From a virus: a stretch of 64,000 bases of DNA. The stretch is taken from the IMG/VR virus record IMGVR_UViG_3300041411_000178, positions 1 through 64,000 of that record; one strand, 5' to 3'. This document shows, one piece after another, positions 1 through 64,000 of the stretch. How positions within the stretch are numbered: position 1 is the first letter of the stretch; each line of letters starts with the position of its first letter. The notes under the pieces were generated by a model. It worked only from the letters and a program-made list of their open reading frames with translations. It ran no database searches and was not told the origin of the DNA. Position numbers and translations under genes: made by a program.

Positions 1-47
1 CGAAACGACTTGGTGATAATGTCGCGGTCTCGAATTGTTACGGCCAT
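1..47 (-). CDS. Start of an unknown leftward gene (cut by window edge)
   Basis: A minus-strand ATG at 47 opens a frame that runs off the left edge (first residues MAVTIRDRDIITKSF). A weak purine-rich CAGGT lies about 9 nt upstream of the ATG. The terminator at 71-105 ends the preceding leftward gene, so this would need its own promoter in the short gap. Only 15 codons are visible, so neither function nor reality of the gene can be settled here. Confidence 0.35.
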   Translation of the reverse strand, partial: MAVTIRDRDIITKSF

Positions 48-70
48 TGATAAATACCTGGTTTGTGTAA

Positions 71-105
71 AGAAAAAAGCGGAAGTGGGTGTGACCCCAC
101 CTCCG
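71..105 (-). terminator. Rho-independent terminator of the giant virion gene
   Basis: The arms 80-89 and 96-105 form a 10-bp stem with one A/C mismatch and a 6-nt loop. Read leftward it is followed by a T-rich run (complement of 71-78). It lies directly after the stop codon (111-113) of the 2665-aa gene. Confidence 0.75.
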
Positions 106-110
106 TACAA

Positions 111-3100
111 TCAGATGGTGACAGCAGGCGAAGCAGGCTTCGAGTTGCTTTCCATCGATTTCAACAGTCCAGCAATTTGTTGCAACAGCTGGTTGGTCGT
201 ATCCTGCTTACCAGTACCCTCACCAACAACAGTAGTGAGTTTCTCCATCAAGCCACCTGGATCAGCCGGAGCAGGCTGCTGAGCCGTAGCTTGTTGTTTA
301 GGCACAGGTTTGCCGTACCCTTCTGGCAGTGGCTGCTTACTACCTTGAGGAGTAGACCCAGGAGCAGCAACAGGACCATTAGGGTTCTCGGTAGAACCAC
401 CCTGACCTGGCAATGGCAGCGAGGTGTACGGACCAGGGATCGCTCCCCCACCTGCTCCAGGAGCAACTTGATTACCCCCAGGTGCAGGAGCGTTGCTTTT
501 CATTGCTGGCGTTGGAACGGTCGTTGTATCTGGCGGAGTGGAAGGCATCTGACCCGGATCATACGCTTGATCTTTCGCAGTAACAGTCCCACCCGCTGTT
601 GTGTCTTGACCGGCTGGTTGTGCAGCACCAGCAGCTTGCGCAAACTTGTCAGCCGCTTCCTTCGACTTAAAGCCTACGTGAACATGACCACCCGTAGCAC
701 CGGCCGAAGCCTTAGCGTACTCGTTAAGCAGCAGGAAGTCATTTGGACCCATGTTAGCAGTCCGCAGGATGCCCGCTACAATGCTCATGGCCTGACCTGC
801 ACCAGTTGCACCGTTGGTCAAGGTGAAGTCCAACGCCAAGCCGAGAGCATGCTTAGAGTTAGGCTTCTTGTTCTTGTGGAACGCATCGTTCAATGCAGAG
901 AAGTAGCGGAAGTTCGGTACCTGACTCTGGATCAGTTGGCACAGACGGATAATACCAGGGTGAGCGTCACCGCCCGCAATGGCCTCTCCTGACTTAAGAC
1001 GCAAGCCACTCGAGTTAATTCCCGTACCGCCACCGACCAGAGAGCCTGGTTCGCTAGGAGCGCCGTTACCATAGTTCCCGCTGTAATCTGCACCGCCACC
1101 GCCTGGAGCCATGAGGCTTGGAGGTGTGCTGTAAGCCCCTGCGTTGCGAGAGCCACCACCTGGAGCTGCACCGATCTGCGGCGTGTTGCCTGTACCGATC
1201 GTAGGTGCTGGGTTGCTTCCCCCACCCCCGTACATCGAACCCGCACCTTGAGAAGGCGCTTGGTTCGTACCTTGAGCAGCCGCGTCGTCAGCCTTAAGCT
1301 GTCCGCTTTGCAACTGTTGCAGATAAGAGGTGTAGAGTTGGAACCGCTTAGGCATGCCCGGAAGTTCGTTACCACCATTCAAGCCAGTGGCTGCACGACC
1401 GAAGTTACCGTCCTGGGTGATGCTTTGCAGAAGCTTACTGTTCTTGTAGAAGTTGACCGCGATAGCCGCCATGACGTTTGGATCGTTCGACGCCAGCTCT
1501 GGATTGTTAACCAGGTCAATACCCAGTTGTTGTCCAATGCGAGCGTACTGTGCCCGACCCGTCAGTTGTACCAAGCCACGACCACGATACTTCCACCCAT
1601 CTCCTGGTGCAATGTTACCCAGTGTCTGACCCTTACCGCCGCCGTAAACGGTGTTAGCGATAGCTACAGGACCCGCAGCAACAAGTGCACGCGCCTGCGC
1701 CAGACTGGTAACCTCGCGGAACGTCTTGAGGAGATTCTCAGGAGTGGTATACCGCATGTTTTCGACAGTACGACCAAAGCCCTCTGTTTCGTAGTTGGTG
1801 AGTGCCAACATCTCAGCAATAGCACGAGGGTCAGTGAAGCCTTGTTTCAACATCTCGCGAATGATGAGTTGCTCTGCCAACTGCTTAGGAACTTTAACAC
1901 CGTTATCCTGACCATCGGCCGCCTGTACACCGCTCAAGTCCAAGTGACTGGTATCGCTGTCACCGGTAAGCGGTTGGTAGCCGTAGGAATTACCCGGGGT
2001 CTGATAAGCGCCGCCCAGGTTGTAGGTGTTACCAGTGCCTGAACCGCGACTGGTGTTCGTACCGTACTGCCCACCCAAGCCAACGTCACGACTATTTCTA
2101 GCCTTGCTCACGTCATCGACGTTTGCGCGTTTCGTTGTAAAGTCACCGCCCGTCTTGTGAGGGGAGATAGCCTTAGCCCAGGACTGGGTGTTCGTTTTAC
2201 CGGCTTCCTTTTCCGGGTCTTTCAGTTTAGCCGTTGTACTGGCTTCACCAAGCACGTCCAACATCCTGTCAACACGGTCTGGTTTACCCGGCGATACTGC
2301 GTCTTTGAACGGTGCGGCCCTGACATTCCAGATCGGTACAATCAACCCAGCGCCTGGTTCCACCTTGGTCTCTACCAGCGCCTTGGCGATCTCATAACGC
2401 GCGGTTACCGACAGGGATCTCCACACCACACCCGGATTACCACGACGGTAGTTCTGGATAAGGTTGAAGTAGTTCAGCAACGTTGGCATAAAGCGGTCTT
2501 TAAACCACCGGCACCAGTTATCTGCGTCACCCTTGTCAAGACGGAAGGCCTCTTTGAAGATGCCGAACATGTCACCAACCTGACCTTTGAACTGAGCACC
2601 CCCATCTGCAATAACGATGAGAGACTCGCAGTAGCGTTCCAGTTTCAGAACGGCTTCCACACGCCAGGTCAAGTCTTGATCGTTACCGTAGCACGCCAGA
2701 CGGATACCCGTGAGCATGTCCACTGGACGATTGTCAGGCAGCAAGTCTTTGATGAACACTTCACCAACTACTTTGGAGACCTTGTAGCCACCATTCAACT
2801 GGGCCAGCTGAGTATCGATCTCGTTCAGGCGGTCCTGTGCTTTGATAACGGCTTGCAACTTATCGTTGCTATCAAAGAACCCGCGAGGCTGTGCCAACAC
2901 AGCTTGCAGAGCGGCCTGCTCCTTCTTCATCGCCTCAACACCTTGCGGTGTCTTGATCGCTTCAGCATCGGCAGACGTATCTGTTTTACGGTCGATGTAC
3001 TTCTTCAGCTCTTCCAGTAAGTTGTTGCAACGTACCACGGTGGTCTTTTCACCCAGCAACGGGGTATCCGGATCGATCTTAGCAACGATCGAGTAGGGAA

Positions 3101-6100
3101 ACGGCATCACCGAACCGAGGGTCTGGTGAACCTGTTTGGCGACCTTGTATACGTCTTGACTGACAGCATCGTCGTAGTCCTTTAACGACTTCAGCTTAAC
3201 CACATCCAGACAGGCCATGTAGGTCAGGTACACCGGTTTGAAACGACCGTTGAACCAACTGAAGATGCTGCCAAGTTGTTGCTTGTCTTTCGGGTCAGTG
3301 ATGAACGCTTGCAGGATCTCTTGTAGTGGAGCATCTTTGGAGAACGACGCACGACCGTTACCGATCACCACGTAGTTGGTAAGCTTCTCCTCGATCTGCA
3401 AGATCTTCTTGCCCAAGTCGCTGTCAGGATCCGATACACCGTACTGTGTCATCCGGAGGTCGAACTGTTTCCCCGAGCCTCGTTTGACATAACGGTAGAT
3501 CCCGTAACCAATTGCACCTACAGCAACAGCCGCCAGCACATACGGGTTAAGCAACAGCGGAGCCATTGTAGTCCAGGCACCTGCCAACAGCGGTGTAGCC
3601 GCAGTCGCCATGGCACCCAACCCAATGTCCACACCTGCTGCCGCAGCAACCCCAGTAGCCATTTGGTAACCACCAATTACAGTGGTGGCAGTGGTGGCAA
3701 TATCTCCGATCTGGTTCAGCGCGCCGCCTTCGTCAATGAAGCCTGTGTTAACCAGCGCATCAACGCCCAAGCCCACTGCCAGACCAGCACCCACCTTCAT
3801 GCCACCTTTTGCAACGCGCCCACGAGGAGCCTTGCGATCACGGAGCTGTTTTGCGCGCTCTGCTTTCGTACGCTTCTTCCCGCGCAGATGGTCAAAGGTA
3901 TCAACACCCGCACCCGTCAGACTGCCTGTGCTAACGAGGGTGTAGATACCCTTCGCAATTGCCGCAATCCCTGTGGCCATAAACGGAAGCACTTTAATAC
4001 CGATGTTGGCAAAGGTACCGAGTGTCTTGAAACTGTTCCACAGCGTGCCCGTGAAGAACTTAGTAAGACCGAAGATCCCACCAGCGATAGCACCCAGACC
4101 GTCTTTCAACAGACCGAAGATACCCTGGCTTTCTTTCTTCTCCTTCTTACCACCGCCACCAAAGAAGCCCATACCCTGAGACATCTTAATCAAGGCATCC
4201 TGAGCGTCTTCGGCTTTCTTCTCCTTAGCCTTTTCCAACTTGTCGGCACGGGAGTTAAGACGGTTGTTCTCTTCGGGCTGCTCACCCAATTGCTTACGGA
4301 TACGTGCTTTGATTTGCTCGGCAACATTCCCGAAGCTGGCGTCCTTAGGCTTGGCATCTTCCGCCTCCCGGCGTTCCAATTCTTCAGGCGATACTTGAGC
4401 CTGTTGAGCACCCTTTGGAATCTCCAGCTTTTCCTGAGGTGCCGATGGTGCAGAGGCTGTGGTTTTCAACTTAACTTTCAGCTTAGGAGGTTTAACGCTC
4501 GTTACCGGAACGTTGACGTTCTCATCCCCCACCGGTGTATCCACTGTCGCGCCTGGCATCTCCAGTGCGTAACCCCAGTGCTTCAGCAGCAAGTGGTAGA
4601 TACGGTCGACCGAGTTAACGATCGGGCTGTAGTCAGCCTTGAAGGCCTTTACAGTGGCATCCTTGGCCTTACCGAATGCAGGACCCGCTTTCTCCCGGGC
4701 TTTGTTGAACAGGTCGAGACCCCATTCTCCCAGTTTCTTGCTAGCAGCACCCAGCTTGTTAACGCTCACACCCATCGAGGTACGCAGACCACGATCGTAC
4801 TCTTCCTGGGTAATGATTATGTCACCGTTCTTGTCGTAGACCGGTCCGTCGATCTCATGCCAGCCTGTCAGCTGAACCGCCTCACCACCCTCACCACGTT
4901 TCCAATACTCACCGGCAGCAAAACGCTTACCTACGAGCACAGGTGATTTCTCACCCTCCTTGTAAACGTCCATCTGGTGGAAGCGATTAACGATACGGTC
5001 TTTCAGGGCCACAGCACGACCGAATGGATCAACCCACTTGAACGCCCGCATAGCAAAGTCACGGATCTTGCTCAAACCGCTGAGCAATACTTCCTTGTTC
5101 TCCTTGGTAAACAGTTTACCGGCCAGACGACGTGCACCAATAATGGTGTCGTTGGTCTTGTCCTTAACGCTACCAGTGATCTGCTTCCACGACGTAATGA
5201 GGAATCCTTTCGTTGCGTCGTAGTAGTTACGGTTGGCCAGTTTGTTCGCTTCCAGGATCGGGGTATCAGAACCCTCCTCATAAAGGTCTTCACTGTCCAG
5301 AGCAGCACGGGTTTTCGACATGCTGTGAATCTTGCCGTAAGCCAAGGCTACCGCAGCACCACCACCCAGCAATGCAGCCGCTTTAGGGTCGTGGATTGCA
5401 TACGCTGCCAAACCACCCAACAGACCACCCAATACCAAAGGCTGAGCATCCAGGAGTTTATCAACCCCTTTGTTGAACATGTCCTTCAGGTTGGTTGCTT
5501 TCAGACGTTCAATGATCGAACGCTTACCGGCACTGATGTCGTGCTTGTCTTCGGAGGTAGGTGGTTTACCACTACCCGGTTGGTTGTGAAGGATACGAGT
5601 CAGGAGGTCATTACGCTCCACACCCATTTCCACCAGACGCTTCACCTGTTCATTTAGGCTGGTCATGCCAGCGTTCAACGGATCGAGGTTCAACATCTGA
5701 GCCAGCGGGTTGCCTGGACCTCCCATGTTGTTAATGGCTGTCTTCAAATCGCCCATGCTTGCCAGGGATTCAGTCAGCTTGTCCATTCCTTGAACCTTAA
5801 CACCCTCTGGAGACTCCTCTCCGGGGATTACAGGCGTTCTGTTACCGAAGGTCGGCACAGTGTAAGGGAAGCCACCAAAGCTCCCTGGACGAGTCGGTAG
5901 GGGGGTACGATCCGGGATCTTCGTATTACGGCGATTGGGGTCGGCAATGTACGAAGCGATAGCATCCTTGATCATGTCCATGTTGATGTCATCACGGTTA
6001 TACTCATCCGTGACAATCAACCCCGATTCTTTCAAGGCATCGTAACTACCGGTGCCCTTATGAATGTCCAACTGTGCAGCAATGTCAGGAACCAGGTTAC

Positions 6101-8108
6101 CCAGGCTCTTAACGGCATCGGCCACACCCACAACGTTCTTACGGGCCTTTTCAGTTGGCAGGTAGCCCGCCATCTTGATGCGGTTGGCATCAGAACCCGT
6201 TTCGAAGTCAGCGATGTGTTTGTCGGTAATGTCGAACGCAGCTTTCATGGCACGACGGATTTCAGCAGCAACCTTCGGACTAACGCCCGCATGCTCATCC
6301 AGCTTCAAGAAGTTCCAAGGCGTGAACGCCTCTTCCTTGTCGCTACCCATGATCAGTTCCATCGACAGCGCTTTCTTGGCCTCAGGGCTGAGTGCACCTA
6401 ACCCCAGTTGGTCAATCGTGTCTGTGATGTTGTTGGAGGACTGAGCCACCGAACTGAAGCTGTTGCGGTCGAGAACCTTGTTAACAACGTTGTTAACCTT
6501 TTGGTCGTGAGTAATGAAGCGGGCCTTTACGTAGTCATACGACATCGGCTTGAGCTTGTCTTCACCCGTCCGGATCTTCTCCAGCGACAGGTGGATCTGG
6601 CTCATCCACTGTGGAATGATTTCGTTCAGCGTACGGTCACTGCGACGGCTCCAGTGAGTTTGTTCGTAGCTGTCAGCCAAAGTACGATTGGTCAGCGAGT
6701 AACGACTACCACTGTTAGACCACGAGTTCTCGTACAACGACCCCAGACCCTTGTTAGCAGTCTTCTTCAGGGTGTTGAGAACTTCCCACTCCAACTTCGG
6801 CGTAGGCTTAGCACCCGGTGGCAACGAAGCCAGGTACTCGTCGTAGTCTTCATGACCGTTAACGTCCATACCACCGACGTAGTGACGCTGCATGGCGTTA
6901 ACCAGCCCAGCTGCGTTACCCGTGGTGTAGGTTGCGACGTTACCCAGATCCTCCATTCGCTTATAGGCGTCTTCTGCCCACTTCGCTTGTTTCGGATAGT
7001 TCTTCTTGAACTTGGCGAGGTACTCACGTGCTCTGCCCGACTTCATAATGCGTGGCAGTTGGCTAATAAACAAACCAGCCGCAGCATTACCTGCGATGTC
7101 ACCGAGGTTAAGGGTCATGCCCTCAGTCATCTCAGTGGCCATGCGCAGAGAGCCTACAACGTCGCCTACAGCCCCGATCGTGTCACTCCGTGCATCCTTA
7201 CCGAACTTGTCGTTAATGAACTCAGAGATGCCACCGAACTTGCTCTTGACGCTGCTGAAGAACTGCGAACGGATTTCCTTACGGATAGCCTGGCTGTGAG
7301 AGGTCTTCTCATAGTCCGACATCTTCGAGAACTCACGAATACTCTTCAGTTCACTGATGACGCGGTGTTGAGCCGCTTCCTGGAACTTGTAGTACTTCGC
7401 GTTCGTCAGGTACATCCGTGTCATGACGTTCAGCTGCATGGCATCGCTACGGGCTTGTACCCGACGCTGATGATCCAACAGCTGTTCCATGAGTTGGTTG
7501 TTGCGTACCAGGGAACGGTTCAGCGTGTTCATGCTGCCGATGGTACGACCACCCACCTCGGCCATCATGTCCATGGTGCGGTCGGCGATGGTCTCCATGG
7601 TGTTGCGTTCTAGGAGGGAGTTAGCCTCGCTAGCTTCCATGGCCATCTTGACCTGATCTTCGCTGACGTCTTCCATTCGAGGGGTGCTATCACCCTCAGA
7701 AAAGTCGGTCTTTTCCCAGTCAGAAAAATCGTGGGAACTGAACTTCATCAGCTGATCGGAGATTTTATTAGGACCCCCTTTACCGAGTTTGGTTCCGGCC
7801 CTTTTTGCGAGGTACTGGAGGTCTTGTACCGTCTGGTAACTATCTCCCTTAATTTCCTCCATTACTTCGCGACGACGCTGGTTTAACTGAGCGACGTTAC
7901 TGAATGCGCCAAGCCAAGTATTGGGCAAAACCATTTTGAGGGTGTTAACCCTGGCATCGGTGTCACCTACGGTCTTGCCGACGACACCCGAAAGGAAGCC
8001 GGTAGCAAAGCTTCTGATAAAGCCCGCTTTGGGTTTATCAAAATCGTCGTCAAAGTCTAGATCGCCACCAAAGGGATCGTCGTCCCATGAATCGAAATCA
8101 TCGGCCAT
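111..8108 (-). CDS. Giant virion protein with GH19 (chitinase/lysozyme-like) and M15-type peptidase domains
   Basis: A 2665-aa protein, probably a tape-measure or inner-tail component that carries peptidoglycan-cutting domains into the host envelope. The N-terminus is very acidic (MADDFDSWDDDPFGG). The middle is long and helical, with Ala/Gly-rich hydrophobic stretches at roughly 930-970, 1400-1470 and 1540-1620, as in tape-measure proteins. Around residues 2070-2260 a GH19 domain shows NYETEGFG and the family signature YRGRGLVQLTGRAQY. Around 2390-2480 an M15/D,D-peptidase-like zinc domain shows KHALGLALDFT and GGHVHVGF. The rest of the C-terminus is Pro/Gly/Gln-rich and disordered. phiKZ has a giant structural lysin (gp181, transglycosylase type) next to its virion RNAP genes, so position agrees; the GH19 plus M15 pairing differs. 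The ATG at 8108 has TGGGAG upstream. Domain calls are firm; the tape-measure role is inferred. Confidence 0.8.
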   Translation of the reverse strand: MADDFDSWDDDPFGGDLDFDDDFDKPKAGFIRSFATGFLSGVVGKTVGDTDARVNTLKMVLPNTWLGAFSNVAQLNQRRREVMEEIKGDSYQTVQDLQYLAKRAGTKLGKGGPNKISDQLMKFSSHDFSDWEKTDFSEGDSTPRMEDVSEDQVKMAMEASEANSLLERNTMETIADRTMDMMAEVGGRTIGSMNTLNRSLVRNNQLMEQLLDHQRRVQARSDAMQLNVMTRMYLTNAKYYKFQEAAQHRVISELKSIREFSKMSDYEKTSHSQAIRKEIRSQFFSSVKSKFGGISEFINDKFGKDARSDTIGAVGDVVGSLRMATEMTEGMTLNLGDIAGNAAAGLFISQLPRIMKSGRAREYLAKFKKNYPKQAKWAEDAYKRMEDLGNVATYTTGNAAGLVNAMQRHYVGGMDVNGHEDYDEYLASLPPGAKPTPKLEWEVLNTLKKTANKGLGSLYENSWSNSGSRYSLTNRTLADSYEQTHWSRRSDRTLNEIIPQWMSQIHLSLEKIRTGEDKLKPMSYDYVKARFITHDQKVNNVVNKVLDRNSFSSVAQSSNNITDTIDQLGLGALSPEAKKALSMELIMGSDKEEAFTPWNFLKLDEHAGVSPKVAAEIRRAMKAAFDITDKHIADFETGSDANRIKMAGYLPTEKARKNVVGVADAVKSLGNLVPDIAAQLDIHKGTGSYDALKESGLIVTDEYNRDDINMDMIKDAIASYIADPNRRNTKIPDRTPLPTRPGSFGGFPYTVPTFGNRTPVIPGEESPEGVKVQGMDKLTESLASMGDLKTAINNMGGPGNPLAQMLNLDPLNAGMTSLNEQVKRLVEMGVERNDLLTRILHNQPGSGKPPTSEDKHDISAGKRSIIERLKATNLKDMFNKGVDKLLDAQPLVLGGLLGGLAAYAIHDPKAAALLGGGAAVALAYGKIHSMSKTRAALDSEDLYEEGSDTPILEANKLANRNYYDATKGFLITSWKQITGSVKDKTNDTIIGARRLAGKLFTKENKEVLLSGLSKIRDFAMRAFKWVDPFGRAVALKDRIVNRFHQMDVYKEGEKSPVLVGKRFAAGEYWKRGEGGEAVQLTGWHEIDGPVYDKNGDIIITQEEYDRGLRTSMGVSVNKLGAASKKLGEWGLDLFNKAREKAGPAFGKAKDATVKAFKADYSPIVNSVDRIYHLLLKHWGYALEMPGATVDTPVGDENVNVPVTSVKPPKLKVKLKTTASAPSAPQEKLEIPKGAQQAQVSPEELERREAEDAKPKDASFGNVAEQIKARIRKQLGEQPEENNRLNSRADKLEKAKEKKAEDAQDALIKMSQGMGFFGGGGKKEKKESQGIFGLLKDGLGAIAGGIFGLTKFFTGTLWNSFKTLGTFANIGIKVLPFMATGIAAIAKGIYTLVSTGSLTGAGVDTFDHLRGKKRTKAERAKQLRDRKAPRGRVAKGGMKVGAGLAVGLGVDALVNTGFIDEGGALNQIGDIATTATTVIGGYQMATGVAAAAGVDIGLGAMATAATPLLAGAWTTMAPLLLNPYVLAAVAVGAIGYGIYRYVKRGSGKQFDLRMTQYGVSDPDSDLGKKILQIEEKLTNYVVIGNGRASFSKDAPLQEILQAFITDPKDKQQLGSIFSWFNGRFKPVYLTYMACLDVVKLKSLKDYDDAVSQDVYKVAKQVHQTLGSVMPFPYSIVAKIDPDTPLLGEKTTVVRCNNLLEELKKYIDRKTDTSADAEAIKTPQGVEAMKKEQAALQAVLAQPRGFFDSNDKLQAVIKAQDRLNEIDTQLAQLNGGYKVSKVVGEVFIKDLLPDNRPVDMLTGIRLACYGNDQDLTWRVEAVLKLERYCESLIVIADGGAQFKGQVGDMFGIFKEAFRLDKGDADNWCRWFKDRFMPTLLNYFNLIQNYRRGNPGVVWRSLSVTARYEIAKALVETKVEPGAGLIVPIWNVRAAPFKDAVSPGKPDRVDRMLDVLGEASTTAKLKDPEKEAGKTNTQSWAKAISPHKTGGDFTTKRANVDDVSKARNSRDVGLGGQYGTNTSRGSGTGNTYNLGGAYQTPGNSYGYQPLTGDSDTSHLDLSGVQAADGQDNGVKVPKQLAEQLIIREMLKQGFTDPRAIAEMLALTNYETEGFGRTVENMRYTTPENLLKTFREVTSLAQARALVAAGPVAIANTVYGGGKGQTLGNIAPGDGWKYRGRGLVQLTGRAQYARIGQQLGIDLVNNPELASNDPNVMAAIAVNFYKNSKLLQSITQDGNFGRAATGLNGGNELPGMPKRFQLYTSYLQQLQSGQLKADDAAAQGTNQAPSQGAGSMYGGGGSNPAPTIGTGNTPQIGAAPGGGSRNAGAYSTPPSLMAPGGGGADYSGNYGNGAPSEPGSLVGGGTGINSSGLRLKSGEAIAGGDAHPGIIRLCQLIQSQVPNFRYFSALNDAFHKNKKPNSKHALGLALDFTLTNGATGAGQAMSIVAGILRTANMGPNDFLLLNEYAKASAGATGGHVHVGFKSKEAADKFAQAAGAAQPAGQDTTAGGTVTAKDQAYDPGQMPSTPPDTTTVPTPAMKSNAPAPGGNQVAPGAGGGAIPGPYTSLPLPGQGGSTENPNGPVAAPGSTPQGSKQPLPEGYGKPVPKQQATAQQPAPADPGGLMEKLTTVVGEGTGKQDTTNQLLQQIAGLLKSMESNSKPASPAVTI

Positions 8109-8135
8109 CTTTAACTCCCAAGGGATAATTTTTAA
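8109..8135. promoter_or_regulatory. 27-bp divergent gap between two virion gene units
   Basis: The starts of the giant leftward gene and the rightward virion RNAP beta' gene are separated by 27 bp that carry both ribosome sites (TGGGAG leftward, AAGGGAT rightward). There is too little room for two independent promoters, so their promoters probably overlap or lie inside the opposing coding regions. The AT-rich stretch TAATTTTTAA precedes the rightward ATG. Confidence 0.35.
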
Positions 8136-9752
8136 ATGAAACCCACAAACCTTACGTTACTGGACTTTAACAAAATCGGTCCACCTGTGTTTCAACCGGT
8201 GACGTCCACTGACGCGTTTGAAGGCATGACCCAAAACCTCAACGAGGAAGGTCTTTATTCTCCTGAAATCTTCGGCAAGTTGGGTAGCAAAGAGCGCGAC
8301 GAGACCGAAGCGTTTATCGATACCAAATTAGAAATATTCAACCCAACGTACTTTAAAGCGATGATTCAAACAAAGTCGCTTTACCTCGGAATTATCAAAG
8401 GCACGGAATACGCCGTCTGGGACCCGCAGGCCAAAGATTTCATAAAATCCAACCTCCTCGACGGGGAGACTGGTTTCAGTTTCTTTGTGAGTCACTTCAA
8501 AGAATTGCAACCCACCCTGTCCGAGAGTTACAAGCGTAAACAAAAGGTTGAACTGGTTCAGCGCTTCAAGCCGATTGCATTGGCGAATAAGGTTCTGGTT
8601 CCGCCCGCCGGTCTTCGGGACATTGAGTTCCAACCGGATGGTTCTTCAGTAGAACCTGAGATCACCGACCTATACCGCAAGCTGTTGTTCCGCACGCGGG
8701 TAGTGTCACTGGGTAGCAAGGAAGATGGTGACAACCCACTGTATGATACGGTGCGTTGGGGACTTCAGAGTTCCTACAACGATATCGATCAGTACATCTT
8801 CGATCTGATGGACGGGAAGTCGGGTCTGTTCCAACGTCGGGTTTCGACTCGGGGTGTGGTGTCGGGTACTCGTAACGTTATTACCGCCCGTAAGGTCTCC
8901 AGAGAACACTTGCACAAAGGGAACGGGGTTAACCCGAACTCGGTGGACATGGGTCTCTATCAAGCGTTGCTGAACTTTCAGTACGTTTGTATTCACGCAT
9001 TGCTCACTAAGTACCTGGGGGATATTTTCCAGCCAGGCTCCCAAAACGTCAAGTTGGTTAACACCAAGACTCTGGAGTACGAATATGTCGAGGTCGCAGC
9101 AGCTGTTGTCGAAAAGTGGTCAACGGCCACAGGCATCTCCAAACTCTTCAACGGTTTCGGAAACGCTCGACTCCGCTCCAAACCCATCATCCTTTCTGGG
9201 CACTATCTGGCGCTGGTGTACGACGACGGTCATGATGTTTGTGTCCTGAGTGACATCAACGATCTGCCTGCCGGGAAAGATCGTAAACTGGTGACACCTA
9301 TCACCTACATGCAGCTCTATTACCTGTCCTGCCACAAAGTCATTGGCGAACAGGTTTCCCAGCAGACGCGTTACCCGGTAATCGGTATCGGTTCCATCTT
9401 CCCTGCCAAAGTTAACCTCTTGAGCATTGAAGGGGCCAAGCCGCGAACCATCCGTAACTCCGAGTGGGATGTGATCGAAGAGTGCATGCGCTATCCGCAC
9501 AACCTTGAAAAGCCTGATTACTTTGACGCCATGTCGGTAGACCCAAGTCGTGAAGCCGGTCTCGATTCCGACCACGACGGTGACATGCTCAACAGTAACA
9601 GTGTCTGTGCCGAAGACAGTAAGGCTCAGGTTAACGATCTATTCGGTAAACGTGAGTACTACATCAGCGGCAGCAATCGGTTCCTTTATGACCCTGTGAA
9701 CGAACCTATCTTGTTTATGCTCAAAGCCGCCACCAGCGGTATGGAGAAATAA
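8136..9752 (+). CDS. RNA polymerase beta'-like subunit, N-terminal part (probable virion RNAP)
   Basis: A 538-aa protein holding the metal-binding catalytic loop of multisubunit RNAP: SDHDGD at residues 478-483 (D479, D481, D483) corresponds to NADFDGD of bacterial beta'. phiKZ-type phages split beta' into separate genes, and this is the N-terminal half. It lies directly before a beta subunit gene and beside structural genes and the prohead protease, as for the virion polymerase of phiKZ (gp180/gp178 region), which is packaged and transcribes early genes on injection. No CxxC zinc cluster is visible, unlike the second beta' subunit at 57622. Phe is replaced by His in the DxDGD loop. The C-terminal half of beta' is not in this window. 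Confidence 0.8.
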   Translation: MKPTNLTLLDFNKIGPPVFQPVTSTDAFEGMTQNLNEEGLYSPEIFGKLGSKERDETEAFIDTKLEIFNPTYFKAMIQTKSLYLGIIKGTEYAVWDPQAKDFIKSNLLDGETGFSFFVSHFKELQPTLSESYKRKQKVELVQRFKPIALANKVLVPPAGLRDIEFQPDGSSVEPEITDLYRKLLFRTRVVSLGSKEDGDNPLYDTVRWGLQSSYNDIDQYIFDLMDGKSGLFQRRVSTRGVVSGTRNVITARKVSREHLHKGNGVNPNSVDMGLYQALLNFQYVCIHALLTKYLGDIFQPGSQNVKLVNTKTLEYEYVEVAAAVVEKWSTATGISKLFNGFGNARLRSKPIILSGHYLALVYDDGHDVCVLSDINDLPAGKDRKLVTPITYMQLYYLSCHKVIGEQVSQQTRYPVIGIGSIFPAKVNLLSIEGAKPRTIRNSEWDVIEECMRYPHNLEKPDYFDAMSVDPSREAGLDSDHDGDMLNSNSVCAEDSKAQVNDLFGKREYYISGSNRFLYDPVNEPILFMLKAATSGMEK

Positions 9753-9756
9753 AGGT

Positions 9757-12700
9757 ATGAATATCCCATCGGCGAACACGCTGAGTCCCCTAGACGCAGT
9801 AACGGGGGATGAAGCACTCTACCCCCAGTTCTACCGCGCCTTTGTACAGCGTAAGCGTCAAGAGTTGATCGCCCCTGTGTTCATCGGGATTGGCGAGATT
9901 ATCTTGCCACGTGGGTCGCTGGTTCACTTCTTCCCAAACAACCCACAAGAGATCGGTCCTTCGATTTCTGAAGCCTTTATCAGCAACTACCCGGATGAGG
10001 TGTTTGTTGAGTTCCCGGCGAAGTACACCCCGGTGATTGGCAACGGTCGCGCAGTACAGATCGAACCCCGCAAGATCATCACGGGTTATCGTGGGTCGCA
10101 CTACAAGTACAACTGGACCAAGGACATCAACACGGTCTACAACAAGGACAAGGTACTGGTTGTTAAGAGCTACGGCCTCGCCGACATGCTCTGGCATCCA
10201 CGTGCTTCGCTGTTTATCAATTTCGAGAAGTATTACAACCACTTCAACCTGTTGATGGATGGCGTTAACGAAGAAGCTGAGCGCAGCAAACGCCGTAAGC
10301 AGTTCTACCGTATTGACCTGCCGCTGCACATGCCGTCGTTTACTGACCTGATGATCGACTACGACCATTACGTCGAAAGCTTCCGTGACGGTAAGCCGTT
10401 GCCGAGCAACAAGACCGTTCGGACTACCAAGCAGGAGAACTCCTACTGGTTGATGGACTGGATGGCGTTCCTGTTTGGTGACAACGAATTCAGTCTGCTG
10501 AATAAGCTGTCTGATAAAGCGATCGAAGATTTCCACCTGATCTTTGTTTTCAACAGTCGTGCACTGGTGATTCACCTGGGTACGCTGAAAGGGTGGTTGG
10601 ATGCAGAGATGGATCCTAAAGCAAAAGCCAAGGAAGGCAGCGCGCCAAAGAGCAACCGTGATAAACACGGAAAGCGTTTGAACGCATCCAAGCGTGTTTA
10701 CCTGGCCTTGCTGAACCTTACCCGAGGTGGTGTCTCGGAAGAGGAAGTAGTAAAAGAGGAAAAATCCGATGGAAGAGGAGAAGAAACAGCGTCGGCTGGG
10801 GGCGTGGTTGCAGAAGCGCCGGGAGCTGAGAAAGGGAAAGGCAAAGTATCCGGTGGATCCGGAGAAGGAACGCTTCCTCGCAAAAATGACAGTAAGCGAA
10901 CTGTTGATCATCCTGATCCTCTCCGTGATGCTTTCGGTGGCGGTCAAAAAGCTGACGACGGAGTTCATGAAGGGGCCGGACAAGAGGGAGACGGAACAAA
11001 TTCTGAAAGCCTTGAAGAGTGGACATCACACGTAGACGACCGTCTGCTGGAACAAGACAAGGTGGTTGCAGATACTTCGATCAAGAAGGATCCGTTTCCC
11101 AAGTTTGAAAGTGGCGTAGGGGCTGCTCTGGAAGAAGTAGCGCGTGAGGGTAAGCTGTCTGTTTCCACTCAGCAGTTCTTCATGCGTAAAGCGACTCAGG
11201 TGTATCACATCGAAATGGAAAACGGCCAGAGTCTGGCTGAATACATGGAGATCAAACCAGAGGAGCTGAAGACGCTTACCAGCGACGCAAAGATCGAGGG
11301 TAACTTCCCCACGATTCTCGACCAATCGATGCTCCAGAGCCGTGCCAAGGTCTTGAAGCAGGGTTATGTGGACAAGTTCCTGCATAAGGACATTGCCCGC
11401 ATGGCAGTCGGTATTCAAAACGCCGGCTTTGCGTTGAACGACTACAAGCATGAGCAGATCCACGGTGTAGAAGGTTCCTACGACGTTGTGACGATGCAAG
11501 TCCACCACGTCGATGGCGAACAGTCGACTCACCAGGTTCGCTTCCCTATGGTGAACAAGGACAGTTCCTTCACTGTTGACGGGGTTAAGTCCCACCTGCA
11601 ACTGCAACGCATGGAACTGCCGATCCGCAAGATCGACGCCAGTACTGTGTTGTTGACCAGTCACTACGACCGCCAGCTCATGGTGACCCGTAGCAAGAAG
11701 GTTGTGGACGATCTGGGTGTGTGGCTGAAGAAACAGATCCTGCTGCGTGCTATGGCTGACAAGGACATCACGCTCAGTCGTGGTAATGGTCGTAACCGTG
11801 ACTATACTGGTCCGCGGATCTACACCATCTTGGCCAGTCGTTTCCAGTGGATCAATGTCGGCGGCTACATGCTGGACTTCCGCATCGAGAAGCTGCTGGA
11901 AGAGTATCCAGAGTTCAAGAAGTTCACCAAGCCGGACATGTTCCTGGTGGGCGTCAAGGACAAGAAGCCGATCACGATCGACAGCTACGGCAACCTCTAC
12001 CTGGACGGTGTTGAGTTTAACACCTTTGAAGGGTTGATGGGGATCAACTTCAGCAAAGCACCTAACGAACATGCCGTGATCAACATCAGCGGCTTTCAGT
12101 TTCCTCTGGGTGTTGTGCTGTGTTACTACTTCGGGATTGACGAACTGCTGAAGATCGTTAAGGCTACCACTCGAAGTGTCCCTATGGGTACCCGGCCTAA
12201 GTTGGCGGATGATGAATACGCCATTCAGTTCAACGACGAGTATTTGATCTTTAACCGTCGTGAGAAACTGTCCACCTTGATCTTCGGTGGGATGCCTAAG
12301 TTGAACAACATCAGTAACTTCAGCCGAAGTGACCTGAACAACAAAGGTATCTGGGGTCCGCTGATGGGAGACCCTAAGGTTCGTCCTTCTCAGTTCCTGG
12401 AGATGAACCTGCTGTACAAAATGTTTATCGACCCGGTCACTAAAGACCAGTTGAAACGCATGGGTTACAGCGAGTCCTTCCATTACCTGCTGATCGATGC
12501 TGCGAAGCTGCTGGAAACCGACTACACCCCTCACGAGGTGGAATTGGAAGAACAGCGGATCGTTGGCTATGAGCGTTTCGCAGGGCACTTCTACAAGGTC
12601 ATGGTAGGGGCATCGCGTCAGTTCTTCAACAAAGGTAAGGGTCGTAAGCAGAAGCTGGAGATCAACCCTGAAGCTGTGATCATGAACATCCTCAAGGACA

Positions 12701-14127
12701 CCTCGGTTAACCGGGTAGAGGAAGTGGGCCCAATTCACCAGTGTAAGGATCAGGAGGAACTGACCTTTGGTGGCACGGGTGGTCGCAGTGAGATCACGGT
12801 AGTTAAGCGCGCACGTGTGCAGCTGAAAAGCTATCGTGGCAAGATCTCTGAGGCGAACAAGGATAGCGGCAAGGTAGGTTTCGTAACTTACTTGACGTCT
12901 GATCCTTTGATCCTCGACTACCGCGGCAACATCGACACCAAGAGTAAACCATCTGCTACCTCGCTGTATTCGGTAACAGGTAACCTCGCATTCGGTATGA
13001 ACAAGGACGATACCAAGCGTGGCATGTTTACCTCGACTCAGGCGTCTCAAGCGGTCAGTGCTGAAAACTACACCATGCCAATCACCCGCACAGGCTATGA
13101 CAACATCATTGCTCAGCGGACCTCTGAACTCTACAGCAAGGTTGCTAAAGAGGCCGGTAAGGTAACGGCTGTTGAAGACGACCATATGGAAATCACCTAT
13201 AACGACGGCAACACTGAAAAGTATCCGTTGGGTTTGGTTATTGGTGAAGCCAGTGGTGAGTACCATCGTCACACCCGCGTTACCGATATGAAAGTCGGCG
13301 ACAAGTTTACGAAGGGTGAGATCCTGGGTTGGGACAAGCAGTGGTTTGCGCGTGACCCATTCTGCCCAGGACAAGTGGTTTGGAAAAACGGTCGTCAAGT
13401 TCGTATTGCGCTGGTAGAAGACCAAGACACCTACGAAGACTCCATCGCGGTTTCGAAAGAGATCATGGAGGAATCGATTACCCCGTTCCTGACGAAGAAC
13501 ACCTTCGCCGTGGATGTGGATAAAGTTGTGACCTTCCGGGTTAAACTAGGTGACCAAATCGACTACGACGCGATTTTATGCGAAATTGAAGAGAGCCACC
13601 TGGCGGGGGCTGGAGAGGCGAATAGCCAAGTCGGGGATATCAACCGTCTGGGGATCAAGCAGATCCGCTCCAAGTACCACGGCCAGGTCGTGAAGATCGA
13701 GGTGATGTACAACTCACCCGCGGAAAAGATGTCGGACAGTGTGCGTAAACTGGTTGCTGCTTCGGACAAAGAACGCAAGCGCATGTCTTCGATTGATGGC
13801 AGTGTTCCAACAGGTAGCGTGAGTAACAACCTCAACGTGAGTAAGCCTGTATTGTCACCAGGAAAAGTATTGTTTACTGTCTACGTCGAATCCATGGATG
13901 GTTCTACCACCTCGGACAAATACGTAATTGCCAACCAGATGAAAGGTACTGTCAACGGTGTAATGAAGAAGCCGTTGATGACTCAAGACGGTCGTGTGGT
14001 AGACGTCAAGTGTAGCTTTAAAGGCGGCTTTAACCGCATGGTACTGAGCTTACGGGATCGACTGGGTACAAGTGAACTGTCGGTTGGGGTTACCAAACAG
14101 GCTATTGCCATTTACAGAGGTAAGTAA
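9757..14127 (+). CDS. RNA polymerase beta-like subunit (probable virion RNAP)
   Basis: A 1456-aa protein. Near residues 1222-1240 the segment EDQDTYEDSIAVSKE matches the beta motif GYNYEDSI, preceded by KVGDKFTKGEILG. The segment GDPKVRPSQFLEMNLLYK near 870 is also beta-like. It starts four bases after the beta' gene, so the two are cotranscribed and probably form one virion polymerase with a beta' C-terminal partner encoded elsewhere. Residues about 325-430 are a low-complexity Glu/Gly/Lys-rich linker unlike the rest. That stretch coincides exactly with a second, out-of-frame coding sequence (10769-11035), so its composition may be a by-product of overprinting. The ATG at 9757 has GGAG 10 nt upstream. 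Confidence 0.8.
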   Translation: MNIPSANTLSPLDAVTGDEALYPQFYRAFVQRKRQELIAPVFIGIGEIILPRGSLVHFFPNNPQEIGPSISEAFISNYPDEVFVEFPAKYTPVIGNGRAVQIEPRKIITGYRGSHYKYNWTKDINTVYNKDKVLVVKSYGLADMLWHPRASLFINFEKYYNHFNLLMDGVNEEAERSKRRKQFYRIDLPLHMPSFTDLMIDYDHYVESFRDGKPLPSNKTVRTTKQENSYWLMDWMAFLFGDNEFSLLNKLSDKAIEDFHLIFVFNSRALVIHLGTLKGWLDAEMDPKAKAKEGSAPKSNRDKHGKRLNASKRVYLALLNLTRGGVSEEEVVKEEKSDGRGEETASAGGVVAEAPGAEKGKGKVSGGSGEGTLPRKNDSKRTVDHPDPLRDAFGGGQKADDGVHEGAGQEGDGTNSESLEEWTSHVDDRLLEQDKVVADTSIKKDPFPKFESGVGAALEEVAREGKLSVSTQQFFMRKATQVYHIEMENGQSLAEYMEIKPEELKTLTSDAKIEGNFPTILDQSMLQSRAKVLKQGYVDKFLHKDIARMAVGIQNAGFALNDYKHEQIHGVEGSYDVVTMQVHHVDGEQSTHQVRFPMVNKDSSFTVDGVKSHLQLQRMELPIRKIDASTVLLTSHYDRQLMVTRSKKVVDDLGVWLKKQILLRAMADKDITLSRGNGRNRDYTGPRIYTILASRFQWINVGGYMLDFRIEKLLEEYPEFKKFTKPDMFLVGVKDKKPITIDSYGNLYLDGVEFNTFEGLMGINFSKAPNEHAVINISGFQFPLGVVLCYYFGIDELLKIVKATTRSVPMGTRPKLADDEYAIQFNDEYLIFNRREKLSTLIFGGMPKLNNISNFSRSDLNNKGIWGPLMGDPKVRPSQFLEMNLLYKMFIDPVTKDQLKRMGYSESFHYLLIDAAKLLETDYTPHEVELEEQRIVGYERFAGHFYKVMVGASRQFFNKGKGRKQKLEINPEAVIMNILKDTSVNRVEEVGPIHQCKDQEELTFGGTGGRSEITVVKRARVQLKSYRGKISEANKDSGKVGFVTYLTSDPLILDYRGNIDTKSKPSATSLYSVTGNLAFGMNKDDTKRGMFTSTQASQAVSAENYTMPITRTGYDNIIAQRTSELYSKVAKEAGKVTAVEDDHMEITYNDGNTEKYPLGLVIGEASGEYHRHTRVTDMKVGDKFTKGEILGWDKQWFARDPFCPGQVVWKNGRQVRIALVEDQDTYEDSIAVSKEIMEESITPFLTKNTFAVDVDKVVTFRVKLGDQIDYDAILCEIEESHLAGAGEANSQVGDINRLGIKQIRSKYHGQVVKIEVMYNSPAEKMSDSVRKLVAASDKERKRMSSIDGSVPTGSVSNNLNVSKPVLSPGKVLFTVYVESMDGSTTSDKYVIANQMKGTVNGVMKKPLMTQDGRVVDVKCSFKGGFNRMVLSLRDRLGTSELSVGVTKQAIAIYRGK
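10769..11035 (+). CDS. 88-aa single-pass membrane protein embedded (+1 frame) in the RNAP beta gene
   Basis: This frame lies wholly inside the beta gene and encodes a basic, amphipathic N-terminus (residues 1-40), one hydrophobic span at about 42-59 (SELLIILILSVMLSVAV) and a charged C-terminal tail. AGAGGA sits 8 nt before its ATG. Its codons look like ordinary phage coding sequence, while the overlapping beta frame is low-complexity here, which suggests the embedded frame is the constrained one. The endolysin downstream (14130) has no signal peptide and needs a membrane partner, so a holin or inner-membrane spanin role is possible, but nothing in the sequence proves it. No homologue is recognised. 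Confidence 0.5.
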   Translation: MEEEKKQRRLGAWLQKRRELRKGKAKYPVDPEKERFLAKMTVSELLIILILSVMLSVAVKKLTTEFMKGPDKRETEQILKALKSGHHT

Positions 14128-14129
14128 AG

Positions 14130-15050
14130 ATGAGCTTCCGGACAGTCAACGGGGTTAAGGACGTACAAGTGGTTCTCGAAGAGAGCCATGTCTACTCTGG
14201 CGGTATTGACGGCGTCTGGGGTGCTGGGTCGGCGAATGGGGTTCTGAAGCTTCTTCAGGACTACCATTTGTTCCTGAACGGGGGGCGCTCTGTGCCCCTC
14301 CCAGTTACCGCAGGCAAGGGTCTTGAAATACAAGGCATCAAGGACATCCAGAGCAACCTTAAGCTGGTGGGTCTGTACACCGGTGAAGTTGACGGTATTC
14401 CGGGTAACGGCAGCCTGGGTGGTTTGCGTCAAGCAGCCTTCAGCTATGCCAAGCGCAACAAGGTTCCGTTCTACGACCTCGGTTGGAGTGCACGGGTTCC
14501 TGCGGCCTTCACCAAGAAGGTACGTGACTGGGCTACACAGCGCAGCATGTTCCCCGGTGCGGCTTCTGCACTGATGGCGTGCATGTGCTTTGAATCAGGC
14601 GGCACCTTCCGTCCTGATAAACAGAACAACGGCGGTAGCAACTACTGGGGTCTGATCCAATTCGGTAAGGACGCGGTAGAAGACTTGGCTAAAACGTTTG
14701 GGTTGAAGATCACCCTGGATGACGTCAAGGCCATGAGTCAACTGGATCAACTCGATCTGGTGTTCAAGTATTTCGAAATGTGGCAGAAGCGCGGCAAGGT
14801 TTACAAGCGCCTCGAAGACTTCTATCTGACGATCTTCTATCCCGCTGCTGTGGGTAAGGGTCCAGACGAAGTTCTGTTCACCAAAGGTTCTGAGGTTCCT
14901 ATCATTGCCAAGTCGTATGTCCAGAACAACGGATTCGACATCAACAAGGATGGGGCCATCACCGTGGGCGAGATCTGTACTCGTCTCTACGATTTCTATT
15001 ACCAAGGGATGTCGGTCAAAAACCGTGTCTCCAGCCCTTCACCACTCTAA
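14130..15050 (+). CDS. Modular endolysin: two peptidoglycan-binding repeats plus lytic transglycosylase-like domain
   Basis: A 306-aa protein with two N-terminal PG_binding repeats, about residues 9-45 (VKDVQ...YSGGIDGVWG) and 70-106 (IKDIQ...YTGEVDGIPG), followed by a catalytic domain from about 125. The probable catalytic glutamate is E155 in CFESGG, followed by SNYWGLIQFG. This is the inverted modular layout of the phiKZ endolysin KZ144 and of EL188 (I recall about 260 and 292 aa). It cleaves host peptidoglycan at lysis. No signal peptide or membrane span, so release needs a holin or similar. The ATG at 14130 uses AGAGG inside the 3' end of the beta gene, so the endolysin is coupled to the virion RNAP operon. 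Confidence 0.85.
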   Translation: MSFRTVNGVKDVQVVLEESHVYSGGIDGVWGAGSANGVLKLLQDYHLFLNGGRSVPLPVTAGKGLEIQGIKDIQSNLKLVGLYTGEVDGIPGNGSLGGLRQAAFSYAKRNKVPFYDLGWSARVPAAFTKKVRDWATQRSMFPGAASALMACMCFESGGTFRPDKQNNGGSNYWGLIQFGKDAVEDLAKTFGLKITLDDVKAMSQLDQLDLVFKYFEMWQKRGKVYKRLEDFYLTIFYPAAVGKGPDEVLFTKGSEVPIIAKSYVQNNGFDINKDGAITVGEICTRLYDFYYQGMSVKNRVSSPSPL

Positions 15051-15071
15051 CCCTACCAGGAGATCGGTCCG

Positions 15072-15248
15072 ATGACTGATAAAGAGCAACTCATCACCAA
15101 CATCGTCACGGTAGCCAATACCGTGGAGGTGGTCAAAAAGACCCTCGCCAAAGTAGGGTTGCAGTTCCTTGCCCCTTTGGGTGAATCCATGCTGGATGAG
15201 AAAATCAGCAAGGCTATCGTGGGCTGCGTTCAAGGAGCGTCGAAATGA
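15072..15248 (+). CDS. Small unknown protein, 58 aa
   Basis: The ATG at 15072 follows a good ribosome site (CCAGGAGATC). The frame ends at the TGA at 15246-15248, overlapping the next ATG (15245) by four bases, which indicates translational coupling. The product begins MTDKEQLITNIVTVANTVE, is probably helical, and has no recognised motif. Its place between the endolysin and a conserved virion-type gene suggests a late role. Confidence 0.65.
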   Translation: MTDKEQLITNIVTVANTVEVVKKTLAKVGLQFLAPLGESMLDEKISKAIVGCVQGASK

Positions 15249-16774
15249 TTCGTGAATCCAGCATTGCACTGGGCGAACTGATCGCCGTTGGCGGGGGTAC
15301 CTTCCGCCCGAGTCAAGTGATCGCCGGCCTGAACGGTGAGTCCTCTGGCGCCCTGGCCTTTACTGACAACTTCCGTCAGGAGATCATGGATGCCAGCCAA
15401 GGCAACATGCACACCGAAACCGTTGAAGGCGCTTCTGATCGTCTGGCTGAGATGATCCGTGAGTCGTTGGGCAACATCCGCACTTACGGCGTGCCAATGG
15501 CGCGTCGTGTGTTGAAGGACACCCAGCTGCTGTATTCGCGTAAACAACTGCAAAGCCTGACCGAGCAGTTGGTCGAAGTCCAGTACATCAACGTGGACAA
15601 CGGCTTCTTCGAATCGGCGCTGTATCCAACTGAAGTCCGTGACAAGTCGCTCACCTACACCGGTGTTGACCTGAAGTTGGCCAACCAACTGAAATGGCGC
15701 TGGCCTGATCAGAAAGAGATCATCGACTTCATCGGTGCTTCTCACGGTGACCTCATCGCCATCCTCGAAGATGACGACGAAAGTCTGACCGACGCGGCCA
15801 GCCGTATCTCCGATTTCGGCGAACTGCAACAACTGTTCACGAACAACGACGGTATCTTCGATTTCTCGCAAATCAAGTCTGTTCGTTTCGTGCTGCTGCT
15901 GAAGATGTACGTCCTGCTGACCAAGATGTACTTCAGCGAAGATCCTGCGCCGTGGCTGGAAACGGGTGAACTGTCGACCTACCGCAGCTTCGTGAGCCTG
16001 CTGTGGAACGGCATGACTCTGTACCTCATCAAGCTGAAGCAGGTGGTGCAAGTGTACCGTCAGCGTCAACTGGTAATCGTGCCGGAGAAGCAGCCTTCGC
16101 TGACGCCTCACAGTCAGTCGCAATACGGTGACACTCGTTTCATGCAAGCCAAGCTGAAGGTGTTCTACACCAACGGTATCCTGGACAAGATCCAGTCGGC
16201 AGGCGTGGGTTTCACTGAATCGCTGATGGGTTACTACTGGGCATCGCTCACCGGTACCCCGATGACCATGACCGACTTCATCGCTGATGTGGGTAAAGGC
16301 GGTGTTCACGCCAAGGCTTACTACGGCCACATCCACGAGAAGCTCTCGACTCAGTCGCGTGACCTGTTCATCAAGGGTGGCGTTAAAGCGATCTTCGACT
16401 TCATCAGCGAGAACCCTGCGCTGCTGGAACGTGCGAATGCCAGTCGTGGCGAAAACCAGATGCTGATGAGCTGGGTAGCGGGTACCTTCTCCGGTCAACT
16501 GGAAAAGGCTCACTACATTCTGGCTGAGCGTTTCAGCGGTGATGCTGTGCTCGACGTTGCCGGTGGCGATGACGGTGCTGATCCTCGTCTGGACGCACTG
16601 CTGGAAACCACGCTGATCCCTGCGTTCCTGCGTGCCTGTGGTGCCACCCTGACGGCGGACATCATCGAAGCCACCTTCGTGGACACGAGCAAAGAAGACA
16701 ACGTCATGGACAAGCGTGAGCGCCTGACCGTTGCGGTGGTTAACGAACTCGTGAAACGCCTGCTCGGAGCTTAA
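15245..16774 (+). CDS. Conserved phiKZ-type protein, probably virion-associated, 509 aa
   Basis: No domain recognised. The protein is largely helical with an acidic patch near residues 175-185 (LEDDDES). Its codons are strongly biased toward C/G endings, as in highly expressed genes of this window. It sits between the RNAP/endolysin block and the protease, where phiKZ has conserved genes of unknown function (gp176/gp177 region as I recall). Start codon overlaps the stop of the 58-aa gene. Confidence 0.7.
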   Translation: MIRESSIALGELIAVGGGTFRPSQVIAGLNGESSGALAFTDNFRQEIMDASQGNMHTETVEGASDRLAEMIRESLGNIRTYGVPMARRVLKDTQLLYSRKQLQSLTEQLVEVQYINVDNGFFESALYPTEVRDKSLTYTGVDLKLANQLKWRWPDQKEIIDFIGASHGDLIAILEDDDESLTDAASRISDFGELQQLFTNNDGIFDFSQIKSVRFVLLLKMYVLLTKMYFSEDPAPWLETGELSTYRSFVSLLWNGMTLYLIKLKQVVQVYRQRQLVIVPEKQPSLTPHSQSQYGDTRFMQAKLKVFYTNGILDKIQSAGVGFTESLMGYYWASLTGTPMTMTDFIADVGKGGVHAKAYYGHIHEKLSTQSRDLFIKGGVKAIFDFISENPALLERANASRGENQMLMSWVAGTFSGQLEKAHYILAERFSGDAVLDVAGGDDGADPRLDALLETTLIPAFLRACGATLTADIIEATFVDTSKEDNVMDKRERLTVAVVNELVKRLLGA

Positions 16775-16777
16775 CCG

Positions 16778-17503
16778 ATGGACGTCGGCAATCTCAAGCA
16801 CGACCCCAAGATTGCAGACCGCCTGTTGATTGAAATGGAAGATGGGTCCGTTATTGCTAAACGCGATTTCGAGATTCATCTTCCTAAGCGTTTCGTTGAC
16901 AGCGGCATGGCAGAGGTTGGGGAAACAGTCACAACGCCAGTGGTGCTTGGGTTGGTGATCCCAGGGGATAGTTACGCTCCCCTGATGTCATTGATGGACA
17001 TTACCCTCGTTCCGTTGAGCATTCGTGAAGTTGCAATCAAGGGCACCCAGTACCTGGTGTTGGAGTTTACCAAAGGTGACACGGTAATCGACAACATCAA
17101 CGTGCTGCAAGAGCCCAATCACCCGTACGCGTATTACATGGAGTTCCTCTACTACGCCAAGCGTCCTTGGTATGTCACTGAAAACGCCTTGTCGTCGATG
17201 TTTGACTTGGCAGCTTCGCAGAGTGGCGACCCGGTAGGTAGCAGTCCTCAGGTGATGCGCGTCTACATGTCATTAATGTTCCGTGATCCAGACAACCTGG
17301 AGAAGCCGTACCGGTACAGTAAGGCGATGTTGGAAGGACGACCTCCAGTCATTGTAGGTCTTAATAACAGTGGGCTCCTGATCGACGGTACGTTCCCGAA
17401 AATCATGGGCGGTTACCAACGTGACAACACGGTAGCGGCTATTGTGAACCCTGATGACCGTGTTACTGACCTGGAGAAGATTATTAAAGGGGTCCCAGTA
17501 TGA
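16778..17503 (+). CDS. Unknown protein next to prohead protease, 241 aa
   Basis: The 241-aa product has no recognised motif and looks like a mixed beta-rich fold. CGGAGC precedes the ATG. Its TGA overlaps the ATG of the protease gene (17500), so the two are translationally coupled, which suggests a role in capsid assembly or maturation. Confidence 0.7.
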   Translation: MDVGNLKHDPKIADRLLIEMEDGSVIAKRDFEIHLPKRFVDSGMAEVGETVTTPVVLGLVIPGDSYAPLMSLMDITLVPLSIREVAIKGTQYLVLEFTKGDTVIDNINVLQEPNHPYAYYMEFLYYAKRPWYVTENALSSMFDLAASQSGDPVGSSPQVMRVYMSLMFRDPDNLEKPYRYSKAMLEGRPPVIVGLNNSGLLIDGTFPKIMGGYQRDNTVAAIVNPDDRVTDLEKIIKGVPV

Positions 17504-18360
17504 GCCAGATACTTACATTTGGTAGCACGGTGTTGGAAGGTAGTGGTAAGCGCGGGATCCTCAAACCGATGGAGCCCGGCGGTCATTACTACCTGATGAA
17601 CGCGGGTGGTTTCAACATCAAAAACCGCGGTGGCGTGGGTTATCGTTTCAATGACTACGTCAAAGAGTGCATGAACCCAGACAGCGACCTGAACCGTCGT
17701 GCAGCGGAAAACCAGCTCTGGTGTGAGTTGGGGCACCCTCCGCAGTACTTCTGGACCCGTGAAGGCGGGCGCATCATTCAAACGCCTATCACGGATCTGT
17801 ATCAGTGGATCCATCGTCTGCGTACAGTGTTGGAACCCAACGTCTGCGCGTCGATCCGGAAGATCCACTTCCTCTTGACCGGTGGCGACAAAGACCCGGT
17901 GCACAACAAAGTAGAGATCCGTTCATTCGGTCCTCTCAAAGAAGTGTTCCAGGACAGCATCGAAGATCCGGACATGAACACCGCAATCTCCATCCGTACG
18001 GTTACCAAGCCGCAGCAGATGGGTGATCGTAACCGTGAAGTTGAATACTGGACGGGCTACGACGTGGTGATGGAGCAGGGCATGTTGAACGCCTGCAAAC
18101 ACCGTACCGCAGGTCTGGAGGACTTCCTGTCTTCGGCCCTGTACAACCCAGAGCCTGCGGAAGTTATGGCAACGGTTGACGAGTTCCTGTTCATGTGCAA
18201 GCAAACGGTGCACGGTGAGGCAGCGAAAGCTCGCTTTGCAGGTACTGAGAGCTACGAGCGGGTTACTTCGATGATTCGTGAAGTAGAACAACGTCTTCGT
18301 GGTCAACACGACAAGAAGATTCAGGTTGTGCGTTCCAGTGCTCTGTCGATCTTCAAGTAA
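17500..18360 (+). CDS. Prohead (morphogenetic) protease, phiKZ gp175 / T4 gp21-like
   Basis: A 286-aa protein resembling the serine proteases that mature phage proheads. The segment LWCELGHPP puts the probable catalytic histidine at H79, and ISIRT the probable nucleophile at S164, in the order and spacing of T4 gp21-type and herpesvirus-type proteases. In phiKZ the homologue gp175 processes head and inner-body proteins and lies next to the virion RNAP genes, as here. A strong terminator follows at 18369-18404. Function is inferred from motif and position; the third catalytic residue was not assigned. Confidence 0.65.
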   Translation: MSQILTFGSTVLEGSGKRGILKPMEPGGHYYLMNAGGFNIKNRGGVGYRFNDYVKECMNPDSDLNRRAAENQLWCELGHPPQYFWTREGGRIIQTPITDLYQWIHRLRTVLEPNVCASIRKIHFLLTGGDKDPVHNKVEIRSFGPLKEVFQDSIEDPDMNTAISIRTVTKPQQMGDRNREVEYWTGYDVVMEQGMLNACKHRTAGLEDFLSSALYNPEPAEVMATVDEFLFMCKQTVHGEAAKARFAGTESYERVTSMIREVEQRLRGQHDKKIQVVRSSALSIFK

Positions 18361-18368
18361 TACCCCTT

Positions 18369-18410
18369 ATAACTGCTACCGGGGGCGACCCCGGTAGCAG
18401 TTATATTTAT
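18369..18410 (+). terminator. Strong terminator after the protease operon
   Basis: The arms 18371-18384 and 18389-18402 form a perfect 14-bp stem closed by a GCGA (GNRA) tetraloop, extended by two A-T pairs outside and followed by TATATTTATT. Confidence 0.85.
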
Positions 18411-18473
18411 TCACGGCACCACGATACATATAGCAATTAGTGCATTTTGTTAAAAACCATGAGGATGAAGTTA

Positions 18474-19586
18474 ATGGATATTGAATCGCGTGCGGCTACG
18501 CAGCTGTTGGAAACACTGTCTTTCGTAAACACACTGCGCGAAGTCACCGGCGGGGTTAAAATCATTCAGGCACTTCTGGAGACTTCCTCGAAAGAGTGGG
18601 ACAACTCCAAAGATGCCAACGACGACACTCACCTGATCCAGGGTGTAGCAGTCAGCACCAAGAAGTCCGATGCTGTTCACGTTTATATCGCCAAGATCGT
18701 GGCACAGCACATGCGTTCGGTGGGCAATCGTCAAACGGCGTGGACCAAAGGCACCATCGCTTCCGAGCACCACACCAACGTGGCCATCACCAACCGTATC
18801 GCCGCCGGCGACTTCCAGACTCACGTCGATCTGTTCAAGATTGTTGCTGGTCGTCTGCTGGGTTACGACGATGGTCTGTTCGACTTCGCTCTGGCTGAAA
18901 CACCGCGTGACAAAGCAGAAGCGCTGGTTGCCTACATGGCCACTCGCTTCGACCTGTCGGATGACCGCAATTGCGCACTGTCCGATTACCCGAATGCGAC
19001 CGACTTCGTTGAAATGATGTTCGAGAAGGAAGGTTTCACCAACGAATACTTCCTCAAGACCATCGGGCAGGTTATCTCGTACTTCGCGAATCCTACCAAC
19101 GACGCCGGTAGCCATCTGACCGATCCGTTCGACGTAATCGACATGCTGGCCACTGAGTCGGACTTCGACTCCCTGACGTCGGCTACAACGCTCCTGGGCG
19201 TTACTGTACACACCATCATCCTGGACAAGCATGACCTGGATCCAGAAGCCACTGTCGCAGAACTCCGTAAGGTGTATGGTGATGTGAAGTTCATCGCACC
19301 CAACGGTGTACTGGACCTGAACAGCGACGAAGCCCCAGTTGTTCAAGTGGGCGTTGTCGATGCTCATCGCGAAGCCAGTCTGACCGTGAAACGTATCGAT
19401 GAAATCGTTCCGGCATCCACCGTCAAGATCGATGCAGCATTGAAAGGTGAAGAGACTGTTCTCGGTTTCGATCATCGCAACGGTGACTACAAGCTTGCCG
19501 GTGATGGCAAATCGGTTTCCGGTGAAGCCCCTTTCCGTACGGTCACTGCTGACTATCCGGAAGAAGCAGAGAAGCCAGTTGAGTAA
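18474..19586 (+). CDS. Unknown protein, 370 aa
   Basis: The ATG at 18474 was chosen over in-frame upstream starts because GAGG lies about 9 nt before it. The product begins MDIESRAATQLLETL, has a helical N-terminal half and a beta-rich, acidic C-terminal part ending EEAEKPVE. No motif recognised. It stands alone between a terminator and an early-type promoter region, and its codons are C/G-ending like other highly expressed genes here. Confidence 0.65.
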   Translation: MDIESRAATQLLETLSFVNTLREVTGGVKIIQALLETSSKEWDNSKDANDDTHLIQGVAVSTKKSDAVHVYIAKIVAQHMRSVGNRQTAWTKGTIASEHHTNVAITNRIAAGDFQTHVDLFKIVAGRLLGYDDGLFDFALAETPRDKAEALVAYMATRFDLSDDRNCALSDYPNATDFVEMMFEKEGFTNEYFLKTIGQVISYFANPTNDAGSHLTDPFDVIDMLATESDFDSLTSATTLLGVTVHTIILDKHDLDPEATVAELRKVYGDVKFIAPNGVLDLNSDEAPVVQVGVVDAHREASLTVKRIDEIVPASTVKIDAALKGEETVLGFDHRNGDYKLAGDGKSVSGEAPFRTVTADYPEEAEKPVE

Positions 19587-19596
19587 GTGATGTCCG

Positions 19597-19652
19597 GTCT
19601 GTTGTTTGGGTTAGAATATTTCAAGCCTATATTACTATCCCGAGCAACAGAC
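19597..19652 (+). promoter_or_regulatory. Early-type promoter inside a long inverted repeat
   Basis: The core TCAAGCCTATATTACT (19621-19636), preceded by AATATT, matches the shared element seen at four other gene starts in this window. It is flanked by an imperfect inverted repeat: GTCTGTTGTTTGGG (19597-19610) and CCCGAGCAACAGAC (19639-19652), 12 of 14 positions complementary. The repeat could end the upstream transcript, or be an operator. Confidence 0.6.
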
Positions 19653-19729
19653 TTACCGTCTGGGGGGACGTGGACAACACCTCTTCTTGCTTCCTAATTT
19701 CTAACACCTGTACTCACACGAGGTTTACA

Positions 19730-20170
19730 ATGAGCTTGAATAAAGAATACACAGCCGCACAAGACGCAGCCGTTAAAGATCTGGTGGAAAACGTCACGTA
19801 CAACAAGGCCACCAACCACGCTACGTTCGACGCTGCCAAACTGGAACTGCCGGAAGACATCACTCCGGAATCGATGCAAGCCCACGTGTCTTACATCAAC
19901 CAGCTGTCCGGCCAGGTTGAAGTGGCTACCGCTCAAGTGGCTCGTGATCAGTTCGCTGACAACAACAAGCTGACCACCATCGACGGCACCCTGGACTTCG
20001 GCGGCTTCACCATCAATTCCCAGCACCACCTGCAACAGCAAGTGGGCGACGATCACCTGTACGGCATCTCGACCACCGCGATCGACTACTACCACAGCGA
20101 AGAACAAACTGACTGGTTGCAAGAACACCGCGACCAACACGTAACGCTGGCCACCGCGCTGTTCGGCTAA
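19730..20170 (+). CDS. Unknown early protein, 146 aa
   Basis: The ATG at 19730 has ACGAGG about 6 nt upstream. The acidic, Gln/His-rich product begins MSLNKEYTAAQDAAV and has no recognised domain. It is the first gene after an early-type promoter and is followed by a strong terminator, so it is probably a monocistronic early gene. Codons are almost all C/G-ending, which suggests abundant expression, as expected of host-takeover proteins. Confidence 0.7.
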   Translation: MSLNKEYTAAQDAAVKDLVENVTYNKATNHATFDAAKLELPEDITPESMQAHVSYINQLSGQVEVATAQVARDQFADNNKLTTIDGTLDFGGFTINSQHHLQQQVGDDHLYGISTTAIDYYHSEEQTDWLQEHRDQHVTLATALFG

Positions 20171-20187
20171 TACCTCCACAGTAGTAC

Positions 20188-20235
20188 GGATGACTAGGGA
20201 GCAATCCTTAGTCATCCACTATTACGCATTTTGTT
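20188..20235 (+). terminator. Strong terminator after the 146-aa early gene
   Basis: The arms 20188-20200 and 20205-20217 make a 13-bp stem with one G-U pair and a GCAA tetraloop; the T-rich stretch ATTTTGTTTTT follows a few bases later. Confidence 0.8.
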
Positions 20236-20251
20236 TTTCGTGAGGTGTCAT

Positions 20252-20764
20252 ATGTCTCAAGATCCACTCAACGAACAATTCATTCCCGACGGTAGCGTGG
20301 AATGGGTTTATACGCCGCTGCCTGGTTCTCCGGTTCAGGTTCCTTCGTTCTTCATGGACGGTGGGTACAACGCTGAACTTCATAAGCAGGGCTGCAAAGA
20401 GCTGGAAGAGATGTATCCTTGCAGTACGTTTCTTATTGTGGATCCTCCCGTGAGCAGTCATGATTACAAGAAGCTTTACCGTGAATTAGACGAAACGGGG
20501 TTCTTTACAGACCGTAAGTCTGAAGGTGACGTAAATGGGTTCAGAGTGTCGTATGCGCTTACCTTCACCATGAAGCCCAATGGTGTTAACGTCACCTGTT
20601 CTATTCCTGGTTACAGCCGTAGCAAAGGAAAGATTGCTGTTCCTAATATACGCGTTGTAGAGTTCTATTCCGATGGCAGTGCATGGGTTGCTCAGCCAGC
20701 TAAGTTGGATGAAGCTATCCGGGCTATTGAAGCGCTTATTGAGCAGCGTAAAGCGACGGGGTAA
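20252..20764 (+). CDS. Unknown protein, 170 aa
   Basis: The ATG at 20252 has GAGGTG at 20242-20247. The product begins MSQDPLNEQFIPDG; no motif recognised. Codon use is more A/T-ending than in the neighbouring 146-aa gene. It starts a four-gene rightward run (20252-23343). Confidence 0.6.
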   Translation: MSQDPLNEQFIPDGSVEWVYTPLPGSPVQVPSFFMDGGYNAELHKQGCKELEEMYPCSTFLIVDPPVSSHDYKKLYRELDETGFFTDRKSEGDVNGFRVSYALTFTMKPNGVNVTCSIPGYSRSKGKIAVPNIRVVEFYSDGSAWVAQPAKLDEAIRAIEALIEQRKATG

Positions 20765-20766
20765 TA

Positions 20767-21717
20767 ATGGATACATACGAACTTGTTCAGATGCTTGTCA
20801 AGATGGGTGTGTTCTTTGCCCCCCAAGACCAGTTTGTAATAAAGGACTGTTTGGTGAAGCTCTACACCAATCCTCAGTTTGACAACAACGGCTTGGAAGT
20901 CTCTATCGGTCATCCTGAGTATGCTGGTGCTTACGTACCTTGGTACAGCTACACTCATGGGAGCCACCTGGGGCATTGTTTCCACGGTGAGACGATAAGT
21001 GCTACGAAACTACGTGCTGCTTTGTCAGCGGCTATCGTTACTTGGTACGGTGCTGAATCAGTGGACATCATGTTTGGCGCGGGTATGTACTTGCGGCTTC
21101 TTGATACTACATTGAGATTTGATCCTGATTTTAAAGGTCACCTCAAAATAGTTAAACTCGGTCCTCGTAAAGACCTACAAAAAGATGTAGACGAACACTT
21201 GCTCAAACTTCCTTTCGAGGAAGTCCATTCTTGGGGCATGCCATTGGCCCCTTATTCTGGAGGGATCCACGTGACCACTAAACTCAATAAGGCGGAAGCC
21301 CAAGTGCCACGTATCAGCTATCGCGACGCCGTAGCCAATTTGGCAGCAGAAGAAAAGCTCCGCTTCGAAGGGGAACACTATAAGCCCCAGAAAGCCGAGC
21401 CAAGTCCTTTCGGCGATAAACCTGAGGGCGTGGATGATCACCCGTGGGTAGCCTGGCGTCGTAACCACTACTCCACTCCGGTGGGTATGAAGGCTGACGA
21501 ATACCGTCGGGCGCTGATCGATGTACTGGAGACTGAACCCTTCCGTACGTTGAACAGCCTGAGTCTGGTTAACTGTGAACGCGAACGCCACGGTCATTTG
21601 ACACTGGGGTGGGTCATCTGTATGTACTACAATTTCGGCGGTAAGTCCTGGGAAGAAATTCACCAGGTAGGTATTGAACGCATCAAATACGATCGTCGTA
21701 AAGACGGTAAAAATTAA
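20767..21717 (+). CDS. Unknown protein, 316 aa, with a possible internal start
   Basis: No domain recognised. Residues 1-168 and 169-316 look like two modules. At the junction an in-frame GTG (21271) follows GGAGGG at a good spacing, so the C-terminal module of about 148 aa may also be made separately. The first module has more A/T-ending codons than the second. ATG starts two bases after the previous stop. Confidence 0.6.
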   Translation: MDTYELVQMLVKMGVFFAPQDQFVIKDCLVKLYTNPQFDNNGLEVSIGHPEYAGAYVPWYSYTHGSHLGHCFHGETISATKLRAALSAAIVTWYGAESVDIMFGAGMYLRLLDTTLRFDPDFKGHLKIVKLGPRKDLQKDVDEHLLKLPFEEVHSWGMPLAPYSGGIHVTTKLNKAEAQVPRISYRDAVANLAAEEKLRFEGEHYKPQKAEPSPFGDKPEGVDDHPWVAWRRNHYSTPVGMKADEYRRALIDVLETEPFRTLNSLSLVNCERERHGHLTLGWVICMYYNFGGKSWEEIHQVGIERIKYDRRKDGKN

Positions 21718-21729
21718 TAGGGGGTAGGT

Positions 21730-22506
21730 ATGCTTCATGAACTCGATTATGACAAAGACTTGGATTTGACACTCGGACTGGTGCGCAAAGAGTTACGCGC
21801 GCTGGTAGACGGCCGTACGTTCGTCGATGAGCGGGAAATGCGTGGCGGTAAGACCGGGCATTACTTCCTGCCAAACAGTTTTGCCGTTATGGCAGGTCTG
21901 CGCTATCTCGGGGAAGATTCTTCCGCTCAGCCTCTTAAAACGTTCACCGTTATCGCCAAACCAGTAACAGTGGTCGTACACGGCGGCGGTACTGAATACG
22001 AATTGATGTTTGCCAGCTTCGAAGACGCGCAAAGCGGTGCTATCTCGTTGGGCCTGGAACGCGAGATCGTGTATGGCGACATTACCATGCACGAAGAACT
22101 GCTCGACCAGCGAGCGGCGTTTCCAGGTATTATCGACGTGGTCGGTTCTGCGAAAAAAGCCAGCAATCGGTCTCTGGCGGATATGTCATTGTATCCAGCA
22201 GGGCGCCAGGTCAGTTCCGGTAACAAGGACCCCTATTTCTTAGGGTTCATGCTCGGATCGACCATGGGCGGCGATTGCCGTTCGCTACACATCAGCATGG
22301 CCGGTGAAGGTGAGTACGACATCAAGCACTCCGGTGACGAACACCGCTATACGCCCAATGCCTGGGTATCGGCCAGCCGTCTGCTGGAAAACCCCAACAC
22401 CTTCGAAAAACTCTGCCCGTGGTCTGCTCAGTTTGTTGAGGCGCTGCGGGGTAATCGTAATCACTGGACGCCTGAGCGCGAACAGGGTTTGAAAACTATT
22501 CGTTAA
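21730..22506 (+). CDS. Unknown protein, 258 aa
   Basis: The product begins MLHELDYDKDLDLTLGL; no recognised motif. It follows a purine-rich leader (TAGGGGGTAGGT) and is co-directional with neighbours at spacings under 30 bp, so it is probably in one operon with 20252-23343. Confidence 0.6.
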   Translation: MLHELDYDKDLDLTLGLVRKELRALVDGRTFVDEREMRGGKTGHYFLPNSFAVMAGLRYLGEDSSAQPLKTFTVIAKPVTVVVHGGGTEYELMFASFEDAQSGAISLGLEREIVYGDITMHEELLDQRAAFPGIIDVVGSAKKASNRSLADMSLYPAGRQVSSGNKDPYFLGFMLGSTMGGDCRSLHISMAGEGEYDIKHSGDEHRYTPNAWVSASRLLENPNTFEKLCPWSAQFVEALRGNRNHWTPEREQGLKTIR

Positions 22507-22533
22507 TCGTTTTATCCATCAGGAGCAATACCC

Positions 22534-23343
22534 ATGTTGTTGAAGTCTATCCCTAAAGGTGCTGAATTCACTTACGGCGTTCACGGCCCATCCCTGGCCG
22601 CTATCGTGCCTGACAACGCGTTCACGCTGTTGCCTCAGGAACAGCTGCGTGACGCTGTACGTAAACTCGACGAAATCACCATGGGCTCCGTGCGCGCTCT
22701 GAACGCCAAGTTCGAGTTGCTGCGCCAAGGCATCGGTTACATCCTGTTCTACCGCATCGAACGTGATTTCAGTGGTAACAGTTTTGTTCAATTCATGGTC
22801 TATCGCCGCAACAAGACCAACAACGAAGGTCAGCTGGTCTCCAAACTGAGCCTGGGGGCTGGCGGTCATATCGAAGGTTTCGACGTGTCCTACCACCGGA
22901 TCATTAAAGACGAGTTGCTGCACGGGACTCCGATCATCGATATGGGTGAAACCACCGACGATTCCGTTGATCGTGAGGGCGGTGAAGAAGTCAAGCTGTT
23001 CGACAAAGATGACCAGAACGTTACTGGCGATGTCATGGTCGATGCCAAAGAAGGCCCGTTCAACAAGATCGGCTTCGTGATGGACAGCAAGCCTGAAGAG
23101 AAAGGCTACGTCGGCAACATCCATTACGGTGTGGTGTACGCCATCGACGCTTCTGAAGCTGTTCGCTTCGAAATGGCTGAGCCTCAGAACGACGCTGTTG
23201 CCTGGGCGTGTGCTGACGACCTCAAGAACGGCGACCTGTTCAAGAACCCTGAATGCCCGCTCGAACCGTGGTCGCAAATGATCGCTGATCAAATCGATGC
23301 GGTTGAAGACTACATCCTGACGCACTTCGCGCCGGCGGCCTAA
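22534..23343 (+). CDS. Unknown protein with NUDIX-like features, 269 aa
   Basis: Residues 108-114 (GAGGHIE) and a later KIGFV...VGNIHYGVVY resemble COG4112-type NUDIX phosphoesterases, which show GxGGHI followed by a REUxEE helix. Here that helix reads IIKDELLHG, so the canonical catalytic glutamates are not all present. If the fold is right the enzyme is divergent or inactive. CAGGAG precedes the ATG. Strong C/G-ending codon bias suggests high expression. A terminator follows. The fold call is tentative; the gene is secure. Confidence 0.65.
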   Translation: MLLKSIPKGAEFTYGVHGPSLAAIVPDNAFTLLPQEQLRDAVRKLDEITMGSVRALNAKFELLRQGIGYILFYRIERDFSGNSFVQFMVYRRNKTNNEGQLVSKLSLGAGGHIEGFDVSYHRIIKDELLHGTPIIDMGETTDDSVDREGGEEVKLFDKDDQNVTGDVMVDAKEGPFNKIGFVMDSKPEEKGYVGNIHYGVVYAIDASEAVRFEMAEPQNDAVAWACADDLKNGDLFKNPECPLEPWSQMIADQIDAVEDYILTHFAPAA

Positions 23344-23351
23344 CCGCAATG

Positions 23352-23388
23352 CACTGCCCTCTTCGGAGGGTGGTGTTTATTTTTTTGT
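23352..23388 (+). terminator. UUCG-tetraloop terminator
   Basis: CCCTC (23357-23361), TTCG loop, GAGGG (23366-23370), with outer pairs extending the stem to 23352-23375 and a T-rich run TTTATTTTTTT after it. Confidence 0.85.
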
Positions 23389-23406
23389 CATGTGGGGGAT
23401 TTATTA

Positions 23407-23838
23407 ATGGTCGTTAGAAGTAAAGAAGTTTCTCCTGAGCTGCGATCCTTATACGAGGAAACAATACAGGTGTTCACCAAAGACATTACTGGTACATTTA
23501 TAGGCGGGATTGTCGTTGCAATAGTTCCCATGGAACATTGGTCACCCAATATTTACTTTTACGATTTCGCTAAACGTCGTGACCCAATTGCCGAGATCGG
23601 TAGTGGTGGGCAAAGTCTAGTGTTCCGACCTTACTCAGTTAAGGGTCATAACGGCGACGTTTATCTTGATGAATCCATTGTGTTAGCACAGATGCAAGTC
23701 TTACCTGAATTGATAAGAATGAGAATCCAGGAAGTACAAGCGTTAGAACTGGGTGTAGCGGTAAGGCACGTTCACAAGTTTACAGATCCCAATTACGTAC
23801 CACCCCAACAGAAAAAGAAGCAGGGACGGAATAAATAA
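23407..23838 (+). CDS. Unknown protein, 143 aa
   Basis: The ATG at 23407 is preferred because GGGGG (23394-23398) lies at ribosome-site distance; an in-frame GTG at 23392 is a weaker alternative. The product begins MVVRSKEVSPELR and ends in a basic tail (KKKQGRNK). No motif recognised. The stop overlaps the start of the PP-loop gene (TAATG), so the two are coupled. Confidence 0.6.
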   Translation: MVVRSKEVSPELRSLYEETIQVFTKDITGTFIGGIVVAIVPMEHWSPNIYFYDFAKRRDPIAEIGSGGQSLVFRPYSVKGHNGDVYLDESIVLAQMQVLPELIRMRIQEVQALELGVAVRHVHKFTDPNYVPPQQKKKQGRNK

Positions 23839-24776
23839 TGTCAGAAGTTAACGTTGCTTTCAGTTCGGGTATTGATTCAACTGCTTTGCTGGTAATGGGT
23901 CTGCGTCGGGGGTTTCGTGTGAACCTGCACATGATCAACGTGTCTGGTATTCCTGAGACGATGATGTACGAAGCGTACACGATGTGGCGTATCATTGAAG
24001 AGGTCAAGAAGATGACCTTCAAGAGTGGGAGTATCGGGACTGTTTCTTACAGCTTTGAATCACCCTTCCCGGCTCGTACGAAGGGCGGTACTGAAGACCA
24101 AGTCTGTAACTCCATTGTACAACAACTCGCCACTGTCTTGGGCATGGTGGATATTCGGCGGATGAACTATGACCAATGCCCAGGGACCTGGATTGGGTGG
24201 AACAAAGCAGATGCTTCCGAATCCTCCCTAATTGAATGGGATCACACCGAGCAAGATTACGAAGACCTTGTTACTAAGGTTCCAGCTATGATCGGTCGTC
24301 TTGGTAATGCGGACAACCTGGAAACGCCTTTCCGTATGCCGTTGTGGGATTTGAGCAAGAAAGAGATCTACGCTATCTTGCCACCAGAGTTGAAAGCACT
24401 GACTTTGGTAAACGGCAAAGCCTATGTTGATCCTGAGAAGAACAAGGCGACGTATAACGCCTATCCACACAAGCTTAAGGAACTTGCTGAGCAGCTGGAT
24501 ATGGAAATGCCAGAACACTGGGCTGTTGATCTAACCGACATTCCTGCGCACATCCGCATTATGTGCGGCTATGGTCTACCATCTGATGTGGGGTTGTCCG
24601 ATGATGCGTTACCACTTGTTCTTGAGCTGAGCAAGTTGTTCTCGTGGAAATACAACATTACTTTTGAAAAGGCCGAGAAAAGTAACGCTGTCAGCAACTT
24701 CAAGTATTTCGTAGACAACCACATTGAACTGGTTGGTAAACTCTCCGCATTTAAGAAAGAGGAAGCAGTCGCATGA
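23838..24776 (+). CDS. PP-loop ATP pyrophosphatase, QueC/ExsB-like
   Basis: A 312-aa protein whose N-terminus carries AFSSGIDSTALL (residues 7-18), the SGGxDS PP-loop of N-type ATP pyrophosphatases. The order is like that of QueC/ExsB, with FRMPLWDLSKKEIY recalling the QueC 'PL..ltK.eI' region. QueC makes preQ0, used by some phages for 7-deazaguanine DNA modification. No zinc-binding CxxC is obvious and no FolE/QueD/QueE or transglycosylase gene is seen in this window, so the substrate is open. It overlaps tmk by four bases (ATGA), tying it to nucleotide metabolism. Confidence 0.65.
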   Translation: MSEVNVAFSSGIDSTALLVMGLRRGFRVNLHMINVSGIPETMMYEAYTMWRIIEEVKKMTFKSGSIGTVSYSFESPFPARTKGGTEDQVCNSIVQQLATVLGMVDIRRMNYDQCPGTWIGWNKADASESSLIEWDHTEQDYEDLVTKVPAMIGRLGNADNLETPFRMPLWDLSKKEIYAILPPELKALTLVNGKAYVDPEKNKATYNAYPHKLKELAEQLDMEMPEHWAVDLTDIPAHIRIMCGYGLPSDVGLSDDALPLVLELSKLFSWKYNITFEKAEKSNAVSNFKYFVDNHIELVGKLSAFKKEEAVA

Positions 24777-25543
24777 AGGGGCACTTAATTGTTGTAGAGG
24801 GCCTAGGAGGCTCTGGAAAGACCAGTGTCTTGGATCGCATGGAAATGCAGCTGCAACAGGCTAACGTTCCTTACATCCGCACCCGTGAGCCCGGCGGTAC
24901 CTTTGCTGCCGAGTATCTGCGCAAATTGTGTCGCGAAGGCATTCCGGATAACCCAGGTAAGTTGGACCCTATGACGGTGGCATTGCTGTTCAATGCTGCT
25001 CGTTCTGAAAACATCAAGGACGTAATCAAACCAGCGCTGGCAGCAGGTAAAGTGGTTCTGTGTGATCGCTTCTGTGATGCAACGTTTGCCTTCCAACATG
25101 AGGCCGGTCTGAAGAATCTGCTCGACCTTCATCTGGCGGCACACGGTGATTTCTTCCCGGACCTTACTTTCCTGTTGGACGGCGACCCTGCGATCTTCCA
25201 ACGCCGGATTACCCCTGAAGAAATGGCCAGCGATCAGTTTGACTCCATGGGAATGGAGAAGCTGAACATCGCCCGCAAGAACTTCGTAAACCTGACCAAG
25301 TTCCGAATTCACGACGGCCGTTACGTTTTGGTTAACGCTGAAGTTAACCAAGACCAGGTCTACGCGCAGATCCTCCCTGATCTGATGGGTGTCATTGACC
25401 GGATGAAACAACGCCCGGATCCAGTGCCGGCACCAACATTAGACCAGCTGTTGGAGCTTTCGCAGAAGTCCACAAAGATGTTAGAAGGTCTGGTTGAGAC
25501 TTACACCCCTACCGACCGTCCCGCGGTGTCGATCAAGGACTAG
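24773..25543 (+). CDS. tmk: Thymidylate kinase
   Basis: A 256-aa dTMP kinase (dTMP + ATP to dTDP). Walker A is GLGGSGKT (residues 10-17), the dTMP-binding TREPGG is at 37-42, and CDRF (97-100) is the DR motif. A C-terminal extension of about 50 residues beyond the usual 205-215 aa has no recognised domain. It is coupled to the PP-loop gene by an ATGA overlap, and probably supplies dTTP for phage replication. A kinase-dead relative occurs at 42011-42577. Confidence 0.9.
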   Translation: MKGHLIVVEGLGGSGKTSVLDRMEMQLQQANVPYIRTREPGGTFAAEYLRKLCREGIPDNPGKLDPMTVALLFNAARSENIKDVIKPALAAGKVVLCDRFCDATFAFQHEAGLKNLLDLHLAAHGDFFPDLTFLLDGDPAIFQRRITPEEMASDQFDSMGMEKLNIARKNFVNLTKFRIHDGRYVLVNAEVNQDQVYAQILPDLMGVIDRMKQRPDPVPAPTLDQLLELSQKSTKMLEGLVETYTPTDRPAVSIKD

Positions 25544-25573
25544 ATGCTATAGTCCAAACAAGAGGTTAGGGTT

Positions 25574-25762
25574 ATGACACCTGATGACGAAATGCGCCAA
25601 CGGCTTCACCTGGATTCCCTGGGCAAGGTCTATTCGACTGTTCCACCGGAACGTAACTCCTGGAGCCCTCAAGGCTTGAAGGAAGATCCGAACTTTGTAA
25701 AACGTGCTGAACCGCCTAAGCAGTTCGGTTACGGGATGGAACTGAATCTCCCCAAACGTTAA
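25574..25762 (+). CDS. Small unknown protein, 62 aa
   Basis: AGAGG lies upstream of the ATG and a strong terminator follows, so this is the last gene of the 23407-25762 operon. The product (MTPDDEMRQRLHLDSLGKV...) is charged and Pro-rich with no recognised motif. Confidence 0.6.
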   Translation: MTPDDEMRQRLHLDSLGKVYSTVPPERNSWSPQGLKEDPNFVKRAEPPKQFGYGMELNLPKR

Positions 25763-25771
25763 CTCGTTATT

Positions 25772-25812
25772 ATACCTACCTAGCCCGTAATAGGCTAGGT
25801 AGGTATATTTAA
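25772..25812 (+). terminator. Strong terminator, AGCCCG-loop family
   Basis: The arms 25772-25785 and 25793-25806 form a perfect 14-bp stem. The loop CGTAATA after TAGCC resembles the terminators at 28597 and 53964. Confidence 0.85.
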
Positions 25813-25821
25813 GATACATCA

Positions 25822-25843
25822 TCTTTCAGGTCTATATTACTCC
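25822..25843 (+). promoter_or_regulatory. Early-type promoter for the 299-aa gene
   Basis: TTTCAGGTCTATATTACTCC (25824-25843) fits the shared early element. It lies between a terminator and the ATG at 25887, as expected for a promoter that restarts transcription. Confidence 0.6.
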
Positions 25844-25886
25844 TGTGATTAAGACAATTAAGTCTTTCATACTCCGGAGTAACATC

Positions 25887-26786
25887 ATGAACAATTCCAT
25901 CGCTACTGTTTCTTTCATGGCTGACCGTTTCGCTAAACTGCTGGCCAACATCGCTTTCGAAATTCCATTCGAACCAGAGTGGAAAAACGGCACTGGTTAC
26001 TTTGACCATGCTGTTGATTGCTACGTGCCTGAAGGGCGTGTGGTCAAAGCTGTTTGCCCAAGCACGCAACGCCGCATCGTTCTGGTCGGCACCGTGCTGG
26101 GTACTGTGGTTGTGTTTGAACGCTACACGCCAGACATCGGCCAGGCATTCATTCTGACCTGGCATGCTCCTAAAGCGCTGCGTGCATTCATTGGCGAACC
26201 AGCACTGACGTCGGACACGCTGGAAAAGATCGTCTGCACCTACCACCCGCAGGAAAACATCAGTGCGCACGTTGACCGTCTGATTGACGATGGCATCAAA
26301 GCGCGCATTGCCCGCAAGGTGGATGTAGCGTCGATACACATGCCAGCTCCAGAGAAGGGCGTTGCCTGCCGTGTGGTGCCTGACGATGAAGTATCGTCGG
26401 ATTACCGCCCGTTGGTGATTGCTGACTCCAACGTGTCGCAGATCTTCGTGGCTGTTGCTAAAGCAGTTCATGCAGCCAAGGGTGTGGTAAAAGACGATCA
26501 CCGCGCATCCATTGGCGGTACCCTGAAGCTGTGTGGTGTGGCGACTCTGGATAATGGTGATTCTTCCATTCCAGTGGCGCTGATCGACGACGAGTACTTC
26601 TCGCTGAACGAACTGTACCTGGACGAAGCGGGTGTTCCACACGTGTCCACTCGTTCGGTGGCTGGTGTGATTCACACGCCGAAGTCTCAGAACGTGACAC
26701 TGGAGCAAGGCATCGCTGCTTACAACAAGGCGATGGAAGGCAATCGCTTCTCGTGTGGCCAAGTCAACAACGTAGTCCTGTTCTAA
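25887..26786 (+). CDS. Unknown early protein, 299 aa
   Basis: The ATG at 25887 has CCGGAGT 6-7 nt upstream. The product begins MNNSIATVSFMADRF; no recognised motif. It is framed by an early-type promoter and a terminator, so it is probably a single-gene early unit, and C/G-ending codons point to strong expression. Confidence 0.7.
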   Translation: MNNSIATVSFMADRFAKLLANIAFEIPFEPEWKNGTGYFDHAVDCYVPEGRVVKAVCPSTQRRIVLVGTVLGTVVVFERYTPDIGQAFILTWHAPKALRAFIGEPALTSDTLEKIVCTYHPQENISAHVDRLIDDGIKARIARKVDVASIHMPAPEKGVACRVVPDDEVSSDYRPLVIADSNVSQIFVAVAKAVHAAKGVVKDDHRASIGGTLKLCGVATLDNGDSSIPVALIDDEYFSLNELYLDEAGVPHVSTRSVAGVIHTPKSQNVTLEQGIAAYNKAMEGNRFSCGQVNNVVLF

Positions 26787-26795
26787 GCAGGACGT

Positions 26796-26832
26796 AAAAG
26801 GCGGGGGAGAAATCCTCCGTCTTTTATTTTTT
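26796..26832 (+). terminator. Terminator after the 299-aa early gene
   Basis: The arms 26796-26808 and 26813-26825 pair over 13 bp (two G-U) with a GAAA tetraloop, followed by a T-rich run. Confidence 0.8.
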
Positions 26833-26872
26833 GGGGGATTAGGAATATTCCCCTTCATCAAAGGAGTTAGTT

Positions 26873-27349
26873 ATGCGATTGCTTATCGTGCTGTTATTGG
26901 TGGTCCTTGCTTCGGCAGAGCCCGCCATGGCCAGAGCAGGTATCATGGCTGGTATACCTGAGAGCAAACAAGAAAGTGTTCTGATGAGCTGTGACACGGA
27001 AGCTGGCAAGAGTCTGCTAGTCCTTCGTGATCCAGATACAGACACCTTCACGATTCTCTACGGTAAAGACCTGATCCGGCCTGAGCAGATAGTAGTCAAG
27101 CTAGGCAATGACATGGGTACCTCCTATCACCATTCCGCGTCGGAAGCTACCGACACTCGAGAGATCTACTCGGCGGATGGGCAACAGTTCACTACAGTGG
27201 GCTATATGGATAAGGCAGGTGTCATATCGGCGTATTACAAATTACAAACCGGTGTGACAGTGTTGATCTCGGATAAGTGTACTGCGGCTAGTATCAGCAG
27301 TGCGTTTGACTTCTCTGAGAACTTCTCCAATATGACCGAGGTTGACTAA
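26873..27349 (+). CDS. Exported protein with Sec signal peptide, 158 aa
   Basis: The N-terminus MRLLIVLLLVVLASAEPAMA is a typical Sec signal: one Arg, a hydrophobic core, and small residues before a likely signal-peptidase I site in AMARA (around residues 20-22). There is no lipobox. The mature part of about 135 residues has cysteines (for example MSCDTE and SDKCTA) that could form a periplasmic disulfide. No family recognised. AAAGGAG gives a near-ideal ribosome site. A phage protein sent to the periplasm may modify the envelope or block superinfection; that is inference. Confidence 0.65.
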   Translation: MRLLIVLLLVVLASAEPAMARAGIMAGIPESKQESVLMSCDTEAGKSLLVLRDPDTDTFTILYGKDLIRPEQIVVKLGNDMGTSYHHSASEATDTREIYSADGQQFTTVGYMDKAGVISAYYKLQTGVTVLISDKCTAASISSAFDFSENFSNMTEVD

Positions 27350-27396
27350 GGTAGCGGGAGGGTTTCCTCCCCCACCTACCTTTCTTTATTTTTTTG
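27350..27396 (+). terminator. Terminator after the exported-protein gene
   Basis: GGTAG...CTACC (27350-27354/27376-27380) and GGGAGG...CCTCCC (27356-27361/27366-27371) make a stem with a small internal loop, followed by TTTCTTTATTTTTTT. Confidence 0.8.
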
Positions 27397-27417
27397 CTTT
27401 AAGTACAGGAGTACGTT

Positions 27418-28152
27418 ATGAATCGGTTTCGTATAGCGGACCGCAAAAACTTCCAGCTCTTTCAGGGCATTCTTACTGTTGCAGGCAATTACCTTCCTTT
27501 GGGCTTTATCTTCAGAGTTTTCAACCACATGAAGAAGAACCCTGAAGGATACGATCAAGAGTGGTTGTACAACGCTCTGTGTGCTACCAAGGACCTCTCT
27601 CAGCTACATTCCCTACCTGAGGGTGCTCTTCACGTGATGTACGCCGTGACGATGCTTATGGAGACTGGTAGGACGTATGAGAGTTCTATTCCCACAGACG
27701 CCGCTGCGGCGTTTGCTGTGGTGTTCTTGAATGAACATGCCGACGGTTTCTTCTCTGATGACGAAATACAAAGCATCTACAAAAGCTGTCGCCGTACCAG
27801 CGTCATGAATATGCGACCTTCGGTGGACACCACCATTGCTGTTGTGGCAAATGAAGTTCGGTTATTAACGGACATCTTTTATCCGAACCCGGCAAAGATG
27901 GTGATTGAATTTGTCAGAAACAATTCTACGCCTAATCTCGCCCCCATGGAACCTGATGAATGGTGCAGAGAGTTAGCGGTTAGTTTCGCTGAGCGCTTTG
28001 GCCGTCGTGGAACGGCGTGGAAAACGCTGCCAGTCATGGTTCTAAACAACAAGCAGGAGCAGTTAAGAAACTTCCAGGCTCTGGCTGATGACGCGGATTA
28101 TATCAGCGGGCTTGTGAAGAATAACTATAACCGCATTTTTGCTCGAAGGTAA
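27418..28152 (+). CDS. Unknown protein, 244 aa
   Basis: The product begins MNRFRIADRKNFQLF; helical, no recognised domain. AGGAGT precedes the ATG. The next gene starts seven bases after its stop, so the two are cotranscribed. Confidence 0.6.
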   Translation: MNRFRIADRKNFQLFQGILTVAGNYLPLGFIFRVFNHMKKNPEGYDQEWLYNALCATKDLSQLHSLPEGALHVMYAVTMLMETGRTYESSIPTDAAAAFAVVFLNEHADGFFSDDEIQSIYKSCRRTSVMNMRPSVDTTIAVVANEVRLLTDIFYPNPAKMVIEFVRNNSTPNLAPMEPDEWCRELAVSFAERFGRRGTAWKTLPVMVLNNKQEQLRNFQALADDADYISGLVKNNYNRIFARR

Positions 28153-28158
28153 AAAGGT

Positions 28159-28587
28159 ATGTCAGCACTCATCGAGGACTTCATACTGGTCGCTATCTGG
28201 GCAACCGTTGTTGTCTTACTGGTGGTACGGCACAAGGAAAGACGTGGGCTGCTCTACGGATTAACCTTAACCGATGACGGTATGACGTTCTGGTACAGAT
28301 TAGGAATCTACGCCGGAACTGTAACGATGGTTCGCGATGTGATGGTAAAGGAGCCACAACTAACCGGAAACGTTGTGGGTTGGTTGTGTCGGTTCCCTGT
28401 TCGCTACACGAATAAGGAGATGTGCAACTACATCAGGATGTATGCCCCTTTCTGTTCTGAGACCACGCCTCACTCGAAGGACCTTTGGATCTTTAATGAG
28501 GTGGTCAATCGAAACAACAATGGTTTGATTAGTGTCTATGGTCAGATCTTCTTGTTTGACAATCGCGATGGTAAAGGCTTTTATTGA
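28159..28587 (+). CDS. Membrane-anchored unknown protein, 142 aa
   Basis: A single N-terminal hydrophobic segment (about residues 6-23, FILVAIWATVVVLLVV) followed by RHKERR indicates an N-out, C-in anchor by the positive-inside rule. The remaining cytoplasmic part of about 115 residues has no recognised motif. It shares an operon with 27418 and lies near the exported protein at 26873, so this short region may act at the host envelope. Confidence 0.6.
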   Translation: MSALIEDFILVAIWATVVVLLVVRHKERRGLLYGLTLTDDGMTFWYRLGIYAGTVTMVRDVMVKEPQLTGNVVGWLCRFPVRYTNKEMCNYIRMYAPFCSETTPHSKDLWIFNEVVNRNNNGLISVYGQIFLFDNRDGKGFY

Positions 28588-28596
28588 AAAGCAGCT

Positions 28597-28640
28597 ATAA
28601 GCCCTCCTAGCCCGCAAAGGCTAGGAGGGCTTATATTTAC
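28597..28640. terminator. Bidirectional terminator between convergent genes
   Basis: The arms 28597-28612 and 28619-28634 form a perfect 16-bp stem around CGCAAA. It separates the rightward 28159 gene from the leftward tail genes and has T-rich sequence on both sides. Confidence 0.85.
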
Positions 28641-28642
28641 GC

Positions 28643-29551
28643 TTAACCCAGGTAGTCGCCTGCCTCGGCCGCTACGGTTGCTTTCGCTGCCGTCATGCGT
28701 TCGATGGTACCTGCGTTGGCGAGGTTTTCCAGTACCGAAGTACGTTCCTGGAAGCCGGCCGGTGCAGTCACCGCGTCAGGGTTGAACAGTGGGAGCAGTT
28801 GCAGCATTTTGCGAGCGATCTGTTTCACCGCGAGGGTGTCCATTTCGATCACGCCGGTGAATTCCATCTCGATGGAGCGGATTTGGTTTTCGTCGGCTTT
28901 GTTGCGCTTGATCTCGATCGGAACGGTCGTGGTCGGCTGACCGGCAACCAGGATAGCGGCGTGAGCCACGTCCTTCATGTTGCGGGTTGGCTCGAAGTAG
29001 ATCGCCGAGTACGAGGTGTCGTCGAGCAGCATGTCGCCCGGATCATCCAGAATCACCATTTTGGCGTTCAGGATTTCAGGGTCCATGACACCCCAACGCG
29101 ACCAGGTCTTCAGCATGTGAGTGAAGACTTCACCTTCCACGTCGTAGGCCTTGTGCGTCACGCTACCCAGGGAGCGGGTAGCGCCGGTTGCCACGGACAT
29201 TTTGTGACCAGTCCACTCCATCGAACCGAAGTTGATTTCTGTGGAGTCACGGATACCGCTCCATTCCTGCGAACGGTTCTCGAAGAACGCCTTGCACAGG
29301 GAATGGAGTTTGGTGCCGCCCGGCAGACGGGAGAAGAATGCCGGAGTACTCAGGACAATACACCAGCCCTGTTGAGACACGTGCGGCTGAGCCGACATGT
29401 ACTCGAATACGTTACCGGCCCAACCGTACATGCCACCAGCGTCGCCATCGATGACGGGACGATTACCGAGGTCCAAGGCCTCGACAAACGGATCGCTCGA
29501 CGGCATCAACGTGGTGTCTGTACGGTGCGGGTAGTTAGTATCAGCAGCCAT
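28643..29551 (-). CDS. Tail tube protein (phiKZ gp30-like)
   Basis: A 302-aa structural protein directly downstream of the sheath gene on the same strand, the usual myovirus sheath-tube order, and phiKZ carries the pair as gp29/gp30. The segment SMEWTGHKMSVATGATR and a long beta-rich middle fit a tube subunit. AAGGAGT lies 10 nt before the ATG. Codons are strongly biased, as for an abundant virion protein. The call rests mainly on synteny and size. Confidence 0.7.
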   Translation of the reverse strand: MAADTNYPHRTDTTLMPSSDPFVEALDLGNRPVIDGDAGGMYGWAGNVFEYMSAQPHVSQQGWCIVLSTPAFFSRLPGGTKLHSLCKAFFENRSQEWSGIRDSTEINFGSMEWTGHKMSVATGATRSLGSVTHKAYDVEGEVFTHMLKTWSRWGVMDPEILNAKMVILDDPGDMLLDDTSYSAIYFEPTRNMKDVAHAAILVAGQPTTTVPIEIKRNKADENQIRSIEMEFTGVIEMDTLAVKQIARKMLQLLPLFNPDAVTAPAGFQERTSVLENLANAGTIERMTAAKATVAAEAGDYLG

Positions 29552-29564
29552 AACTACTTACTCC

Positions 29565-31739
29565 TTACGAGTTGGTGGCCAGATCTTCTTCGTTGTAGGC
29601 AAAGAGATCCAGGTTCATCATGTACTTACCCTTGTTGAAGTAAGCATGGGCGATGGTGTTCATCACAGCACGACCACCCGGTTGGGTCTCGTCGTAGCTT
29701 GGTACGAACGTGATGGACTTGCACAGGCCACCGAGGTTGTCGCGGCACTTGCGTTCCGCGCCGTCTTTGAAGTTGGCCACGTAGTCGGAAGCCGACAGCG
29801 AGGTGTCACCGCAGACGTTGTTCCACTCGTCTTGTGCGATCTTCTCGATGCACACGCAGAGGAAGTTGGTGACCAGGTCCTTCAGCACGGAATCCGCGTT
29901 CGGGTACAGGGTAACCAGCGATGGGCGGAACAGGGTTTCGACGTTGCGCGGACGCAGCGTGATACCGCCGTTGGTGAAGTTGTCGCCCGCCACGAAGTCT
30001 TCCTCGAACTCGATGTTCGGGGAGTGCATGATGCGCAGGTTGCGGTTGTCCTTGCTGTCAGGCGAGAACGCTGCACGGATCACACCAGCGCTGTTACCAG
30101 CGAAGAGTGCAAACGCGTAAGCCAGGTCGAGGTTACCCGACATTGCTTCGCCGGACTTCTCGTCGATCATGTAAGCTTCGATGAGGTTGACCGCCGAACG
30201 GCAGGTTGGGGTACCCCAGTACTGGGATTCCGGGAACAGCTTGGCTTGAGCGGACAGCGCAGTGAAACGCGAGTACACTTCGGCCAGAGTGTTCGTCTTG
30301 CCTGGGGTGAAGACCGTGGCATCAGGAATAACGATGATGTCCTTACGGCTGGCAAGCAACTGCACCGAGAGGTCTTTGACTTCTTGAGAGAAGCCGACGT
30401 CCCAGTAGAACGACTGACGGTTCTTGGTGTAGTTCTTGGTTTCGGTACCGGCCAGGTACTCGGTCATGTCCAGCGCCATCAGCTTGTTGTTGATTTCCCA
30501 AGCTTGAACGTTGGTGATCGGGAACTTGGCGTTGGCCAACACGTTGAACGGGTCATCCAGCTCAGGCTGTGTAGCGTAAGCCGGCAGTTTGCCGTCAGCG
30601 TCCAGGAACGGCGAAACGCCACCCTTGGCTTTAACCGAACCGGTCATGTCCCAGGTCACAGCACCAGCGCTAACGAGCGCGTAGTACGGAGCACCGGTGT
30701 GGTTCACGCAGGTGAACGGGTTCATCTGCTGGTACGGGAACTGGCTCGTGTCGAGCATGTTCGGGTTGTTCGGCTCTTCAACCGCGTACATCGCCTGGCA
30801 GAGCGAAGCGATATGGTCTTCGTAAACGTAGACCGAGTTGAACGGCTGTTGAACAGGCACAACCTTGCGGTTGACGTTCGTGCCGGTGAACTGACCGAAG
30901 CCGTCTTTGATGCTGAACCGCACACCATTGATTTCGGTTTTGAAGAGGGTATACGAAACGGTTTCCAGACGTTTTGGCGTCTTGGAGAAACTGCGTGCGC
31001 CGGTTTCGGTTTCGGTGAACATCTTCAGATCGAACGGGAACACACCCGTTGCAGTCACGAATTCCGAAACAGCACGCCAGTTAACAGCGTTGTCCGAAAC
31101 ACCGGTCACCAGGCCACCGCGGTTGTACAGGTCGCCCACACCGGCCACTGCTTCGAAAAGCGGGTAGACGATGGTGTCAGGCACGGCAGGAACTTCACCG
31201 TTGGCCGGGGTACCAGTGATGGTGCGACGGGTCAGTGCGCCAACTGCAACGCCTTTCTTCGCTTCAGGATCAGGCTTGATCTCGATGCTCAGTGCAGTGG
31301 TGAACGTTTCGCCGGTTGGAATCTTTTTGCCGTCGGCGTCACGCTTGAACTTACCAGCCAGGTCACGCTCGTAGTCTGGCAGTTCTACCAGTTGAACGAA
31401 CGCAGAGATTGCCACACGGGCAACTTCTTTGTTAGCCGATACACGACGAACACCGATCGACGCTTGTTGGCCCTGAGACAGCGCAGCAATCAGCGCAGCG
31501 TTCGGGTTGTAGTACGGAGTGGTGTGGTCCAGCACGTTACCGAACTTCTTGGTGAAGTCGGACGTGGCGATCCACTGGGTACCCTTGTCGTCCGCCAGAT
31601 CACCCACAGGGGTCACCATGGTAATGACCGGAAGATGCAGCGGATACGTCGGGTTAGAGATGGTGTAATCGGGGATCGACTTGTCGTTGATACCACGATT
31701 ATTCACTTTCCCCGGAATGATGCTGTTAAGAACAGTCAT
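29565..31739 (-). CDS. Contractile tail sheath protein (phiKZ gp29-like)
   Basis: A 724-aa protein beginning MTVLNSIIPGKVNNRGINDK. phiKZ-type sheaths are of this size and contract around the tube to drive DNA (and RNAP) injection. The segment TTPYYNPNAALIAALSQG and the long beta-rich insertion region fit that family. The gene is transcribed leftward ahead of the tube gene (13-nt gap), with GAGG before the ATG. Codon bias is very strong, as for a major virion protein. Confidence 0.75.
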   Translation of the reverse strand: MTVLNSIIPGKVNNRGINDKSIPDYTISNPTYPLHLPVITMVTPVGDLADDKGTQWIATSDFTKKFGNVLDHTTPYYNPNAALIAALSQGQQASIGVRRVSANKEVARVAISAFVQLVELPDYERDLAGKFKRDADGKKIPTGETFTTALSIEIKPDPEAKKGVAVGALTRRTITGTPANGEVPAVPDTIVYPLFEAVAGVGDLYNRGGLVTGVSDNAVNWRAVSEFVTATGVFPFDLKMFTETETGARSFSKTPKRLETVSYTLFKTEINGVRFSIKDGFGQFTGTNVNRKVVPVQQPFNSVYVYEDHIASLCQAMYAVEEPNNPNMLDTSQFPYQQMNPFTCVNHTGAPYYALVSAGAVTWDMTGSVKAKGGVSPFLDADGKLPAYATQPELDDPFNVLANAKFPITNVQAWEINNKLMALDMTEYLAGTETKNYTKNRQSFYWDVGFSQEVKDLSVQLLASRKDIIVIPDATVFTPGKTNTLAEVYSRFTALSAQAKLFPESQYWGTPTCRSAVNLIEAYMIDEKSGEAMSGNLDLAYAFALFAGNSAGVIRAAFSPDSKDNRNLRIMHSPNIEFEEDFVAGDNFTNGGITLRPRNVETLFRPSLVTLYPNADSVLKDLVTNFLCVCIEKIAQDEWNNVCGDTSLSASDYVANFKDGAERKCRDNLGGLCKSITFVPSYDETQPGGRAVMNTIAHAYFNKGKYMMNLDLFAYNEEDLATNS

Positions 31740-31857
31740 GGAGAACCTCGTTGATGTCCTGTTTGTGGGTCCTAAAACAATCGTATGCTAGCCATTTCTG
31801 GGCCGTACAGTGTGTTATACCACTGGCACATAACATGTTATTTTTAGAGGTAACCTC
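31740..31857. promoter_or_regulatory. Divergent promoter region between sheath and structural operon
   Basis: This 118-bp AT-rich gap must hold promoters for the leftward sheath/tube operon and the rightward 31858-37380 operon. It contains a TATG (in TCGTATGCTA) and a TAACATGTTA palindrome (31828-31837). No copy of the early-type core is present, which fits late transcription by the non-virion RNAP. Confidence 0.4.
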
Positions 31858-32736
31858 ATGCTGATCAACGCCTATGACACTACGGTCGGGAAACCCTTCA
31901 AGGCTACTGACAAGGTCGAGAGCACTATTAAGACCCTTCATGTGACTCGTAACCTGACCCCCACAAAGAAACCTGGGGTGTTCGTGGTGACCCATGAAAC
32001 GGATCTTCCAATCCCTATTTTCGCCTTTCCAATCACCATGGAAGGGTTCAATCGTCAACTGATTACCGTCTACGACGAGCGTCCGTTCCGCAACAAAAGC
32101 AATGCCATCGTTAACCAAAACGAAATCACCATCATGCGTCTGGCGGCGTTCATGCAACACGACGTAGCCGAAGGTGATGTGGTTCCGTTGAAGAACTGCC
32201 GACTGATGGCGACCAAAGCGTTCTCGGAAGCATTCGGTGCTCGCTTGATTCGTCGGGCTGGTCTCGATGTCAACGCCGGCCTTACCCTCAAGGTGCTGCT
32301 GTCGTTCTACATGGTCTCGATTCAGGAAGACCTGGGCACCGGCTTGGACATGTTGGCGCTCAATGTGATCCGCTCGATTTACGGCACCGAGAAAGGTTAC
32401 ATCATGGGTGTGATCGAAGGGCTGTCCCGGATGACCACGCTGGAGCAATTGTTCCAGGCCATTCACGATAACCCTGTTCTGTACCAACTGAAAGGCGTGG
32501 AGTTCAAAGACTTCATGGCACTGTTGGGTGGTATCAGTTTCGTGGCATTGGGTAGCAAGGTGATCATTGCCTCGGCTGAAGCCCCTTGCCTGTTCACCGC
32601 ACTGGTCTACGGTGCAGCGCGTTACAAACTGTACGCTAAGACCCCGTTGGGTATGGCGTTGGATCCTAAATACAACAAGGGTGTACTGGAATCGTTTACT
32701 AAACACATCGATTACACCTACGACCTCAACGGGTAA
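31858..32736 (+). CDS. Conserved structural-region protein, 292 aa
   Basis: No domain recognised. Helical, with a hydrophobic stretch around residues 225-247 (FMALLGGISFVALGSKVIIAS) that could be buried rather than a membrane span. It is the first gene of a rightward run leading to the terminase; in phiKZ this is the gp28 position. AGAGGT precedes the ATG. Confidence 0.65.
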   Translation: MLINAYDTTVGKPFKATDKVESTIKTLHVTRNLTPTKKPGVFVVTHETDLPIPIFAFPITMEGFNRQLITVYDERPFRNKSNAIVNQNEITIMRLAAFMQHDVAEGDVVPLKNCRLMATKAFSEAFGARLIRRAGLDVNAGLTLKVLLSFYMVSIQEDLGTGLDMLALNVIRSIYGTEKGYIMGVIEGLSRMTTLEQLFQAIHDNPVLYQLKGVEFKDFMALLGGISFVALGSKVIIASAEAPCLFTALVYGAARYKLYAKTPLGMALDPKYNKGVLESFTKHIDYTYDLNG

Positions 32737-32741
32737 ACATC

Positions 32742-35411
32742 ATGGGTATTCGTGGACCGGAAGACAATACGCCGCTGGTTCGATACACGGACGATCATCT
32801 CTGGTCTAATCCGGAAGAGAACCAGCAGTACCAGGTAAAGCTCAATCGCATTACCGAGGAATACGGTTACAGTTCCAATTTCAGCTACATGAACAAGTGG
32901 CGAACCCTGCCCAAGAAGAACACGTTCTTCCATGTGTTCTCGGCGGGTGGTCTTCACCCTGGGTTCTGGAACTTCAAGAACAACACCCTGCGACGCAATC
33001 CGTTGGATCGTTGGGTGAACATCGGCTTGCTGTGTAAAGCGCGTGGTCTGAAAGTTGATGTCTATTCGACCAAAGGCTATTCGCAGAGCCGCAGTCACTG
33101 CTGGTTGATGGTGACGTACGACGGTCTGGTGTTGATCGCTATTCAGAAGCTGGGTAAGACCCCGGTGGTTGATGGTGATGCCATGCGCTTCCGCTGCTAC
33201 ACGCCTTCGGTGTTGGTGGATAAGAGCCGTTTGGTGGTTAACGAAACGGGTAACCCGTACATCTTCGAAACCTGTGTGTACGAGAACCCGGGTGAGTACG
33301 GTACCTTCCTGGCTCGCTATAACGCGGTTAAGGCTCGTCCTGGTTATACCGGGTTGATCCATAACGGTGTGGAGATCTACGGAACGCCGGCAGATATCAA
33401 TCCGATTGCGCCAGGCGATGTGATCGAGTTCTGGCACGATCCAACGGTACTACGTGCTGATCGATACGCGTACACCACGTTGCTGTCGTTCCATTCTGAT
33501 CTGGACCAGAAAAAGAAACTCATTCTGCATCCGCCCAAGATCAAGGGTGACTTCACCATCCGTTACTTCGACGACAACGATTACTTCCTGTTGGGGGCTA
33601 AACGTCGTGGTCTCTATCTCCATCGCAATGATGAGAAGACCATTCGTCAACTGACGCATGTCGATGTGGCTGTGGCAGACGATGTGGTTAACGCCATGAC
33701 TGAATACCACCCAGACCTGAGCGATCCAATGGACTGCCAGATCCTGGTACTGGTTCGCAAGACCGCGTGGGTATTTCAGTGGCCTCATGAACACCAGCGT
33801 ATCCGTTACCTGTATCGGATGCCGGACATCGACATCATGCGTGCCATGGTAGATGCTCGAGCCAACATGCCGGAATGGACTGCCAAGGAATTGGAACAAG
33901 GTCCTGTCTTGCAGTTGCTGCGCAAGCAGTGGAAGAACGTCAAGCGTGATGACGCGATCCTGTCGGTAGGCTACAACGCCGCCACGCGCGTTCTGAGCGA
34001 GACGCCGGTGCGAGCCACCTACTTGCTAGGCAGTCGTGGTGTGGACGTTCCTGTGACCTACCAGGAGGGTTTCACGGCCTGGGAACATGACGCCAACGGC
34101 CAGCTGTTGGAATGGCGGAACATGACGGGTGTGTTGTACTACTCTCCGAACAATCCTGCCTGTGCCATGGTTGAGTTCACCATGGGGTCTACCGGTCGTG
34201 TGTTGGATACGTTGATCACCAACCAGGACGTTGATGTTTCCAAGGATTGGGATTATCAGGTCTACGTGTCTTCGTGGAACATCAACCTTGGTGAGCTGGT
34301 GGGTCCGTGGACTAACGTGACGGGTGATCCTGCCATGTACATCATCAAAGATGGTGTGCTGATTTGGAAAGGCCTGGACCGTGTCAACAAGCGCGGTATC
34401 CTGATCACCAACAAGAAGATCCTGGGTTACCAGTTCCAACTGGACCACATGGATCACAGCTTGGCGTTTGCCATCACGGACGTTTACGAAGATGGCGGGC
34501 AACTGGTTGATCTGACGTTTGCACAGATCGACATCTGGCTGAACAAACATCCGTTGGTCGACAAAGTTGACTGGATCTACAAGGACGGGTATTGCTACAT
34601 CATCAACAAGGAGTTTTTAGTTGATGGGCCTCAAGACATTGTTGTCCGCGCTATGGGTCTCGATAAAACTGTGGTGCTGCCGAACGCTGACACAGAACTG
34701 GGATTTGTGGATGGTGGGGTTATCGGTCGCGTTGATCGTTATAATCTGCGCGGCGATCGAGTTACTCGTACGGTTATTAATGGAGCCCTTTACCTGACCG
34801 ATGAAGTTCCACGGGCAGAGCGAGAAGTTCCAGACGACATCGGTAACCCTCTGAACGGCAAGCCGTACATGGTTAAGCACCACTGGTGTCCGATTCGTTT
34901 CGTCGATGACTACGACCTGTTGCCTTATCGTCAGCGCAGTCGTGAGACGGATCAACGGGTAAGTGATTACCTCACCAAGTACTTGCCGAAGCCTCGAACC
35001 AATGACGAAGAGATTGACTGGGAGAATGGGGATCCTCATCGTCCAGACGGCAGTGGTACGGCGGTGATTCCAAACCTGCAAGACAAGTACCGTCTGTTCA
35101 GCCCGTTCTTGAACGTGGTTGTGAACGGCGTACTGAACGGCCTGATCCACCTGCCGAACAAGGATAGCGGGGATACCTACTACAGCGACCAGGATATCAA
35201 GGATACGCTCAAGGCGTATATCTGGTGGTTGAAGTACGACCCTGTGCCCCTCAAGTTTGACCGTCGTTATTTTGCTATTACCCCGTTTGCCAACTTCGGT
35301 AAACTTACCGTATCGGATAAACAACTCATCTTCTTCAAACAGGTCAACGATCTCTACCTGGAGTCGGTCTGCGTGATTGAAGGCTATTTTGAGGTGAACA
35401 ACAATGTTTGA
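32742..35411 (+). CDS. Large virion-type protein, 889 aa (phiKZ gp27 position)
   Basis: A long beta-rich protein without a recognised catalytic motif, located between the tail sheath and terminase genes. Size, composition (many Tyr, Asp, Val) and neighbours suggest a baseplate or tail-associated structural protein. Its 3' end overlaps the next ATG by 8 bp. Confidence 0.7.
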   Translation: MGIRGPEDNTPLVRYTDDHLWSNPEENQQYQVKLNRITEEYGYSSNFSYMNKWRTLPKKNTFFHVFSAGGLHPGFWNFKNNTLRRNPLDRWVNIGLLCKARGLKVDVYSTKGYSQSRSHCWLMVTYDGLVLIAIQKLGKTPVVDGDAMRFRCYTPSVLVDKSRLVVNETGNPYIFETCVYENPGEYGTFLARYNAVKARPGYTGLIHNGVEIYGTPADINPIAPGDVIEFWHDPTVLRADRYAYTTLLSFHSDLDQKKKLILHPPKIKGDFTIRYFDDNDYFLLGAKRRGLYLHRNDEKTIRQLTHVDVAVADDVVNAMTEYHPDLSDPMDCQILVLVRKTAWVFQWPHEHQRIRYLYRMPDIDIMRAMVDARANMPEWTAKELEQGPVLQLLRKQWKNVKRDDAILSVGYNAATRVLSETPVRATYLLGSRGVDVPVTYQEGFTAWEHDANGQLLEWRNMTGVLYYSPNNPACAMVEFTMGSTGRVLDTLITNQDVDVSKDWDYQVYVSSWNINLGELVGPWTNVTGDPAMYIIKDGVLIWKGLDRVNKRGILITNKKILGYQFQLDHMDHSLAFAITDVYEDGGQLVDLTFAQIDIWLNKHPLVDKVDWIYKDGYCYIINKEFLVDGPQDIVVRAMGLDKTVVLPNADTELGFVDGGVIGRVDRYNLRGDRVTRTVINGALYLTDEVPRAEREVPDDIGNPLNGKPYMVKHHWCPIRFVDDYDLLPYRQRSRETDQRVSDYLTKYLPKPRTNDEEIDWENGDPHRPDGSGTAVIPNLQDKYRLFSPFLNVVVNGVLNGLIHLPNKDSGDTYYSDQDIKDTLKAYIWWLKYDPVPLKFDRRYFAITPFANFGKLTVSDKQLIFFKQVNDLYLESVCVIEGYFEVNNNV

Positions 35412-37122
35412 CCAGACGCCGTTGTCTAATGCGATTGCTGCTGTTGCGGGGACGAACATCAGTCCCCTCAATACCGGTGAACGCAAGAACTTGCACTACC
35501 TCTGGAACATCTACGATCCAGACATCCATCCACCAAGTGACCTGAAGAAGTACGTGGTTCCGCAAGAAGGGGAATTGGTGTTCGATCCTCCTAACGGCAT
35601 GATCTACCTCGTGGCTAAGGTGGATTGGCAGGCTACCCTGAAATCGACACTGGTGCCTTGGCGCTTGCAGAACGTCGACGAGGGTAACACCACCGATCAG
35701 GATTACATCTACGGTCTCCGTGGTGGTCCGATGGCCGGTGAAGCCCTGCTGTCGATCGACTACTCGGTTCGTCCGAACGTAGCCCGTGTCGATGCTACCA
35801 TCATGCGTCCAGGCGCCACCCACGCCTTCGTGTACCTGGGCAGTTCGGCTGTTGAGAGCAACATCATCTCAGCTCAGTACGACCAGTCGATGAACATGGT
35901 CAGCAAGACTGTTCCGGTCAAGTTGGCATTGATCAACGAGTACACGAACAAGAACATCATGACCACCGGTCCGTTCAGCGTTACCAAGAACGAGCTGGCA
36001 CTGCCTGATGGCACTCGTGCGTGGCTGGTGTTCTTCGAGGGTGAGAACTTCATCCCGCCTGCTCAACCGTTGATGGTTCAGCATTCGTCGTACATGAAGG
36101 ACCACAACGTTGGCGTCAAGTTCGTTACCGGTGTCGAGTTGCTGTCGCCATGGTTCACCCATGTCAGCGATCGCGATCGTCTGATCATTCCGGTCAACGT
36201 TCAATTGGCGGCTGTTGAGCTGCGTGCGGTTACACATTACTCGGATGGTTCGACGTCTGACCCTGAAGCGGTTAACGGCGGTGAATACAGCCTGTACGGT
36301 GTTAACGAGTACCGTCCTAAGTTCCCTGGTCAAACCGCTGATGTGGTATTGGTCAAGAAACTGGGTGCCAACGAGAAACACTACATCGCCCAGCCAGGTA
36401 ACCCTGACTTCGTTCGTCACTCGTATACCTTCGAGGCCGGTGCAGCCAAGGGTGCTTACAGCCCACGGATCTTCACCTACCCTCAGTGGGATGCGAGTCT
36501 CAACGGTTACCGCTTGCAGCACTTCCTGTACGACTTGGATCGCAAGACGTTCACCGAAGTTACCGACGTTGTTACTTACAACGACAAGAGCCCGGTCTAC
36601 AAGCCATCGGCCTACGGTCTGTCGCAGGCACTCATCTTCAACATCAACCTCAAGGACGTCGCTCAGACGTACGAAAGTGTGCCGTTCATTCAGCACAACG
36701 AGATTGTGTTGCTGAAGGATGTCAACGGTCCAGGTAAACGCTGGAGTGTGAACTACAGCTTCGGCAAACCTGCTTATACCGCGTTGAATGTTGTGGCGAA
36801 GAACAACGGGGCCAACACCACGTTCAGTGTCGTCAACGGTCAGGATGCGATGGATGAGTGGCTGGACGTGATGTACTGGTCCGTGTACCCAAGCTACGAC
36901 ATCTTCAACGAAGACGAGGCACCTACCCCGACGCACTTCGATCTGATGCATGAAGACGGCCGTAAGTGGCGCTTCCCGGTTGAGGCCTGGAATGACGACA
37001 ATGCGATCACCGTGGCCATGCAGAAGGGCAAGACCTGGTACCTCAACTGGATCAACAAGTCGGTATCGGGCGTCGAGCTGCAACTGGGTATGACCGGTGT
37101 AACGGTAGAGTTGGCACCTTAA
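35404..37122 (+). CDS. Virion-type beta-rich protein, 572 aa (phiKZ gp26 position)
   Basis: No known domain. The beta-rich sequence, with many Thr/Val/Asn and repeated short strands, is typical of tail or baseplate proteins. GAGGTG lies inside the end of the preceding gene, and the 8-bp overlap suggests translational coupling with it. Strong codon bias. Confidence 0.7.
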   Translation: MFDQTPLSNAIAAVAGTNISPLNTGERKNLHYLWNIYDPDIHPPSDLKKYVVPQEGELVFDPPNGMIYLVAKVDWQATLKSTLVPWRLQNVDEGNTTDQDYIYGLRGGPMAGEALLSIDYSVRPNVARVDATIMRPGATHAFVYLGSSAVESNIISAQYDQSMNMVSKTVPVKLALINEYTNKNIMTTGPFSVTKNELALPDGTRAWLVFFEGENFIPPAQPLMVQHSSYMKDHNVGVKFVTGVELLSPWFTHVSDRDRLIIPVNVQLAAVELRAVTHYSDGSTSDPEAVNGGEYSLYGVNEYRPKFPGQTADVVLVKKLGANEKHYIAQPGNPDFVRHSYTFEAGAAKGAYSPRIFTYPQWDASLNGYRLQHFLYDLDRKTFTEVTDVVTYNDKSPVYKPSAYGLSQALIFNINLKDVAQTYESVPFIQHNEIVLLKDVNGPGKRWSVNYSFGKPAYTALNVVAKNNGANTTFSVVNGQDAMDEWLDVMYWSVYPSYDIFNEDEAPTPTHFDLMHEDGRKWRFPVEAWNDDNAITVAMQKGKTWYLNWINKSVSGVELQLGMTGVTVELAP

Positions 37123-37155
37123 TGTTATACGTGTAATCCATCATTGGAGAAATGT

Positions 37156-37380
37156 ATGACGTCGCAAGTTAAAGTGGATGCCCACTGTGTTGATACCAAG
37201 GAAGTCGTTGTTCGCGTGTTCAACGTGAAGACCGATCAACTGATCGAAGAGTTCGCGCTGCAAAACGGTGAAAGCCGTGAAGTGCTGATTTACGATGACC
37301 GTGCGGTCGCGACCTACGAGCGTCTGAAAGACGAAACCGTGGATCCGGAAGTCGGTGTACCGGCAGCAATCCTGAAGTAA
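37156..37380 (+). CDS. Small unknown protein, 74 aa
   Basis: The ATG at 37156 has TGGAGAA at 37145-37151. The acidic, beta-rich product (MTSQVKVDAHCVDTKEV...) has no recognised motif. It ends the structural operon before a terminator and has the same strong codon bias as the virion genes upstream, so it is probably structural. Confidence 0.65.
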   Translation: MTSQVKVDAHCVDTKEVVVRVFNVKTDQLIEEFALQNGESREVLIYDDRAVATYERLKDETVDPEVGVPAAILK

Positions 37381-37394
37381 GCAACTCGCTCCAA

Positions 37395-37436
37395 CAGGCC
37401 TGGGGTTAACGCCCTGGGCCTGCTTTATTTTCAATG
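37395..37436 (+). terminator. Terminator between structural operon and terminase
   Basis: The arms 37395-37405 and 37412-37422 form an 11-bp stem (two G-U) with loop TTAACG, followed by CTTTATTTTC. Confidence 0.75.
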
Positions 37437-37476
37437 TGTTATGTTTATTTTTTGATATGTTCAATGGGGGTCTATC

Positions 37477-40400
37477 ATGGACACAACTGAATCTGACAAT
37501 ACATCAGCCGAAGCACGGCTAAAGTTTGCAAAAGAGTTAGTGGAGTATTTGGGTGCTCAGAATCTGCCACCTGAGCTGATCGACGATCGCAAGAACCGGG
37601 TGGATTGGGAAAAGCGTACCGAAGACGAATTGGTCATGGCTCACTTCAATGAAGACAGCCTGAGCAAGATCAAGACCGTTCGTTTCCTTAAGGACTTTCC
37701 TCGTTACCAGGCGGCCGCTGACCGCACTACCAAGAACACCAGCTTTATCCGGACGGCAGAGATCTTCCGGCAGCAGGGGATCAAGAACTACTTCTTCCTG
37801 CTGCAACTGAACAACCCGGCTTTGATCGGGGTGGACCCGTACGACGAGAACTTGACCAACGAACAGAAGGTCATGGTCATGCACGAATGTGAGACCAACT
37901 TCTGGTATTTCCTTCGTGAGGTTTGTAAGCTGCGCGCTGATCGTCAGTTCTTGGCTAACCGGGGTAACATCAGTTTCATCTGGAACTACCTGAACCACAT
38001 CACCCAGTACATGATCATGCCTCGTCAACAAGGCAAGTACCAGGACGATAACGATAAGGTTCGTAAAGCAGACGGGACCTGGGTGCGTATCGGTGATCTG
38101 CAAGCGGGTGATCAAGTCATCGACCGTTACGGTAAAGAGTCCACGGTAATTGGTATCCATGCTCAAGGCATTAAGCGCTTGTACCGGGTTCACACCAGTG
38201 ACGGTCGTTATGTCAGCGCAGGACCTGAGCACCTCTGGACATTGGCAGATCATAGCCGTACTGTAAATGACGATCCAGTCTGGGACGATTACACTACCGC
38301 AGAAATGATCACCAAGCTCAAGGATGATGTAAAGCTCGAACTCCCGTTGATCGAAGCGGAGAAGGGCGTCAAGCAGAACCTGGCAATTGACCCTTATGTG
38401 ATGGGCACACTTATTGGGGGTCAACGCATTGGTGGTTTCATCCTCATTAAGAAAGTCTCTGAGTCTGCCGATGCCTGGATTGAAGAGAACCTGCCTGAAA
38501 GCCTGGAGCTGGTGAAGAAGGGCAATCGTCGCGAGATCCATTCAACCGACGAGAATGTCAAGATCAGCTTCGATCCGGACATGGGTCTGCCGGCTAACTA
38601 CCTGGAAGGGGCTCTGGAAGATCGTCTGGCCGCGCTGCAAGCGTTTCTCGACCAAGGAGCAATCGGTGAGGAGGGTGTGGTCTACAACACCACCAGCAGG
38701 CTTGTAGGCGGTCACGTTCAGTACCTGGCCCGTAGCTTGGGCGGTACGGCTTCCAAAGCGGGTAGCAAGATTACAGTTACACTGCCGCATTCGATGGCAC
38801 TGTTCAAGTACAAGCATGTTGAGGAAGAGTTCGTTTTCCCTAACCGTTTGTTTGTAGAGCGCATCGAGTATCATGGTGAAGCACCGTGCACCTGCATTGA
38901 GGTGGATAACGAAGATCACCTTTATGTCACCGACGACTTCCTGGTCACGCACAACACGGTCTCCGTGCAAGTGATTGCGTTCTGGTTGACGTACATCATG
39001 GGGCGTGGCTACAAGTCTCACCTGGTAACCCTGAAGTCGGATAACCGTGCTCAGTTCATTGACGCGATCAAGAAGATCCGGACATGTCTGCCGAAGTACC
39101 TGGTTAACCCAACCTGGAAGGACAAGGACGCGGGTAACTACCTGACGTATAAAGCGTTTGGGGAGGAGCACGTTAACACCCTAACCATCTCAGTACCCCA
39201 GATGGGTGAAGACGCCGCAGGCGACCTTGGACGGGGTCTCACGGTAGGTACCACGAACTACGACGAGCCAGGTTACATCAACTGGATCGAGGCGATCATC
39301 AACGGATGCTCTCCTTCTGCTTTGACAGAGATGGAGATTTGTCGTGACAGCGGTATTCCTTACGGGATCAGTTACATCACGACACCGAACACGACCCTGC
39401 ACCCAAGTGGCGCATTCATGTTTGAGAAACTGATGACGTCGACGGAGTGGCGTGAGAAGTTCTTCGACTCGTACAGCGAGAGTCACCTGAAGATGCGCTT
39501 GTTGAAGGCGTCTCCTCGTAAGACCACCTCGCCGTCTGTGGCCCTTGTGTATAACTACCTGCAACTGGGTAAAGACAAGGCCTGGGTACGCGAGACGATC
39601 GACAGCCTGAACCTCAGCCTTGCTAAGGCCAAGATCGACTTGCTCCTCATGTGGGTTGAAGACGGTGAGAACCGTGTGTTCGATGACATCACTCGTGAAG
39701 CGATTAACAACGTGAAGCGGGATAAGGTCTGGAGTAAGGAGTATCGTGACAGTGGTCTGTTTATCGACTTCTTTGTCACGCAGCAAGAACTGCTGGAGAT
39801 GGCGAAGAAGAGTTATAATGACTTCTTCCTCATTGGGGTGGATACCTCGTCGGCTATCAACAAGGATGCTTGTACGCTGATTATCCGCAGTATGAAGACT
39901 GGTAAGGTCATTGGGGTGGGTCGTTATCAGTTGGCATTCTTGGACGACGTGACGGGCATTATCGTCGACATGTTGGCCACTTTGGAAAACAGCCTGCTGG
40001 TGATTGAGCGTAACTATGCTCACCACATGATCGACAACCTGCTGGTTATGCTGCCGGCCAAGGGGATGGACCCATTCACTCGCATCTACAACACGGTCTT
40101 CCAAGATCCTGTTAACCATGCGAAGGAATACGAGGCAGTGCAGCACACCAAGTTTGCCCACCGCAGTAAGAGTTTCTACCTGAAGTACAAGCAGTTCTTC
40201 GGGTTCATCACGACCTCTACTTCACGTCAAGTGTTGTATGGCCTGATTCAGGAAGCTGTGGGTAACACAGGGTATGGCCTGCACTATGATCGGCTTGCTG
40301 ATGAGTTGATCAACCTCAAGACCCGAGGCGACCGGATTGACCACGATAGCAAACAGCACGATGACTTGGTTATCGCCTGGCTGCTGACGTACTGGTTCAT

Positions 40401-40740
40401 TAAGCTGGGTATGAACAAACCGATGTACGGAATCCCGACTGGGATTGCCCTCACGGAAACTCGTAACCTGCTCGATGCCGGTAAGCAGAAGAATGCTCCT
40501 GAAGTTGACCCAAGTGTTGTTTCGTTCTTGGACAACATCAAGAAACGTGTACAGAAGTTGACGGACGAGTTGTTGAACACCAACGACAATATCCTCGCCA
40601 TGAGGTTGGAGGCTGAGATCAACAAGCTCAGCAGACTGCTCCCACCTGAAACGGCTAAACTCCTGACCGTGGATACCTTGATCGAGGAGGCTAAGCTCGA
40701 AAGGGCTAAGCGTATCTTGAGAGAACGTAAGCGCGCATAA
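37477..40740 (+). CDS. terL: Large terminase subunit (packaging ATPase/nuclease) interrupted by an intein
   Basis: A 1087-aa precursor; removing the predicted intein (residues 188-493) leaves 781 aa, a normal size for phiKZ-type terminases. The extein Walker A is formed only after splicing: MPRQQGK (ending at K187) joins TVSV (from T494), giving RQQGKT as in T4 gp17 (SRQLGKT). A nuclease-type region with IGVDTSSA lies near residue 790. The protein powers DNA packaging into the prohead and cuts the concatemer. It stands alone between two terminators. Because the intein splits the P-loop, unspliced protein should be unable to hydrolyse ATP. Confidence 0.85.
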   Translation: MDTTESDNTSAEARLKFAKELVEYLGAQNLPPELIDDRKNRVDWEKRTEDELVMAHFNEDSLSKIKTVRFLKDFPRYQAAADRTTKNTSFIRTAEIFRQQGIKNYFFLLQLNNPALIGVDPYDENLTNEQKVMVMHECETNFWYFLREVCKLRADRQFLANRGNISFIWNYLNHITQYMIMPRQQGKYQDDNDKVRKADGTWVRIGDLQAGDQVIDRYGKESTVIGIHAQGIKRLYRVHTSDGRYVSAGPEHLWTLADHSRTVNDDPVWDDYTTAEMITKLKDDVKLELPLIEAEKGVKQNLAIDPYVMGTLIGGQRIGGFILIKKVSESADAWIEENLPESLELVKKGNRREIHSTDENVKISFDPDMGLPANYLEGALEDRLAALQAFLDQGAIGEEGVVYNTTSRLVGGHVQYLARSLGGTASKAGSKITVTLPHSMALFKYKHVEEEFVFPNRLFVERIEYHGEAPCTCIEVDNEDHLYVTDDFLVTHNTVSVQVIAFWLTYIMGRGYKSHLVTLKSDNRAQFIDAIKKIRTCLPKYLVNPTWKDKDAGNYLTYKAFGEEHVNTLTISVPQMGEDAAGDLGRGLTVGTTNYDEPGYINWIEAIINGCSPSALTEMEICRDSGIPYGISYITTPNTTLHPSGAFMFEKLMTSTEWREKFFDSYSESHLKMRLLKASPRKTTSPSVALVYNYLQLGKDKAWVRETIDSLNLSLAKAKIDLLLMWVEDGENRVFDDITREAINNVKRDKVWSKEYRDSGLFIDFFVTQQELLEMAKKSYNDFFLIGVDTSSAINKDACTLIIRSMKTGKVIGVGRYQLAFLDDVTGIIVDMLATLENSLLVIERNYAHHMIDNLLVMLPAKGMDPFTRIYNTVFQDPVNHAKEYEAVQHTKFAHRSKSFYLKYKQFFGFITTSTSRQVLYGLIQEAVGNTGYGLHYDRLADELINLKTRGDRIDHDSKQHDDLVIAWLLTYWFIKLGMNKPMYGIPTGIALTETRNLLDAGKQKNAPEVDPSVVSFLDNIKKRVQKLTDELLNTNDNILAMRLEAEINKLSRLLPPETAKLLTVDTLIEEAKLERAKRILRERKRA
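38038..38955 (+). other. Class 3-type intein with degenerate LAGLIDADG-like domain, inside the terminase
   Basis: The intein spans residues 188-493 (306 aa). Its C-terminus is VTHN followed by T494, the standard penultimate His, terminal Asn and Thr +1. The first residue is Y188, not Cys/Ser/Ala. Block B reads GPEHLWTL (H252, W254), block F CIEVDNEDHLYV with C473, and block G T491-H492-N493. Trp in block B, Cys in block F and Thr in block G form the WCT signature of class 3 inteins, in which the block F Cys replaces the missing residue-1 nucleophile. The central part has remnants of a LAGLIDADG endonuclease: VMGTLIGGQRIGG (acidic residue lost) and RLAALQAFLDQGAIG. So splicing is probably active and homing probably lost. 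Confidence 0.75.
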
Positions 40741-40745
40741 ACCAA

Positions 40746-40777
40746 ACCCTGGAGCCCCCGCAAGGAGGCTCCAGGGT
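40746..40777. terminator. Terminator between terminase and PL7 gene
   Basis: The arms 40746-40756 and 40767-40777 form a perfect 11-bp stem around a CCCGCAAGGA loop region, between two convergent genes. Confidence 0.75.
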
Positions 40778-40791
40778 AAGGGTCGTATTCG

Positions 40792-41472
40792 TTATGGCGA
40801 GCTGTGGGTAACCAAGATGCTCTTGATGATGCAGACGGAGCCGTCATCGACTGGGGTGTCTGGGGAATAATCAACCTGGTTGTACACACCGCCGTGGAAT
40901 TGGAGTAATTGGCGTTGCCAGGAGGAATCCATTTGCAGGTTGCACGGTTCGAATGCTACACCGTTGCAAGTCCCGTTGATCTGTACTTTACCGCTACGGG
41001 TTACCCCGATGTTCAGTTTGAACTTGGCACCCAGGGGTACATCACGCTGAATGCTGACGTTAACGATGTCTGGGTTAACAAAGCTCTTGCGGAAGCCGGC
41101 CGTGATATTGCCGCGATTCCAGAACACCTTGAGCGGTGGGGTGGTGGCGTCTTTGACATGGATCTGTCCGATAACCACCTTGTCAGCATGGTTAACTTTG
41201 GAAAGGATCATCTCCTGACGATTCCAATGACGGTCAGCACTGGAGAGTGACCAGTACTCGGCTTCTTTCCATTCACAGCGTGTACGTTTGGTGCTCTTGC
41301 TCGACGCACCTTGAGTAGGGGCTGACAACTGGAGGGAACCGTCTTCCAGTAAACAAGCAACGTTGGGATAAAGATCCAGGATTTCAAGAGCGGGCATTTC
41401 GAGGGCTACCAACGACTTCGCCGAGACGGGCAAAGGGGTAGCGATGGTGAAAGTGCTAAGGTCAATAGACAT
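40792..41472 (-). CDS. PL7-family polysaccharide lyase (alginate-lyase-like)
   Basis: A 226-aa protein with the three signature strands of PL7 (alginate_lyase2) in order: RCEWKE at 65-70 (family RSELRE, with R65), IGQIH at 101-105 (Q103, H105), and FHGGVYNQ at 192-199 (family FKAGxYNQ, with the catalytic Tyr as Y197). The Lys of FKAG is replaced by His. PL7 enzymes cut alginate or related polyuronates by beta-elimination. No signal peptide, so it is probably a virion component or released at lysis. Alginate is a Pseudomonas exopolysaccharide, so the enzyme may clear capsule or biofilm. The ribosome site is weak. Confidence 0.75.
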   Translation of the reverse strand: MSIDLSTFTIATPLPVSAKSLVALEMPALEILDLYPNVACLLEDGSLQLSAPTQGASSKSTKRTRCEWKEAEYWSLSSADRHWNRQEMILSKVNHADKVVIGQIHVKDATTPPLKVFWNRGNITAGFRKSFVNPDIVNVSIQRDVPLGAKFKLNIGVTRSGKVQINGTCNGVAFEPCNLQMDSSWQRQLLQFHGGVYNQVDYSPDTPVDDGSVCIIKSILVTHSSP

Positions 41473-41505
41473 GGTAGTCTCGCATGTTGGCTAGTAGTTC
41501 TTATT

Positions 41506-41543
41506 AACCGCTCTCCTAGCCCGTGAAGACTAAGAGAGTGGTT
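41506..41543 (-). terminator. Hairpin ending the 44.8-41.6 kb leftward run
   Basis: AACCGCTCTC (41506-41515) pairs with GAGAGTGGTT (41534-41543) with one G-U. The interior CTAGCCCGTGAAGACTA resembles the AGCCCG loop of other terminators here. It lies between the leftward 143-aa and PL7 genes; the leftward T-run is weak. Confidence 0.55.
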
Positions 41544-41563
41544 AGGGGAGGAGTTACATAAAA

Positions 41564-41995
41564 TCAGAACCATTCGGTCCGTTCGATAATGATGTTGAGT
41601 GTCGTCTCCATACAGGACAGTTGTGACACCATCAGCTGTATTTCCCAATCAGTAACGTGGAAGGTATCCACATCATTGATCTCTTGTTTCAGTGTTGCGA
41701 TGTCATGCTCCAGTTGGACCTTCTTGGCGAAGAGCCGTTGTTGCTCTGGAGTGTACGTCCCCATATTCCCCATGTTCAGATAAGCATTTTCATGCTGCTC
41801 CTTGGGAGCCCAGGAGATGTAACCTTGGTGGTCAGGGTGATTTGGTTTACCGCCGTCCAAATACTCGACCAGATAGCCTGGTTCAGCGCCATCTTCATCA
41901 GCTGGCATCTCCCAGCCTCTGTAATCGTTGTACACCGATTTTGTCATCGGCTTTGACTTAACGATTTTCGTTCCTACGAAGTGTTGAAGATCCAT
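41564..41995 (-). CDS. Small phage protein of the YRGW...GYISW type, 143 aa
   Basis: Residues 12-66 (KSKPM...YNDYRGWEMPADEDG...GYLVEYLDGG...GYISWAP) match a small family common in phages and prophages (pattern KAxPM, YRGW, GYLVEYxDGG, GYISWSP) whose function is unknown to me. The C-terminal half is a predicted coiled coil (PEQQRLFAKKVQLEHDI). It ends the leftward run of five genes. Confidence 0.65.
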   Translation of the reverse strand: MDLQHFVGTKIVKSKPMTKSVYNDYRGWEMPADEDGAEPGYLVEYLDGGKPNHPDHQGYISWAPKEQHENAYLNMGNMGTYTPEQQRLFAKKVQLEHDIATLKQEINDVDTFHVTDWEIQLMVSQLSCMETTLNIIIERTEWF

Positions 41996-42010
41996 GAATG
42001 GTCTCCGGTG

Positions 42011-42577
42011 TTAAGGGTTGAGAAGCATCCCAATCTCAGAGCGACCGCCGTTACCAAACTCGTATTGAACATACTTGAAACGAGACATGGCGTCGCCCAT
42101 CCGTTGGGCACGTGTTTCAAACAGCTCGGTGTAGCCTTCCACAAGATCTTCCTCATCCGTTCCTTTCACAAGGATAACACCCGCAGGATAAGCGACCCCA
42201 CCCAGAGATTGCAACATCTCCAGGTTTTCCTTCAAGACAGTCTGGAAGGAATCTACCGTGTAGTCCATCCAACGCATGTCATGAATCAACCCGCCTTTGA
42301 CGAGCACAATTTCACACTCGTCCAGGCAGGGCAGTAAGGTTTCTTTGTAGAACTTTGAACGGGCCTCAAGAAGAGCCACAATCTTTTCCTCGTTGCTCTT
42401 GTCGGGGTGTGTAAGCGTCATCCAGAGTTCGCGGTTTGCGCCCAAGGCATCGGATCCCACACCGACGTCAGTACAAATCGCAACCTTCTTGCCCTGTAGG
42501 GTAAGTCGATCTTTGATTTGATCAATGGCCGCATTTACGTTCAGCTCGTTTTGACCATCCACGTTAAAGTAATGCAT
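42011..42577 (-). CDS. Thymidylate-kinase-like protein lacking catalytic motifs, 188 aa
   Basis: The N-terminal 110 residues align with this phage's own Tmk without large gaps: MHYFNVDGQNELNVNA against HLIVVEGLGGSGKTS, then a helix, KKVAICTDVGVG against VPYIRTREPGG, then LLPCLDECEIVLVKG against IKPALAAGKVVLCDR. Every catalytic motif is gone: the P-loop Lys is Val14, REPGG reads DVGVG and the DR motif reads VKGG. A Tmk-derived pseudoenzyme is therefore likely. It has a textbook ribosome site (AAGGAGGT) and sits among late-type leftward genes. The family call is my alignment by eye. Confidence 0.5.
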   Translation of the reverse strand: MHYFNVDGQNELNVNAAIDQIKDRLTLQGKKVAICTDVGVGSDALGANRELWMTLTHPDKSNEEKIVALLEARSKFYKETLLPCLDECEIVLVKGGLIHDMRWMDYTVDSFQTVLKENLEMLQSLGGVAYPAGVILVKGTDEEDLVEGYTELFETRAQRMGDAMSRFKYVQYEFGNGGRSEIGMLLNP

Positions 42578-42586
42578 TCAACCTCC

Positions 42587-43969
42587 TTACTCAAAATAGT
42601 CCTTGCTCAGGATACGCAGCACAATGTACAGACACAGTGCCGTGCGTACCAGTTGCACGGTTTGTTGGGTTTTGACCCCAGTACGTTCTTTGACGATTTC
42701 GTCACCCAGGGTTCGGATCACCTTAACGGTATCGTTCTTGCTTCGAGGGGCACCGTAGGCACCGCGCATCTTGATCAAGACGTCATAGACGTTGGTTTTC
42801 TTAATACCATTGGTATGCAGGTACTCAAACATGTGCTGAAGGACTGCATCAGCGAACTGTTTGTACTCCGGCTTCTTCGGGTTGTTGTACATCGTCGGGA
42901 ACTGCTGAATAACATACGCCAACTTATCGCGAGGGCAACCTTCCAGCGCATCCGCAGAGTACTTGATCAACTCGTCCTTGTAGAACGAGGTCTCCTCAGT
43001 GAGGATACGATCCAGGTAGAGACCAAACTGCGTGATCTCTTTGGTCTGCGTCTTCAAAGCCAGTTCGTCACCGAGGTTAACCTTGGCTCCGTCAATCCGC
43101 ACGATGTCAGTTTTGTTCTTGACGTCGTGGAAGACTTTGTTGATGTCGTTAATAGCCCGACGCAAACGGTTCTGGATATCACCGACCATGTAGACGATTT
43201 TCTTGTCGTCATCCATCTTGGAGAAAGCGTCGTAGTGGATACCCGTCTTCGGATTGATAATGAACTCAGCCCGAGCTTCGATCAGTGCACGCCAGCTACC
43301 GTAACGCTTGATGTCGTATTTCAGACTCAAGCGGTTGTAGGTTTCCATCGCCACTTCTTTCCGTGCCATGAACGGATAGTCGTTGTGAATGATCGAGGTC
43401 AAACACTTGTAGTGGTACATCGCCAGGATGTCGATCATGGCCTGGTGTTTGGTGTCCTTGCTCAGACTTGAGCGATTGACCCGATACAGCAGGTACGGAA
43501 TGGTCAGGTTGAAGGTATCACCCACCACACTCCATTCCTTGTTCACCGCTTTGGCTGCGTGCAGGTTTTCTTTGAGTTCCTCTTCATCAACGTCGAAGAT
43601 CTCAGAGAACCACTGGTTACGGTCGGCCGTCGTGAAGGTGATCTTGTGCAAACCCAGATACGGAGAACCGAAGAACTCCATATGACTGACCACGCCTACG
43701 GTCCGGGTTACGAACGAATAGACATAACGGCGAAGTGTCTTGGCCCACTTCTCGTCAACTACCAGGAAATCACCGAACGAGTTGCAGATGTCCAGGATCG
43801 CATGGTTGCTGTCGAAGTTGATGCCGTTGAGCAAAGCCTCAGCACCCGTGACCGACTGGATCTCTTGAGGCTCGATCGGGTACAGGTACAGTCCGCCTTG
43901 AGCGAGGATCGAGTGTTCCTCCAGACCTTCAAACAAACTGAAGATCGAGGGTTCAATGAAAGATGTCAT
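42587..43969 (-). CDS. Unknown protein, 460 aa, probably late/virion
   Basis: No recognised domain; alpha-helical with many Tyr/Lys residues. It sits between a 282-aa gene whose stop overlaps its start (TGATG) and the Tmk-like gene 9 bp downstream, so it belongs to the leftward run 44817-41564. The positions between terminase and PhuZ genes hold conserved virion proteins in phiKZ-type phages, hence the tentative structural call. Confidence 0.65.
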   Translation of the reverse strand: MTSFIEPSIFSLFEGLEEHSILAQGGLYLYPIEPQEIQSVTGAEALLNGINFDSNHAILDICNSFGDFLVVDEKWAKTLRRYVYSFVTRTVGVVSHMEFFGSPYLGLHKITFTTADRNQWFSEIFDVDEEELKENLHAAKAVNKEWSVVGDTFNLTIPYLLYRVNRSSLSKDTKHQAMIDILAMYHYKCLTSIIHNDYPFMARKEVAMETYNRLSLKYDIKRYGSWRALIEARAEFIINPKTGIHYDAFSKMDDDKKIVYMVGDIQNRLRRAINDINKVFHDVKNKTDIVRIDGAKVNLGDELALKTQTKEITQFGLYLDRILTEETSFYKDELIKYSADALEGCPRDKLAYVIQQFPTMYNNPKKPEYKQFADAVLQHMFEYLHTNGIKKTNVYDVLIKMRGAYGAPRSKNDTVKVIRTLGDEIVKERTGVKTQQTVQLVRTALCLYIVLRILSKDYFE

Positions 43970-44817
43970 CAGAATCTCCTTGGTACGGCACGACGTACGG
44001 CATCAGTCACACGCTGACGGTCACTGTAGGCCATCCGCTTGGTCCATTCCGTAGTGAGGTATTCGTGGTAGTCTTTCCAGGCATCACGATATTCCATGAT
44101 GTCGTCTTTGATGTCACTCAAAGAAACACCGCTACGGATAATCGCTTCCTGGGTTGGTCGACGGCAGGTCCGGTAGATGTGTGCCTTAACGGCCAACTCT
44201 ACCAGGTGAGCAAAGTGTTCATACTGGCGTGTCGAAATACTGCTCAGACCTTCATCGTACTCCAGGATCATCTTGGCCGACATCGAGTAAGTACCCGAAC
44301 TCAAACCAAAGATCACGAAGCAGTTGTTACCGGTCATATGGATGTTGTTGTAGGTCACCGGCATCTGACGGTTGGAGCTGAGGCTGTCCACCAGCGCTTC
44401 AGTCATGTCCGAGACGCTACCTTGTCCACACATCTCGCTGCTGTTAACCGTCATACCCAGCATGCCCGTCGACGAGGTCATCGAACCCAGGTAGATCTCG
44501 GTCACGGAAATGATCTTGCGACCACCGGTAACAATGTCCGGTACGTTTACTTCAATACATGCGTTACCCAGGTCCCGGATACGAGCACCGGTCAGGTCGA
44601 TGAACTCGGTCTTGCCACCGTTGGCATTACAGGCTGGCAGTACAGTACGGTGAATTACTTTCTCACGGATACCCTGTTCCACAGTCGTGTGGTTAACCAG
44701 GTTGTACCAGTTGCCTGCGAAGTTACCATTGGGGGCTTCGAAAGCAAGTTTAAGCAGGTAGTCATCGATGTCACAGTTGGTGACCCGATTGATGGCATAA
44801 TCCACCGCATTACTCAT
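43969..44817 (-). CDS. Unknown protein, 282 aa, first gene of the leftward run
   Basis: The product begins MSNAVDYAINRVTNCDIDD. The middle (TSSTGMLGMTVNSSEMCGQG) is beta-rich and the C-terminus is helical and basic (RAVPRRF). No domain recognised. Its stop overlaps the next start by one base. It faces a 481-bp non-coding region that also carries the promoter for the rightward Ntn hydrolase pair. Confidence 0.65.
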   Translation of the reverse strand: MSNAVDYAINRVTNCDIDDYLLKLAFEAPNGNFAGNWYNLVNHTTVEQGIREKVIHRTVLPACNANGGKTEFIDLTGARIRDLGNACIEVNVPDIVTGGRKIISVTEIYLGSMTSSTGMLGMTVNSSEMCGQGSVSDMTEALVDSLSSNRQMPVTYNNIHMTGNNCFVIFGLSSGTYSMSAKMILEYDEGLSSISTRQYEHFAHLVELAVKAHIYRTCRRPTQEAIIRSGVSLSDIKDDIMEYRDAWKDYHEYLTTEWTKRMAYSDRQRVTDAVRRAVPRRF

Positions 44818-45298
44818 GATAGGATTCTCGATGGGATGAAATGAGGGAAGTCATAGCATCGTATATCTTTTTTCACTTTTCACTTTTTGGAAGGTATCAT
44901 TTCAGGTGGGTTATGGGGATACCCTGTAGGGTAGATTACCCTCTGGCTATAAAACGTCTCAAATCGCTTCTCAGGAGATCGGTGGATAGATATGAAGGTA
45001 GGGTAGGATATTCTTAGGTCTACATTATCTGGTTGATAGGAAATAAAGGTATTTTTCTACTCATTTCTCCTAATCATATACGGAGAAAAGTGGGGAGGGG
45101 GTCTAACAGTAAAACAGCAACAGTTTAGTAAAAGTGTTTAACTCAGTTAGCAACAAAGAAAAGAAACATTACTTATTAAAACTCTCTATGACTGAGGTCA
45201 TGGAGGGGTAAGGGGATATATGCGGGCTGAAAGGTTATTTCTAACCCTAAGACGCATATTCTAGAAAAACTATTTAGAAGTAACGTGAGGAGAGACCT
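44818..45298. promoter_or_regulatory. 481-bp regulatory region with repeats, an early-type promoter and a structured leader
   Basis: No convincing ORF is present. Three elements stand out. First, TACCCTGTAGGGTA (44920-44933) is an inverted repeat, followed at once by GGGTAGATTACCC (44929-44941) and by another GGTAGGGTAGG near 44996-45006. Second, the early-type core TTAGGTCTACATTATCT lies at about 45014-45030. Third, the 5' leader has a two-part stem: outer ATATGCG/CGCATAT (45218-45224/45253-45259) and inner GGTTA-TTTC-TAACC (45233-45246), ending 40 nt before the first ATG. The GGGTA repeats beside the promoter look like operator sites. Confidence 0.5.
45008..45032 (+). promoter_or_regulatory. 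Early-type promoter for the Ntn hydrolase pair
   Basis: ATATTCTTAGGTCTACATTA (45008-45027) followed by TCTGG matches the shared early element with two deviations (TTAG for TCAG, ATTATC for ATTACT). It would give a leader of about 270 nt. Confidence 0.5.
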
Positions 45299-45841
45299 AT
45301 GACAACGATTTGCTGGGATGGGAAGAAACTTGTCAGTGATTCACAGGTGACAGCCGGCATGCAGATCTCACCTGGGGGACTGCGGAAGATCTACACCCCT
45401 GAAGAAGGTGAGTATTGGGATGTGAACGGCCATCGTGTTTTGGCTGCTGGCATTTCGGGGGACGGTAAGTCGATTGAATACGTCAGGGAACACCTGCGAG
45501 TTGGTGTGACCTACAAAACGAGAATTGAGGATGTAGACGAACTCAACTTCTCTGCACTGCTGATCGCTGAAGACGGCAATTGCTATCGCTGGGGAATGAC
45601 TAAGCGTCAGGGTCGTCCTCTGATGACAGACATCGTACCACTGCTGCCTCCTACTGCCGTAGGTTCTGGGCAAACCTTTGCACTGGCAGTGATGTCGATT
45701 GGCAAACCCGCAGAAGCCGCTGTACGCGCCGCTATCCGTCACGACAAGTGGTCCGGTGGCGATCTGCAAATCTGGGAAGTCCCACCTAAACCCGCCACCA
45801 AGTCCGTTCGACCAGTGGTTACCGAACCTACACCCGCTTGA
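45299..45841 (+). CDS. Proteasome/HslV-like Ntn hydrolase, copy 1, 180 aa
   Basis: The start MTTICWDGKKLVSDSQ matches the N-terminus of HslV and proteasome beta subunits after Met removal. The N-terminal Thr2 (nucleophile), D14 and K30 (RKIY) correspond to the T1/D17/K33 catalytic set, and GSGQTFALAVMSIG matches the GSG-containing strand. Size fits HslV (about 175 aa) plus a Pro-rich tail. No HslU-type unfoldase is in the window. The next gene is a clear paralogue. The early-type promoter suggests a role soon after infection, such as degrading or modifying host proteins; the substrate is unknown. Confidence 0.65.
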   Translation: MTTICWDGKKLVSDSQVTAGMQISPGGLRKIYTPEEGEYWDVNGHRVLAAGISGDGKSIEYVREHLRVGVTYKTRIEDVDELNFSALLIAEDGNCYRWGMTKRQGRPLMTDIVPLLPPTAVGSGQTFALAVMSIGKPAEAAVRAAIRHDKWSGGDLQIWEVPPKPATKSVRPVVTEPTPA

Positions 45842-45856
45842 TCAGGAAAACACATC

Positions 45857-46468
45857 ATGTCAACAGCCGCATTCGACGGTAAACTTCTGGTCACTGACTC
45901 GGCCATCCACACCGGCGGGCAAATCAGCCCCAGTGAGTTCCGCAAGATCTATACACCAGAAGAAAATGAGTACTGGGAGATCTGCGGTGTTAAAGCAATC
46001 GCATTTGCTCTGATCGGTACTCCCATTGTCTACCCGCAGTTCCGCAAGATATTGCAGGACGGCATGGATCACAGTTCTGACGCAACGGTATTTGACGGTA
46101 CATTCGAAGCCATTGTGGTGGGTGAAAACGGCGCCGGGTACCAGATCATCTTGTCGGAATCCAACAAGGAAGGCAAGAAGCAAATACTGCAAATCGTTCC
46201 AGGTACCGGATTCCTTGCCGTTGGGGACGGCGATCAATTCGCGTTGGCTGTAATGTCTGTCGGTAAGTCTGCTCGTGTGGGTGTCAAGGCGGCGATCAAC
46301 CTGTGCATTGAGAGCGGGGGCAATCTCCAGGTATTCGAAGTACCACCGCCACCTGAGACACCTTCTGTGCGTCCTAAGAAGGGGTACCCAACAACCGAAG
46401 AGTCGCTGGCCCAGCTTCGGGAATTGGTCAAGGAAGAAGAGCGTCAGGAAGCCAAAGCCAAGGCGTAA
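45857..46468 (+). CDS. Proteasome/HslV-like Ntn hydrolase, copy 2, 203 aa
   Basis: A paralogue of the preceding gene: DGKLLVTDS, QISP, RKIYTPEE.EYW, FALAVMS.GK and GGNLQ..EVPPPP are shared in order. Here Met is followed by Ser-Thr, so Met removal exposes Ser2, an alternative Ntn nucleophile; D14 and K30 are kept. A C-terminal charged helix of about 25 residues (EESLAQLRELVKEEERQEAK) is absent from copy 1. The pair may form a mixed ring with active and weak subunits. The 15-nt spacing shows cotranscription. Confidence 0.65.
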   Translation: MSTAAFDGKLLVTDSAIHTGGQISPSEFRKIYTPEENEYWEICGVKAIAFALIGTPIVYPQFRKILQDGMDHSSDATVFDGTFEAIVVGENGAGYQIILSESNKEGKKQILQIVPGTGFLAVGDGDQFALAVMSVGKSARVGVKAAINLCIESGGNLQVFEVPPPPETPSVRPKKGYPTTEESLAQLRELVKEEERQEAKAKA

Positions 46469-46477
46469 TTTTCTATG

Positions 46478-46645
46478 CTATGTGAACTCGTGAGTTTGCT
46501 CCTGCTTGAAGATAGTTAGCCCTGGCGTACCCGCGGGAATAGTTTGGAGTCCCCTACCCGCAACAGTTGGTTGTCCCCCATTAACGACCGGCTGTCCTGA
46601 CAAGTTATCGTTGGGAAAAGCTCCACCTGCCAAAGATATTTCCAT
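46478..46645 (-). CDS. Possible small Gly/Pro-rich protein, 55 aa
   Basis: A minus-strand ATG at 46645 lies 10 nt after a full AGGAGG (complement of 46656-46661), inside a longer open frame starting at 46696. The product MEISLAGGAFPNDNLSGQPV... is Gly/Pro/Asn-rich like small virion proteins. It overlaps no other gene and is convergent with the Ntn hydrolase pair. No homologue recognised; it could be chance. Confidence 0.35.
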   Translation of the reverse strand: MEISLAGGAFPNDNLSGQPVVNGGQPTVAGRGLQTIPAGTPGLTIFKQEQTHEFT

Positions 46646-46696
46646 CGTGCCCAGTCCTCCTAAACGGGGATTGGGTGCGGTGGGACTATTTTGCAT

Positions 46697-46905
46697 TTTG
46701 TTTTTTCTTACTCAGTAGCTATATTTTATACTTGCACACGCCGTCCGGTTTTTCTCGTAGCTGGGTTATCCGGAGGGGGTTTATTGGAGGTGGGTCCTAC
46801 TGTCCTTCGGTTTGCAGGTATTCTCACTCACAAGTGTTTAAGTCTTTTCTGAGGACACCCCCTGTTTGCCTCGTTTGCGGCAGGGGTTCTTTTTCACTTG
46901 TAGTC
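46697..46905 (+). ncRNA. Possible small non-coding RNA ending at a terminator
   Basis: The 335 bp between the 55-aa ORF and PhuZ has no supported gene on the + strand, yet at 46857-46895 there is a terminator-like hairpin (CCCCTG at 46859-46864, CAGGGG at 46881-46886, then TTCTTTTT). It stands about 390 bp from the preceding gene, with a promoter-like GCTATATTTTATAC (near 46721-46735) upstream. A short transcript of about 150 nt is one explanation; a delayed terminator for the Ntn operon is the other. Confidence 0.3.
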
Positions 46906-46950
46906 AGATTCTTAGGTAGTGTTGGCAATGGGTTGACGTCTTGTAAAAAG

Positions 46951-46971
46951 ATTTCAAGCCTACATTACCTG
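46951..46971 (+). promoter_or_regulatory. Early-type promoter for phuZ
   Basis: ATTTCAAGCCTACATTACCT (46951-46970) matches the shared early element with a single change at the last base of ATTACT. It lies about 60 nt before the phuZ ATG. Confidence 0.6.
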
Positions 46972-47031
46972 TGTGTTGACCATAAACGGTCTAACGAATT
47001 CTTCCAACTGGTAACTCAAAGAGAACTTCAC

Positions 47032-48030
47032 ATGAATGCGAATACTTCTGATCTGGCATATTTCCTCTGCGGTGGTACCGGGATCAACATCGGCGTGGCT
47101 CTGAAAAAGGGTACTCACACCGACAACAACAAAAACGCTTTCTTCGTGGGCCTGGACTCCTCGGACCGCAACAGCTCCAACGATCTGTTCGAAGTCGTGC
47201 AGATGGCCGTTGCCAACGATCCAGACCAGAAAGCCAAGGGCTCGGGTAAAGTCAAAGCGACCAACTACCCACAGGCTGAGCAGTTCGTGACTCAGTTCCT
47301 GACCAAGCACAAGCCGCGCGATTACAACATCATCGTCTGCTCCACCGGCGGTGGTACTGGTTCCATGCTGGCCTTCGTTCTGGCGCGCATGCTGTTCGAA
47401 CGCGATCAACTGGTTGTGCTGTGCTTCGTCAACGACAAGACCTCGCAGGTTGAAGAGATCAACGTCGTGAACAGCTACCGTTCGTACGCATCGCTGACCA
47501 CCCCAGGTTCGCTGAATCGCGTCGTTCCGTACATGGAATTCGACAACACCCTGACCAACACTCGCGGTGAAGTCAACCAGATGATCATCGACAAGCTCGA
47601 TGTGGCCAGCCTGTTCCTGACCAACGCGAACAAAGAGCAAGACCACACCGACCTGAAGAACCTGCTGAACTTCAGCAAGCACTACGGCGTTCCACCGTCC
47701 ATGTCGCGCATCCGCTTCTACGACGAAAACGGCGTGGCAGACTTCAAGGGCAAAGTGCCGGTTGCGGTCTCCTCCCTGTTCGAAAGCAGCGATGCGGTCA
47801 TCCCACGTTTCAACGGCACCGTGATCCGTTCCACCGGCGTGTTCGCTGACGGCGTTAAGCGTCCAAGCAACGCCAACGAACTGCACATGGTCCTGGACCA
47901 CGGCGAGGCTCTGAAAGAGCTGGAGAAACACATCGAAGCCATGGAAACCCGCAAGGTCGAAACTCAATCGTCCTTTACCCAGCAGAAGGATCTCTCTGCC
48001 GGCGCGGACGACAAAGGCTTCTTCCTGTAA
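47032..48030 (+). CDS. phuZ: PhuZ-type phage tubulin
   Basis: A 332-aa tubulin/FtsZ-superfamily GTPase. The tubulin signature CSTGGGTGS is at residues 103-111, and the T1 loop GGTGINIG is at 14-21. In phiKZ-type phages PhuZ forms dynamic filaments that centre the phage nucleus and deliver capsids to it. The C-terminus ends in an acidic-hydrophobic tail (DDKGFFL), as needed for PhuZ polymerisation. The ATG at 47032 was chosen although the frame is open upstream to 46675, because the size then equals known PhuZ (about 315 aa) and AGAG lies before it. Codon bias is very strong. Confidence 0.9.
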   Translation: MNANTSDLAYFLCGGTGINIGVALKKGTHTDNNKNAFFVGLDSSDRNSSNDLFEVVQMAVANDPDQKAKGSGKVKATNYPQAEQFVTQFLTKHKPRDYNIIVCSTGGGTGSMLAFVLARMLFERDQLVVLCFVNDKTSQVEEINVVNSYRSYASLTTPGSLNRVVPYMEFDNTLTNTRGEVNQMIIDKLDVASLFLTNANKEQDHTDLKNLLNFSKHYGVPPSMSRIRFYDENGVADFKGKVPVAVSSLFESSDAVIPRFNGTVIRSTGVFADGVKRPSNANELHMVLDHGEALKELEKHIEAMETRKVETQSSFTQQKDLSAGADDKGFFL

Positions 48031-48049
48031 GTCAGCGTAGATAGTGTAG

Positions 48050-48075
48050 GGTACCGGGGAGTGATCCTCGGTACC
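48050..48075 (+). terminator. Terminator after phuZ
   Basis: GGTACCGGGGA (48050-48060), loop GTGA, TCCTCGGTACC (48065-48075): 11 bp with one G-U. The T-run (TTGTTTTTTG) comes about 15 nt later. Confidence 0.7.
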
Positions 48076-48162
48076 TTATAGCTGCTACATTGTTTTTTGA
48101 TATCTTTTTCCACAGCCAAACTCATTACTATGAGGCATGGTTTTTATAAAGGGGTCAAGAAG

Positions 48163-48459
48163 GTGTCTAGAAGCTTCTCTCTGGATTTAAAATCCTATAC
48201 CCTGGACGTACCAGTGGGTGGCGATCAAAGTTGCTTAAATCGTGCTGTATCCACGATGGATCTCCATTCCATACTCGTCGATGAGGGGTTTAATTCATTC
48301 GAATGCTCCAGAGCCTATCACCGGATCTGGGGAAATGACATTAACGCGTTACGGGATCAGGTAGCTAACAAGTTGTTGGGGGTACCTAGAGACGCTGTGG
48401 TTAAAATGCAGACTTTCGGTAAACTTCGTCAGCATGTATTGGTTACGCTGAAATACTAA
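48163..48459 (+). CDS. Unknown protein, 98 aa
   Basis: The GTG at 48163 is preferred because AAAGGGGT (48148-48155) lies at good distance; an in-frame ATG at 48130 lacks a ribosome site. The product begins MSRSFSLDLKSYTLDV; no motif recognised. It starts a run of tightly packed small genes up to the DNA polymerase gene, and codon use is less biased than in phuZ. Confidence 0.55.
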   Translation: MSRSFSLDLKSYTLDVPVGGDQSCLNRAVSTMDLHSILVDEGFNSFECSRAYHRIWGNDINALRDQVANKLLGVPRDAVVKMQTFGKLRQHVLVTLKY

Positions 48460-48470
48460 AGGGGCCAGCA

Positions 48471-49022
48471 GTGATCAGATTCGATGTCCTAAACTTAGGC
48501 AATAGCTTAGTAATGGAAAAGGACGACGCTCCCGCTGTCAGGGAGTCAATTGCTGTACGAATGCTTGAAGCCGTAGTAGAGATGATCAATCATCCAGCAC
48601 GGCAGGATAAACTTCTGGATCAACTGGGGAACGTTTACGAAGAACATTACGACATGCTGACACCAGATCTCGTGATGCTCAAAATCAGAGATCAGCTGCA
48701 AAAAGAAACAAAGCGTCGGTCATGGGATTCACGCCTTAAGCTGAAGGTTAGCTTTAAGAAAATTTCACACGGCTTCCACCAAGCTCATATTGAGATGGAT
48801 CTGGATGCTACGTTGAAAGCAAACGTCAAACCCAAGGTTACCCGTGTTAAGCGTGAGAAGGTAACCGGCGAAACCATCAGCGATAATCCAAGTCCGGAGG
48901 CGATCAATGAATTCCTTGAAACTGTTGAGCGTCGGAGTATTCGGCGAACTCCGCGGCTTTCAGATCGACAACCGACAGCTGTTAGAGAACCTTTTGAGCG
49001 AGATCTCTTCGCTCAGCAATGA
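48471..49022 (+). CDS. Unknown protein, 183 aa
   Basis: A GTG start at 48471 follows AAAGGGGCC. The product begins MIRFDVLNLGNSLVM and has a long basic, disordered C-terminus (KPKVTRVKREKVTG ... RRSIRRTPRLSDR) that might bind nucleic acid. No domain recognised. Its last 116 bp overlap the next gene in another frame. Confidence 0.6.
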   Translation: MIRFDVLNLGNSLVMEKDDAPAVRESIAVRMLEAVVEMINHPARQDKLLDQLGNVYEEHYDMLTPDLVMLKIRDQLQKETKRRSWDSRLKLKVSFKKISHGFHQAHIEMDLDATLKANVKPKVTRVKREKVTGETISDNPSPEAINEFLETVERRSIRRTPRLSDRQPTAVREPFERDLFAQQ

Positions 49023-49401
49023 TTACGTGCCCCATCTTTATAAGGAAATGGCTTGGGGTGTACTCGAGATGGGTATCCAGCAACTCATGTTCCTCAAGGG
49101 CAAGAATCTTTACGACTGTCGCTACAATCAGAAGGCCGCACGTTGTTACCTGTATGAAGACCACCTGGAAGTTGAACTGGACAAGATCATGTCCCACATC
49201 ACCAGCCAGATGGGTAACGCAACCAATAAAACGTCACCGGATCATCCTTTTGTATACCAGATCCTAGCAAACGGCGATTTGTTGGTGTACATGGACGTCA
49301 GAGACTATGAACCCTTGGTAACTGACACCATTGAAGAGGAGTGCGGTGATGAGCAAGACATTTGGCTTGGCCCTGGGCTGCATTCCGATAGCCTTTGGTA
49401 A
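48907..49401 (+). CDS. Unknown protein, 164 aa, overlapping both neighbours
   Basis: The ATG at 48907 follows CGGAGG (48895-48900). It shares 116 bp with the gene before and 53 bp with the gene after, all in different frames. The product (MNSLKLLSVGVFGELRG...) is helical with no recognised motif. Both ends are supported by good ribosome sites of the overlapping genes. Confidence 0.6.
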   Translation: MNSLKLLSVGVFGELRGFQIDNRQLLENLLSEISSLSNDYVPHLYKEMAWGVLEMGIQQLMFLKGKNLYDCRYNQKAARCYLYEDHLEVELDKIMSHITSQMGNATNKTSPDHPFVYQILANGDLLVYMDVRDYEPLVTDTIEEECGDEQDIWLGPGLHSDSLW

Positions 49402-49717
49402 CCGTGGCTTTCACACCAATGAAATCACGAACCTGGTCACACTGTTAATGGGCGTGTGTCGGTTCAATGAAGAACCTTATATACCAGGCGTCATTGCGGA
49501 GTTCATTCGCACCGAAATGGATTTGGATCCGTTACACGCACAGATCCTTATCCTTGACGCCTTAGGTGAATTGGTGGAAATAGGCATGCAGTTCAGACGG
49601 GTCGCTGCTACTGGCTTCCTGCAACGCTACGTGGTACACCCTCACATTATTTTGCTGGAAGTTGACGATGACTACCAAAACCATTACGCACACAGTGATG
49701 CTGCCGCCAAACACTGA
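49349..49717 (+). CDS. Unknown protein, 122 aa
   Basis: The ATG at 49349 follows GAGGA. The product begins MSKTFGLALGCIPIAFG; no motif recognised. It overlaps the previous gene by 53 bp and the next by 50 bp, so it is part of a translationally coupled cluster. Confidence 0.6.
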   Translation: MSKTFGLALGCIPIAFGNRGFHTNEITNLVTLLMGVCRFNEEPYIPGVIAEFIRTEMDLDPLHAQILILDALGELVEIGMQFRRVAATGFLQRYVVHPHIILLEVDDDYQNHYAHSDAAAKH

Positions 49718-49979
49718 TGTTCCGCAGTTCATCGGTGTGCACCGCAACCTTATGGATTCAATGCAAATTCCGCACACGCTGGATTTCTTCGATTCCACGG
49801 AAGCCTTCACTCACCCGATCGAGGAATGCCAGAAGCAGCTGACCACGGGATTCTTTGAATTCTTCCGTCAGCTGCAAGATCTGAAGAACCTCTACGGGTC
49901 GGTGCAATGTACCAACGCTACGGTGGGTAACAGCACGGTCACCTTTGTGTTTACCTACCAGGATTTGACCTCTGCATAA
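49668..49979 (+). CDS. Unknown protein, 103 aa
   Basis: The ATG at 49668 has GGAAG upstream, within the end of the preceding gene. The product begins MTTKTITHTVMLPPNTD, with a beta-strand-rich end (NSTVTFVFTYQDL). No motif recognised. Confidence 0.55.
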   Translation: MTTKTITHTVMLPPNTDVPQFIGVHRNLMDSMQIPHTLDFFDSTEAFTHPIEECQKQLTTGFFEFFRQLQDLKNLYGSVQCTNATVGNSTVTFVFTYQDLTSA

Positions 49980-49989
49980 AGAGAACATC

Positions 49990-50349
49990 ATGTGGAAACG
50001 CATCCTGCCTATTGACTACGAAGAATTAGCTGATCACTTGTTGAGCAGCTATGCAATGGATTGCAAGGACTGGCCTGCTGAACCGTTTGATTTTCAAATG
50101 GCCAAGAACGTCCTGATCGATCATGTGGAAGCTATCATGGAAGATGGCGAGTGTTGCGCGGATGACAATCTTACTGACTTGTTGTTCAAAAACCACATCC
50201 ATGGCTCGGTCAAGAATATCCATGTTACAAGCTTGCCTGGGACGGTTGTGTTTCGAGACGGACATTCTTTGAAGCTTCCGTTGGTTATTATTGAACTCGA
50301 AATGCAAGGAGACCTCCCATATGGCAACCCCGAATCCTTCACGTGGTGA
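49990..50349 (+). CDS. Unknown protein, 119 aa
   Basis: The ATG at 49990 follows AAAGAG. The acidic product (MWKRILPIDYEELADHLL...) has no recognised domain. Its last 29 bp overlap the next gene, whose ribosome site AAGGAG lies within it. Confidence 0.6.
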   Translation: MWKRILPIDYEELADHLLSSYAMDCKDWPAEPFDFQMAKNVLIDHVEAIMEDGECCADDNLTDLLFKNHIHGSVKNIHVTSLPGTVVFRDGHSLKLPLVIIELEMQGDLPYGNPESFTW

Positions 50350-50734
50350 CATTGTTTCATTTCAGCTGGTAAAGAACGGTATCAACGGGGGTGATCGCGT
50401 CGATGTGAAGGTCGACGGCATCCTCCAGTATGCCACGGCTCGATTGGTTGACCCGCAGTTGGCCATCAAGCACAAGAACCTGTTCCCGTACTTCAAGGAC
50501 AAGGTCGGTAACGTCGACGATCCAAACGCCTATGGTTACCTGGCGTTGATCGGGCGTAACGACAAGCTGGAAATCGTCGGGATCCCTTGGATCAACGATT
50601 CGACCTTCCAGTTGATCGACGGCCGCAATGCGAACATGATGATCAACAACTGGCGTGAAGACTTCAGAGCTCCCCTGGAAACCTTCATGCAGAGCATTGG
50701 CGCTACGTACACCCTCACGGTGTTCGATAAGTAA
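50321..50734 (+). CDS. Unknown protein, 137 aa
   Basis: The ATG at 50321 has AAGGAG at 50306-50311. The product begins MATPNPSRGDIVSFQLV and looks like a small beta-barrel. No motif recognised. Codon bias is stronger than in the overlapping small genes upstream, and a terminator follows, so this ends the cluster. Confidence 0.65.
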   Translation: MATPNPSRGDIVSFQLVKNGINGGDRVDVKVDGILQYATARLVDPQLAIKHKNLFPYFKDKVGNVDDPNAYGYLALIGRNDKLEIVGIPWINDSTFQLIDGRNANMMINNWREDFRAPLETFMQSIGATYTLTVFDK

Positions 50735-50745
50735 GAATGATCTGT

Positions 50746-50796
50746 CACTACATTCCTCATCAATAGGGGAGTGTAGTGGCCCATTTTCTTTTTTGC
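50746..50796 (+). terminator. Terminator before the DNA polymerase gene
   Basis: The arms 50746-50758 and 50766-50778 pair over 13 bp (two G-U); TTTTCTTTTTTG follows. Confidence 0.8.
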
Positions 50797-50849
50797 GATC
50801 TGTCTTTTTCTTTTATGTCCAATTTGACTTTTCACCGAGTAATAAACCG

Positions 50850-52934
50850 ATGACTGCTGCGGCTCAACATCTGTCTCCCTTCTTGGAAGAGGAGTATGTA
50901 CCTAACCGCAACTTGCTCCAGAACTACCACTACATGGCAGCGGCGTACCTGACGTCGATCTACAAGTGGGATTACAAGACAGTACTGGAGCTGGTTGAGA
51001 AAGTATTCGTACCGAATCAGAATGGCTATAAGGAAGCCAAGTTCAAGGTATTCAAGAAGAACAAGTACGGCGACCGTGTTCCGGATATCATGCCGGCTCG
51101 TGAGTTCTTCCAGACGGTCAAAGATAACAACTGGCATCTGTCACCTTCGTTTGTTGCGTATACGCACACCAACCAGGAACAGTCGATTAACTCGATTGGT
51201 ACTGAAACCTTTATTGAATTCCGTCGTCTTTACAAAGGCAAGATGAAAGGCGCCTTGGCGGTAGGTGATAAAGAAGCAGCACAAGCGTTTGACGAAATCC
51301 AGAAGGCTCTCAAGATCTTTAACAACGCCCAGTCTGGTGCGATGTCGTCTTCGGGTACTCCGCTGAACAACAAGTCGGGTCACACCACACTGACCTCGAT
51401 CTGCCGTTCCCTGACCTCCGTCGCCAACCTGATGAACGAGCGACTGATTACAGGTAACCGGTTGCTACTCAGTTACAACAAGTCCATGGAACTGTTTATC
51501 AGTACCCTGGCATTTGCGAAGCGTGACAAGATCCAGGCGGTCATCGATAAGTACCAGATGAACTACGCCACTGTGGACCAGGTCATGGACATGGTGAAAC
51601 GTTGCTCCGCGTATTACTGGAACAACAAGACACAGTTGGGTGCTATCCGTGAGTTCATGAGTGGGCTGTCTCCGCTGGAACTGACCATCATCCTCTGCAC
51701 CATGGACCTTCGCGGTCTGTACACCACCAACAAAGAAGTCATCAAGCGATTCTTCGATGAATGGTGCAAAGTTCCTGAGATGCCTGCGTCGTTTGAAAAC
51801 GTTACCACCATCAAGGCGGCTAACGACGACTACAAGACGCTCTGTATTACCAAGCTGGGTAAGAAGGCCACGCCTGAGCAATCAGCGTACCTGAACGCTT
51901 ACCACGTTAGCCTGGAAGTTAAATGGAAGGACTTCATTGAAGCTTTCTTGAAGGCCGACATTCCGCCGTCGGGTGTATTCAGTGTTAAGGAATTGGTACG
52001 TGAAAACGTAGTGACCTCCGACACTGACTCGATGATCTATTCGGTTGATGCGATCATTGACGACTACATCACCGACAAGGAAGATGTGCTGGCGTTCAAC
52101 GGGGTACTGACGTACTTCATTCGCTGTATCGCTGTAGACCAGCATGCGCGCCTCAGTGTCAACATGAACGTGGCTCGTAAGTATCGTCATCGTCTGAACA
52201 TGAAGAACGAGTACTTGTTCAGTGCTTACTTCACCACGTCGATGTCCAAGCACTATTACGCATTGCAGCTGATGTTGGAGGGTATTCTTTACGACGACCC
52301 TAAACTGGAACTGAAGGGTGTGCATCTCAGGGGTATCAAGATTGCACTCAAGGTTCGGGAGTTCACCAACAAGCTCATGCGGGATTCGTTGGATGCGCTC
52401 TACAACGGCAAGCAAATGGATGCACCAGCTTTGTTGAAAGCAGTGGGTGATCTGGAACGCTTGTTGTTCGAAGAACTGGAGAGCGGTGGTTGGAGCTGGT
52501 TGACCAAGAACGGCATCAAGGAAGAAAGCGCATACAGCAACGCTGACTCATCGATCTACTTCTACCACGAGATGTGGAAGCAGGTGTTTGCCGATACCTA
52601 TGGCGACGCACCAGAGCTGCCGTACCGTGCGTACAAGGTCAACGTCACACTGGATAACAAGACCAAGGTCAAGAAGTTTACTGAGACCTATGGTGAGAGT
52701 GATGTTGTGAAAAAGATGATGGAGTACATCGAGGCTCGTGGTTCTTTGACTGCGATCTATGTTCCGATTGACATGATTGAAAGTATTGGTGGTATCCCGA
52801 AAGAGATCCTGCCGATTGTCGATACACGCTCGTTGATTGCACAGAACTATAAGTCCATTTACGCGATCCTCGAATCGTTGGGCTTGTACATCATGAACGC
52901 TAAAGTGACTCGGTTGGTATCGGACGAGCATTGA
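50850..52934 (+). CDS. Family B-like DNA polymerase, polymerase domain (694 aa)
   Basis: Motif C is TSDTDSMIY with the two catalytic aspartates in D391-T-D393 (family YxDTDS). Motif B is KALKIFNNAQSGAM at 152-165 (family KxxxNSxYG, with Asn and Gly kept). A weak motif A may be DNNWHLSPS at 92-100 (family DFxSLYPS). There is no N-terminal 3'-5' exonuclease domain, so it must be encoded elsewhere or absent. About 225 residues separate motifs B and C, more than usual, implying an insertion. The position between PhuZ and chimallin matches where phiKZ carries its divergent polymerase as I recall it. The ATG has only a weak ribosome site. Confidence 0.6.
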   Translation: MTAAAQHLSPFLEEEYVPNRNLLQNYHYMAAAYLTSIYKWDYKTVLELVEKVFVPNQNGYKEAKFKVFKKNKYGDRVPDIMPAREFFQTVKDNNWHLSPSFVAYTHTNQEQSINSIGTETFIEFRRLYKGKMKGALAVGDKEAAQAFDEIQKALKIFNNAQSGAMSSSGTPLNNKSGHTTLTSICRSLTSVANLMNERLITGNRLLLSYNKSMELFISTLAFAKRDKIQAVIDKYQMNYATVDQVMDMVKRCSAYYWNNKTQLGAIREFMSGLSPLELTIILCTMDLRGLYTTNKEVIKRFFDEWCKVPEMPASFENVTTIKAANDDYKTLCITKLGKKATPEQSAYLNAYHVSLEVKWKDFIEAFLKADIPPSGVFSVKELVRENVVTSDTDSMIYSVDAIIDDYITDKEDVLAFNGVLTYFIRCIAVDQHARLSVNMNVARKYRHRLNMKNEYLFSAYFTTSMSKHYYALQLMLEGILYDDPKLELKGVHLRGIKIALKVREFTNKLMRDSLDALYNGKQMDAPALLKAVGDLERLLFEELESGGWSWLTKNGIKEESAYSNADSSIYFYHEMWKQVFADTYGDAPELPYRAYKVNVTLDNKTKVKKFTETYGESDVVKKMMEYIEARGSLTAIYVPIDMIESIGGIPKEILPIVDTRSLIAQNYKSIYAILESLGLYIMNAKVTRLVSDEH

Positions 52935-52943
52935 GGAGTAATA

Positions 52944-53300
52944 ATGATCACAATCAAAAAAGGCCCGCACGGGTACTATACGGACGAACCTAAGTATACC
53001 AATGATGGGTTTGGTGATCCTATCATCGACGAAACTTTTGACAGGACCAGTGTGGTACTGACGGTTGGATTTAACCAACCAGGTTGTCGGTTACCGTTGG
53101 TAGGTTACACCGTCATGTACGTAACCGATATCAATGGTCGTGAGTGTCGGGTTGTCTGCAACAAAGACAATGAAATCGAGAAGATCAGCATTGGCAACGA
53201 ACTGATCACTTCTCTTGATGTGGATGACAATAACGGTTTCTGGTTTCTGGTGAGCGGTATTCCCAAGCAGACAAGCATTGAGGCAATACATGCGAAATAA
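52944..53300 (+). CDS. Unknown protein, 118 aa
   Basis: GAGGAGT precedes the ATG, 9 bp after the polymerase stop, so it is cotranscribed with it. The product begins MITIKKGPHGYYTDEPKYT and is beta-rich. No motif recognised. Confidence 0.6.
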   Translation: MITIKKGPHGYYTDEPKYTNDGFGDPIIDETFDRTSVVLTVGFNQPGCRLPLVGYTVMYVTDINGRECRVVCNKDNEIEKISIGNELITSLDVDDNNGFWFLVSGIPKQTSIEAIHAK

Positions 53301-53646
53301 CAAGATGGGACTCATGCATGACCCCGCTAAAGGGGTCTACCTCTTCAGGCATCCGCCGAGTCAACTCGTGTTCGCTATTGAGGGTAACCGCCCGGAAGCT
53401 TACCTGAAAGACTGTGTGGCTTTCCCAGACCGTGAGGATGTGGACCCCACTAACTATCAGGTGGTGCTTGAAGACTTCAAGGTTGTGACCCGATACCAGT
53501 TCGATGAGTTTGTGCTCTATCCTGAATGTCCTGGGCAAATGGAGAAGCTGTTGACGTTCATTCGTGAACAGACCTGCTTCGAAGAACCACGGATCGTTAT
53601 TTCCGAGTCGATGTTTAAACACATCTACGGAATGGACAGAGCGTAA
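53290..53646 (+). CDS. Unknown protein, 118 aa
   Basis: The ATG at 53290 has TGAGG at 53279-53283, inside the end of the preceding gene (11-bp overlap). The product begins MRNNKMGLMHDPAKGVY; no motif recognised. The stop overlaps the next start (TAATG). Confidence 0.55.
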   Translation: MRNNKMGLMHDPAKGVYLFRHPPSQLVFAIEGNRPEAYLKDCVAFPDREDVDPTNYQVVLEDFKVVTRYQFDEFVLYPECPGQMEKLLTFIREQTCFEEPRIVISESMFKHIYGMDRA

Positions 53647-53948
53647 TGGGTACCGTACATTACTTACCAACCCCTCAGAATAGGAATCATCAAGAACGCC
53701 GGCTGAGCGAACTTCAGTTCCGAACGGCGGTACTGGGTAGCCGTTTAGGCAGCTATACCGACGCTACAGCAAGTCTGATGAAAGCGCGGGACGAACTGGA
53801 CAAGTGGTATGGGTTCTTTGGTCCCGTGCTGCGTTTCTTAAATCCGACACAGCACATGTTGGCTGTAGAGAAGCTCGCCAGGGCAGAGCACAAACAGCGG
53901 GAAGCTTACAGGGACTTTGTAAAAGCCAGAAACAAGTTGCACGAATAA
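53646..53948 (+). CDS. Unknown protein, 100 aa
   Basis: The last gene of the 50850-53948 operon. The product is basic and helical, with a likely coiled coil over its second half (MLAVEKLARAEHKQREAY). A central segment YGFFGPVLRFLNP is hydrophobic but too short for a confident membrane span. A strong terminator follows. Confidence 0.55.
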   Translation: MGTVHYLPTPQNRNHQERRLSELQFRTAVLGSRLGSYTDATASLMKARDELDKWYGFFGPVLRFLNPTQHMLAVEKLARAEHKQREAYRDFVKARNKLHE

Positions 53949-53963
53949 AGATATAACTCGACC

Positions 53964-54010
53964 TACTCCTACCAGCCCCGCAAAGGGCTGGTAGGAGTAT
54001 AGTCTTTTTG
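53964..54010. terminator. Bidirectional terminator, AGCCCGCAAAGG family
   Basis: The arms 53964-53978 and 53985-53999 form a perfect 15-bp stem with loop CGCAAA, between convergent genes; AGTCTTTTTG follows on the + strand. Confidence 0.85.
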
Positions 54011-54089
54011 CTATTTTTAAGATTTTTGAATGAAATATGGGAGCACTTCGTCGGTTGGACCGTTAAGTCTCCTCCCGTACAATGAAAAA

Positions 54090-55193
54090 TCAACGAAAGT
54101 TGATGTCATTGAGTACTTTCACTTCTTCCAGCAAATCACTCAGATGCTTCCTGAAAAACACTTCGGGGATGTTCTTCTGGCGGTAGGCAATTTGGCGATA
54201 CAGTCGGTCGATGTCAGCATTGATGTCCGCACACTTATACTTCATGCGGTTACCAATCGACAGGTAGATCGCACACACTTTCAGGTAAGCCGGTTCAAAG
54301 GCCCAACCCGTCTGCGCATACAGCGCCTGGTCATGCGGGTCAACGTAGTTCGTGTAGGGCTTGCGGTACAGACTGTCAATCTGCTTAAGCATCATCCACA
54401 CGTCCTGTAACCGACGACCGGTCAACACATCTATAAGGAAGAGCATGTAGTTCTTGAACAGCTTCTCTTCATTCAACGTGGTGAACTTCACCGACTCGCT
54501 ACGCAGCAGGTCATTGAGATCTTGTTCCTTTACGAAGAACTCGTAAAGGATGTTGATGACTGCTAACTGGTTCTGGTACAGCGTGGCGTGGTACAGTGGG
54601 TACATGCAGACGTAGGAGGCAGGACCCGTATTGACTTCCCGCTTCTCACGCATGAACAACCACCAGCCAACTGCCAGAGCTACCATGTCCAAACCAATGA
54701 TCGCAACATCCTTAATGTCATTGCTAATGGTCTGGCTCTTTTCAACAGTATGTTTGTACCCCCGATCCAATACTGTTGAGTATAGCGGGATCACCGCTCG
54801 CAGGTCTTCCAGCTTCAGGGTGTTTTCATCTAAGTTGGTTAAGCCATCCAGTAGAACCCAGTGCTCTCGGACATTGCGACGATAGAACCCATCGGCCTCT
54901 GCAAAGCCAATACGGTTGATCGAAGTGATGTGGAAGATCGTGCACAGTGAATTAGCACGGAAGCGTGTATTATCTACAACCTCCTGCAAGGTCCATGCGG
55001 GATCGATCATCAGGTGGTGGAGAAGACCCACCAGTTTGTTCTGGTCTTCGAGGTGGAAGGAAGAACGATCCACGTAGGCTCGGTAGTCCTTTCGGTTGAA
55101 CTCGGTTACACGGTGTAGATTCCCCAAGTCACTGAAATTGCTACGGGGATACTTCCGGCTGATATCCTCAGCAGGATACGTAAAGATAGTCAT
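54090..55193 (-). CDS. Unknown protein, 367 aa
   Basis: The product begins MTIFTYPAEDISRKYPRSN, is helical throughout, and has one hydrophobic stretch (about residues 162-180, DVAIIGLDMVALAVGWWLFM) that could be a membrane span. No motif recognised. It is the only leftward gene in this part of the window. The ATG lacks a clear ribosome site (preceded by a C-run), so the true start is uncertain. Confidence 0.6.
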   Translation of the reverse strand: MTIFTYPAEDISRKYPRSNFSDLGNLHRVTEFNRKDYRAYVDRSSFHLEDQNKLVGLLHHLMIDPAWTLQEVVDNTRFRANSLCTIFHITSINRIGFAEADGFYRRNVREHWVLLDGLTNLDENTLKLEDLRAVIPLYSTVLDRGYKHTVEKSQTISNDIKDVAIIGLDMVALAVGWWLFMREKREVNTGPASYVCMYPLYHATLYQNQLAVINILYEFFVKEQDLNDLLRSESVKFTTLNEEKLFKNYMLFLIDVLTGRRLQDVWMMLKQIDSLYRKPYTNYVDPHDQALYAQTGWAFEPAYLKVCAIYLSIGNRMKYKCADINADIDRLYRQIAYRQKNIPEVFFRKHLSDLLEEVKVLNDINFR

Positions 55194-55499
55194 AGGGGGG
55201 CTGTCCGAAACAAATGATGGGGATGTAGAAATAAAGTGTTACTGTAATTCCCTATCTTATGTGAACAAGTCACATCGGGAGAAGATCTCCCATTGGGGAC
55301 CATTGCGCAATTCTGGGATTTGTGATGCAGTATTGAATACGCTTACTCTATATCATCCCTGCTGAAAAGTGGGGTGATTTTGGTTGGGGTAAGAATATTT
55401 CAGGCCTACATTACTTATGGGATTAGTAATACGAATGTTCCACATCCGTAAAGATAATCCTGCTATAGCAAACTATCTTCGTACACAAGGAATAAATCC
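55194..55499. promoter_or_regulatory. 306-bp gap with hairpin and early-type promoter upstream of chimallin
   Basis: No supported gene. It holds a hairpin GGGAGA-AGA-TCTCCC (55277-55291), and on the + strand the early-type core TTTCAGGCCTACATTACT (55398-55415) preceded by AATA. Starting within that core, ATTACT (55410-55415) is repeated inverted as AGTAAT (55425-55430) with a 9-nt spacer, a possible operator at the start site. The ribosome site AAGGA lies at 55487-55491. Confidence 0.55.
55394..55419 (+). promoter_or_regulatory. Early-type promoter for the chimallin gene
   Basis: The best match to the shared element: AATATT directly before TCAGGCCTACATTACT (55400-55415), then TATG. It drives a gene whose phiKZ counterpart is among the most abundant early products. 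Confidence 0.7.
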
Positions 55500-57518
55500 A
55501 TGACTCTGAATACCGGTTCCGAAAGCACTTCCTGGAACGAAAACGAAAAGCCTACCAACGCTAACCAGGCTCCAGGCGCTCCGGGCACCATGGCTCCTCT
55601 GGATGGTCTTGCTGGTCTGCTCCGTCTGCCGTCCATGACGTCCGACAACCGTAACCTCAAAGAGGTTGCTGAATGCGTCGAGAAACTCGAGGCCATTTAC
55701 GAATCCGCCAAGAAGTCGACCACCAACGAACTGCAACGCCGCATCGTTCCGACCGTCGAAAGCCTCACCCCGGCCATCTCGGCCCAACTGCCAGGCGTCG
55801 GCCTGTACGTTGTCTTCGACGGCACCATGTACGTCATGGCTGCGCTGTTCTACAACCGCACCCTGTCCATCGGCGTCGAGCGCATCACCGTCAACGCCAA
55901 CAACATCATGCAGCAAATGTCGGCGCCGCTGACTCCAGCCCAGTACCCGAACAACGTGTTCCTGGAAAAGCTGACTTCCCACTACACCAAAGTGGCCGAA
56001 GGTCAAGGCGTGAAGAACGTCAGCGTGATCAACATGATCGTCGTCGACCTGGAAATGCTGGGCCATCCGGAAGCCGGCGATCCGAAAGACTACGCTCACC
56101 GTCAGGCGAACTACATCGCCTCCGAGTGGGAAGAAGCGATCATGGTCAAGACCGTGCGCGAAATCGTTGCCAAGGGTTATCAGATCCCTGCTCCGTTCGC
56201 CACTCCTGATCAGCCGTACGGCAAAGACGGTTGCGCTGAAGCACGCGTCAACGCCATCAGCTTCCGTACCTCCAAGGCCGGCACTCTGACCGCGGACAAC
56301 ATGGAAGTGATCGTTTCGACGATCAACAACAACAACCAGAACAGCGGCAACTTCCAGGCGAACTCGAAAGAGATCATCCGGGCTACCGCAGCTGTCAGCC
56401 TGAACGGCGTGTCGTGGGAAGACCACCAGCGTTTCATGATGTCGCACCGCTCGCAAGAGCAAATGAACGCGCTGCAACAGTTCCTCGGCAACCAAATGGG
56501 CATGGGTGTTTACCCACAGGGCTTCAAACCTCTGCGTCCAGTGATCACTGTCGGTACCGTTCAAGCCGGCGAGCAACTCTGCAACAACGGCGGTCTGTTC
56601 CCGTTCTTCACCGGCCTGTACGCGCTGATGGCGACGAACAACCAGTACGTCTGGTCCGAAGCTCTGCGCCGTCATAGCGTTGGTGCTCGCGGTAACCTGG
56701 CCGACCTGGAAACCCGTGTTGACCAAATGGTTAGCCAGATCCCTGGTGGCTTCCAGAACCCGCAACGTATCCGTCTCGACGAGAAGAAGATGTCGGACAC
56801 CGAGCTGGTCAACAACTGGATCCGTCAGAACGTTTCCCCGCATGCGACTTTCCAGATCAACCTGATCCCGGCCGGTCCGAACGCGTCGATCAACAACTTC
56901 TTCTTCCAACTGGCCAAGGTCGGTCAGAACGCAGCAGAAATCAAAGTTGTTATCTCGCTCATCGACAGCATGACCAAGGGCGCGTTCTCGGAAATCATCC
57001 GTGCCAACGCCACCTCGCAACAAGGCTGGGTACCGTCCAAGCCAGTGCTGATCCCGACTGGCATGATCGCTGTAAACGGCCTGGCCGAATACGCCGGTCG
57101 CAAGTTCAACACCCAGGAACTGGACGAGATGATGATCTCGCACATCAAGGGCCCGAAAGGTCAGCTCGCAGCCGAAAGCCTGCTGTCGACCATGTACGGC
57201 ACCATCCAGGGCGAAGAGTTCAAGCAACGTGCTCAGAAGCTGCGCGTGGAAACCAGCTCGTCGCTGTTCGACGGTCAGGTTCACATCAACGGCTGGGCTC
57301 AGCCTCACATCTGGGCGCCTGACTTCATGGCTGCCATGTCGAAAGCCATGGACTCCATCGGTCAGCTGAACGTTGCCAACAACCTGGGCAGCTGGCGCAA
57401 CACCAGCCTGGCTTCGACGCCGGGTATCGGTCTGGCTACCCTCGTGGGTGCTGGCTCGAACAACGCCACCGGCAACGGTCTCGGCGTTGCTTACAACATG
57501 AACATGCCATTCATGTAA
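55500..57518 (+). CDS. chmA: Chimallin-like phage nucleus shell protein
   Basis: A 672-aa protein assigned to the ChmA family (phiKZ gp54, 201phi2-1 gp105, about 600-630 aa) by context: size, an early-type promoter, extreme C/G codon bias as for a very abundant product, and location directly before the non-virion RNAP beta' gene (gp54/gp55 order in phiKZ). ChmA forms the lattice enclosing replicating phage DNA and excluding host nucleases. Flexible ends fit: a disordered N-terminus (residues 1-45, Asn/Pro/Gly-rich) and a Gly/Asn-rich tail (GAGSNNATGNGLG) needed for tiling. I recognise it by context and overall character, not by a diagnostic motif. Confidence 0.7.
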   Translation: MTLNTGSESTSWNENEKPTNANQAPGAPGTMAPLDGLAGLLRLPSMTSDNRNLKEVAECVEKLEAIYESAKKSTTNELQRRIVPTVESLTPAISAQLPGVGLYVVFDGTMYVMAALFYNRTLSIGVERITVNANNIMQQMSAPLTPAQYPNNVFLEKLTSHYTKVAEGQGVKNVSVINMIVVDLEMLGHPEAGDPKDYAHRQANYIASEWEEAIMVKTVREIVAKGYQIPAPFATPDQPYGKDGCAEARVNAISFRTSKAGTLTADNMEVIVSTINNNNQNSGNFQANSKEIIRATAAVSLNGVSWEDHQRFMMSHRSQEQMNALQQFLGNQMGMGVYPQGFKPLRPVITVGTVQAGEQLCNNGGLFPFFTGLYALMATNNQYVWSEALRRHSVGARGNLADLETRVDQMVSQIPGGFQNPQRIRLDEKKMSDTELVNNWIRQNVSPHATFQINLIPAGPNASINNFFFQLAKVGQNAAEIKVVISLIDSMTKGAFSEIIRANATSQQGWVPSKPVLIPTGMIAVNGLAEYAGRKFNTQELDEMMISHIKGPKGQLAAESLLSTMYGTIQGEEFKQRAQKLRVETSSSLFDGQVHINGWAQPHIWAPDFMAAMSKAMDSIGQLNVANNLGSWRNTSLASTPGIGLATLVGAGSNNATGNGLGVAYNMNMPFM

Positions 57519-57554
57519 GTGTCGTAAGTGTTGTAGCCTGCAATGGATTGGTGG

Positions 57555-57605
57555 GCGAGAGGGGTAACACCCTCTCGCTTGCTGATCTCTTTTTTCTGTT
57601 TTATC
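57555..57605 (+). terminator. Terminator after chimallin
   Basis: GCGAGAGGG (57555-57563) pairs with CCCTCTCGC (57570-57578); the loop contains GTAACA, and CTCTTTTTTCTG follows. Confidence 0.85.
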
Positions 57606-57621
57606 TTTTTTGGAGTCGGCC

Positions 57622-59256
57622 ATGGGCATGTATCTACCGGAACTCACTCCGTCAAATGAGCTGGCTATTAAGAAGCTCACACAGTACAACGAAGAAAAGC
57701 TCGACCCAATGCCTTTCTTCAACCGCTATGCCGCAGCCTTCGGCCGGTCGCTGGAGGATGACCCGCGTTATTCGGAGCCGCTGTATTGGGACTTCGAAGA
57801 CTACGACTACTTGCACGATACCAGTCGTCTTAAGCCAATCTATCTGAATGAGTTCGACTTCAACATTCAGGAAGATCGCGAAGCCATCGAGCGTCTGACT
57901 CGTATGGAGTTCAACGGCAACTCGTTCGAGACCGTGGCCAGCTGTAATCCGGCCTGTGGTCACTATCGGGGTAACTATCGCCTGAAGCAGGGTAAGGCCT
58001 GTCCTAAGTGCGGAGAGGTCCCAGAACTGTTCCTAGACCGCGGTGAAGACACTCGTCTGTGGTTGAAGCTGCCAGAAGGCGTCAATGGGTTTGTTAACTT
58101 GGGTTTCTTCTCGACCTTCTTTAACAAAGTCGGCATCGGCAGTCCGAAGGTCTGCGTACCAAGGTACTTCATTGACCCGACGTATCGCGGACAGATCAAC
58201 AAGCAAAAGAACACTACGGTCAACCTGATCCGGAACATGCTCGACGAGCTACAGATCAGCGAAGTCAACATGAACACCTTCCAGGAACGATGCGATGACA
58301 TTATGCATTGGATGCTGGTAGGCAATGGCAAACGTCATTGCACGACCTCTCACGAGGGCGTAGTGTTGATGGAAGTGTACCAGAAGAACAAGCACATCGC
58401 GTTCTCCAAGTACATGAAAGTACCGAACCGCTATGCAACGATCCTGGAGAAGACGGGCAAGGATACTTACGCCTATCCTCACCAACCGGTCACTGCACAG
58501 CTGTACACTGCGATCGCTGATACCAAGCGTTCCAACTCCGTGGTTAAACTGAGCGCCGCTGATAAGCGCCGTAACGTGGACATCGTGGGTAAGAACCTGG
58601 TTAAGCTGGCTGACCAATACCGTAAGGTGAACAACCCGAAAGCGTTGTTTGGTAAACCGGCTATCAACCGTAAACACGTGGCCTCTGGTGCAGTACCGTT
58701 CACTGGCCGCTCGGTTGTAACCTCGGTAACCGGTATCCTCAACCCGGACGAGTGGATGGTGCCGTGGAAGATGTGTCTGGCTATTCTGGACTATCACATC
58801 ACGGGCTTCCTGTATCGTCGTGGTCATACTCCGTATCAAGCCATTCAGCGAATCAGTCGAGCTGCTTATTGGATCGACCCGCTGATTGATGAATTCTTCC
58901 GCGACATGGAAGATAACAACAAGGCTATCATACAGAGTGGACGTAACCCGTCGATTGAGTTCCTCAGTCTGCGCAGTGCGTTCCTCCGAGTGAACCGCGA
59001 TCTCCGAGACGAAAGTATTCGGGTACCGATCCTCGCAGTTAGCGAATCGAACACCGACTTTGACGGCGACAACCACTACATCGTCCTTATGGCCGATAAC
59101 GAGTCGAAAGCAAAAGCTTACGGCGCGTGGGGTCACCACCAAACGTTGGACCGCAACATTCCGTTTACAGTGGGTGACTACGCTGGGCAAGCGGCGACTA
59201 ACCTCATGAACCTTAACACGCTCATGGCGCAAACGCCGATTCTTGATGTAGCCTAA
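57622..59256 (+). CDS. RNA polymerase beta'-like subunit, N-terminal part (probable non-virion RNAP)
   Basis: A 544-aa protein with the catalytic loop NTDFDGD (D479, D481, D483), a beta'-type zinc cluster (C108, C112, C127, C130), and KPAINRKHVASGAVPFTGRS near 350, matching the beta' segment that normally reads RVDYSGRSVI. phiKZ encodes a second, non-virion polymerase for late genes, and its beta' subunit gp55 lies next to chimallin, as here. Length and catalytic positions are nearly identical to the other beta' subunit (538 aa, D479/D481/D483). ATG at 57622 has TGGAG upstream. Confidence 0.85.
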   Translation: MGMYLPELTPSNELAIKKLTQYNEEKLDPMPFFNRYAAAFGRSLEDDPRYSEPLYWDFEDYDYLHDTSRLKPIYLNEFDFNIQEDREAIERLTRMEFNGNSFETVASCNPACGHYRGNYRLKQGKACPKCGEVPELFLDRGEDTRLWLKLPEGVNGFVNLGFFSTFFNKVGIGSPKVCVPRYFIDPTYRGQINKQKNTTVNLIRNMLDELQISEVNMNTFQERCDDIMHWMLVGNGKRHCTTSHEGVVLMEVYQKNKHIAFSKYMKVPNRYATILEKTGKDTYAYPHQPVTAQLYTAIADTKRSNSVVKLSAADKRRNVDIVGKNLVKLADQYRKVNNPKALFGKPAINRKHVASGAVPFTGRSVVTSVTGILNPDEWMVPWKMCLAILDYHITGFLYRRGHTPYQAIQRISRAAYWIDPLIDEFFRDMEDNNKAIIQSGRNPSIEFLSLRSAFLRVNRDLRDESIRVPILAVSESNTDFDGDNHYIVLMADNESKAKAYGAWGHHQTLDRNIPFTVGDYAGQAATNLMNLNTLMAQTPILDVA

Positions 59257-59278
59257 CCCAGGCTAAGAGGTAAACACG

Positions 59279-59920
59279 ATGAATAGTGCTCATGCATTCA
59301 GCTACGCGGTCTCGGGTAGTTATACCGAGAATCAGATGCAGAAGTACGCCGAGTATGTGAACAACTCCACTCAGGCGTTTCAACAAGCCGGTGGTTGGTT
59401 GGCGCAGCAAGCTACAAACGCGTTGGAAGGGTTTAACAACTACATGACATCGCGTGCATGGGAAATGGGTAAACGACTGTTGGGCAAGTCGGACGGCGAT
59501 TACGTCGGTCGGTTTGAAGTCGGTTATCTGGGTTCTGTAGCCGGTCTGCAAGGTGCACAAGGTTTCATGCGTGACTACATCATGGCGCATGAAGGTCTGC
59601 ATCAGGATTACCTGGACGACAAGATCAGTGGTTATGATGGCGTCTTCAGTCCGCTCAATACCGGTATCGGCGCTGAGAACATTTTCTGGCGTCGGGCAAT
59701 GAACGGTTTGATGCACATGGAAACCAAAGACGACGTGACTCGGTTGAAGCACGCTCACTATCTGGAAAGTGCCGGTGGTGGGTTGTCATTCCGTGAACGT
59801 GTTGATGTGCAGAAAACCTGGGCTGCTGTGGGTTATCATCGGACCAAAGGTCTGTTCGATATCACCAGTGAGACCAACAAGGCGTTGAAGGGTGCTCAGC
59901 CGCCCGCAGACGTCGAATAA
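59279..59920 (+). CDS. Unknown protein, 213 aa
   Basis: The product begins MNSAHAFSYAVSGSYTENQ, is helical and Gln/Asn-rich, and has no recognised motif. It lies 22 bp after the RNAP beta' gene and before a terminator, so it is in the same transcript and could be a polymerase accessory protein; that is only inferred from position. Confidence 0.6.
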   Translation: MNSAHAFSYAVSGSYTENQMQKYAEYVNNSTQAFQQAGGWLAQQATNALEGFNNYMTSRAWEMGKRLLGKSDGDYVGRFEVGYLGSVAGLQGAQGFMRDYIMAHEGLHQDYLDDKISGYDGVFSPLNTGIGAENIFWRRAMNGLMHMETKDDVTRLKHAHYLESAGGGLSFRERVDVQKTWAAVGYHRTKGLFDITSETNKALKGAQPPADVE

Positions 59921-59935
59921 AGCCGTTTAGATAAA

Positions 59936-59971
59936 CAGGAGGGGGTAACACCCTTCCTGCTTTATTTTTTT
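59936..59971 (+). terminator. Terminator after the RNAP beta' operon
   Basis: CAGGAGGGG (59936-59944) pairs with CCCTTCCTG (59951-59959, one G-U); the loop GTAACA is shared with the terminator at 57555, followed by CTTTATTTTTTT. Confidence 0.85.
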
Positions 59972-59983
59972 GCTATACGCTAT

Positions 59984-60003
59984 CTTACAGCGTTACCTGT
60001 AAG
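59984..60003 (+). promoter_or_regulatory. Leader stem-loop before the 135-aa gene
   Basis: CTTACAG (59984-59990) and CTGTAAG (59997-60003) form a perfect 7-bp stem with loop CGTTAC, 40 nt before the ATG at 60043 and after the previous terminator. It may be an operator or mRNA-stabilising element. Confidence 0.35.
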
Positions 60004-60042
60004 TTTATTCTTATAGAGGGCATTTCTATAAAGGAAAACGGT

Positions 60043-60450
60043 ATGAGTAGTTTTTGTGTAGGTACTATGTCCACACGCTCTGGCTGGGAGATCAAGTCTC
60101 CTCAAGAAGCCATGGCGCTGCATTTCATGTATTGGTTTACGTCCCGACGTGACCAAGGCAAGGTCATCGGCCAAGTTCCCAGTTTTTATTTTCTCTGGGC
60201 AGCCCATGGTACGACGCCAGAAACCATGGTTGATCGAACGCAACAAGAATTCGACGCCTACATGAAAGAACTGTTCCCACAGTCGGAAGTGTTGGTGCAG
60301 AAACAAACCGTAGCAAATGAAAAGAATAACTACCATCTATTACTCTCAGCGCGAGCGATTGTAGATGGTGTGTCGTATGACCTGTCCGAAGTGGTATTGG
60401 TAACGGGCAGTCTCTATCAAGTATTAGACAAGGCGAGGTTGGGTAAATGA
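60043..60450 (+). CDS. Unknown protein, 135 aa
   Basis: The product begins MSSFCVGTMSTRSGWEIKS; no motif recognised. It opens a rightward run of five coupled genes; its stop overlaps the next start by four bases (ATGA). Confidence 0.6.
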   Translation: MSSFCVGTMSTRSGWEIKSPQEAMALHFMYWFTSRRDQGKVIGQVPSFYFLWAAHGTTPETMVDRTQQEFDAYMKELFPQSEVLVQKQTVANEKNNYHLLLSARAIVDGVSYDLSEVVLVTGSLYQVLDKARLGK

Positions 60451-61256
60451 GTCAGATGACCAAGCAGGACCGCGAAGATATTCTCAAGGAAGACTTTGCC
60501 TTTCTGGAGAACGTGAAAGTACAGGACATCAACGGCAAGTTGATGATGAGCGACGGCGAGCTGCCTTTCAGCGTCTCTACCGTGATGTATGAGAAGGATT
60601 TCGTACGCGACTGGCTGATGCCCTTCGCCATCGGTAACGACCTCGGCAAGAACTACTTCAAGGTCAACGAGTGGTTCCAGATCAGCGCCAACGGCACCCG
60701 TGCAGTAATGGTGGTCGACGACAACTACAAGCCGGTTCTGATCGTTGCCCCGATGATCAACCATGGTCTGACTCAGAAAGAGTATCAGATGATGGAACAG
60801 GCCAGCCGGATGATTCACAGTCACAGCGCTGACACCATGAAGAAGCACGATCCCAACGCCAACCTCGGCCTGGCTCGTGCACTGACCAAGGCGTTGGACG
60901 GTAAGAAGCGCACCACGCTGACTGAAATGATCGCGCCTGAGTTCTACGTCAAGCACGGTGTTATCCCTGAAGTAGAGAAACAGATCTACTACATCAAGGA
61001 CTACCTGAACAACAACGAGCGTGACATCAAAGAGATCAACGCTATCCGGCCTATTCTCTATGCAAACTATCGCAAAGAGCCGGTGACGCAGGAACAAGTC
61101 AGCCAGGTCAATCGCCTGATGACTGGTAATACCGAGTTCCAGTTCAACGAAGAGTCCATCAAGGGCCACAAGGAAGGTTACGAGCGTATCCTGGGCACAG
61201 GCAAGAGTAACATTTCTGGCACCCGGGAAAAGCCGACCGACCCGCTGGAGTGCTAA
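60447..61256 (+). CDS. Unknown protein, 269 aa
   Basis: The product begins MSQMTKQDREDILKEDFAF. The segment VNEWFQISANGTRAVMVVDD is beta-rich and the second half is helical and charged. No motif recognised. Strong codon bias. It is coupled to 60043 and lies 21 bp before the SbcD-like gene. Confidence 0.65.
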   Translation: MSQMTKQDREDILKEDFAFLENVKVQDINGKLMMSDGELPFSVSTVMYEKDFVRDWLMPFAIGNDLGKNYFKVNEWFQISANGTRAVMVVDDNYKPVLIVAPMINHGLTQKEYQMMEQASRMIHSHSADTMKKHDPNANLGLARALTKALDGKKRTTLTEMIAPEFYVKHGVIPEVEKQIYYIKDYLNNNERDIKEINAIRPILYANYRKEPVTQEQVSQVNRLMTGNTEFQFNEESIKGHKEGYERILGTGKSNISGTREKPTDPLEC

Positions 61257-61277
61257 CTATCATTAGGGGATTTATAA

Positions 61278-62399
61278 GTGCGTTTTCTCTGGAGCTCTGA
61301 TCAACACACGCTACACCAAACAACACCCACGCCACATATCCTTTCTAACCTGAGCCGTTTCCTATTAAAAGAAAACGATCTGGCTAAAGTGGATATGGTG
61401 GCGTTCGGTGGTGATTTCATGGAACGCATGGTTGAGTCCCCTAACGAAGACATGTTCAAGGTCAAGGACTGGGGGCGCGACTTTCTGCACTCAGCCCATG
61501 ACCTCAATGCCGACCTTATCGCCATCTGGCTGGCGGGCACAGAGTCCCACGACAGTAAACAACCCCGACACTTTGTAAACCTCGCACCCCGAGGCATGGA
61601 TGTCCGGTACATTGATACACTGTCGATTGAGGTGTTCCCGCAGTTAGACGATCTGTCCATTATGTTTGTTCCAGACAACATGGGCAAGATGACACCGGAT
61701 GAGATCTGGGAGCGCGCACTCCAGGTCTTGAAAGCTAACGAAATGGATAAGGTCGACTTGATCTTCTTCCACGGCGGCTTTACCTTTCAACTGCACGCAA
61801 TGGCTCAGAAGAATGCACACCTGCTGGAACGTTGGGAAACCATCGTCAGGTACGCTATCTTTGCAGGTCATATACACAAGCCAGTGCAGAAGGGGAAGCT
61901 TTACACCTCTGGTTCGTTTGACCGTACCGCTCACGGTGAGGAGCATCCCAAGGGCGGTTACGTTGTCGACCTGGATAAGAAGAAGAACTACTTCAACCCA
62001 GTGTTCTGGGAGAACAAGAACGCCCTGCCGTACCTCACCATGGATGTACCGTCTGATATCACGCCTGAAAAGCTGATCACAGAATTCCACACCTTCATTG
62101 CAGCCCGTAAGCTCCCACCTTTCTCGCAGTTGCGTATCCGAGGTGGTAAAGCTGAGATCGTTAACCCGATCGTGGAAGTAATGAAGAAAGACTACCCCAT
62201 GTTTGGGATCAAGGCTGAGAACGAAGTCGATAAAAGCGTCAGTGTTGACGAGACGTTGTTTGATGCTAAGGTCTACGAAGGGGTTTCATTAACGAAAGAG
62301 AACTTAAACGATTCTCTCATGCCAGAAGTTGCTCCCAGGTTCTTGGAACTGGGGATTGACCTGGAAGAGGCGTTTGAGGTGTTGGAGGAGTTCAAATGA
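61278..62399 (+). CDS. sbcD: SbcD/Mre11-like metallophosphoesterase nuclease
   Basis: A 373-aa protein with calcineurin-type phosphoesterase motifs in order: SDQH (D8, H10), GGDF (D46), GTESHD (H91, D92; the usual Asn of GNHD reads Ser), FFHGG (H165) and GHIH (H198, H200). SbcD/Mre11 nucleases trim DNA ends in recombination-dependent replication and repair together with an SbcC/Rad50 ATPase, which is not in this window. GTG start at 61278 with TAGGGGA upstream. Overlaps the next gene by four bases. Confidence 0.75.
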   Translation: MRFLWSSDQHTLHQTTPTPHILSNLSRFLLKENDLAKVDMVAFGGDFMERMVESPNEDMFKVKDWGRDFLHSAHDLNADLIAIWLAGTESHDSKQPRHFVNLAPRGMDVRYIDTLSIEVFPQLDDLSIMFVPDNMGKMTPDEIWERALQVLKANEMDKVDLIFFHGGFTFQLHAMAQKNAHLLERWETIVRYAIFAGHIHKPVQKGKLYTSGSFDRTAHGEEHPKGGYVVDLDKKKNYFNPVFWENKNALPYLTMDVPSDITPEKLITEFHTFIAARKLPPFSQLRIRGGKAEIVNPIVEVMKKDYPMFGIKAENEVDKSVSVDETLFDAKVYEGVSLTKENLNDSLMPEVAPRFLELGIDLEEAFEVLEEFK

Positions 62400-63190
62400 G
62401 AGCACTGGGTGCGTTAGGCATGTCGGTGGGAACTTCACTGGCATTAGAACTTGGCGGGGATGCAGTCCGATCGGCGGATACCCTGCTGTTTAATCTCAGG
62501 ACTTTGATCCGTAACGCTCAGGCAGCTTACGAGAAGGATGATGCAGGAGCTGACGACGTCAAGCAACTGGTCAAGGATGTTGAAGAGGATTTGGTTAAGT
62601 TAGGCCAGTATCTGGAACAGCTGCGTAAAGGCAAGCCTATTCAGATGGTGGTCTACTACCCGTCTTACCGCGGTCTGAAAAGCAAGTACAAACACGCTGA
62701 CCTGACCGACTTCATCAACAACGGTACTGAGAAACAGAAGAAGTTTGCCAAGTTGACTAAAGACGTGGCAGAAGGGCTAATGGAGAAACATTCCAAGATC
62801 CTCGTGAGCACAGATATCGGCATGCCTGATTTTAAGGGGAATGGCGTTGTCATGACTCACCACGTAGTCGACCTGGCAGATGCACGCGGTATTGGTCGCC
62901 TCTTTCTTCTGGAATCTTACACGGGGGTATTAAAACCTTTCACGACTTGGTACACCAAACTGACTGGCGGGGAAGAACTGCACTACATGCCGTTTAACCA
63001 CCTCACCATTCAGATCTTCGGCGATCGCTCTACCAACTTTAAATCGTCTTCCAAGGCGATCAAGGATCTGGTGAAGAAGCTTGCCCTGGACAGTAACTGG
63101 ACGTCAGCCACGTCTATGAGTCGTGTAAGAAACAGTATCGCTGGAATGGACAATCCCGTTGACAAAGCCGGACTCTTGATGATGTTGTAA
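62396..63190 (+). CDS. Unknown protein coupled to sbcD, 264 aa
   Basis: The product begins MRALGALGMSVGTSLALEL, with a helical first half (coiled coil DVKQLVKDVEEDLVKLG) and a mixed second half. No motif recognised. The ATGA overlap with sbcD makes a shared role in DNA processing plausible. Confidence 0.6.
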   Translation: MRALGALGMSVGTSLALELGGDAVRSADTLLFNLRTLIRNAQAAYEKDDAGADDVKQLVKDVEEDLVKLGQYLEQLRKGKPIQMVVYYPSYRGLKSKYKHADLTDFINNGTEKQKKFAKLTKDVAEGLMEKHSKILVSTDIGMPDFKGNGVVMTHHVVDLADARGIGRLFLLESYTGVLKPFTTWYTKLTGGEELHYMPFNHLTIQIFGDRSTNFKSSSKAIKDLVKKLALDSNWTSATSMSRVRNSIAGMDNPVDKAGLLMML

Positions 63191-63201
63191 GGGAACAGAC
63201 C

Positions 63202-63435
63202 ATGCTCGAGAACACTATTCGCGATTTGACATCTGAAGTGGATAATCGCATCAGCAGTGCGCAATGTCATGATGTTGATACGGGGCCTTTGGAGGAAGCA
63301 CTGAAAATGCTGCACCTGATCCCTGAACTGTTTGAAAAGATCAAGCATGGTGAGCCGGGACATGAAGCGTGGCTTAAGGAAGCTATCGAATGTCATTTCC
63401 TCGGTAAACCCATGCCGGAGTACGTCGCCAAGTAA
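63202..63435 (+). CDS. Small unknown protein, 77 aa
   Basis: The product begins MLENTIRDLTSEVDNRIS; acidic and helical, with no recognised motif. It follows the 264-aa gene by 11 bp with GGGAAC upstream. Confidence 0.55.
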   Translation: MLENTIRDLTSEVDNRISSAQCHDVDTGPLEEALKMLHLIPELFEKIKHGEPGHEAWLKEAIECHFLGKPMPEYVAK

Positions 63436-63515
63436 CTCGTTTAATACCACTGAGTCGCCATTCATATAGACTCAAATCACCAATTTCCCAGTTTGAATAA
63501 AAAGGTAGAATCTCT

Positions 63516-64000
63516 ATGCAACCACAACGCAACGGCGCGCCCTCCGGTCAGAAGCGCAAGAAGACGTTCCTGAACGATTACCGTCAGGCACACCCATCCA
63601 CGGATGGTCCGATCAACGGTGGTAAGTACCCTGCTCAGCTGATGTTCGAGCAGAAGATCACCGGGCAGATCGTGTTGAAGATCAACGACGGCGTGTTCTC
63701 CGAAGGCAAGTCGACTCACAAAGAAGTCGAGCTCGATGCCTACGATCGCGGCCTGCTGTTCGAAGCCCTGAAAGACGCGGCTGATATCGCTGGTAACCCG
63801 AACTTCAAAGCGGCCAAGGTTGTACCGGCTCGTCACCAGTTCGTGTTTCAGGGCGGTTCGGGCCGTATGTCCGAGAAGCCAGTGGTGCAGTGCAACTTCA
63901 CCATCACCCGTGAAGACAACGGCGAGATCACCCTGGGTTACAGCAAGGGCGACTACAAGGCGCTGATCCGCTTCAAGGGTCCTCGCAGCATGAGCGTCAT
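63516..64000 (+). CDS. Unknown protein, 3' end outside the window
   Basis: The ATG at 63516 has AAAGGT at 63501-63506 and opens a frame that stays open to the window end (161 full codons). The product begins MQPQRNGAPSGQKRKKTFLN, with a basic disordered N-terminus then a beta-rich domain (LMFEQKITGQIVLKIND ... YKALIRFKGPR). Codon bias is strong, as for abundant proteins. The beta-rich fold with basic tail might bind nucleic acid; that is a guess. Confidence 0.65.
   Translation, partial: MQPQRNGAPSGQKRKKTFLNDYRQAHPSTDGPINGGKYPAQLMFEQKITGQIVLKINDGVFSEGKSTHKEVELDAYDRGLLFEALKDAADIAGNPNFKAAKVVPARHQFVFQGGSGRMSEKPVVQCNFTITREDNGEITLGYSKGDYKALIRFKGPRSMSV

Follow-up and report, generated by a model that had tools for sequence, protein, structure and literature searches.

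In the tiny ssDNA phage phiX174, the lysis gene E sits inside gene D, and the span of its membrane-protein product is located right at the N-terminus. The lambda Rz/Rz1 pair likewise includes a small envelope gene nested out of frame, and T4 T is a holin with one N-in/C-out span. Overlapped small genes are also described for the Pseudomonas phage Fc02, whose olg1/olg2 pair includes one gene that was assayed and excludes other phages (PMC9936078). EL188 and OBPgp279 are presented as modular endolysins in PMC3352856.

Here, a 64,000-base stretch (the window; positions 1 to 64,000 of IMG/VR record IMGVR_UViG_3300041411_000178, 224,004 bases in full) was analyzed, in which an 88-aa open reading frame (hereafter the ORF) lies at 10769-11035 on the plus strand, in the +1 frame relative to a virion-type RNA polymerase (vRNAP) beta subunit gene. 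Comparison with relatives indicates that it is almost certainly a real overprinted protein-coding gene and, taking both properties together, very probably one with a membrane-protein product. Like phiX174 E, it would encode a membrane protein of some 90 aa from a shifted frame of a longer phage gene. This likeness is one of layout, and the ORF differs in having about 40 basic residues ahead of a span at residues 41-59, rather than a span at the extreme N-terminus, and in belonging to a 224-kb record. The lambda pair resembles it as a nested envelope gene; the ORF product, however, lacks a lipobox and continues for only about 29 residues beyond its span, unlike a spanin, and an overlapping spanin-like pair exists separately elsewhere in the genome. 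The predicted topology with one membrane span is that of T4 T, but the ORF product has no Pfam, PHROGs or NCBIfam match, and its gene sits inside a polymerase gene. The Fc02 genes belong to another phage type and encode other proteins, and the resemblance is again one of layout. EL gp188 and OBP gp279 correspond to the neighbour of the ORF, as a homolog and a positional match, respectively, and not to the ORF. Jumbo phages, at 200-280 kb, have room to spare, and overprinting on an RNA polymerase gene was thus unexpected.

An open reading frame embedded in the vRNAP beta gene

The host gene (9757-14127, plus strand) belongs to phrog_3148 and is preceded by another vRNAP subunit gene (8136-9752, plus strand, phrog_2986); the beta counterpart in phiKZ is recorded as a structural head protein. 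The ORF lies in a fast-evolving, low-complexity, Glu/Gly/Lys-rich linker of beta (approximately 10624-11151, codons about 290-465), where the earlier note had described a low-complexity Glu/Gly-rich linker. It begins with an ATG, and the ribosome site which that note had assigned to it is a Shine-Dalgarno-like GAGGA at 10756-10760, separated from the ATG by 8 nt. In 36 of the 44 loci carrying the ORF, one or more possible starts have a site of this kind ahead of them, and on the EL side of the branch an ATG with such a site 5-9 nt before it is found repeatedly; the eight loci without such a site are all OBP/Aeromonas-type.

The window protein has a basic N-terminal portion followed by a single hydrophobic span at residues 41-59 (10889-10945), with a 19-residue Kyte-Doolittle maximum of 2.44. 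The maximum falls below 2.0 in five of the 44 loci and below 1.6 in two of them (L031, 1.44; pTD1, 1.58); the span is also weak in LAh10 (1.79), the least certain ORF carrier of the branch. In 40 of the 44 loci, the N-terminal flank of the span carries more positive charge than the C-terminal flank. An AlphaFold2 model, of moderate confidence only (mean pLDDT 69.7, pTM 0.32), places helices at residues 2-23, 31-39 and 42-83, the last of which contains the span except for its first residue. In an alignment of 16 ORF sequences, M1, W13, R17, S56 and G85 are invariant, and a conserved C-terminal segment (residues 69-85; 10973-11023) contains, besides G85, the nearly invariant R73, E74 and E76. 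The product is thus predicted to be a single-pass membrane protein, oriented N-in/C-out by the positive-inside rule. It would sit in the inner membrane, with a basic, helical cytoplasmic N-terminus of about 40 residues, one span and a short helical C-terminal tail outside. We suggest that ribosomes start independently at the ATG behind GAGGA on the beta mRNA. Because this mRNA is shared with a virion protein, the ORF product would be expected when virion proteins are made.

The window protein gave no family match in Pfam, PHROGs or NCBIfam, the PDB sequences held no usable relative, and a profile search of its own genome matched only the ORF itself. When 25 ORF members were compared with profiles, only scattered single-member matches appeared, the best of them, at E = 0.0098, with a functionally uncharacterised family. 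A tblastn search of 50,697 phage records with the window ORF returned no match at E<=10, and the ORF of L033 gave only three matches in phage records (E 8-10), all in genes called RNA polymerase. In viral contigs, the ORF was matched at 14 loci, on contigs or at places where it sits in beta, and three single-member queries found no stand-alone homolog outside beta. Among GTDB genome contigs, 18 stretches fit a pattern, none of them a beta relative. The open-access literature, to which this search was mostly confined as opposed to subscription papers, held no paper describing the ORF by its title or the opening of its abstract.

Two further features of the beta gene were recorded. The minus strand opposite beta contains very long antisense open frames at 9790-10983 (397 aa) and 11026-13425 (799 aa). 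In EL (L002), a Raoultella phage (L005) and FishSpeaker (L007), inserted DNA splits beta near residue 1085-1088, and the records of EL and FishSpeaker also have an HNH endonuclease gene upstream. The arrangement resembles intron-like interruptions of polymerase genes. Such insertions were considered as an origin of the beta linker and rejected, as they lie outside it.

Conservation within one phage branch

A tblastn search with beta retrieved 291 records of named phages, all below 60% identity, while viral contigs yielded 26 beta loci at 52-100% identity and seven ORF loci at 80-100%. The window, seven named phages and the 26 viral contigs gave 34 beta loci, of which six, missing the N-terminal part, were dropped. 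The ORF is kept in all 28 loci that hold the region, in the +1 frame and in the same linker, and all 28 copies share the layout of a basic N-terminal part, a hydrophobic span and then a charged tail. It was found in six of 14 further named phages (OBP, KPN8, pEt-SU, LAh10, N1M2 and AVP1), in nine of nine more loci of the Aeromonas, Vibrio, Serratia and OBP groups, and in the beta gene of SXP01. Altogether, a +1-frame ORF is present at the linker in 44 of 44 loci of the EL/RisingSun/Miami/Vibrio/OBP/Aeromonas branch, representing 37 distinct proteins, and L060 provides a 45th copy, likewise in the +1 frame inside beta. Stops in the embedded frame of relatives, which would have spoken against the gene, were therefore not encountered in these 44 loci.

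The remaining eight of the 14 further phages lack the ORF (phiKZ, Noxifer, Goslar, Ea35-70, SPN3US, FLC9, LucasX and PCH45), although some of them, Noxifer and FLC9 included, have long open +1 stretches at the linker without a hydrophobic span. In a midpoint-rooted, 30-taxon beta tree, the phages that carry the ORF group together in a single clade (local support 0.89), and the eight more distant, ORF-less phages mark the limit of the branch. The ORF was very probably overprinted on the vRNAP beta linker in the ancestor of one phiKZ-related jumbo-phage branch and has since been retained, even as beta identity fell to about 36-38%. No CDS for it is annotated in any of the 20 named ORF-bearing records, EL and OBP included, so that annotation-based work would have overlooked it; it is a so far unannotated gene in the records of its branch examined.

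Selection on the two overlapping frames

Codon-position tests were based on three disjoint close pairs, with 1116 88-codon beta windows away from the ORF as the control. The difference rate at beta third positions is 0.087 inside the ORF, whereas the control windows average 0.264 and never fall below 0.152; subtracting the third-position rate from the first-position rate gives +0.140 for the ORF and no more than -0.121 elsewhere. Inside the ORF, the most variable sites are beta first positions, which correspond to third positions of the ORF. At positions 1, 2 and 3, the ORF has 60, 37 and 23 differences, the remainder of beta 258, 135 and 976, and the part of the linker beyond the ORF 38, 22 and 105. 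With sites treated as independent, Fisher tests of the ORF give p = 9.3e-22 relative to the remainder of beta and p = 2.4e-11 relative to the outer linker. The L033 group gave ORF counts of 51, 26 and 15, with p = 1.3e-22 and 7e-11, respectively, its tree paths also being taken as independent. When the window was compared with other loci, first-position differences exceeded third-position differences inside the ORF in 14 of 14 cases, and not in the flanking or body regions. All 12 pairs drawn from the Vibrio, Serratia/Klebsiella, Aeromonas and OBP groups show the same inversion.

Site classes defined on both frames agree with this. In the overlap, the rate for changes synonymous in beta and nonsynonymous in the ORF is 0.100, that for the reverse class is 0.390, and that for changes nonsynonymous in both is 0.075; the corresponding values in control beta codons 440-1440 are 0.393, 0.060 and 0.041. 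Within the overlap, dN/dS is 0.19 for the ORF and 0.75 for beta in the close pairs, and 0.23 and 0.86 in the L033 group, as raw ratios of proportions uncorrected for multiple hits. In more distant pairs, the ORF value rises to as much as 0.57-0.90, probably through saturation. The ORF-frame ratio is 0.34 even in the first beta window, where no ORF is claimed, whereas the beta-frame ratio is 0.75-0.80 at the ORF and at most 0.24 in windows clear of it. What is peculiar to the ORF region is hence the raised beta-frame ratio, and not a low ORF-frame ratio alone.

The rate of beta-synonymous change drops from outside to inside the ORF in each of the groups compared: from 0.596 to 0.107 in VP4B/pTD1, from 0.648 to 0.112 in USC-1/2 TSL-2019, from 0.422 to 0.090 in Yubaba/N1M2 and from 0.232 to 0.027 in ACP1/AVP1. 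In OBP-type contigs the drop is weaker (0.50 to 0.29, 0.49 to 0.19 and 0.55 to 0.33), because the open stretch is longer than its conserved part. As a control, three of three Ea35-70-type pairs, which lack the ORF and have a fast linker, show no inversion (36, 20, 45; 24, 23, 29; and 10, 8, 11 differences at positions 1, 2 and 3). A further control pair, L083/L084, has a third-position dip in the linker, again without inversion (5, 4 and 5 in 88 codons). Its beta codons about 364-456 are unusually similar at all positions, against 419 third-position differences gene-wide, perhaps through recombination or another overlapping element. The beta gene of L085 was open and usable over only 463 codons.

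An open +1 frame is by itself unsurprising in such a linker. When beta was shuffled synonymously, the frame stayed open in 34% of the shuffles of the window, with a median of 25% over the 34 loci; frames that are both open and equally hydrophobic arise in only 0.15% of them (median 0.3%), and the comparison with relatives lifts the ORF far above chance. That the frame merely opened by chance from Glu/Gly/Lys-rich linker codons, its span mirroring a conserved ILDVF-like motif of beta, is exceedingly improbable, even though shuffles of some relatives keep the frame open in up to 94% and a short ILDVF/LADLY-like motif is kept in beta opposite the span. Constraint on beta would yield the opposite of the observed pattern: beta third positions, rather than first positions, are frozen, and first positions are released only inside the ORF, in several branches. 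A span driven by the beta motif was rejected for this reason, and the codon-position and dN/dS tests, together with the ORF-less control, led to rejection of a chance frame. Programmed frameshifting from beta, which would join the beta N-terminus to the membrane segment, could draw on the open +1 stretch of the window starting only five codons before the ATG, in an A/G-rich run. It is nonetheless very unlikely, since it needs neither an ATG nor a Shine-Dalgarno-like site, yet such sites recur across the EL side. We therefore retain the reading of an independently started, overprinted gene. The comparison of synonymous sites in both frames, which the earlier note had proposed as a check, came out in its favour, beta third positions being depressed only inside the ORF. 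These substitution patterns show that selection acts on the amino acids of the ORF, leaving the beta linker almost unconstrained within the overlap, and that the ORF is more strongly protected by evolution than the beta sequence sharing its DNA. The overlap also inverts the usual picture, with the added frame constrained and the polymerase linker nearly free.

Lysis genes near the ORF and elsewhere in the genome

An endolysin gene close to the ORF, pointed out in the earlier note, is indeed present at 14130-15050 on the plus strand, 3,094 bases downstream. Its product is an endolysin or lysozyme-like protein of the EL gp188/OBP gp279 type, 48.7% identical to EL gp188, with a strong match to phrog_4928 and weak matches to lysozyme-like Pfam families. 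Of the 13 named ORF-bearing loci whose flank is long enough, 12 have a matching endolysin gene after beta, on the same strand; in OBP, gp279 occupies the position without a sequence match, and in L063-L068 the flank is too short to judge this neighbour. Ea35-70 encodes the catalytic part of the endolysin (36.8%, residues 70-299) yet has no ORF. The following 58-aa gene (15072-15248, plus strand) is conserved and annotated as a putative virion structural protein in OBP and N1M2; it was considered as a holin and rejected, its hydropathy maximum being only 0.96.

In the relative SXP01, the gene after beta is annotated as a putative endolysin. As reported in PMC12571629, its soluble endolysin LysSXP-2 has no signal peptide or TMD and no lytic activity, and a second lysin, LysSXP-1, has both a signal peptide and a TMD and is lytic, so that a holin-independent route is possible. 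The authors detected no holin gene and consider that holin-like genes may have escaped prediction. From the annotation we infer that LysSXP-2 is the product of the gene after beta, and the lytic transglycosylase of SXP01 was likewise taken to be LysSXP-1. A search for a homolog of this transglycosylase in the genome of the window found none at E<=0.01, a result that shows little as it had no positive control.

According to the earlier note, no holin was otherwise visible. This holds at most for the window, as the genome contains a spanin-like pair and a candidate membrane protein beyond it (record coordinates; genome G000, locus L080). There, RuvC (129,862-130,449) is followed by a 235-aa candidate membrane protein (130,440-131,147), with modest hydropathy maxima of 1.56 and 1.17, and by an i-spanin-like protein on the minus strand (131,563-132,111) that overlaps a lipobox protein. 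The spanin-like proteins gave no firm match to a spanin profile (best Rz-like E = 0.027). In SXP01, RuvC is followed by an unannotated 214-aa ORF with three hydrophobic segments and then by an overlapping opposite-strand pair, Rz1-like by the record, so that the order of RuvC, membrane-type protein and overlapping spanin-like pair is common to both genomes. The 235-aa and 214-aa proteins are 29% identical over 113 residues. The 235-aa type occurs in 69 phage records, and 29 of the 30 listed are also among the 60 best beta matches. The region 129,862-132,111 is a possible lysis cassette of this phage branch.

Possible roles of the ORF product

The earlier note had suggested a lysis or injection protein. 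The lysis part of this proposal gains from the EL gp188-type endolysin gene downstream and loses from the rival candidate beside the spanin-like pair; for injection, the analysis turned up no direct evidence. Our single most likely guess, offered tentatively, is an accessory lysis protein, i.e., a holin, antiholin or lysis-timing partner, working with the EL188-type endolysin. The narrower reading of the ORF product as the holin, or a second holin, which would build up late in the inner membrane and release the endolysin encoded 3.1 kb downstream, is possible though doubtful. It fits the position upstream of a same-strand endolysin gene in the loci described above (OBP by position only), as well as the prediction, from hydropathy and the model, of a small protein with at least one membrane span. 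Small out-of-frame lysis genes are known in phages, phiX174 E and lambda Rz1 among them, which also counts for a holin. A cytoplasmic basic part of 40 residues is, on the other hand, long for a small holin, and the conserved candidate beside the spanin-like pair in the window genome and SXP01 (of modest hydropathy in the former), the endolysin domain of Ea35-70 without an ORF, and the distance to the endolysin gene all weigh against this reading. With that second candidate, the ORF may be the holin, its partner, or unrelated to lysis. SXP01 carries the ORF alongside a soluble endolysin inactive alone and no holin found, which makes the ORF one concrete candidate for the missing membrane step suspected by its authors (PMC12571629). 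The endolysin homolog gp231 of RisingSun was detected in virions according to PMC6034870, which counts against a lysis role of the ORF.

The same virion finding (PMC6034870) favours instead a virion-, assembly- or entry-related membrane protein, which could anchor particles at the inner membrane during assembly or be carried into a new host. The surrounding block of beta parts, lysin, 58-aa gene and virion structural genes is likewise largely virion-related by annotation. Sharing DNA with a virion gene proves no virion role, and comparable blocks lacking the ORF occur in phiKZ and other more distant phages; this role, too, is conceivable but doubtful. A superinfection-exclusion or host-membrane-modifying protein seems unlikely: the small product of the Fc02 gene pair that excludes other phages (PMC9936078) offers a precedent, but there is no specific link to the ORF sequence. 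The lone match to the SieB PHROG is at chance level (E = 0.16, one of 25 members), and the presumed late co-expression with virion proteins would come late for exclusion. A role outside lysis, virion assembly or entry, and exclusion or membrane takeover is likewise rather improbable. Returning to the accessory lysis protein and to particle docking, translation from the polymerase mRNA might make the dose of the membrane protein depend on how much polymerase is supplied for new particles, and the protein could for that reason act as a supply-linked trigger. That the branch depends on the beta-embedded protein for such triggering of lysis or particle docking is a speculative and distinctly unlikely extension.

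Two other membrane-type reading frames were seen in the window. A 142-aa ORF at 28159-28587, outside any longer ORF, has a strong N-terminal membrane span (2.52), and a 158-aa ORF at 26873-27349 starts with a signal-peptide-like stretch.

Follow-up and report, generated by a model that had tools for sequence, protein, structure and literature searches.

We find that the 306-aa insert in the terminase large subunit (TerL) of an EL-like jumbo phage is very probably a class 3 (WCT) cis-splicing intein, seated between the lysine and the threonine of the Walker A motif. From sequence comparison and structural modelling, we put the probability of this reading at roughly 0.93. The stretch of DNA analysed here (the window) comprises 64,000 nucleotides, positions 1 to 64,000 of the IMG/VR virus record IMGVR_UViG_3300041411_000178, which is 224 kb long in all. 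The TerL precursor gene lies at 37477-40740 on the plus strand and encodes 1087 aa in a single open frame, and the intein occupies positions 38038-38955 of the same strand (Y188-N493). Evidence for the assignment comes from the junction in alleles that lack the insert, from WCT and HN|T residues kept in 34/34 alleles, and from the fold predicted by AlphaFold2. A preliminary description of the window had proposed a class 3-type intein at this place, and both its borders (918 nt, 306 codons, residues 188-493 of one open 1087-codon frame) and the residues concerned (K187|Y188, H252, W254, C473 and T491-H492-N493|T494) proved exact. To that description our analysis adds the degenerate endonuclease domain, two further class 3 inteins in the genome and the matching TerL intein of phage EL gp11.

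Host gene and borders of the insert

The product of the interrupted gene matches the PHROG family phrog_2, terminase large subunit (E=1.9e-40), and shares 64.5% identity (over 99%) with the annotated terminase large subunit of Pseudomonas phage EL, gp11. Judged by these similarities, and by a Walker A motif PRQQGK|T that is contiguous in intein-less orthologues, the host gene is TerL of an EL-like jumbo phage. At the DNA level, megablast against the phage collection returned one relative, Pseudomonas phage phiRU (23% of the query, 73.9% identity). The TerL gene is called 'ATP-dependent DNA helicase' in the original phage EL record and in others, and RefSeq uses 'DarB-like antirestriction' for six intein-containing TerL proteins (L004, L008, L013, L014, L015 and L056); both names look like annotation errors.

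The insert separates K187 from T494 of the Walker A motif. For comparison we used four intein-less relatives: Vibrio VP4B, Vibrio pTD1, Erwinia AH04 and Kosakonia Kc263. When residues 1-187 are joined to residues 494-1087, the resulting protein is 52-53% identical to all four and the junction is gap-free, with MPRQQGKTVSVQ aligned to LPRQQGKTVTAQ or MPRQSGKTVGMQ. Exactly 306 residues have to be removed for PRQQGKTVSVQ to align with PRQxGKTVxxQ of the four empty alleles with zero gaps. The N-extein (37477-38037, plus strand, residues 1-187) ends with PRQQGK of the Walker A motif, whose last residue is directly followed in the four relatives by the equivalent of T494; the C-extein (38956-40740, plus strand, residues 494-1087) begins with this Walker A Thr, the +1 residue, which is a Thr in all 34 intein and all 4 empty alleles. 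The preliminary description had named an N-junction at a Cys or Ser elsewhere as a finding that would speak against it. Because the four insert-less relatives align gap-free across the junction, the N-junction is not misplaced, and the first intein residue is Tyr188.

Class 3 signature and predicted fold

Class 3 inteins are defined by a missing nucleophile at residue 1 (PMC5050341, PMC7891396) together with Trp at B:12, Cys at F:4 and Thr at G:5 (PMC3196547, PMC5050341, PMC7891396). Our allele set consisted of 38 more sequences interrupted at the TerL site, taken from Pseudomonas, Erwinia, Shewanella, Klebsiella, Vibrio, Photobacterium and Aeromonas phages and from IMG/VR contigs, which with the window gave 34 distinct inteins. 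The N-terminal half of the Hint (splicing) domain (38038-38346, plus strand, intein residues 1-103) holds blocks A and B, with His B:10 (H252, 38230-38232) and Trp B:12 (W254, 38236-38238). Blocks F and G lie in the C-terminal half (38815-38955, plus strand), with Cys F:4 (C473, 38893-38895) and, at 38947-38955, T491 (G:5), H492 and N493. All of these residues, and Thr+1, are invariant in 34/34 alleles. With a mean splicing-domain identity of 48%, just 19 of the 306 columns are invariant, and W254, C473, T491, H252, H492 and N493 are among them; as judged from the alignment, the invariance of the signature residues exceeds chance.

Residue 1 behaves in the opposite way, ranking 256th of the 306 columns in conservation. 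Ten residue types were found there in the 34 alleles, namely Tyr (11), Met (6), Leu, Glu, Ala and Phe (3 each), Pro (2), Gln, Asn and Asp, and Cys, Ser or Thr in none (0/34). The preliminary description had considered a first-residue Tyr unusual even for class 3, but against this spread it is not exceptional, and splicing has been published for class 3 inteins with a non-nucleophilic residue 1 (PMC3196547, PMC5222942, PMC7891396). Beside the catalytic Cys lies a CxC motif, C471-T-C473 (38887-38895), whose C471 stands outside the class 3 signature; the motif could be redox-active.

AlphaFold2 modelled the intein from 22 sequences with pLDDT 90.6 and pTM 0.89, and the predicted fold combines a Hint with a LAGLIDADG domain. 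Foldseek of this model against the PDB returned PI-SceI (1ef0), TliVMA (7qsu) and the class 3 DnaB inteins 6bs8, 6rix and 6riy. A single-sequence PDB search also gave class 3 DnaB inteins as best matches (6rix, 6riy and 6bs8), which is suggestive of membership of the class 3 clade. A profile of the family matches class 3 DnaB structures in both splicing halves and places W254, C473 and T491 on the W, C and T of the solved inteins; the top match of the profile is 6riz, a gp41-1 intein into which WCT was engineered. In intein numbering, His65 and Trp67 are the same in the window's intein and in MchDnaB1 (PMC7664689). With every sequence mark of the class present and the Hint and LAGLIDADG domains predicted, the class 3 reading is supported. 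Pfam and NCBIfam scans of the intein were weak (Hom_end_hint E=0.022-0.15, intein_Cterm E=0.88), so that those libraries alone are insufficient to decide its identity. PHROG matches of the intein to 'primase', 'helicase loader' and other terminases were rejected as extein homology and most likely reflect inteins within those family models.

Loss of the endonuclease acids and mode of inheritance

Between the splicing halves lies a degenerate LAGLIDADG homing-endonuclease domain (38347-38814, plus strand, residues 291-446, borders approximate), which the family profile matches to PI-SceI at E of about 4e-7. Block C reads GGQ (residues 314-316) and block E reads DQG (residues 392-394), so both catalytic Asp are absent: G315 and G394 stand where the alleles of Klebsiella Miami and N1M2 and of Aeromonas PS1 keep one Asp per LAGLIDADG motif (GDG...DTDG). 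At least one catalytic Asp is missing in 31/34 alleles. The shortest allele (L035:4553-5368, 272 aa) has deletions in the endonuclease domain and looks like an intermediate on the way to a mini-intein.

With both catalytic acids gone, the TerL intein is probably a fixed copy that no longer homes and is inherited with its gene. Extein and intein distances are strongly correlated (Mantel r=0.90 for the splicing domain and 0.85 for the endonuclease domain, p<0.001), as expected for mostly vertical inheritance. Presence is nevertheless polymorphic within the genus Tidunavirus, where phiKT1028 carries the TerL intein and VP4B and pTD1 do not.

Further inteins and the question of regulation

Searching the 224-kb record with the TerL intein revealed two further class 3 inteins outside the window, both with WCT, with Ala as residue 1 and at GK|T of helicase P-loops. 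The first of them (about 74093-74827, plus strand, 252 aa; loci L045, L046 and L048) interrupts GGGK|T of a phrog_16 helicase and has a shortened endonuclease domain; its sequence marks are NAPTGGGK|ALAND...ETTCIAV...VTHN|TYMS. The other (about 206777-207556, minus strand, 268 aa; loci L044, L047 and L049) interrupts GSGK|T of a phrog_62 helicase with a weak SNF2 match, and reads DAAVGSGK|AMPL...ETACISI...VTHN|TLTS. Many related contigs also hold three inteins, and several per genome are often found. Phage EL has four intein places, namely TerL gp11, 45470-46543 and 48344-49063 (within 4 kb), and one at 169.7 kb. In VP4B, whose TerL has no intein, two other genes gave intein matches, and an intein search of the pTD1, AH04 and Kc263 genomes gave no match. 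Class 3 inteins at K|T or K|S of P-loops are found elsewhere in the TerL of Gmala1 and Lactococcus 949, in helicases of Colt and Kwan, and in phiHQ.

With three class 3 inteins at K|T sites of a single genome, and relatives that often carry several, the question arises whether the TerL intein is a domesticated regulator whose splicing, for example redox-sensitive via C473/C471, times the onset of packaging and, together with its two helicase counterparts, of replication. An endonuclease domain that is dead and yet kept under selection (dN/dS 0.19) would fit such a role, as would the CxC motif, found at C471-C473 in about half of the alleles; a mycobacterial DnaB intein investigated alongside class 3 inteins is reported to respond to oxidative stress (PMC6195587). 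Against this, C471 is not conserved, the relatives VP4B and pTD1 manage without a TerL intein, and the intein could persist because its clean loss from an essential P-loop is rare. We regard a regulatory role of splicing in packaging as improbable. Slightly less probable still is the wider proposal that EL-like jumbo phages, having lost homing, keep their three K|T class 3 inteins (TerL and two helicases) as a shared, post-translational and possibly redox-sensitive means of timing replication and packaging.

Constraint on splicing and competing assignments

A second possibility is that the intein is itself a pseudogene, its splicing lost, and that TerL works with the insert in place or is provided in trans. 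Degeneration is already evident in the endonuclease half, a dead class 3 intein has been described (PMC3196547), and a correct WCT set is no guarantee of splicing activity. However, that dead intein lacks Cys F:4 and His B:10, both of which are present here, and the splicing residues are all invariant. In 28 pairs of close relatives dN/dS was 0.083 (N) and 0.065 (C) for the splicing halves against 0.071 and 0.067 for the exteins, and 0.19 for the endonuclease domain against 0.07-0.08 elsewhere, values that are rough since many dS are near saturation. The splicing halves are as constrained as the exteins, which supports active splicing, whereas the endonuclease domain evolves faster, yet not neutrally. 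Moreover, the insert interrupts an essential P-loop between K and T, and a genome search with the intein as sole query turned up no other TerL-like copy of the locus. A dead intein thus appears very unlikely.

A class 2 intein, in which the +1 residue attacks directly and block F supplies no nucleophile, would also have a residue 1 without a nucleophile, but here C473, W254 and T491 are present, their invariant combination is the published discriminator of class 3 (PMC3196547, PMC7664689), and class 2 has been reported solely from KlbA genes (PMC3196547), leaving this assignment with a very small chance. A class 1 intein with a misplaced N-junction, the commonest class a priori, is refuted by the four empty alleles, by the Tyr at residue 1 where class 1 has Cys, Ser or Thr, by the lack of any of these three in residues 188-200, and by C473 and T491, which are class 3 marks.

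Proposed route of splicing

For a cis-splicing class 3 intein, the pathway established in other members (PMC5222942, PMC7664689) can be mapped by analogy onto the TerL precursor. Cys473, with His252, would attack the K187-Y188 bond and form the block F branched thioester; the N-extein would then be transferred to Thr494, and Asn493 would cyclise, aided by His492. A final O-to-N acyl shift would join K187 to T494 and so yield a working P-loop in ligated TerL (predicted mass 89.9 kDa) and the free intein (34.2 kDa) from a precursor of 124.1 kDa. Trp254 and Thr491 would hold the active site, so that residue 1 would have no catalytic role and would drift. Our search of the accessible literature found no published splicing experiment on this TerL.

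The preliminary description had gone on to say that splicing would directly switch on the packaging ATPase. This holds in a trivial sense, as the P-loop of the precursor is split, with its Lys and Thr 306 residues apart, and the precursor should therefore not hydrolyse ATP; Kelley et al. argue for the same ATPase-off precursor in mycobacteriophage TerL (PMC5050341). For regulated splicing, nothing in our analysis shows it. Because the AlphaFold2 model of the full precursor was poor (pLDDT 53), no structural claim on the ATPase rests on it.

Relation to known inteins

The closest counterpart is gp11 of phage EL (NC_007623.1, YP_418044.1), which shares the GK|T site in TerL, the class 3 residues and a degenerate LAGLIDADG domain. 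It differs in having Gln rather than Tyr as residue 1 and a length of 313 aa against 306, and the two inteins are 45% identical. The GenBank annotation of phage EL TerL names no intein, and no papers on the phage EL intein were found in the open literature searched; the inteins of this phage, gp11 included, are presumably listed in the InBase registry.

Among mycobacteriophages, the TerL1-a inteins occupy a 'classic' site between the invariant P-loop Lys and Thr, like the insertion described here, and TerL1-c, -d and -e are class 3 with the WCT triplet; splicing has been shown for five terminase inteins in MBP-intein-GFP reporters (PMC5050341). These elements belong to another terminase family and other hosts, and some of their endonucleases are active (BAKA TerL1-b, Bethlehem TerL1-c; PMC5050341), unlike the degenerate one of the TerL intein here. 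Mycobacterial DnaB class 3 mini-inteins (MchDnaB1, 6rix/6riy; M. smegmatis, 6bs8) share the Hint fold and align with ours at the His and Trp of block B, at the Cys of block F and at the terminal THN, but they have no endonuclease domain and reside in DnaB. PI-SceI and archaeal VMA inteins (1ef0, 7qsu) have the same overall Hint plus LAGLIDADG architecture but are class 1 (Cys1), and PI-SceI is an active homing endonuclease. In a compilation of 1701 class 3 inteins, 82.5% had LAGLIDADG motifs (PMC7891396).

Since mycobacteriophage TerL has been described both with inserts at K|T and with inteins of class 3, the type of element is already known, and the TerL intein is a correct finding that is ordinary for the field. 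What it adds is a residue 1 that takes ten types, an endonuclease without its catalytic acids, and a single genome in which three motors each carry a K|T intein. The alleles form a large, natural and well-aligned class 3 set at one site, in which residue 1 is free and the WCT, His and Asn set is fixed, and among related jumbo phages the intein ranges from active-looking through degenerate to absent. With the P-loop K|T site used in three motors, the choice between a selfish passenger and a regulator becomes testable in the culturable phage EL.

Follow-up and report, generated by a model that had tools for sequence, protein, structure and literature searches.

The 20S proteasome contains inactive subunits. 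HslV, in turn, is built with a catalytic Thr1 in every subunit. A further family of proteasome-like proteins, the PPH family, lacks helix H2, and only limited functional clues to it have been reported (Fuchs, Alva and Lupas 2021, PMC8665760). The RPC proteins, which are recorded in proteobacteria only and not in phages (PMC8665760, Table 1), have a PPH-like core with an extra C-terminus and also miss H2. As for phages, Salmonella phage pSal-SNUABM-04 has two HslV-annotated genes, ORF 1 and ORF 116, in a single jumbo phage (PMC7823757).

We analyzed bases 1-64000 (the window) of a 224,004-base viral record, which is possibly a fragment. Two tandem genes, pphA and pphB, are located in the window, and their products are referred to as copies A and B (Table 1). 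The pair resembles PPH as described in the accessible text of PMC8665760 in that it is phage-borne, has no propeptide, carries a Thr/Ser-Asp-Lys triad on an Ntn core, and misses helix H2. It differs in length (180 and 203 residues versus about 140 in PPH), in having a C-terminal P...S.RP segment, in occurring as tandem pairs or triplets, and in including copies without the second triad. The excess length is partly accounted for by the C-terminal segment and tail. As the likeness is one of description and the length differs, we refer to the pair as PPH-like and do not assert PPH membership. RPC, compared by description as well, differs in its proteobacterial distribution. The pair shares the fold and the first triad with HslV, which is among the best structural matches, but it lacks the H1-H2 helix pair, an HslU match in the record, and a match to the NCBIfam HslV model, and copy B has Ser1. 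Given the absent model match, the Ser1 subunit, and the missing H2, the pair is not HslV. The 20S β subunits resemble the pair in that copy A keeps both triads and complete and degenerate subunits coexist; the differences are that copy B keeps Ser-Asp-Lys while being devoid of Ser129 and Asp166, that there is no propeptide, and that the pair is viral and known from genes alone. In pSal-SNUABM-04, ORF 1 and ORF 116 are about 103 kb apart by record coordinates and hence not tandem; ORF 116, considered as a second PPH, gave no family-profile match and weak phmmer matches only.

Table 1. Features of the pphA-pphB locus in window coordinates.
Feature	Coordinates	Strand	Description
Next divergent neighbor	42587..43969	-	Synteny conserved; no Pfam match at E up to 0.01
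DUF7484 gene, divergent neighbor	43969..44817	-	Synteny conserved
Early promoter motif, EL-type, 5' of pphA	45012..45028	+	Predicted transcription start at about 45035
Leader, long	45029..45298	+	
pphA	45299..45841	+	PPH-like Ntn hydrolase, 180 aa; T2, D14, K30, G54, S123, D149, S152 correspond to proteasome T1, D17, K33, G47, S129, D166, S169
pphB	45857..46468	+	Paralogue of pphA, 203 aa; S2, D14, K30 kept; D at the Ser129 position, C at the Asp166 position; 30-residue C-terminal tail with predicted helix 180-202
Early promoter motif, second copy, 5' of phuZ	46952..46968	+	
phuZ, tubulin-like gene	47032..48030	+	Pfam Tubulin, E 7.9e-7, slightly short of the curated cut-off

The two genes are separated by 15 bases, and a GAGG- or AGGA-type sequence precedes each start codon. 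With the copy A protein as query, copy B was found at 43% identity (E 4.7e-37), so the tandem paralogous reading frames proposed in the preliminary description are borne out. In each gene, only five codons lie between the upstream stop and the ATG, so that neither has space for a propeptide. Once Met1 is removed, the N-terminal residue would be Thr in copy A and Ser in copy B.

Both copies match phrog_1040, annotated as peptidase HslV family (E 4.2e-29 for A and 3.1e-16 for B); we infer from the descriptions, rather than from sequence comparison, that phrog_1040 corresponds to PPH. Neither copy alone matched Pfam Proteasome, the NCBIfam HslV model was not among their matches at E up to 1, and a PDB sequence search with copy A alone gave no proteasome match. 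In the PDB, a profile of 72 family members found chains of 20S β, HslV, and BPH (best E 4.6e-8) and matched E. coli HslV at 1.2e-5. With an E cut-off of 0.1, Pfam Proteasome recognizes 22 of the 72 members individually (best 1.5e-9), copy A not among them. The AlphaFold models of A and B are confident (pLDDT 94.3 and 92.1). Each has at least 50 structural matches among HslV, 20S, and BPH chains, with Z of 15.7-17.4 over 140-148 residues. The model of A aligns with HslV of 4g4e (Z 17.2, rmsd 2.4, 144 residues) and that of B with HslV of 4hnz (Z 17.4, rmsd 2.0, 142 residues), at an identity of 15-22% to HslV over the structural alignment. In the best matches of both copies, model residue 2 superposes on HslV residue 1. 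The confident models and this superposition let the proteasome/HslV-type Ntn fold and the T2/S2-D14-K30 assignment, both proposed earlier, stand. Helix H2 is absent from both models, which have a single helix (58-68 in A, 58-67 in B) between the strand 45-54 and the strand starting at 82/83; the model of B has an extra three-residue turn at 76-78.

The first triad is conserved nearly throughout the family. The family set contains 90 unique members from 114 loci, and its underlying scan retained 80 of 209 stretches. Residue 2 is Thr in 81 members and Ser in the other nine, Asp14 is invariant (90/90), and residue 30 is Lys in 88, with the reservation that an N-terminal stretch was one of the two search patterns of the largest scan and biases these residue counts. 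The counts were made after trimming to the M[TS] start; untrimmed frames gave identical numbers. Conservation of T2/D14/K30 in relatives had been named beforehand as the point on which the assignment could fail, and it is found (Thr or Ser in 90/90). The remaining positions, Ser129, Asp166, Ser169, and Gly47, were mapped by aligning the family profile to proteasome β-8, the mature numbering being counted on this alignment. The full active-site set is kept by 67 of the 90 members.

At these positions the two copies diverge. Listed in the order of Table 1, copy A has T, D, K, G, S, D, S, which is the whole known active-site set with both triads, and copy B has S, D, K, G, D, C, S. Specifically, B keeps Ser1-Asp17-Lys33 and loses Ser129 and Asp166 of the second triad, while the oxyanion Gly47 is present in both. 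The catalytic set earlier ascribed to both paralogues thus holds for T2/S2, D14, and K30, but not for Ser129 and Asp166 in B. In the B orthologues of loci L004, L006, L023, L007, and L025, position 129 is D, D, P, T, and S, and position 166 is C, C, C, N, and N, respectively. Gly47 is replaced by Ala or Ser in the B orthologues of L006, L023, and L007, and Ser169 by Cys or Thr among the B orthologues. The B-clade members of L027 and L008 retain the full set. Altogether, Ser129 and/or Asp166 is lost in six of eight B-clade rows and the oxyanion Gly in three of eight. The view that one copy exposes Thr and the other Ser holds in the window and, this pair included, in six of eight orthologous pairs, and that of two non-equivalent paralogues in one unit is supported by the missing second triad of B. 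In the yeast 20S proteasome, Ser129 and Asp166 are described as a second triad that donates a proton to the Thr1 amine and on which efficient proteolysis depends; activity drops steeply in D166N, D166A blocks both autolysis and catalysis, and T1S costs 40-45% of the activity (PMC4792962). By this precedent, B without Ser129 and Asp166 is expected to work slowly or not at all. A lost second triad means less activity, but not necessarily none.

Copies A and B are retained together under purifying selection beside phuZ. For A, dN/dS could be computed for 18 of 21 pairs and ranges over 0-0.23; for B, with seven genes, it could be computed for 20 of 21 pairs and ranges over 0.09-0.28. Many pairs have dS near saturation. 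Because both copies are under such selection, B has probably been kept as a slow or inactive subunit. All B orthologues group in a single clade with support of 100/98. A single clade of A orthologues does not appear in the best tree, yet it is not rejected (p-AU 0.33). A link between the Ser nucleophile and loss of the second triad was considered and discarded: the loss is seen in seven of eight Ser rows versus four of 21 Thr rows (Fisher p 0.001), but the association fails once relatedness is allowed for (three independent pairs, sign test p = 1).

Tandem arrays recur across viruses. They were found in 16 records, namely the window, 11 IMG/VR pair contigs, three triplet contigs, and Shewanella phage FishSpeaker, which reduce to about 12 distinct arrays with two triplet kinds when near-duplicates are merged. 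In all 16 records phuZ lies downstream of the array. The full residue set is kept by one copy or more in ten of the 12 distinct arrays, and eight of the 12 include another copy without Ser129 and/or Asp166. Both triplet types (L031 and L051) are among these eight, also lie 5' of phuZ, and have the degenerate copy as their first gene. Both copies look complete at L027 and L008, and each copy at L011 has a different single change. In FishSpeaker both copies are degenerate and without the second triad; neither is therefore the active one, which makes this phage a counter-example to an active/inactive rule. Its first copy, UYE93421.1 (L019 4393-4917), is annotated as hypothetical and is a PPH-like paralogue adjoining the annotated one. 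Whole-record searches matched 15 of 15 records, with two matches in ten, three in two, and one in three. The single-match records are EL, SPN3US, and L045, the last being a 184-kb record and possibly a fragment; in the L010 record the second copy is far from the first. As single-copy relatives exist, a partner is not always needed. The single copy of EL is also 5' of phuZ, and no PhuZ match was found at the single-copy EL-like loci L010, which ends near the gene, and L045, within its 3 kb flank. The family gene of SPN3US has a different genomic setting, and that of one Jersey-like phage is between small genes and holins. A function through PhuZ was considered from synteny only; the settings in SPN3US and the Jersey-like phage indicate that the role of the family need not depend on PhuZ. 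Among the matches listed, we found no description of a tandem phage PPH/HslV pair or triplet in the open-access literature, and no mention of tandem arrays was found in the accessible text of PMC8665760. Hence, the recurrent arrays and the asymmetry of their copies are new, while the family itself was already known.

The pair is likely expressed early. The motif TCTTAGGTCTACATTAT starts 287 bases 5' of pphA and resembles the published promoter of phage EL, WTTTYAAACCTACATTATY (PMC7058600), from which it deviates in the 5' half. Its class has five sites in the window (19619, 25824, 45012, 46952, and 55398; 0.02 expected) and 11 forward, no reverse, and no reversed-control sites in the full record; since sites in the window and in relatives served to draw up the pattern, the count in the window is in part built in, which does not apply to the six further sites. 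Work on AR9 and phiKZ-related phages places transcription starts 6 nt past such elements and reports that the virion polymerase is sensitive to promoter deviations (PMC5312081). Owing to the 5'-half deviation, early expression is rated as likely only. With the G six bases past the motif as transcription start, the leader would measure about 264 nt, so that the early-type promoter motif and the long leader described previously are both recovered. All 14 records checked, the window among them, have a comparable motif no more than 400 bases from copy A. The distance is 58-118 bases in ten records, of which two have a variant core; it is 270-273 bases in L003, the L025 phage, and the window, and 381 bases in L042. 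The leader folds more stably than its shuffles (z -2.75). Between the window (45036-45298) and L025 (2145-2428), 200 of 255 leader nucleotides are identical (78%), including 86 of 91 in a core, which exceeds the nucleotide identity of both genes (62% and 59%). It has no Rfam match at the gathering score, and no phage record resembling it was found. The exact core pattern turned up in just two IMG/VR contigs, and one of these is almost identical to the window. Its conservation, fold, and narrow distribution suggest that the leader may be an early regulatory RNA. Inspection by eye also revealed a shared CGCGCTCCGTGCGCTAAAGAACCT element at L004, L005, L006, L007, L008, and L038, in a GC-rich stretch between the divergent genes and 5' of copy A.

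We searched for an unfoldase partner using the HslU family, the AAA_2 family, and RAY gp116. The HslU profile had no match in the 224,004-base record, whereas the same search gave matches in 14 of 14 control genomes, five of them over the cut-off. AAA_2 likewise had no match in the record and gave matches in control genomes. RAY gp116 as query, a search with no positive control, had no match in the record either. HslU-like ATPase segments are present in the family phages Caitlin, ChrisDB, SPAsTU, pEa_SNUABM_8, and pEa_SNUABM_9. Such segments also occur in phages outside the family lists, one list being the best 60 of 358, so they do not establish coupling as general. The missing H2 would alter the subunit end that faces HslU, which argues against ordinary HslU docking. 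The partnership with host HslU put forward in the preliminary description is weakened by models without H2, by the lack of HslU and AAA_2 matches in the record, and by the lack of an NCBIfam HslV match. Reprogramming of host proteolysis and counter-defence, the roles suggested there, are neither supported nor contradicted by these observations. RAY gp116 has been described as a nuclear protein of the HslUV protease family that co-localizes with phage DNA (PMC10299810). It was considered as a homologue providing a localization clue and dropped, for its record (L115 1353-3062) names it as the HslU ATPase subunit and its matches are to AAA families. It is an HslU-like AAA+ ATPase, and several phages of the PPH-like family encode weaker relatives of it.

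Tentatively, and at somewhat less than an even chance, we favor a mixed proteasome-like particle, expressed early, with A as the catalytic and B as a non-catalytic or weak subunit. The two genes would be transcribed early from the virion RNA polymerase promoter, and their products would assemble into one ring-type particle. Within it, A would cut, while B, slow or inactive, would supply structure, gating, or substrate selection in the manner of inactive 20S subunits. The particle would work without a phage-encoded HslU- or Clp-type unfoldase and would, for that reason, either degrade polypeptides that are unfolded or short or receive its substrates from a host factor. An asymmetric complex, as suggested in the preliminary description, fits the two sequences, and with B devoid of the second triad it becomes more specific than first proposed. 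The intact first triad of both copies, the activity of the T1S proteasome (PMC4792962), the two complete copies of L027 and L008, and the single-copy phages that manage with one would also agree with two separate enzymes, that is, homo-oligomers of A and of B that both cut, on different substrates, with B using Ser in a rewired amino-terminal environment. This account is rather unlikely, as the losses of Ser129/Asp166 in 6/8 and of the oxyanion Gly in 3/8 B-clade rows are unexpected under selection for turnover.

That the pair docks on host HslU or ClpX, or mixes into host HslV rings, and thereby blocks or redirects a host machine is improbable: the record has no HslU or AAA_2 match of its own and the HslU-like segments of other family phages make unfoldase coupling conceivable, but both models lack H2, with the consequence for the HslU-facing end given above, and the identity to HslV is only 15-22%. 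No less improbable is a monomeric or small-oligomer Ntn enzyme that is not degradative, either a site-specific protease or a connectase-like ligase with one phage or host protein as target. PPH has no H2, the authors of its description consider unprecedented quaternary structures likely for such homologues, and connectase acts as a monomeric ligase (PMC8665760), but A has a complete proteasome-type second triad and the recurrent multi-copy arrays fit subunit specialization better. B is very unlikely to be a functionless, decaying duplicate. It has lost several active-site residues and a long stem (0.86) leads to the six Ser-type B rows, yet all eight B-clade rows have open reading frames and an intact first triad, and dN/dS for the seven B genes is well below 1.

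If A and B co-assemble in the mixed particle that we favor, they would constitute a viral multi-subunit proteasome. It would show, in a natural and recent case, how tandem duplication gives rise to active and inactive subunits, a process that in eukaryotes cannot be replayed. The PPH group also gains a testable two-gene system, and a named isolate, Shewanella phage FishSpeaker, carries a pair and grows in a laboratory host.

The C-terminal P...S.RP segment is found in 24 of the 90 family members, all at loci with the same divergent neighbors. Beyond this segment, B has a 30-residue tail and A only eight residues. A fifth helix stabilizes the double β layer of many proteasome subunits (PMC8665760), and by this precedent a contact role is possible for the predicted C-terminal helix of B. 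Tails of at least 22 residues occur in nine of nine degenerate rows bearing P...S.RP versus two of 13 others, the seven motif-less rows being left out; the difference in tail length has a Mann-Whitney p of 0.003, computed from hand-entered lengths and non-independent rows. Aside from the tails, a Cys occupies the Ser169 position in seven of 29 rows from separate lineages (loci L004, L006, L023, L051, L031, L011, and L019), and both the Asp166 and Ser169 positions are Cys in L004_B, L006_B, L023_B, and L051_A. Metal binding by these recurrent Cys residues would be a guess.
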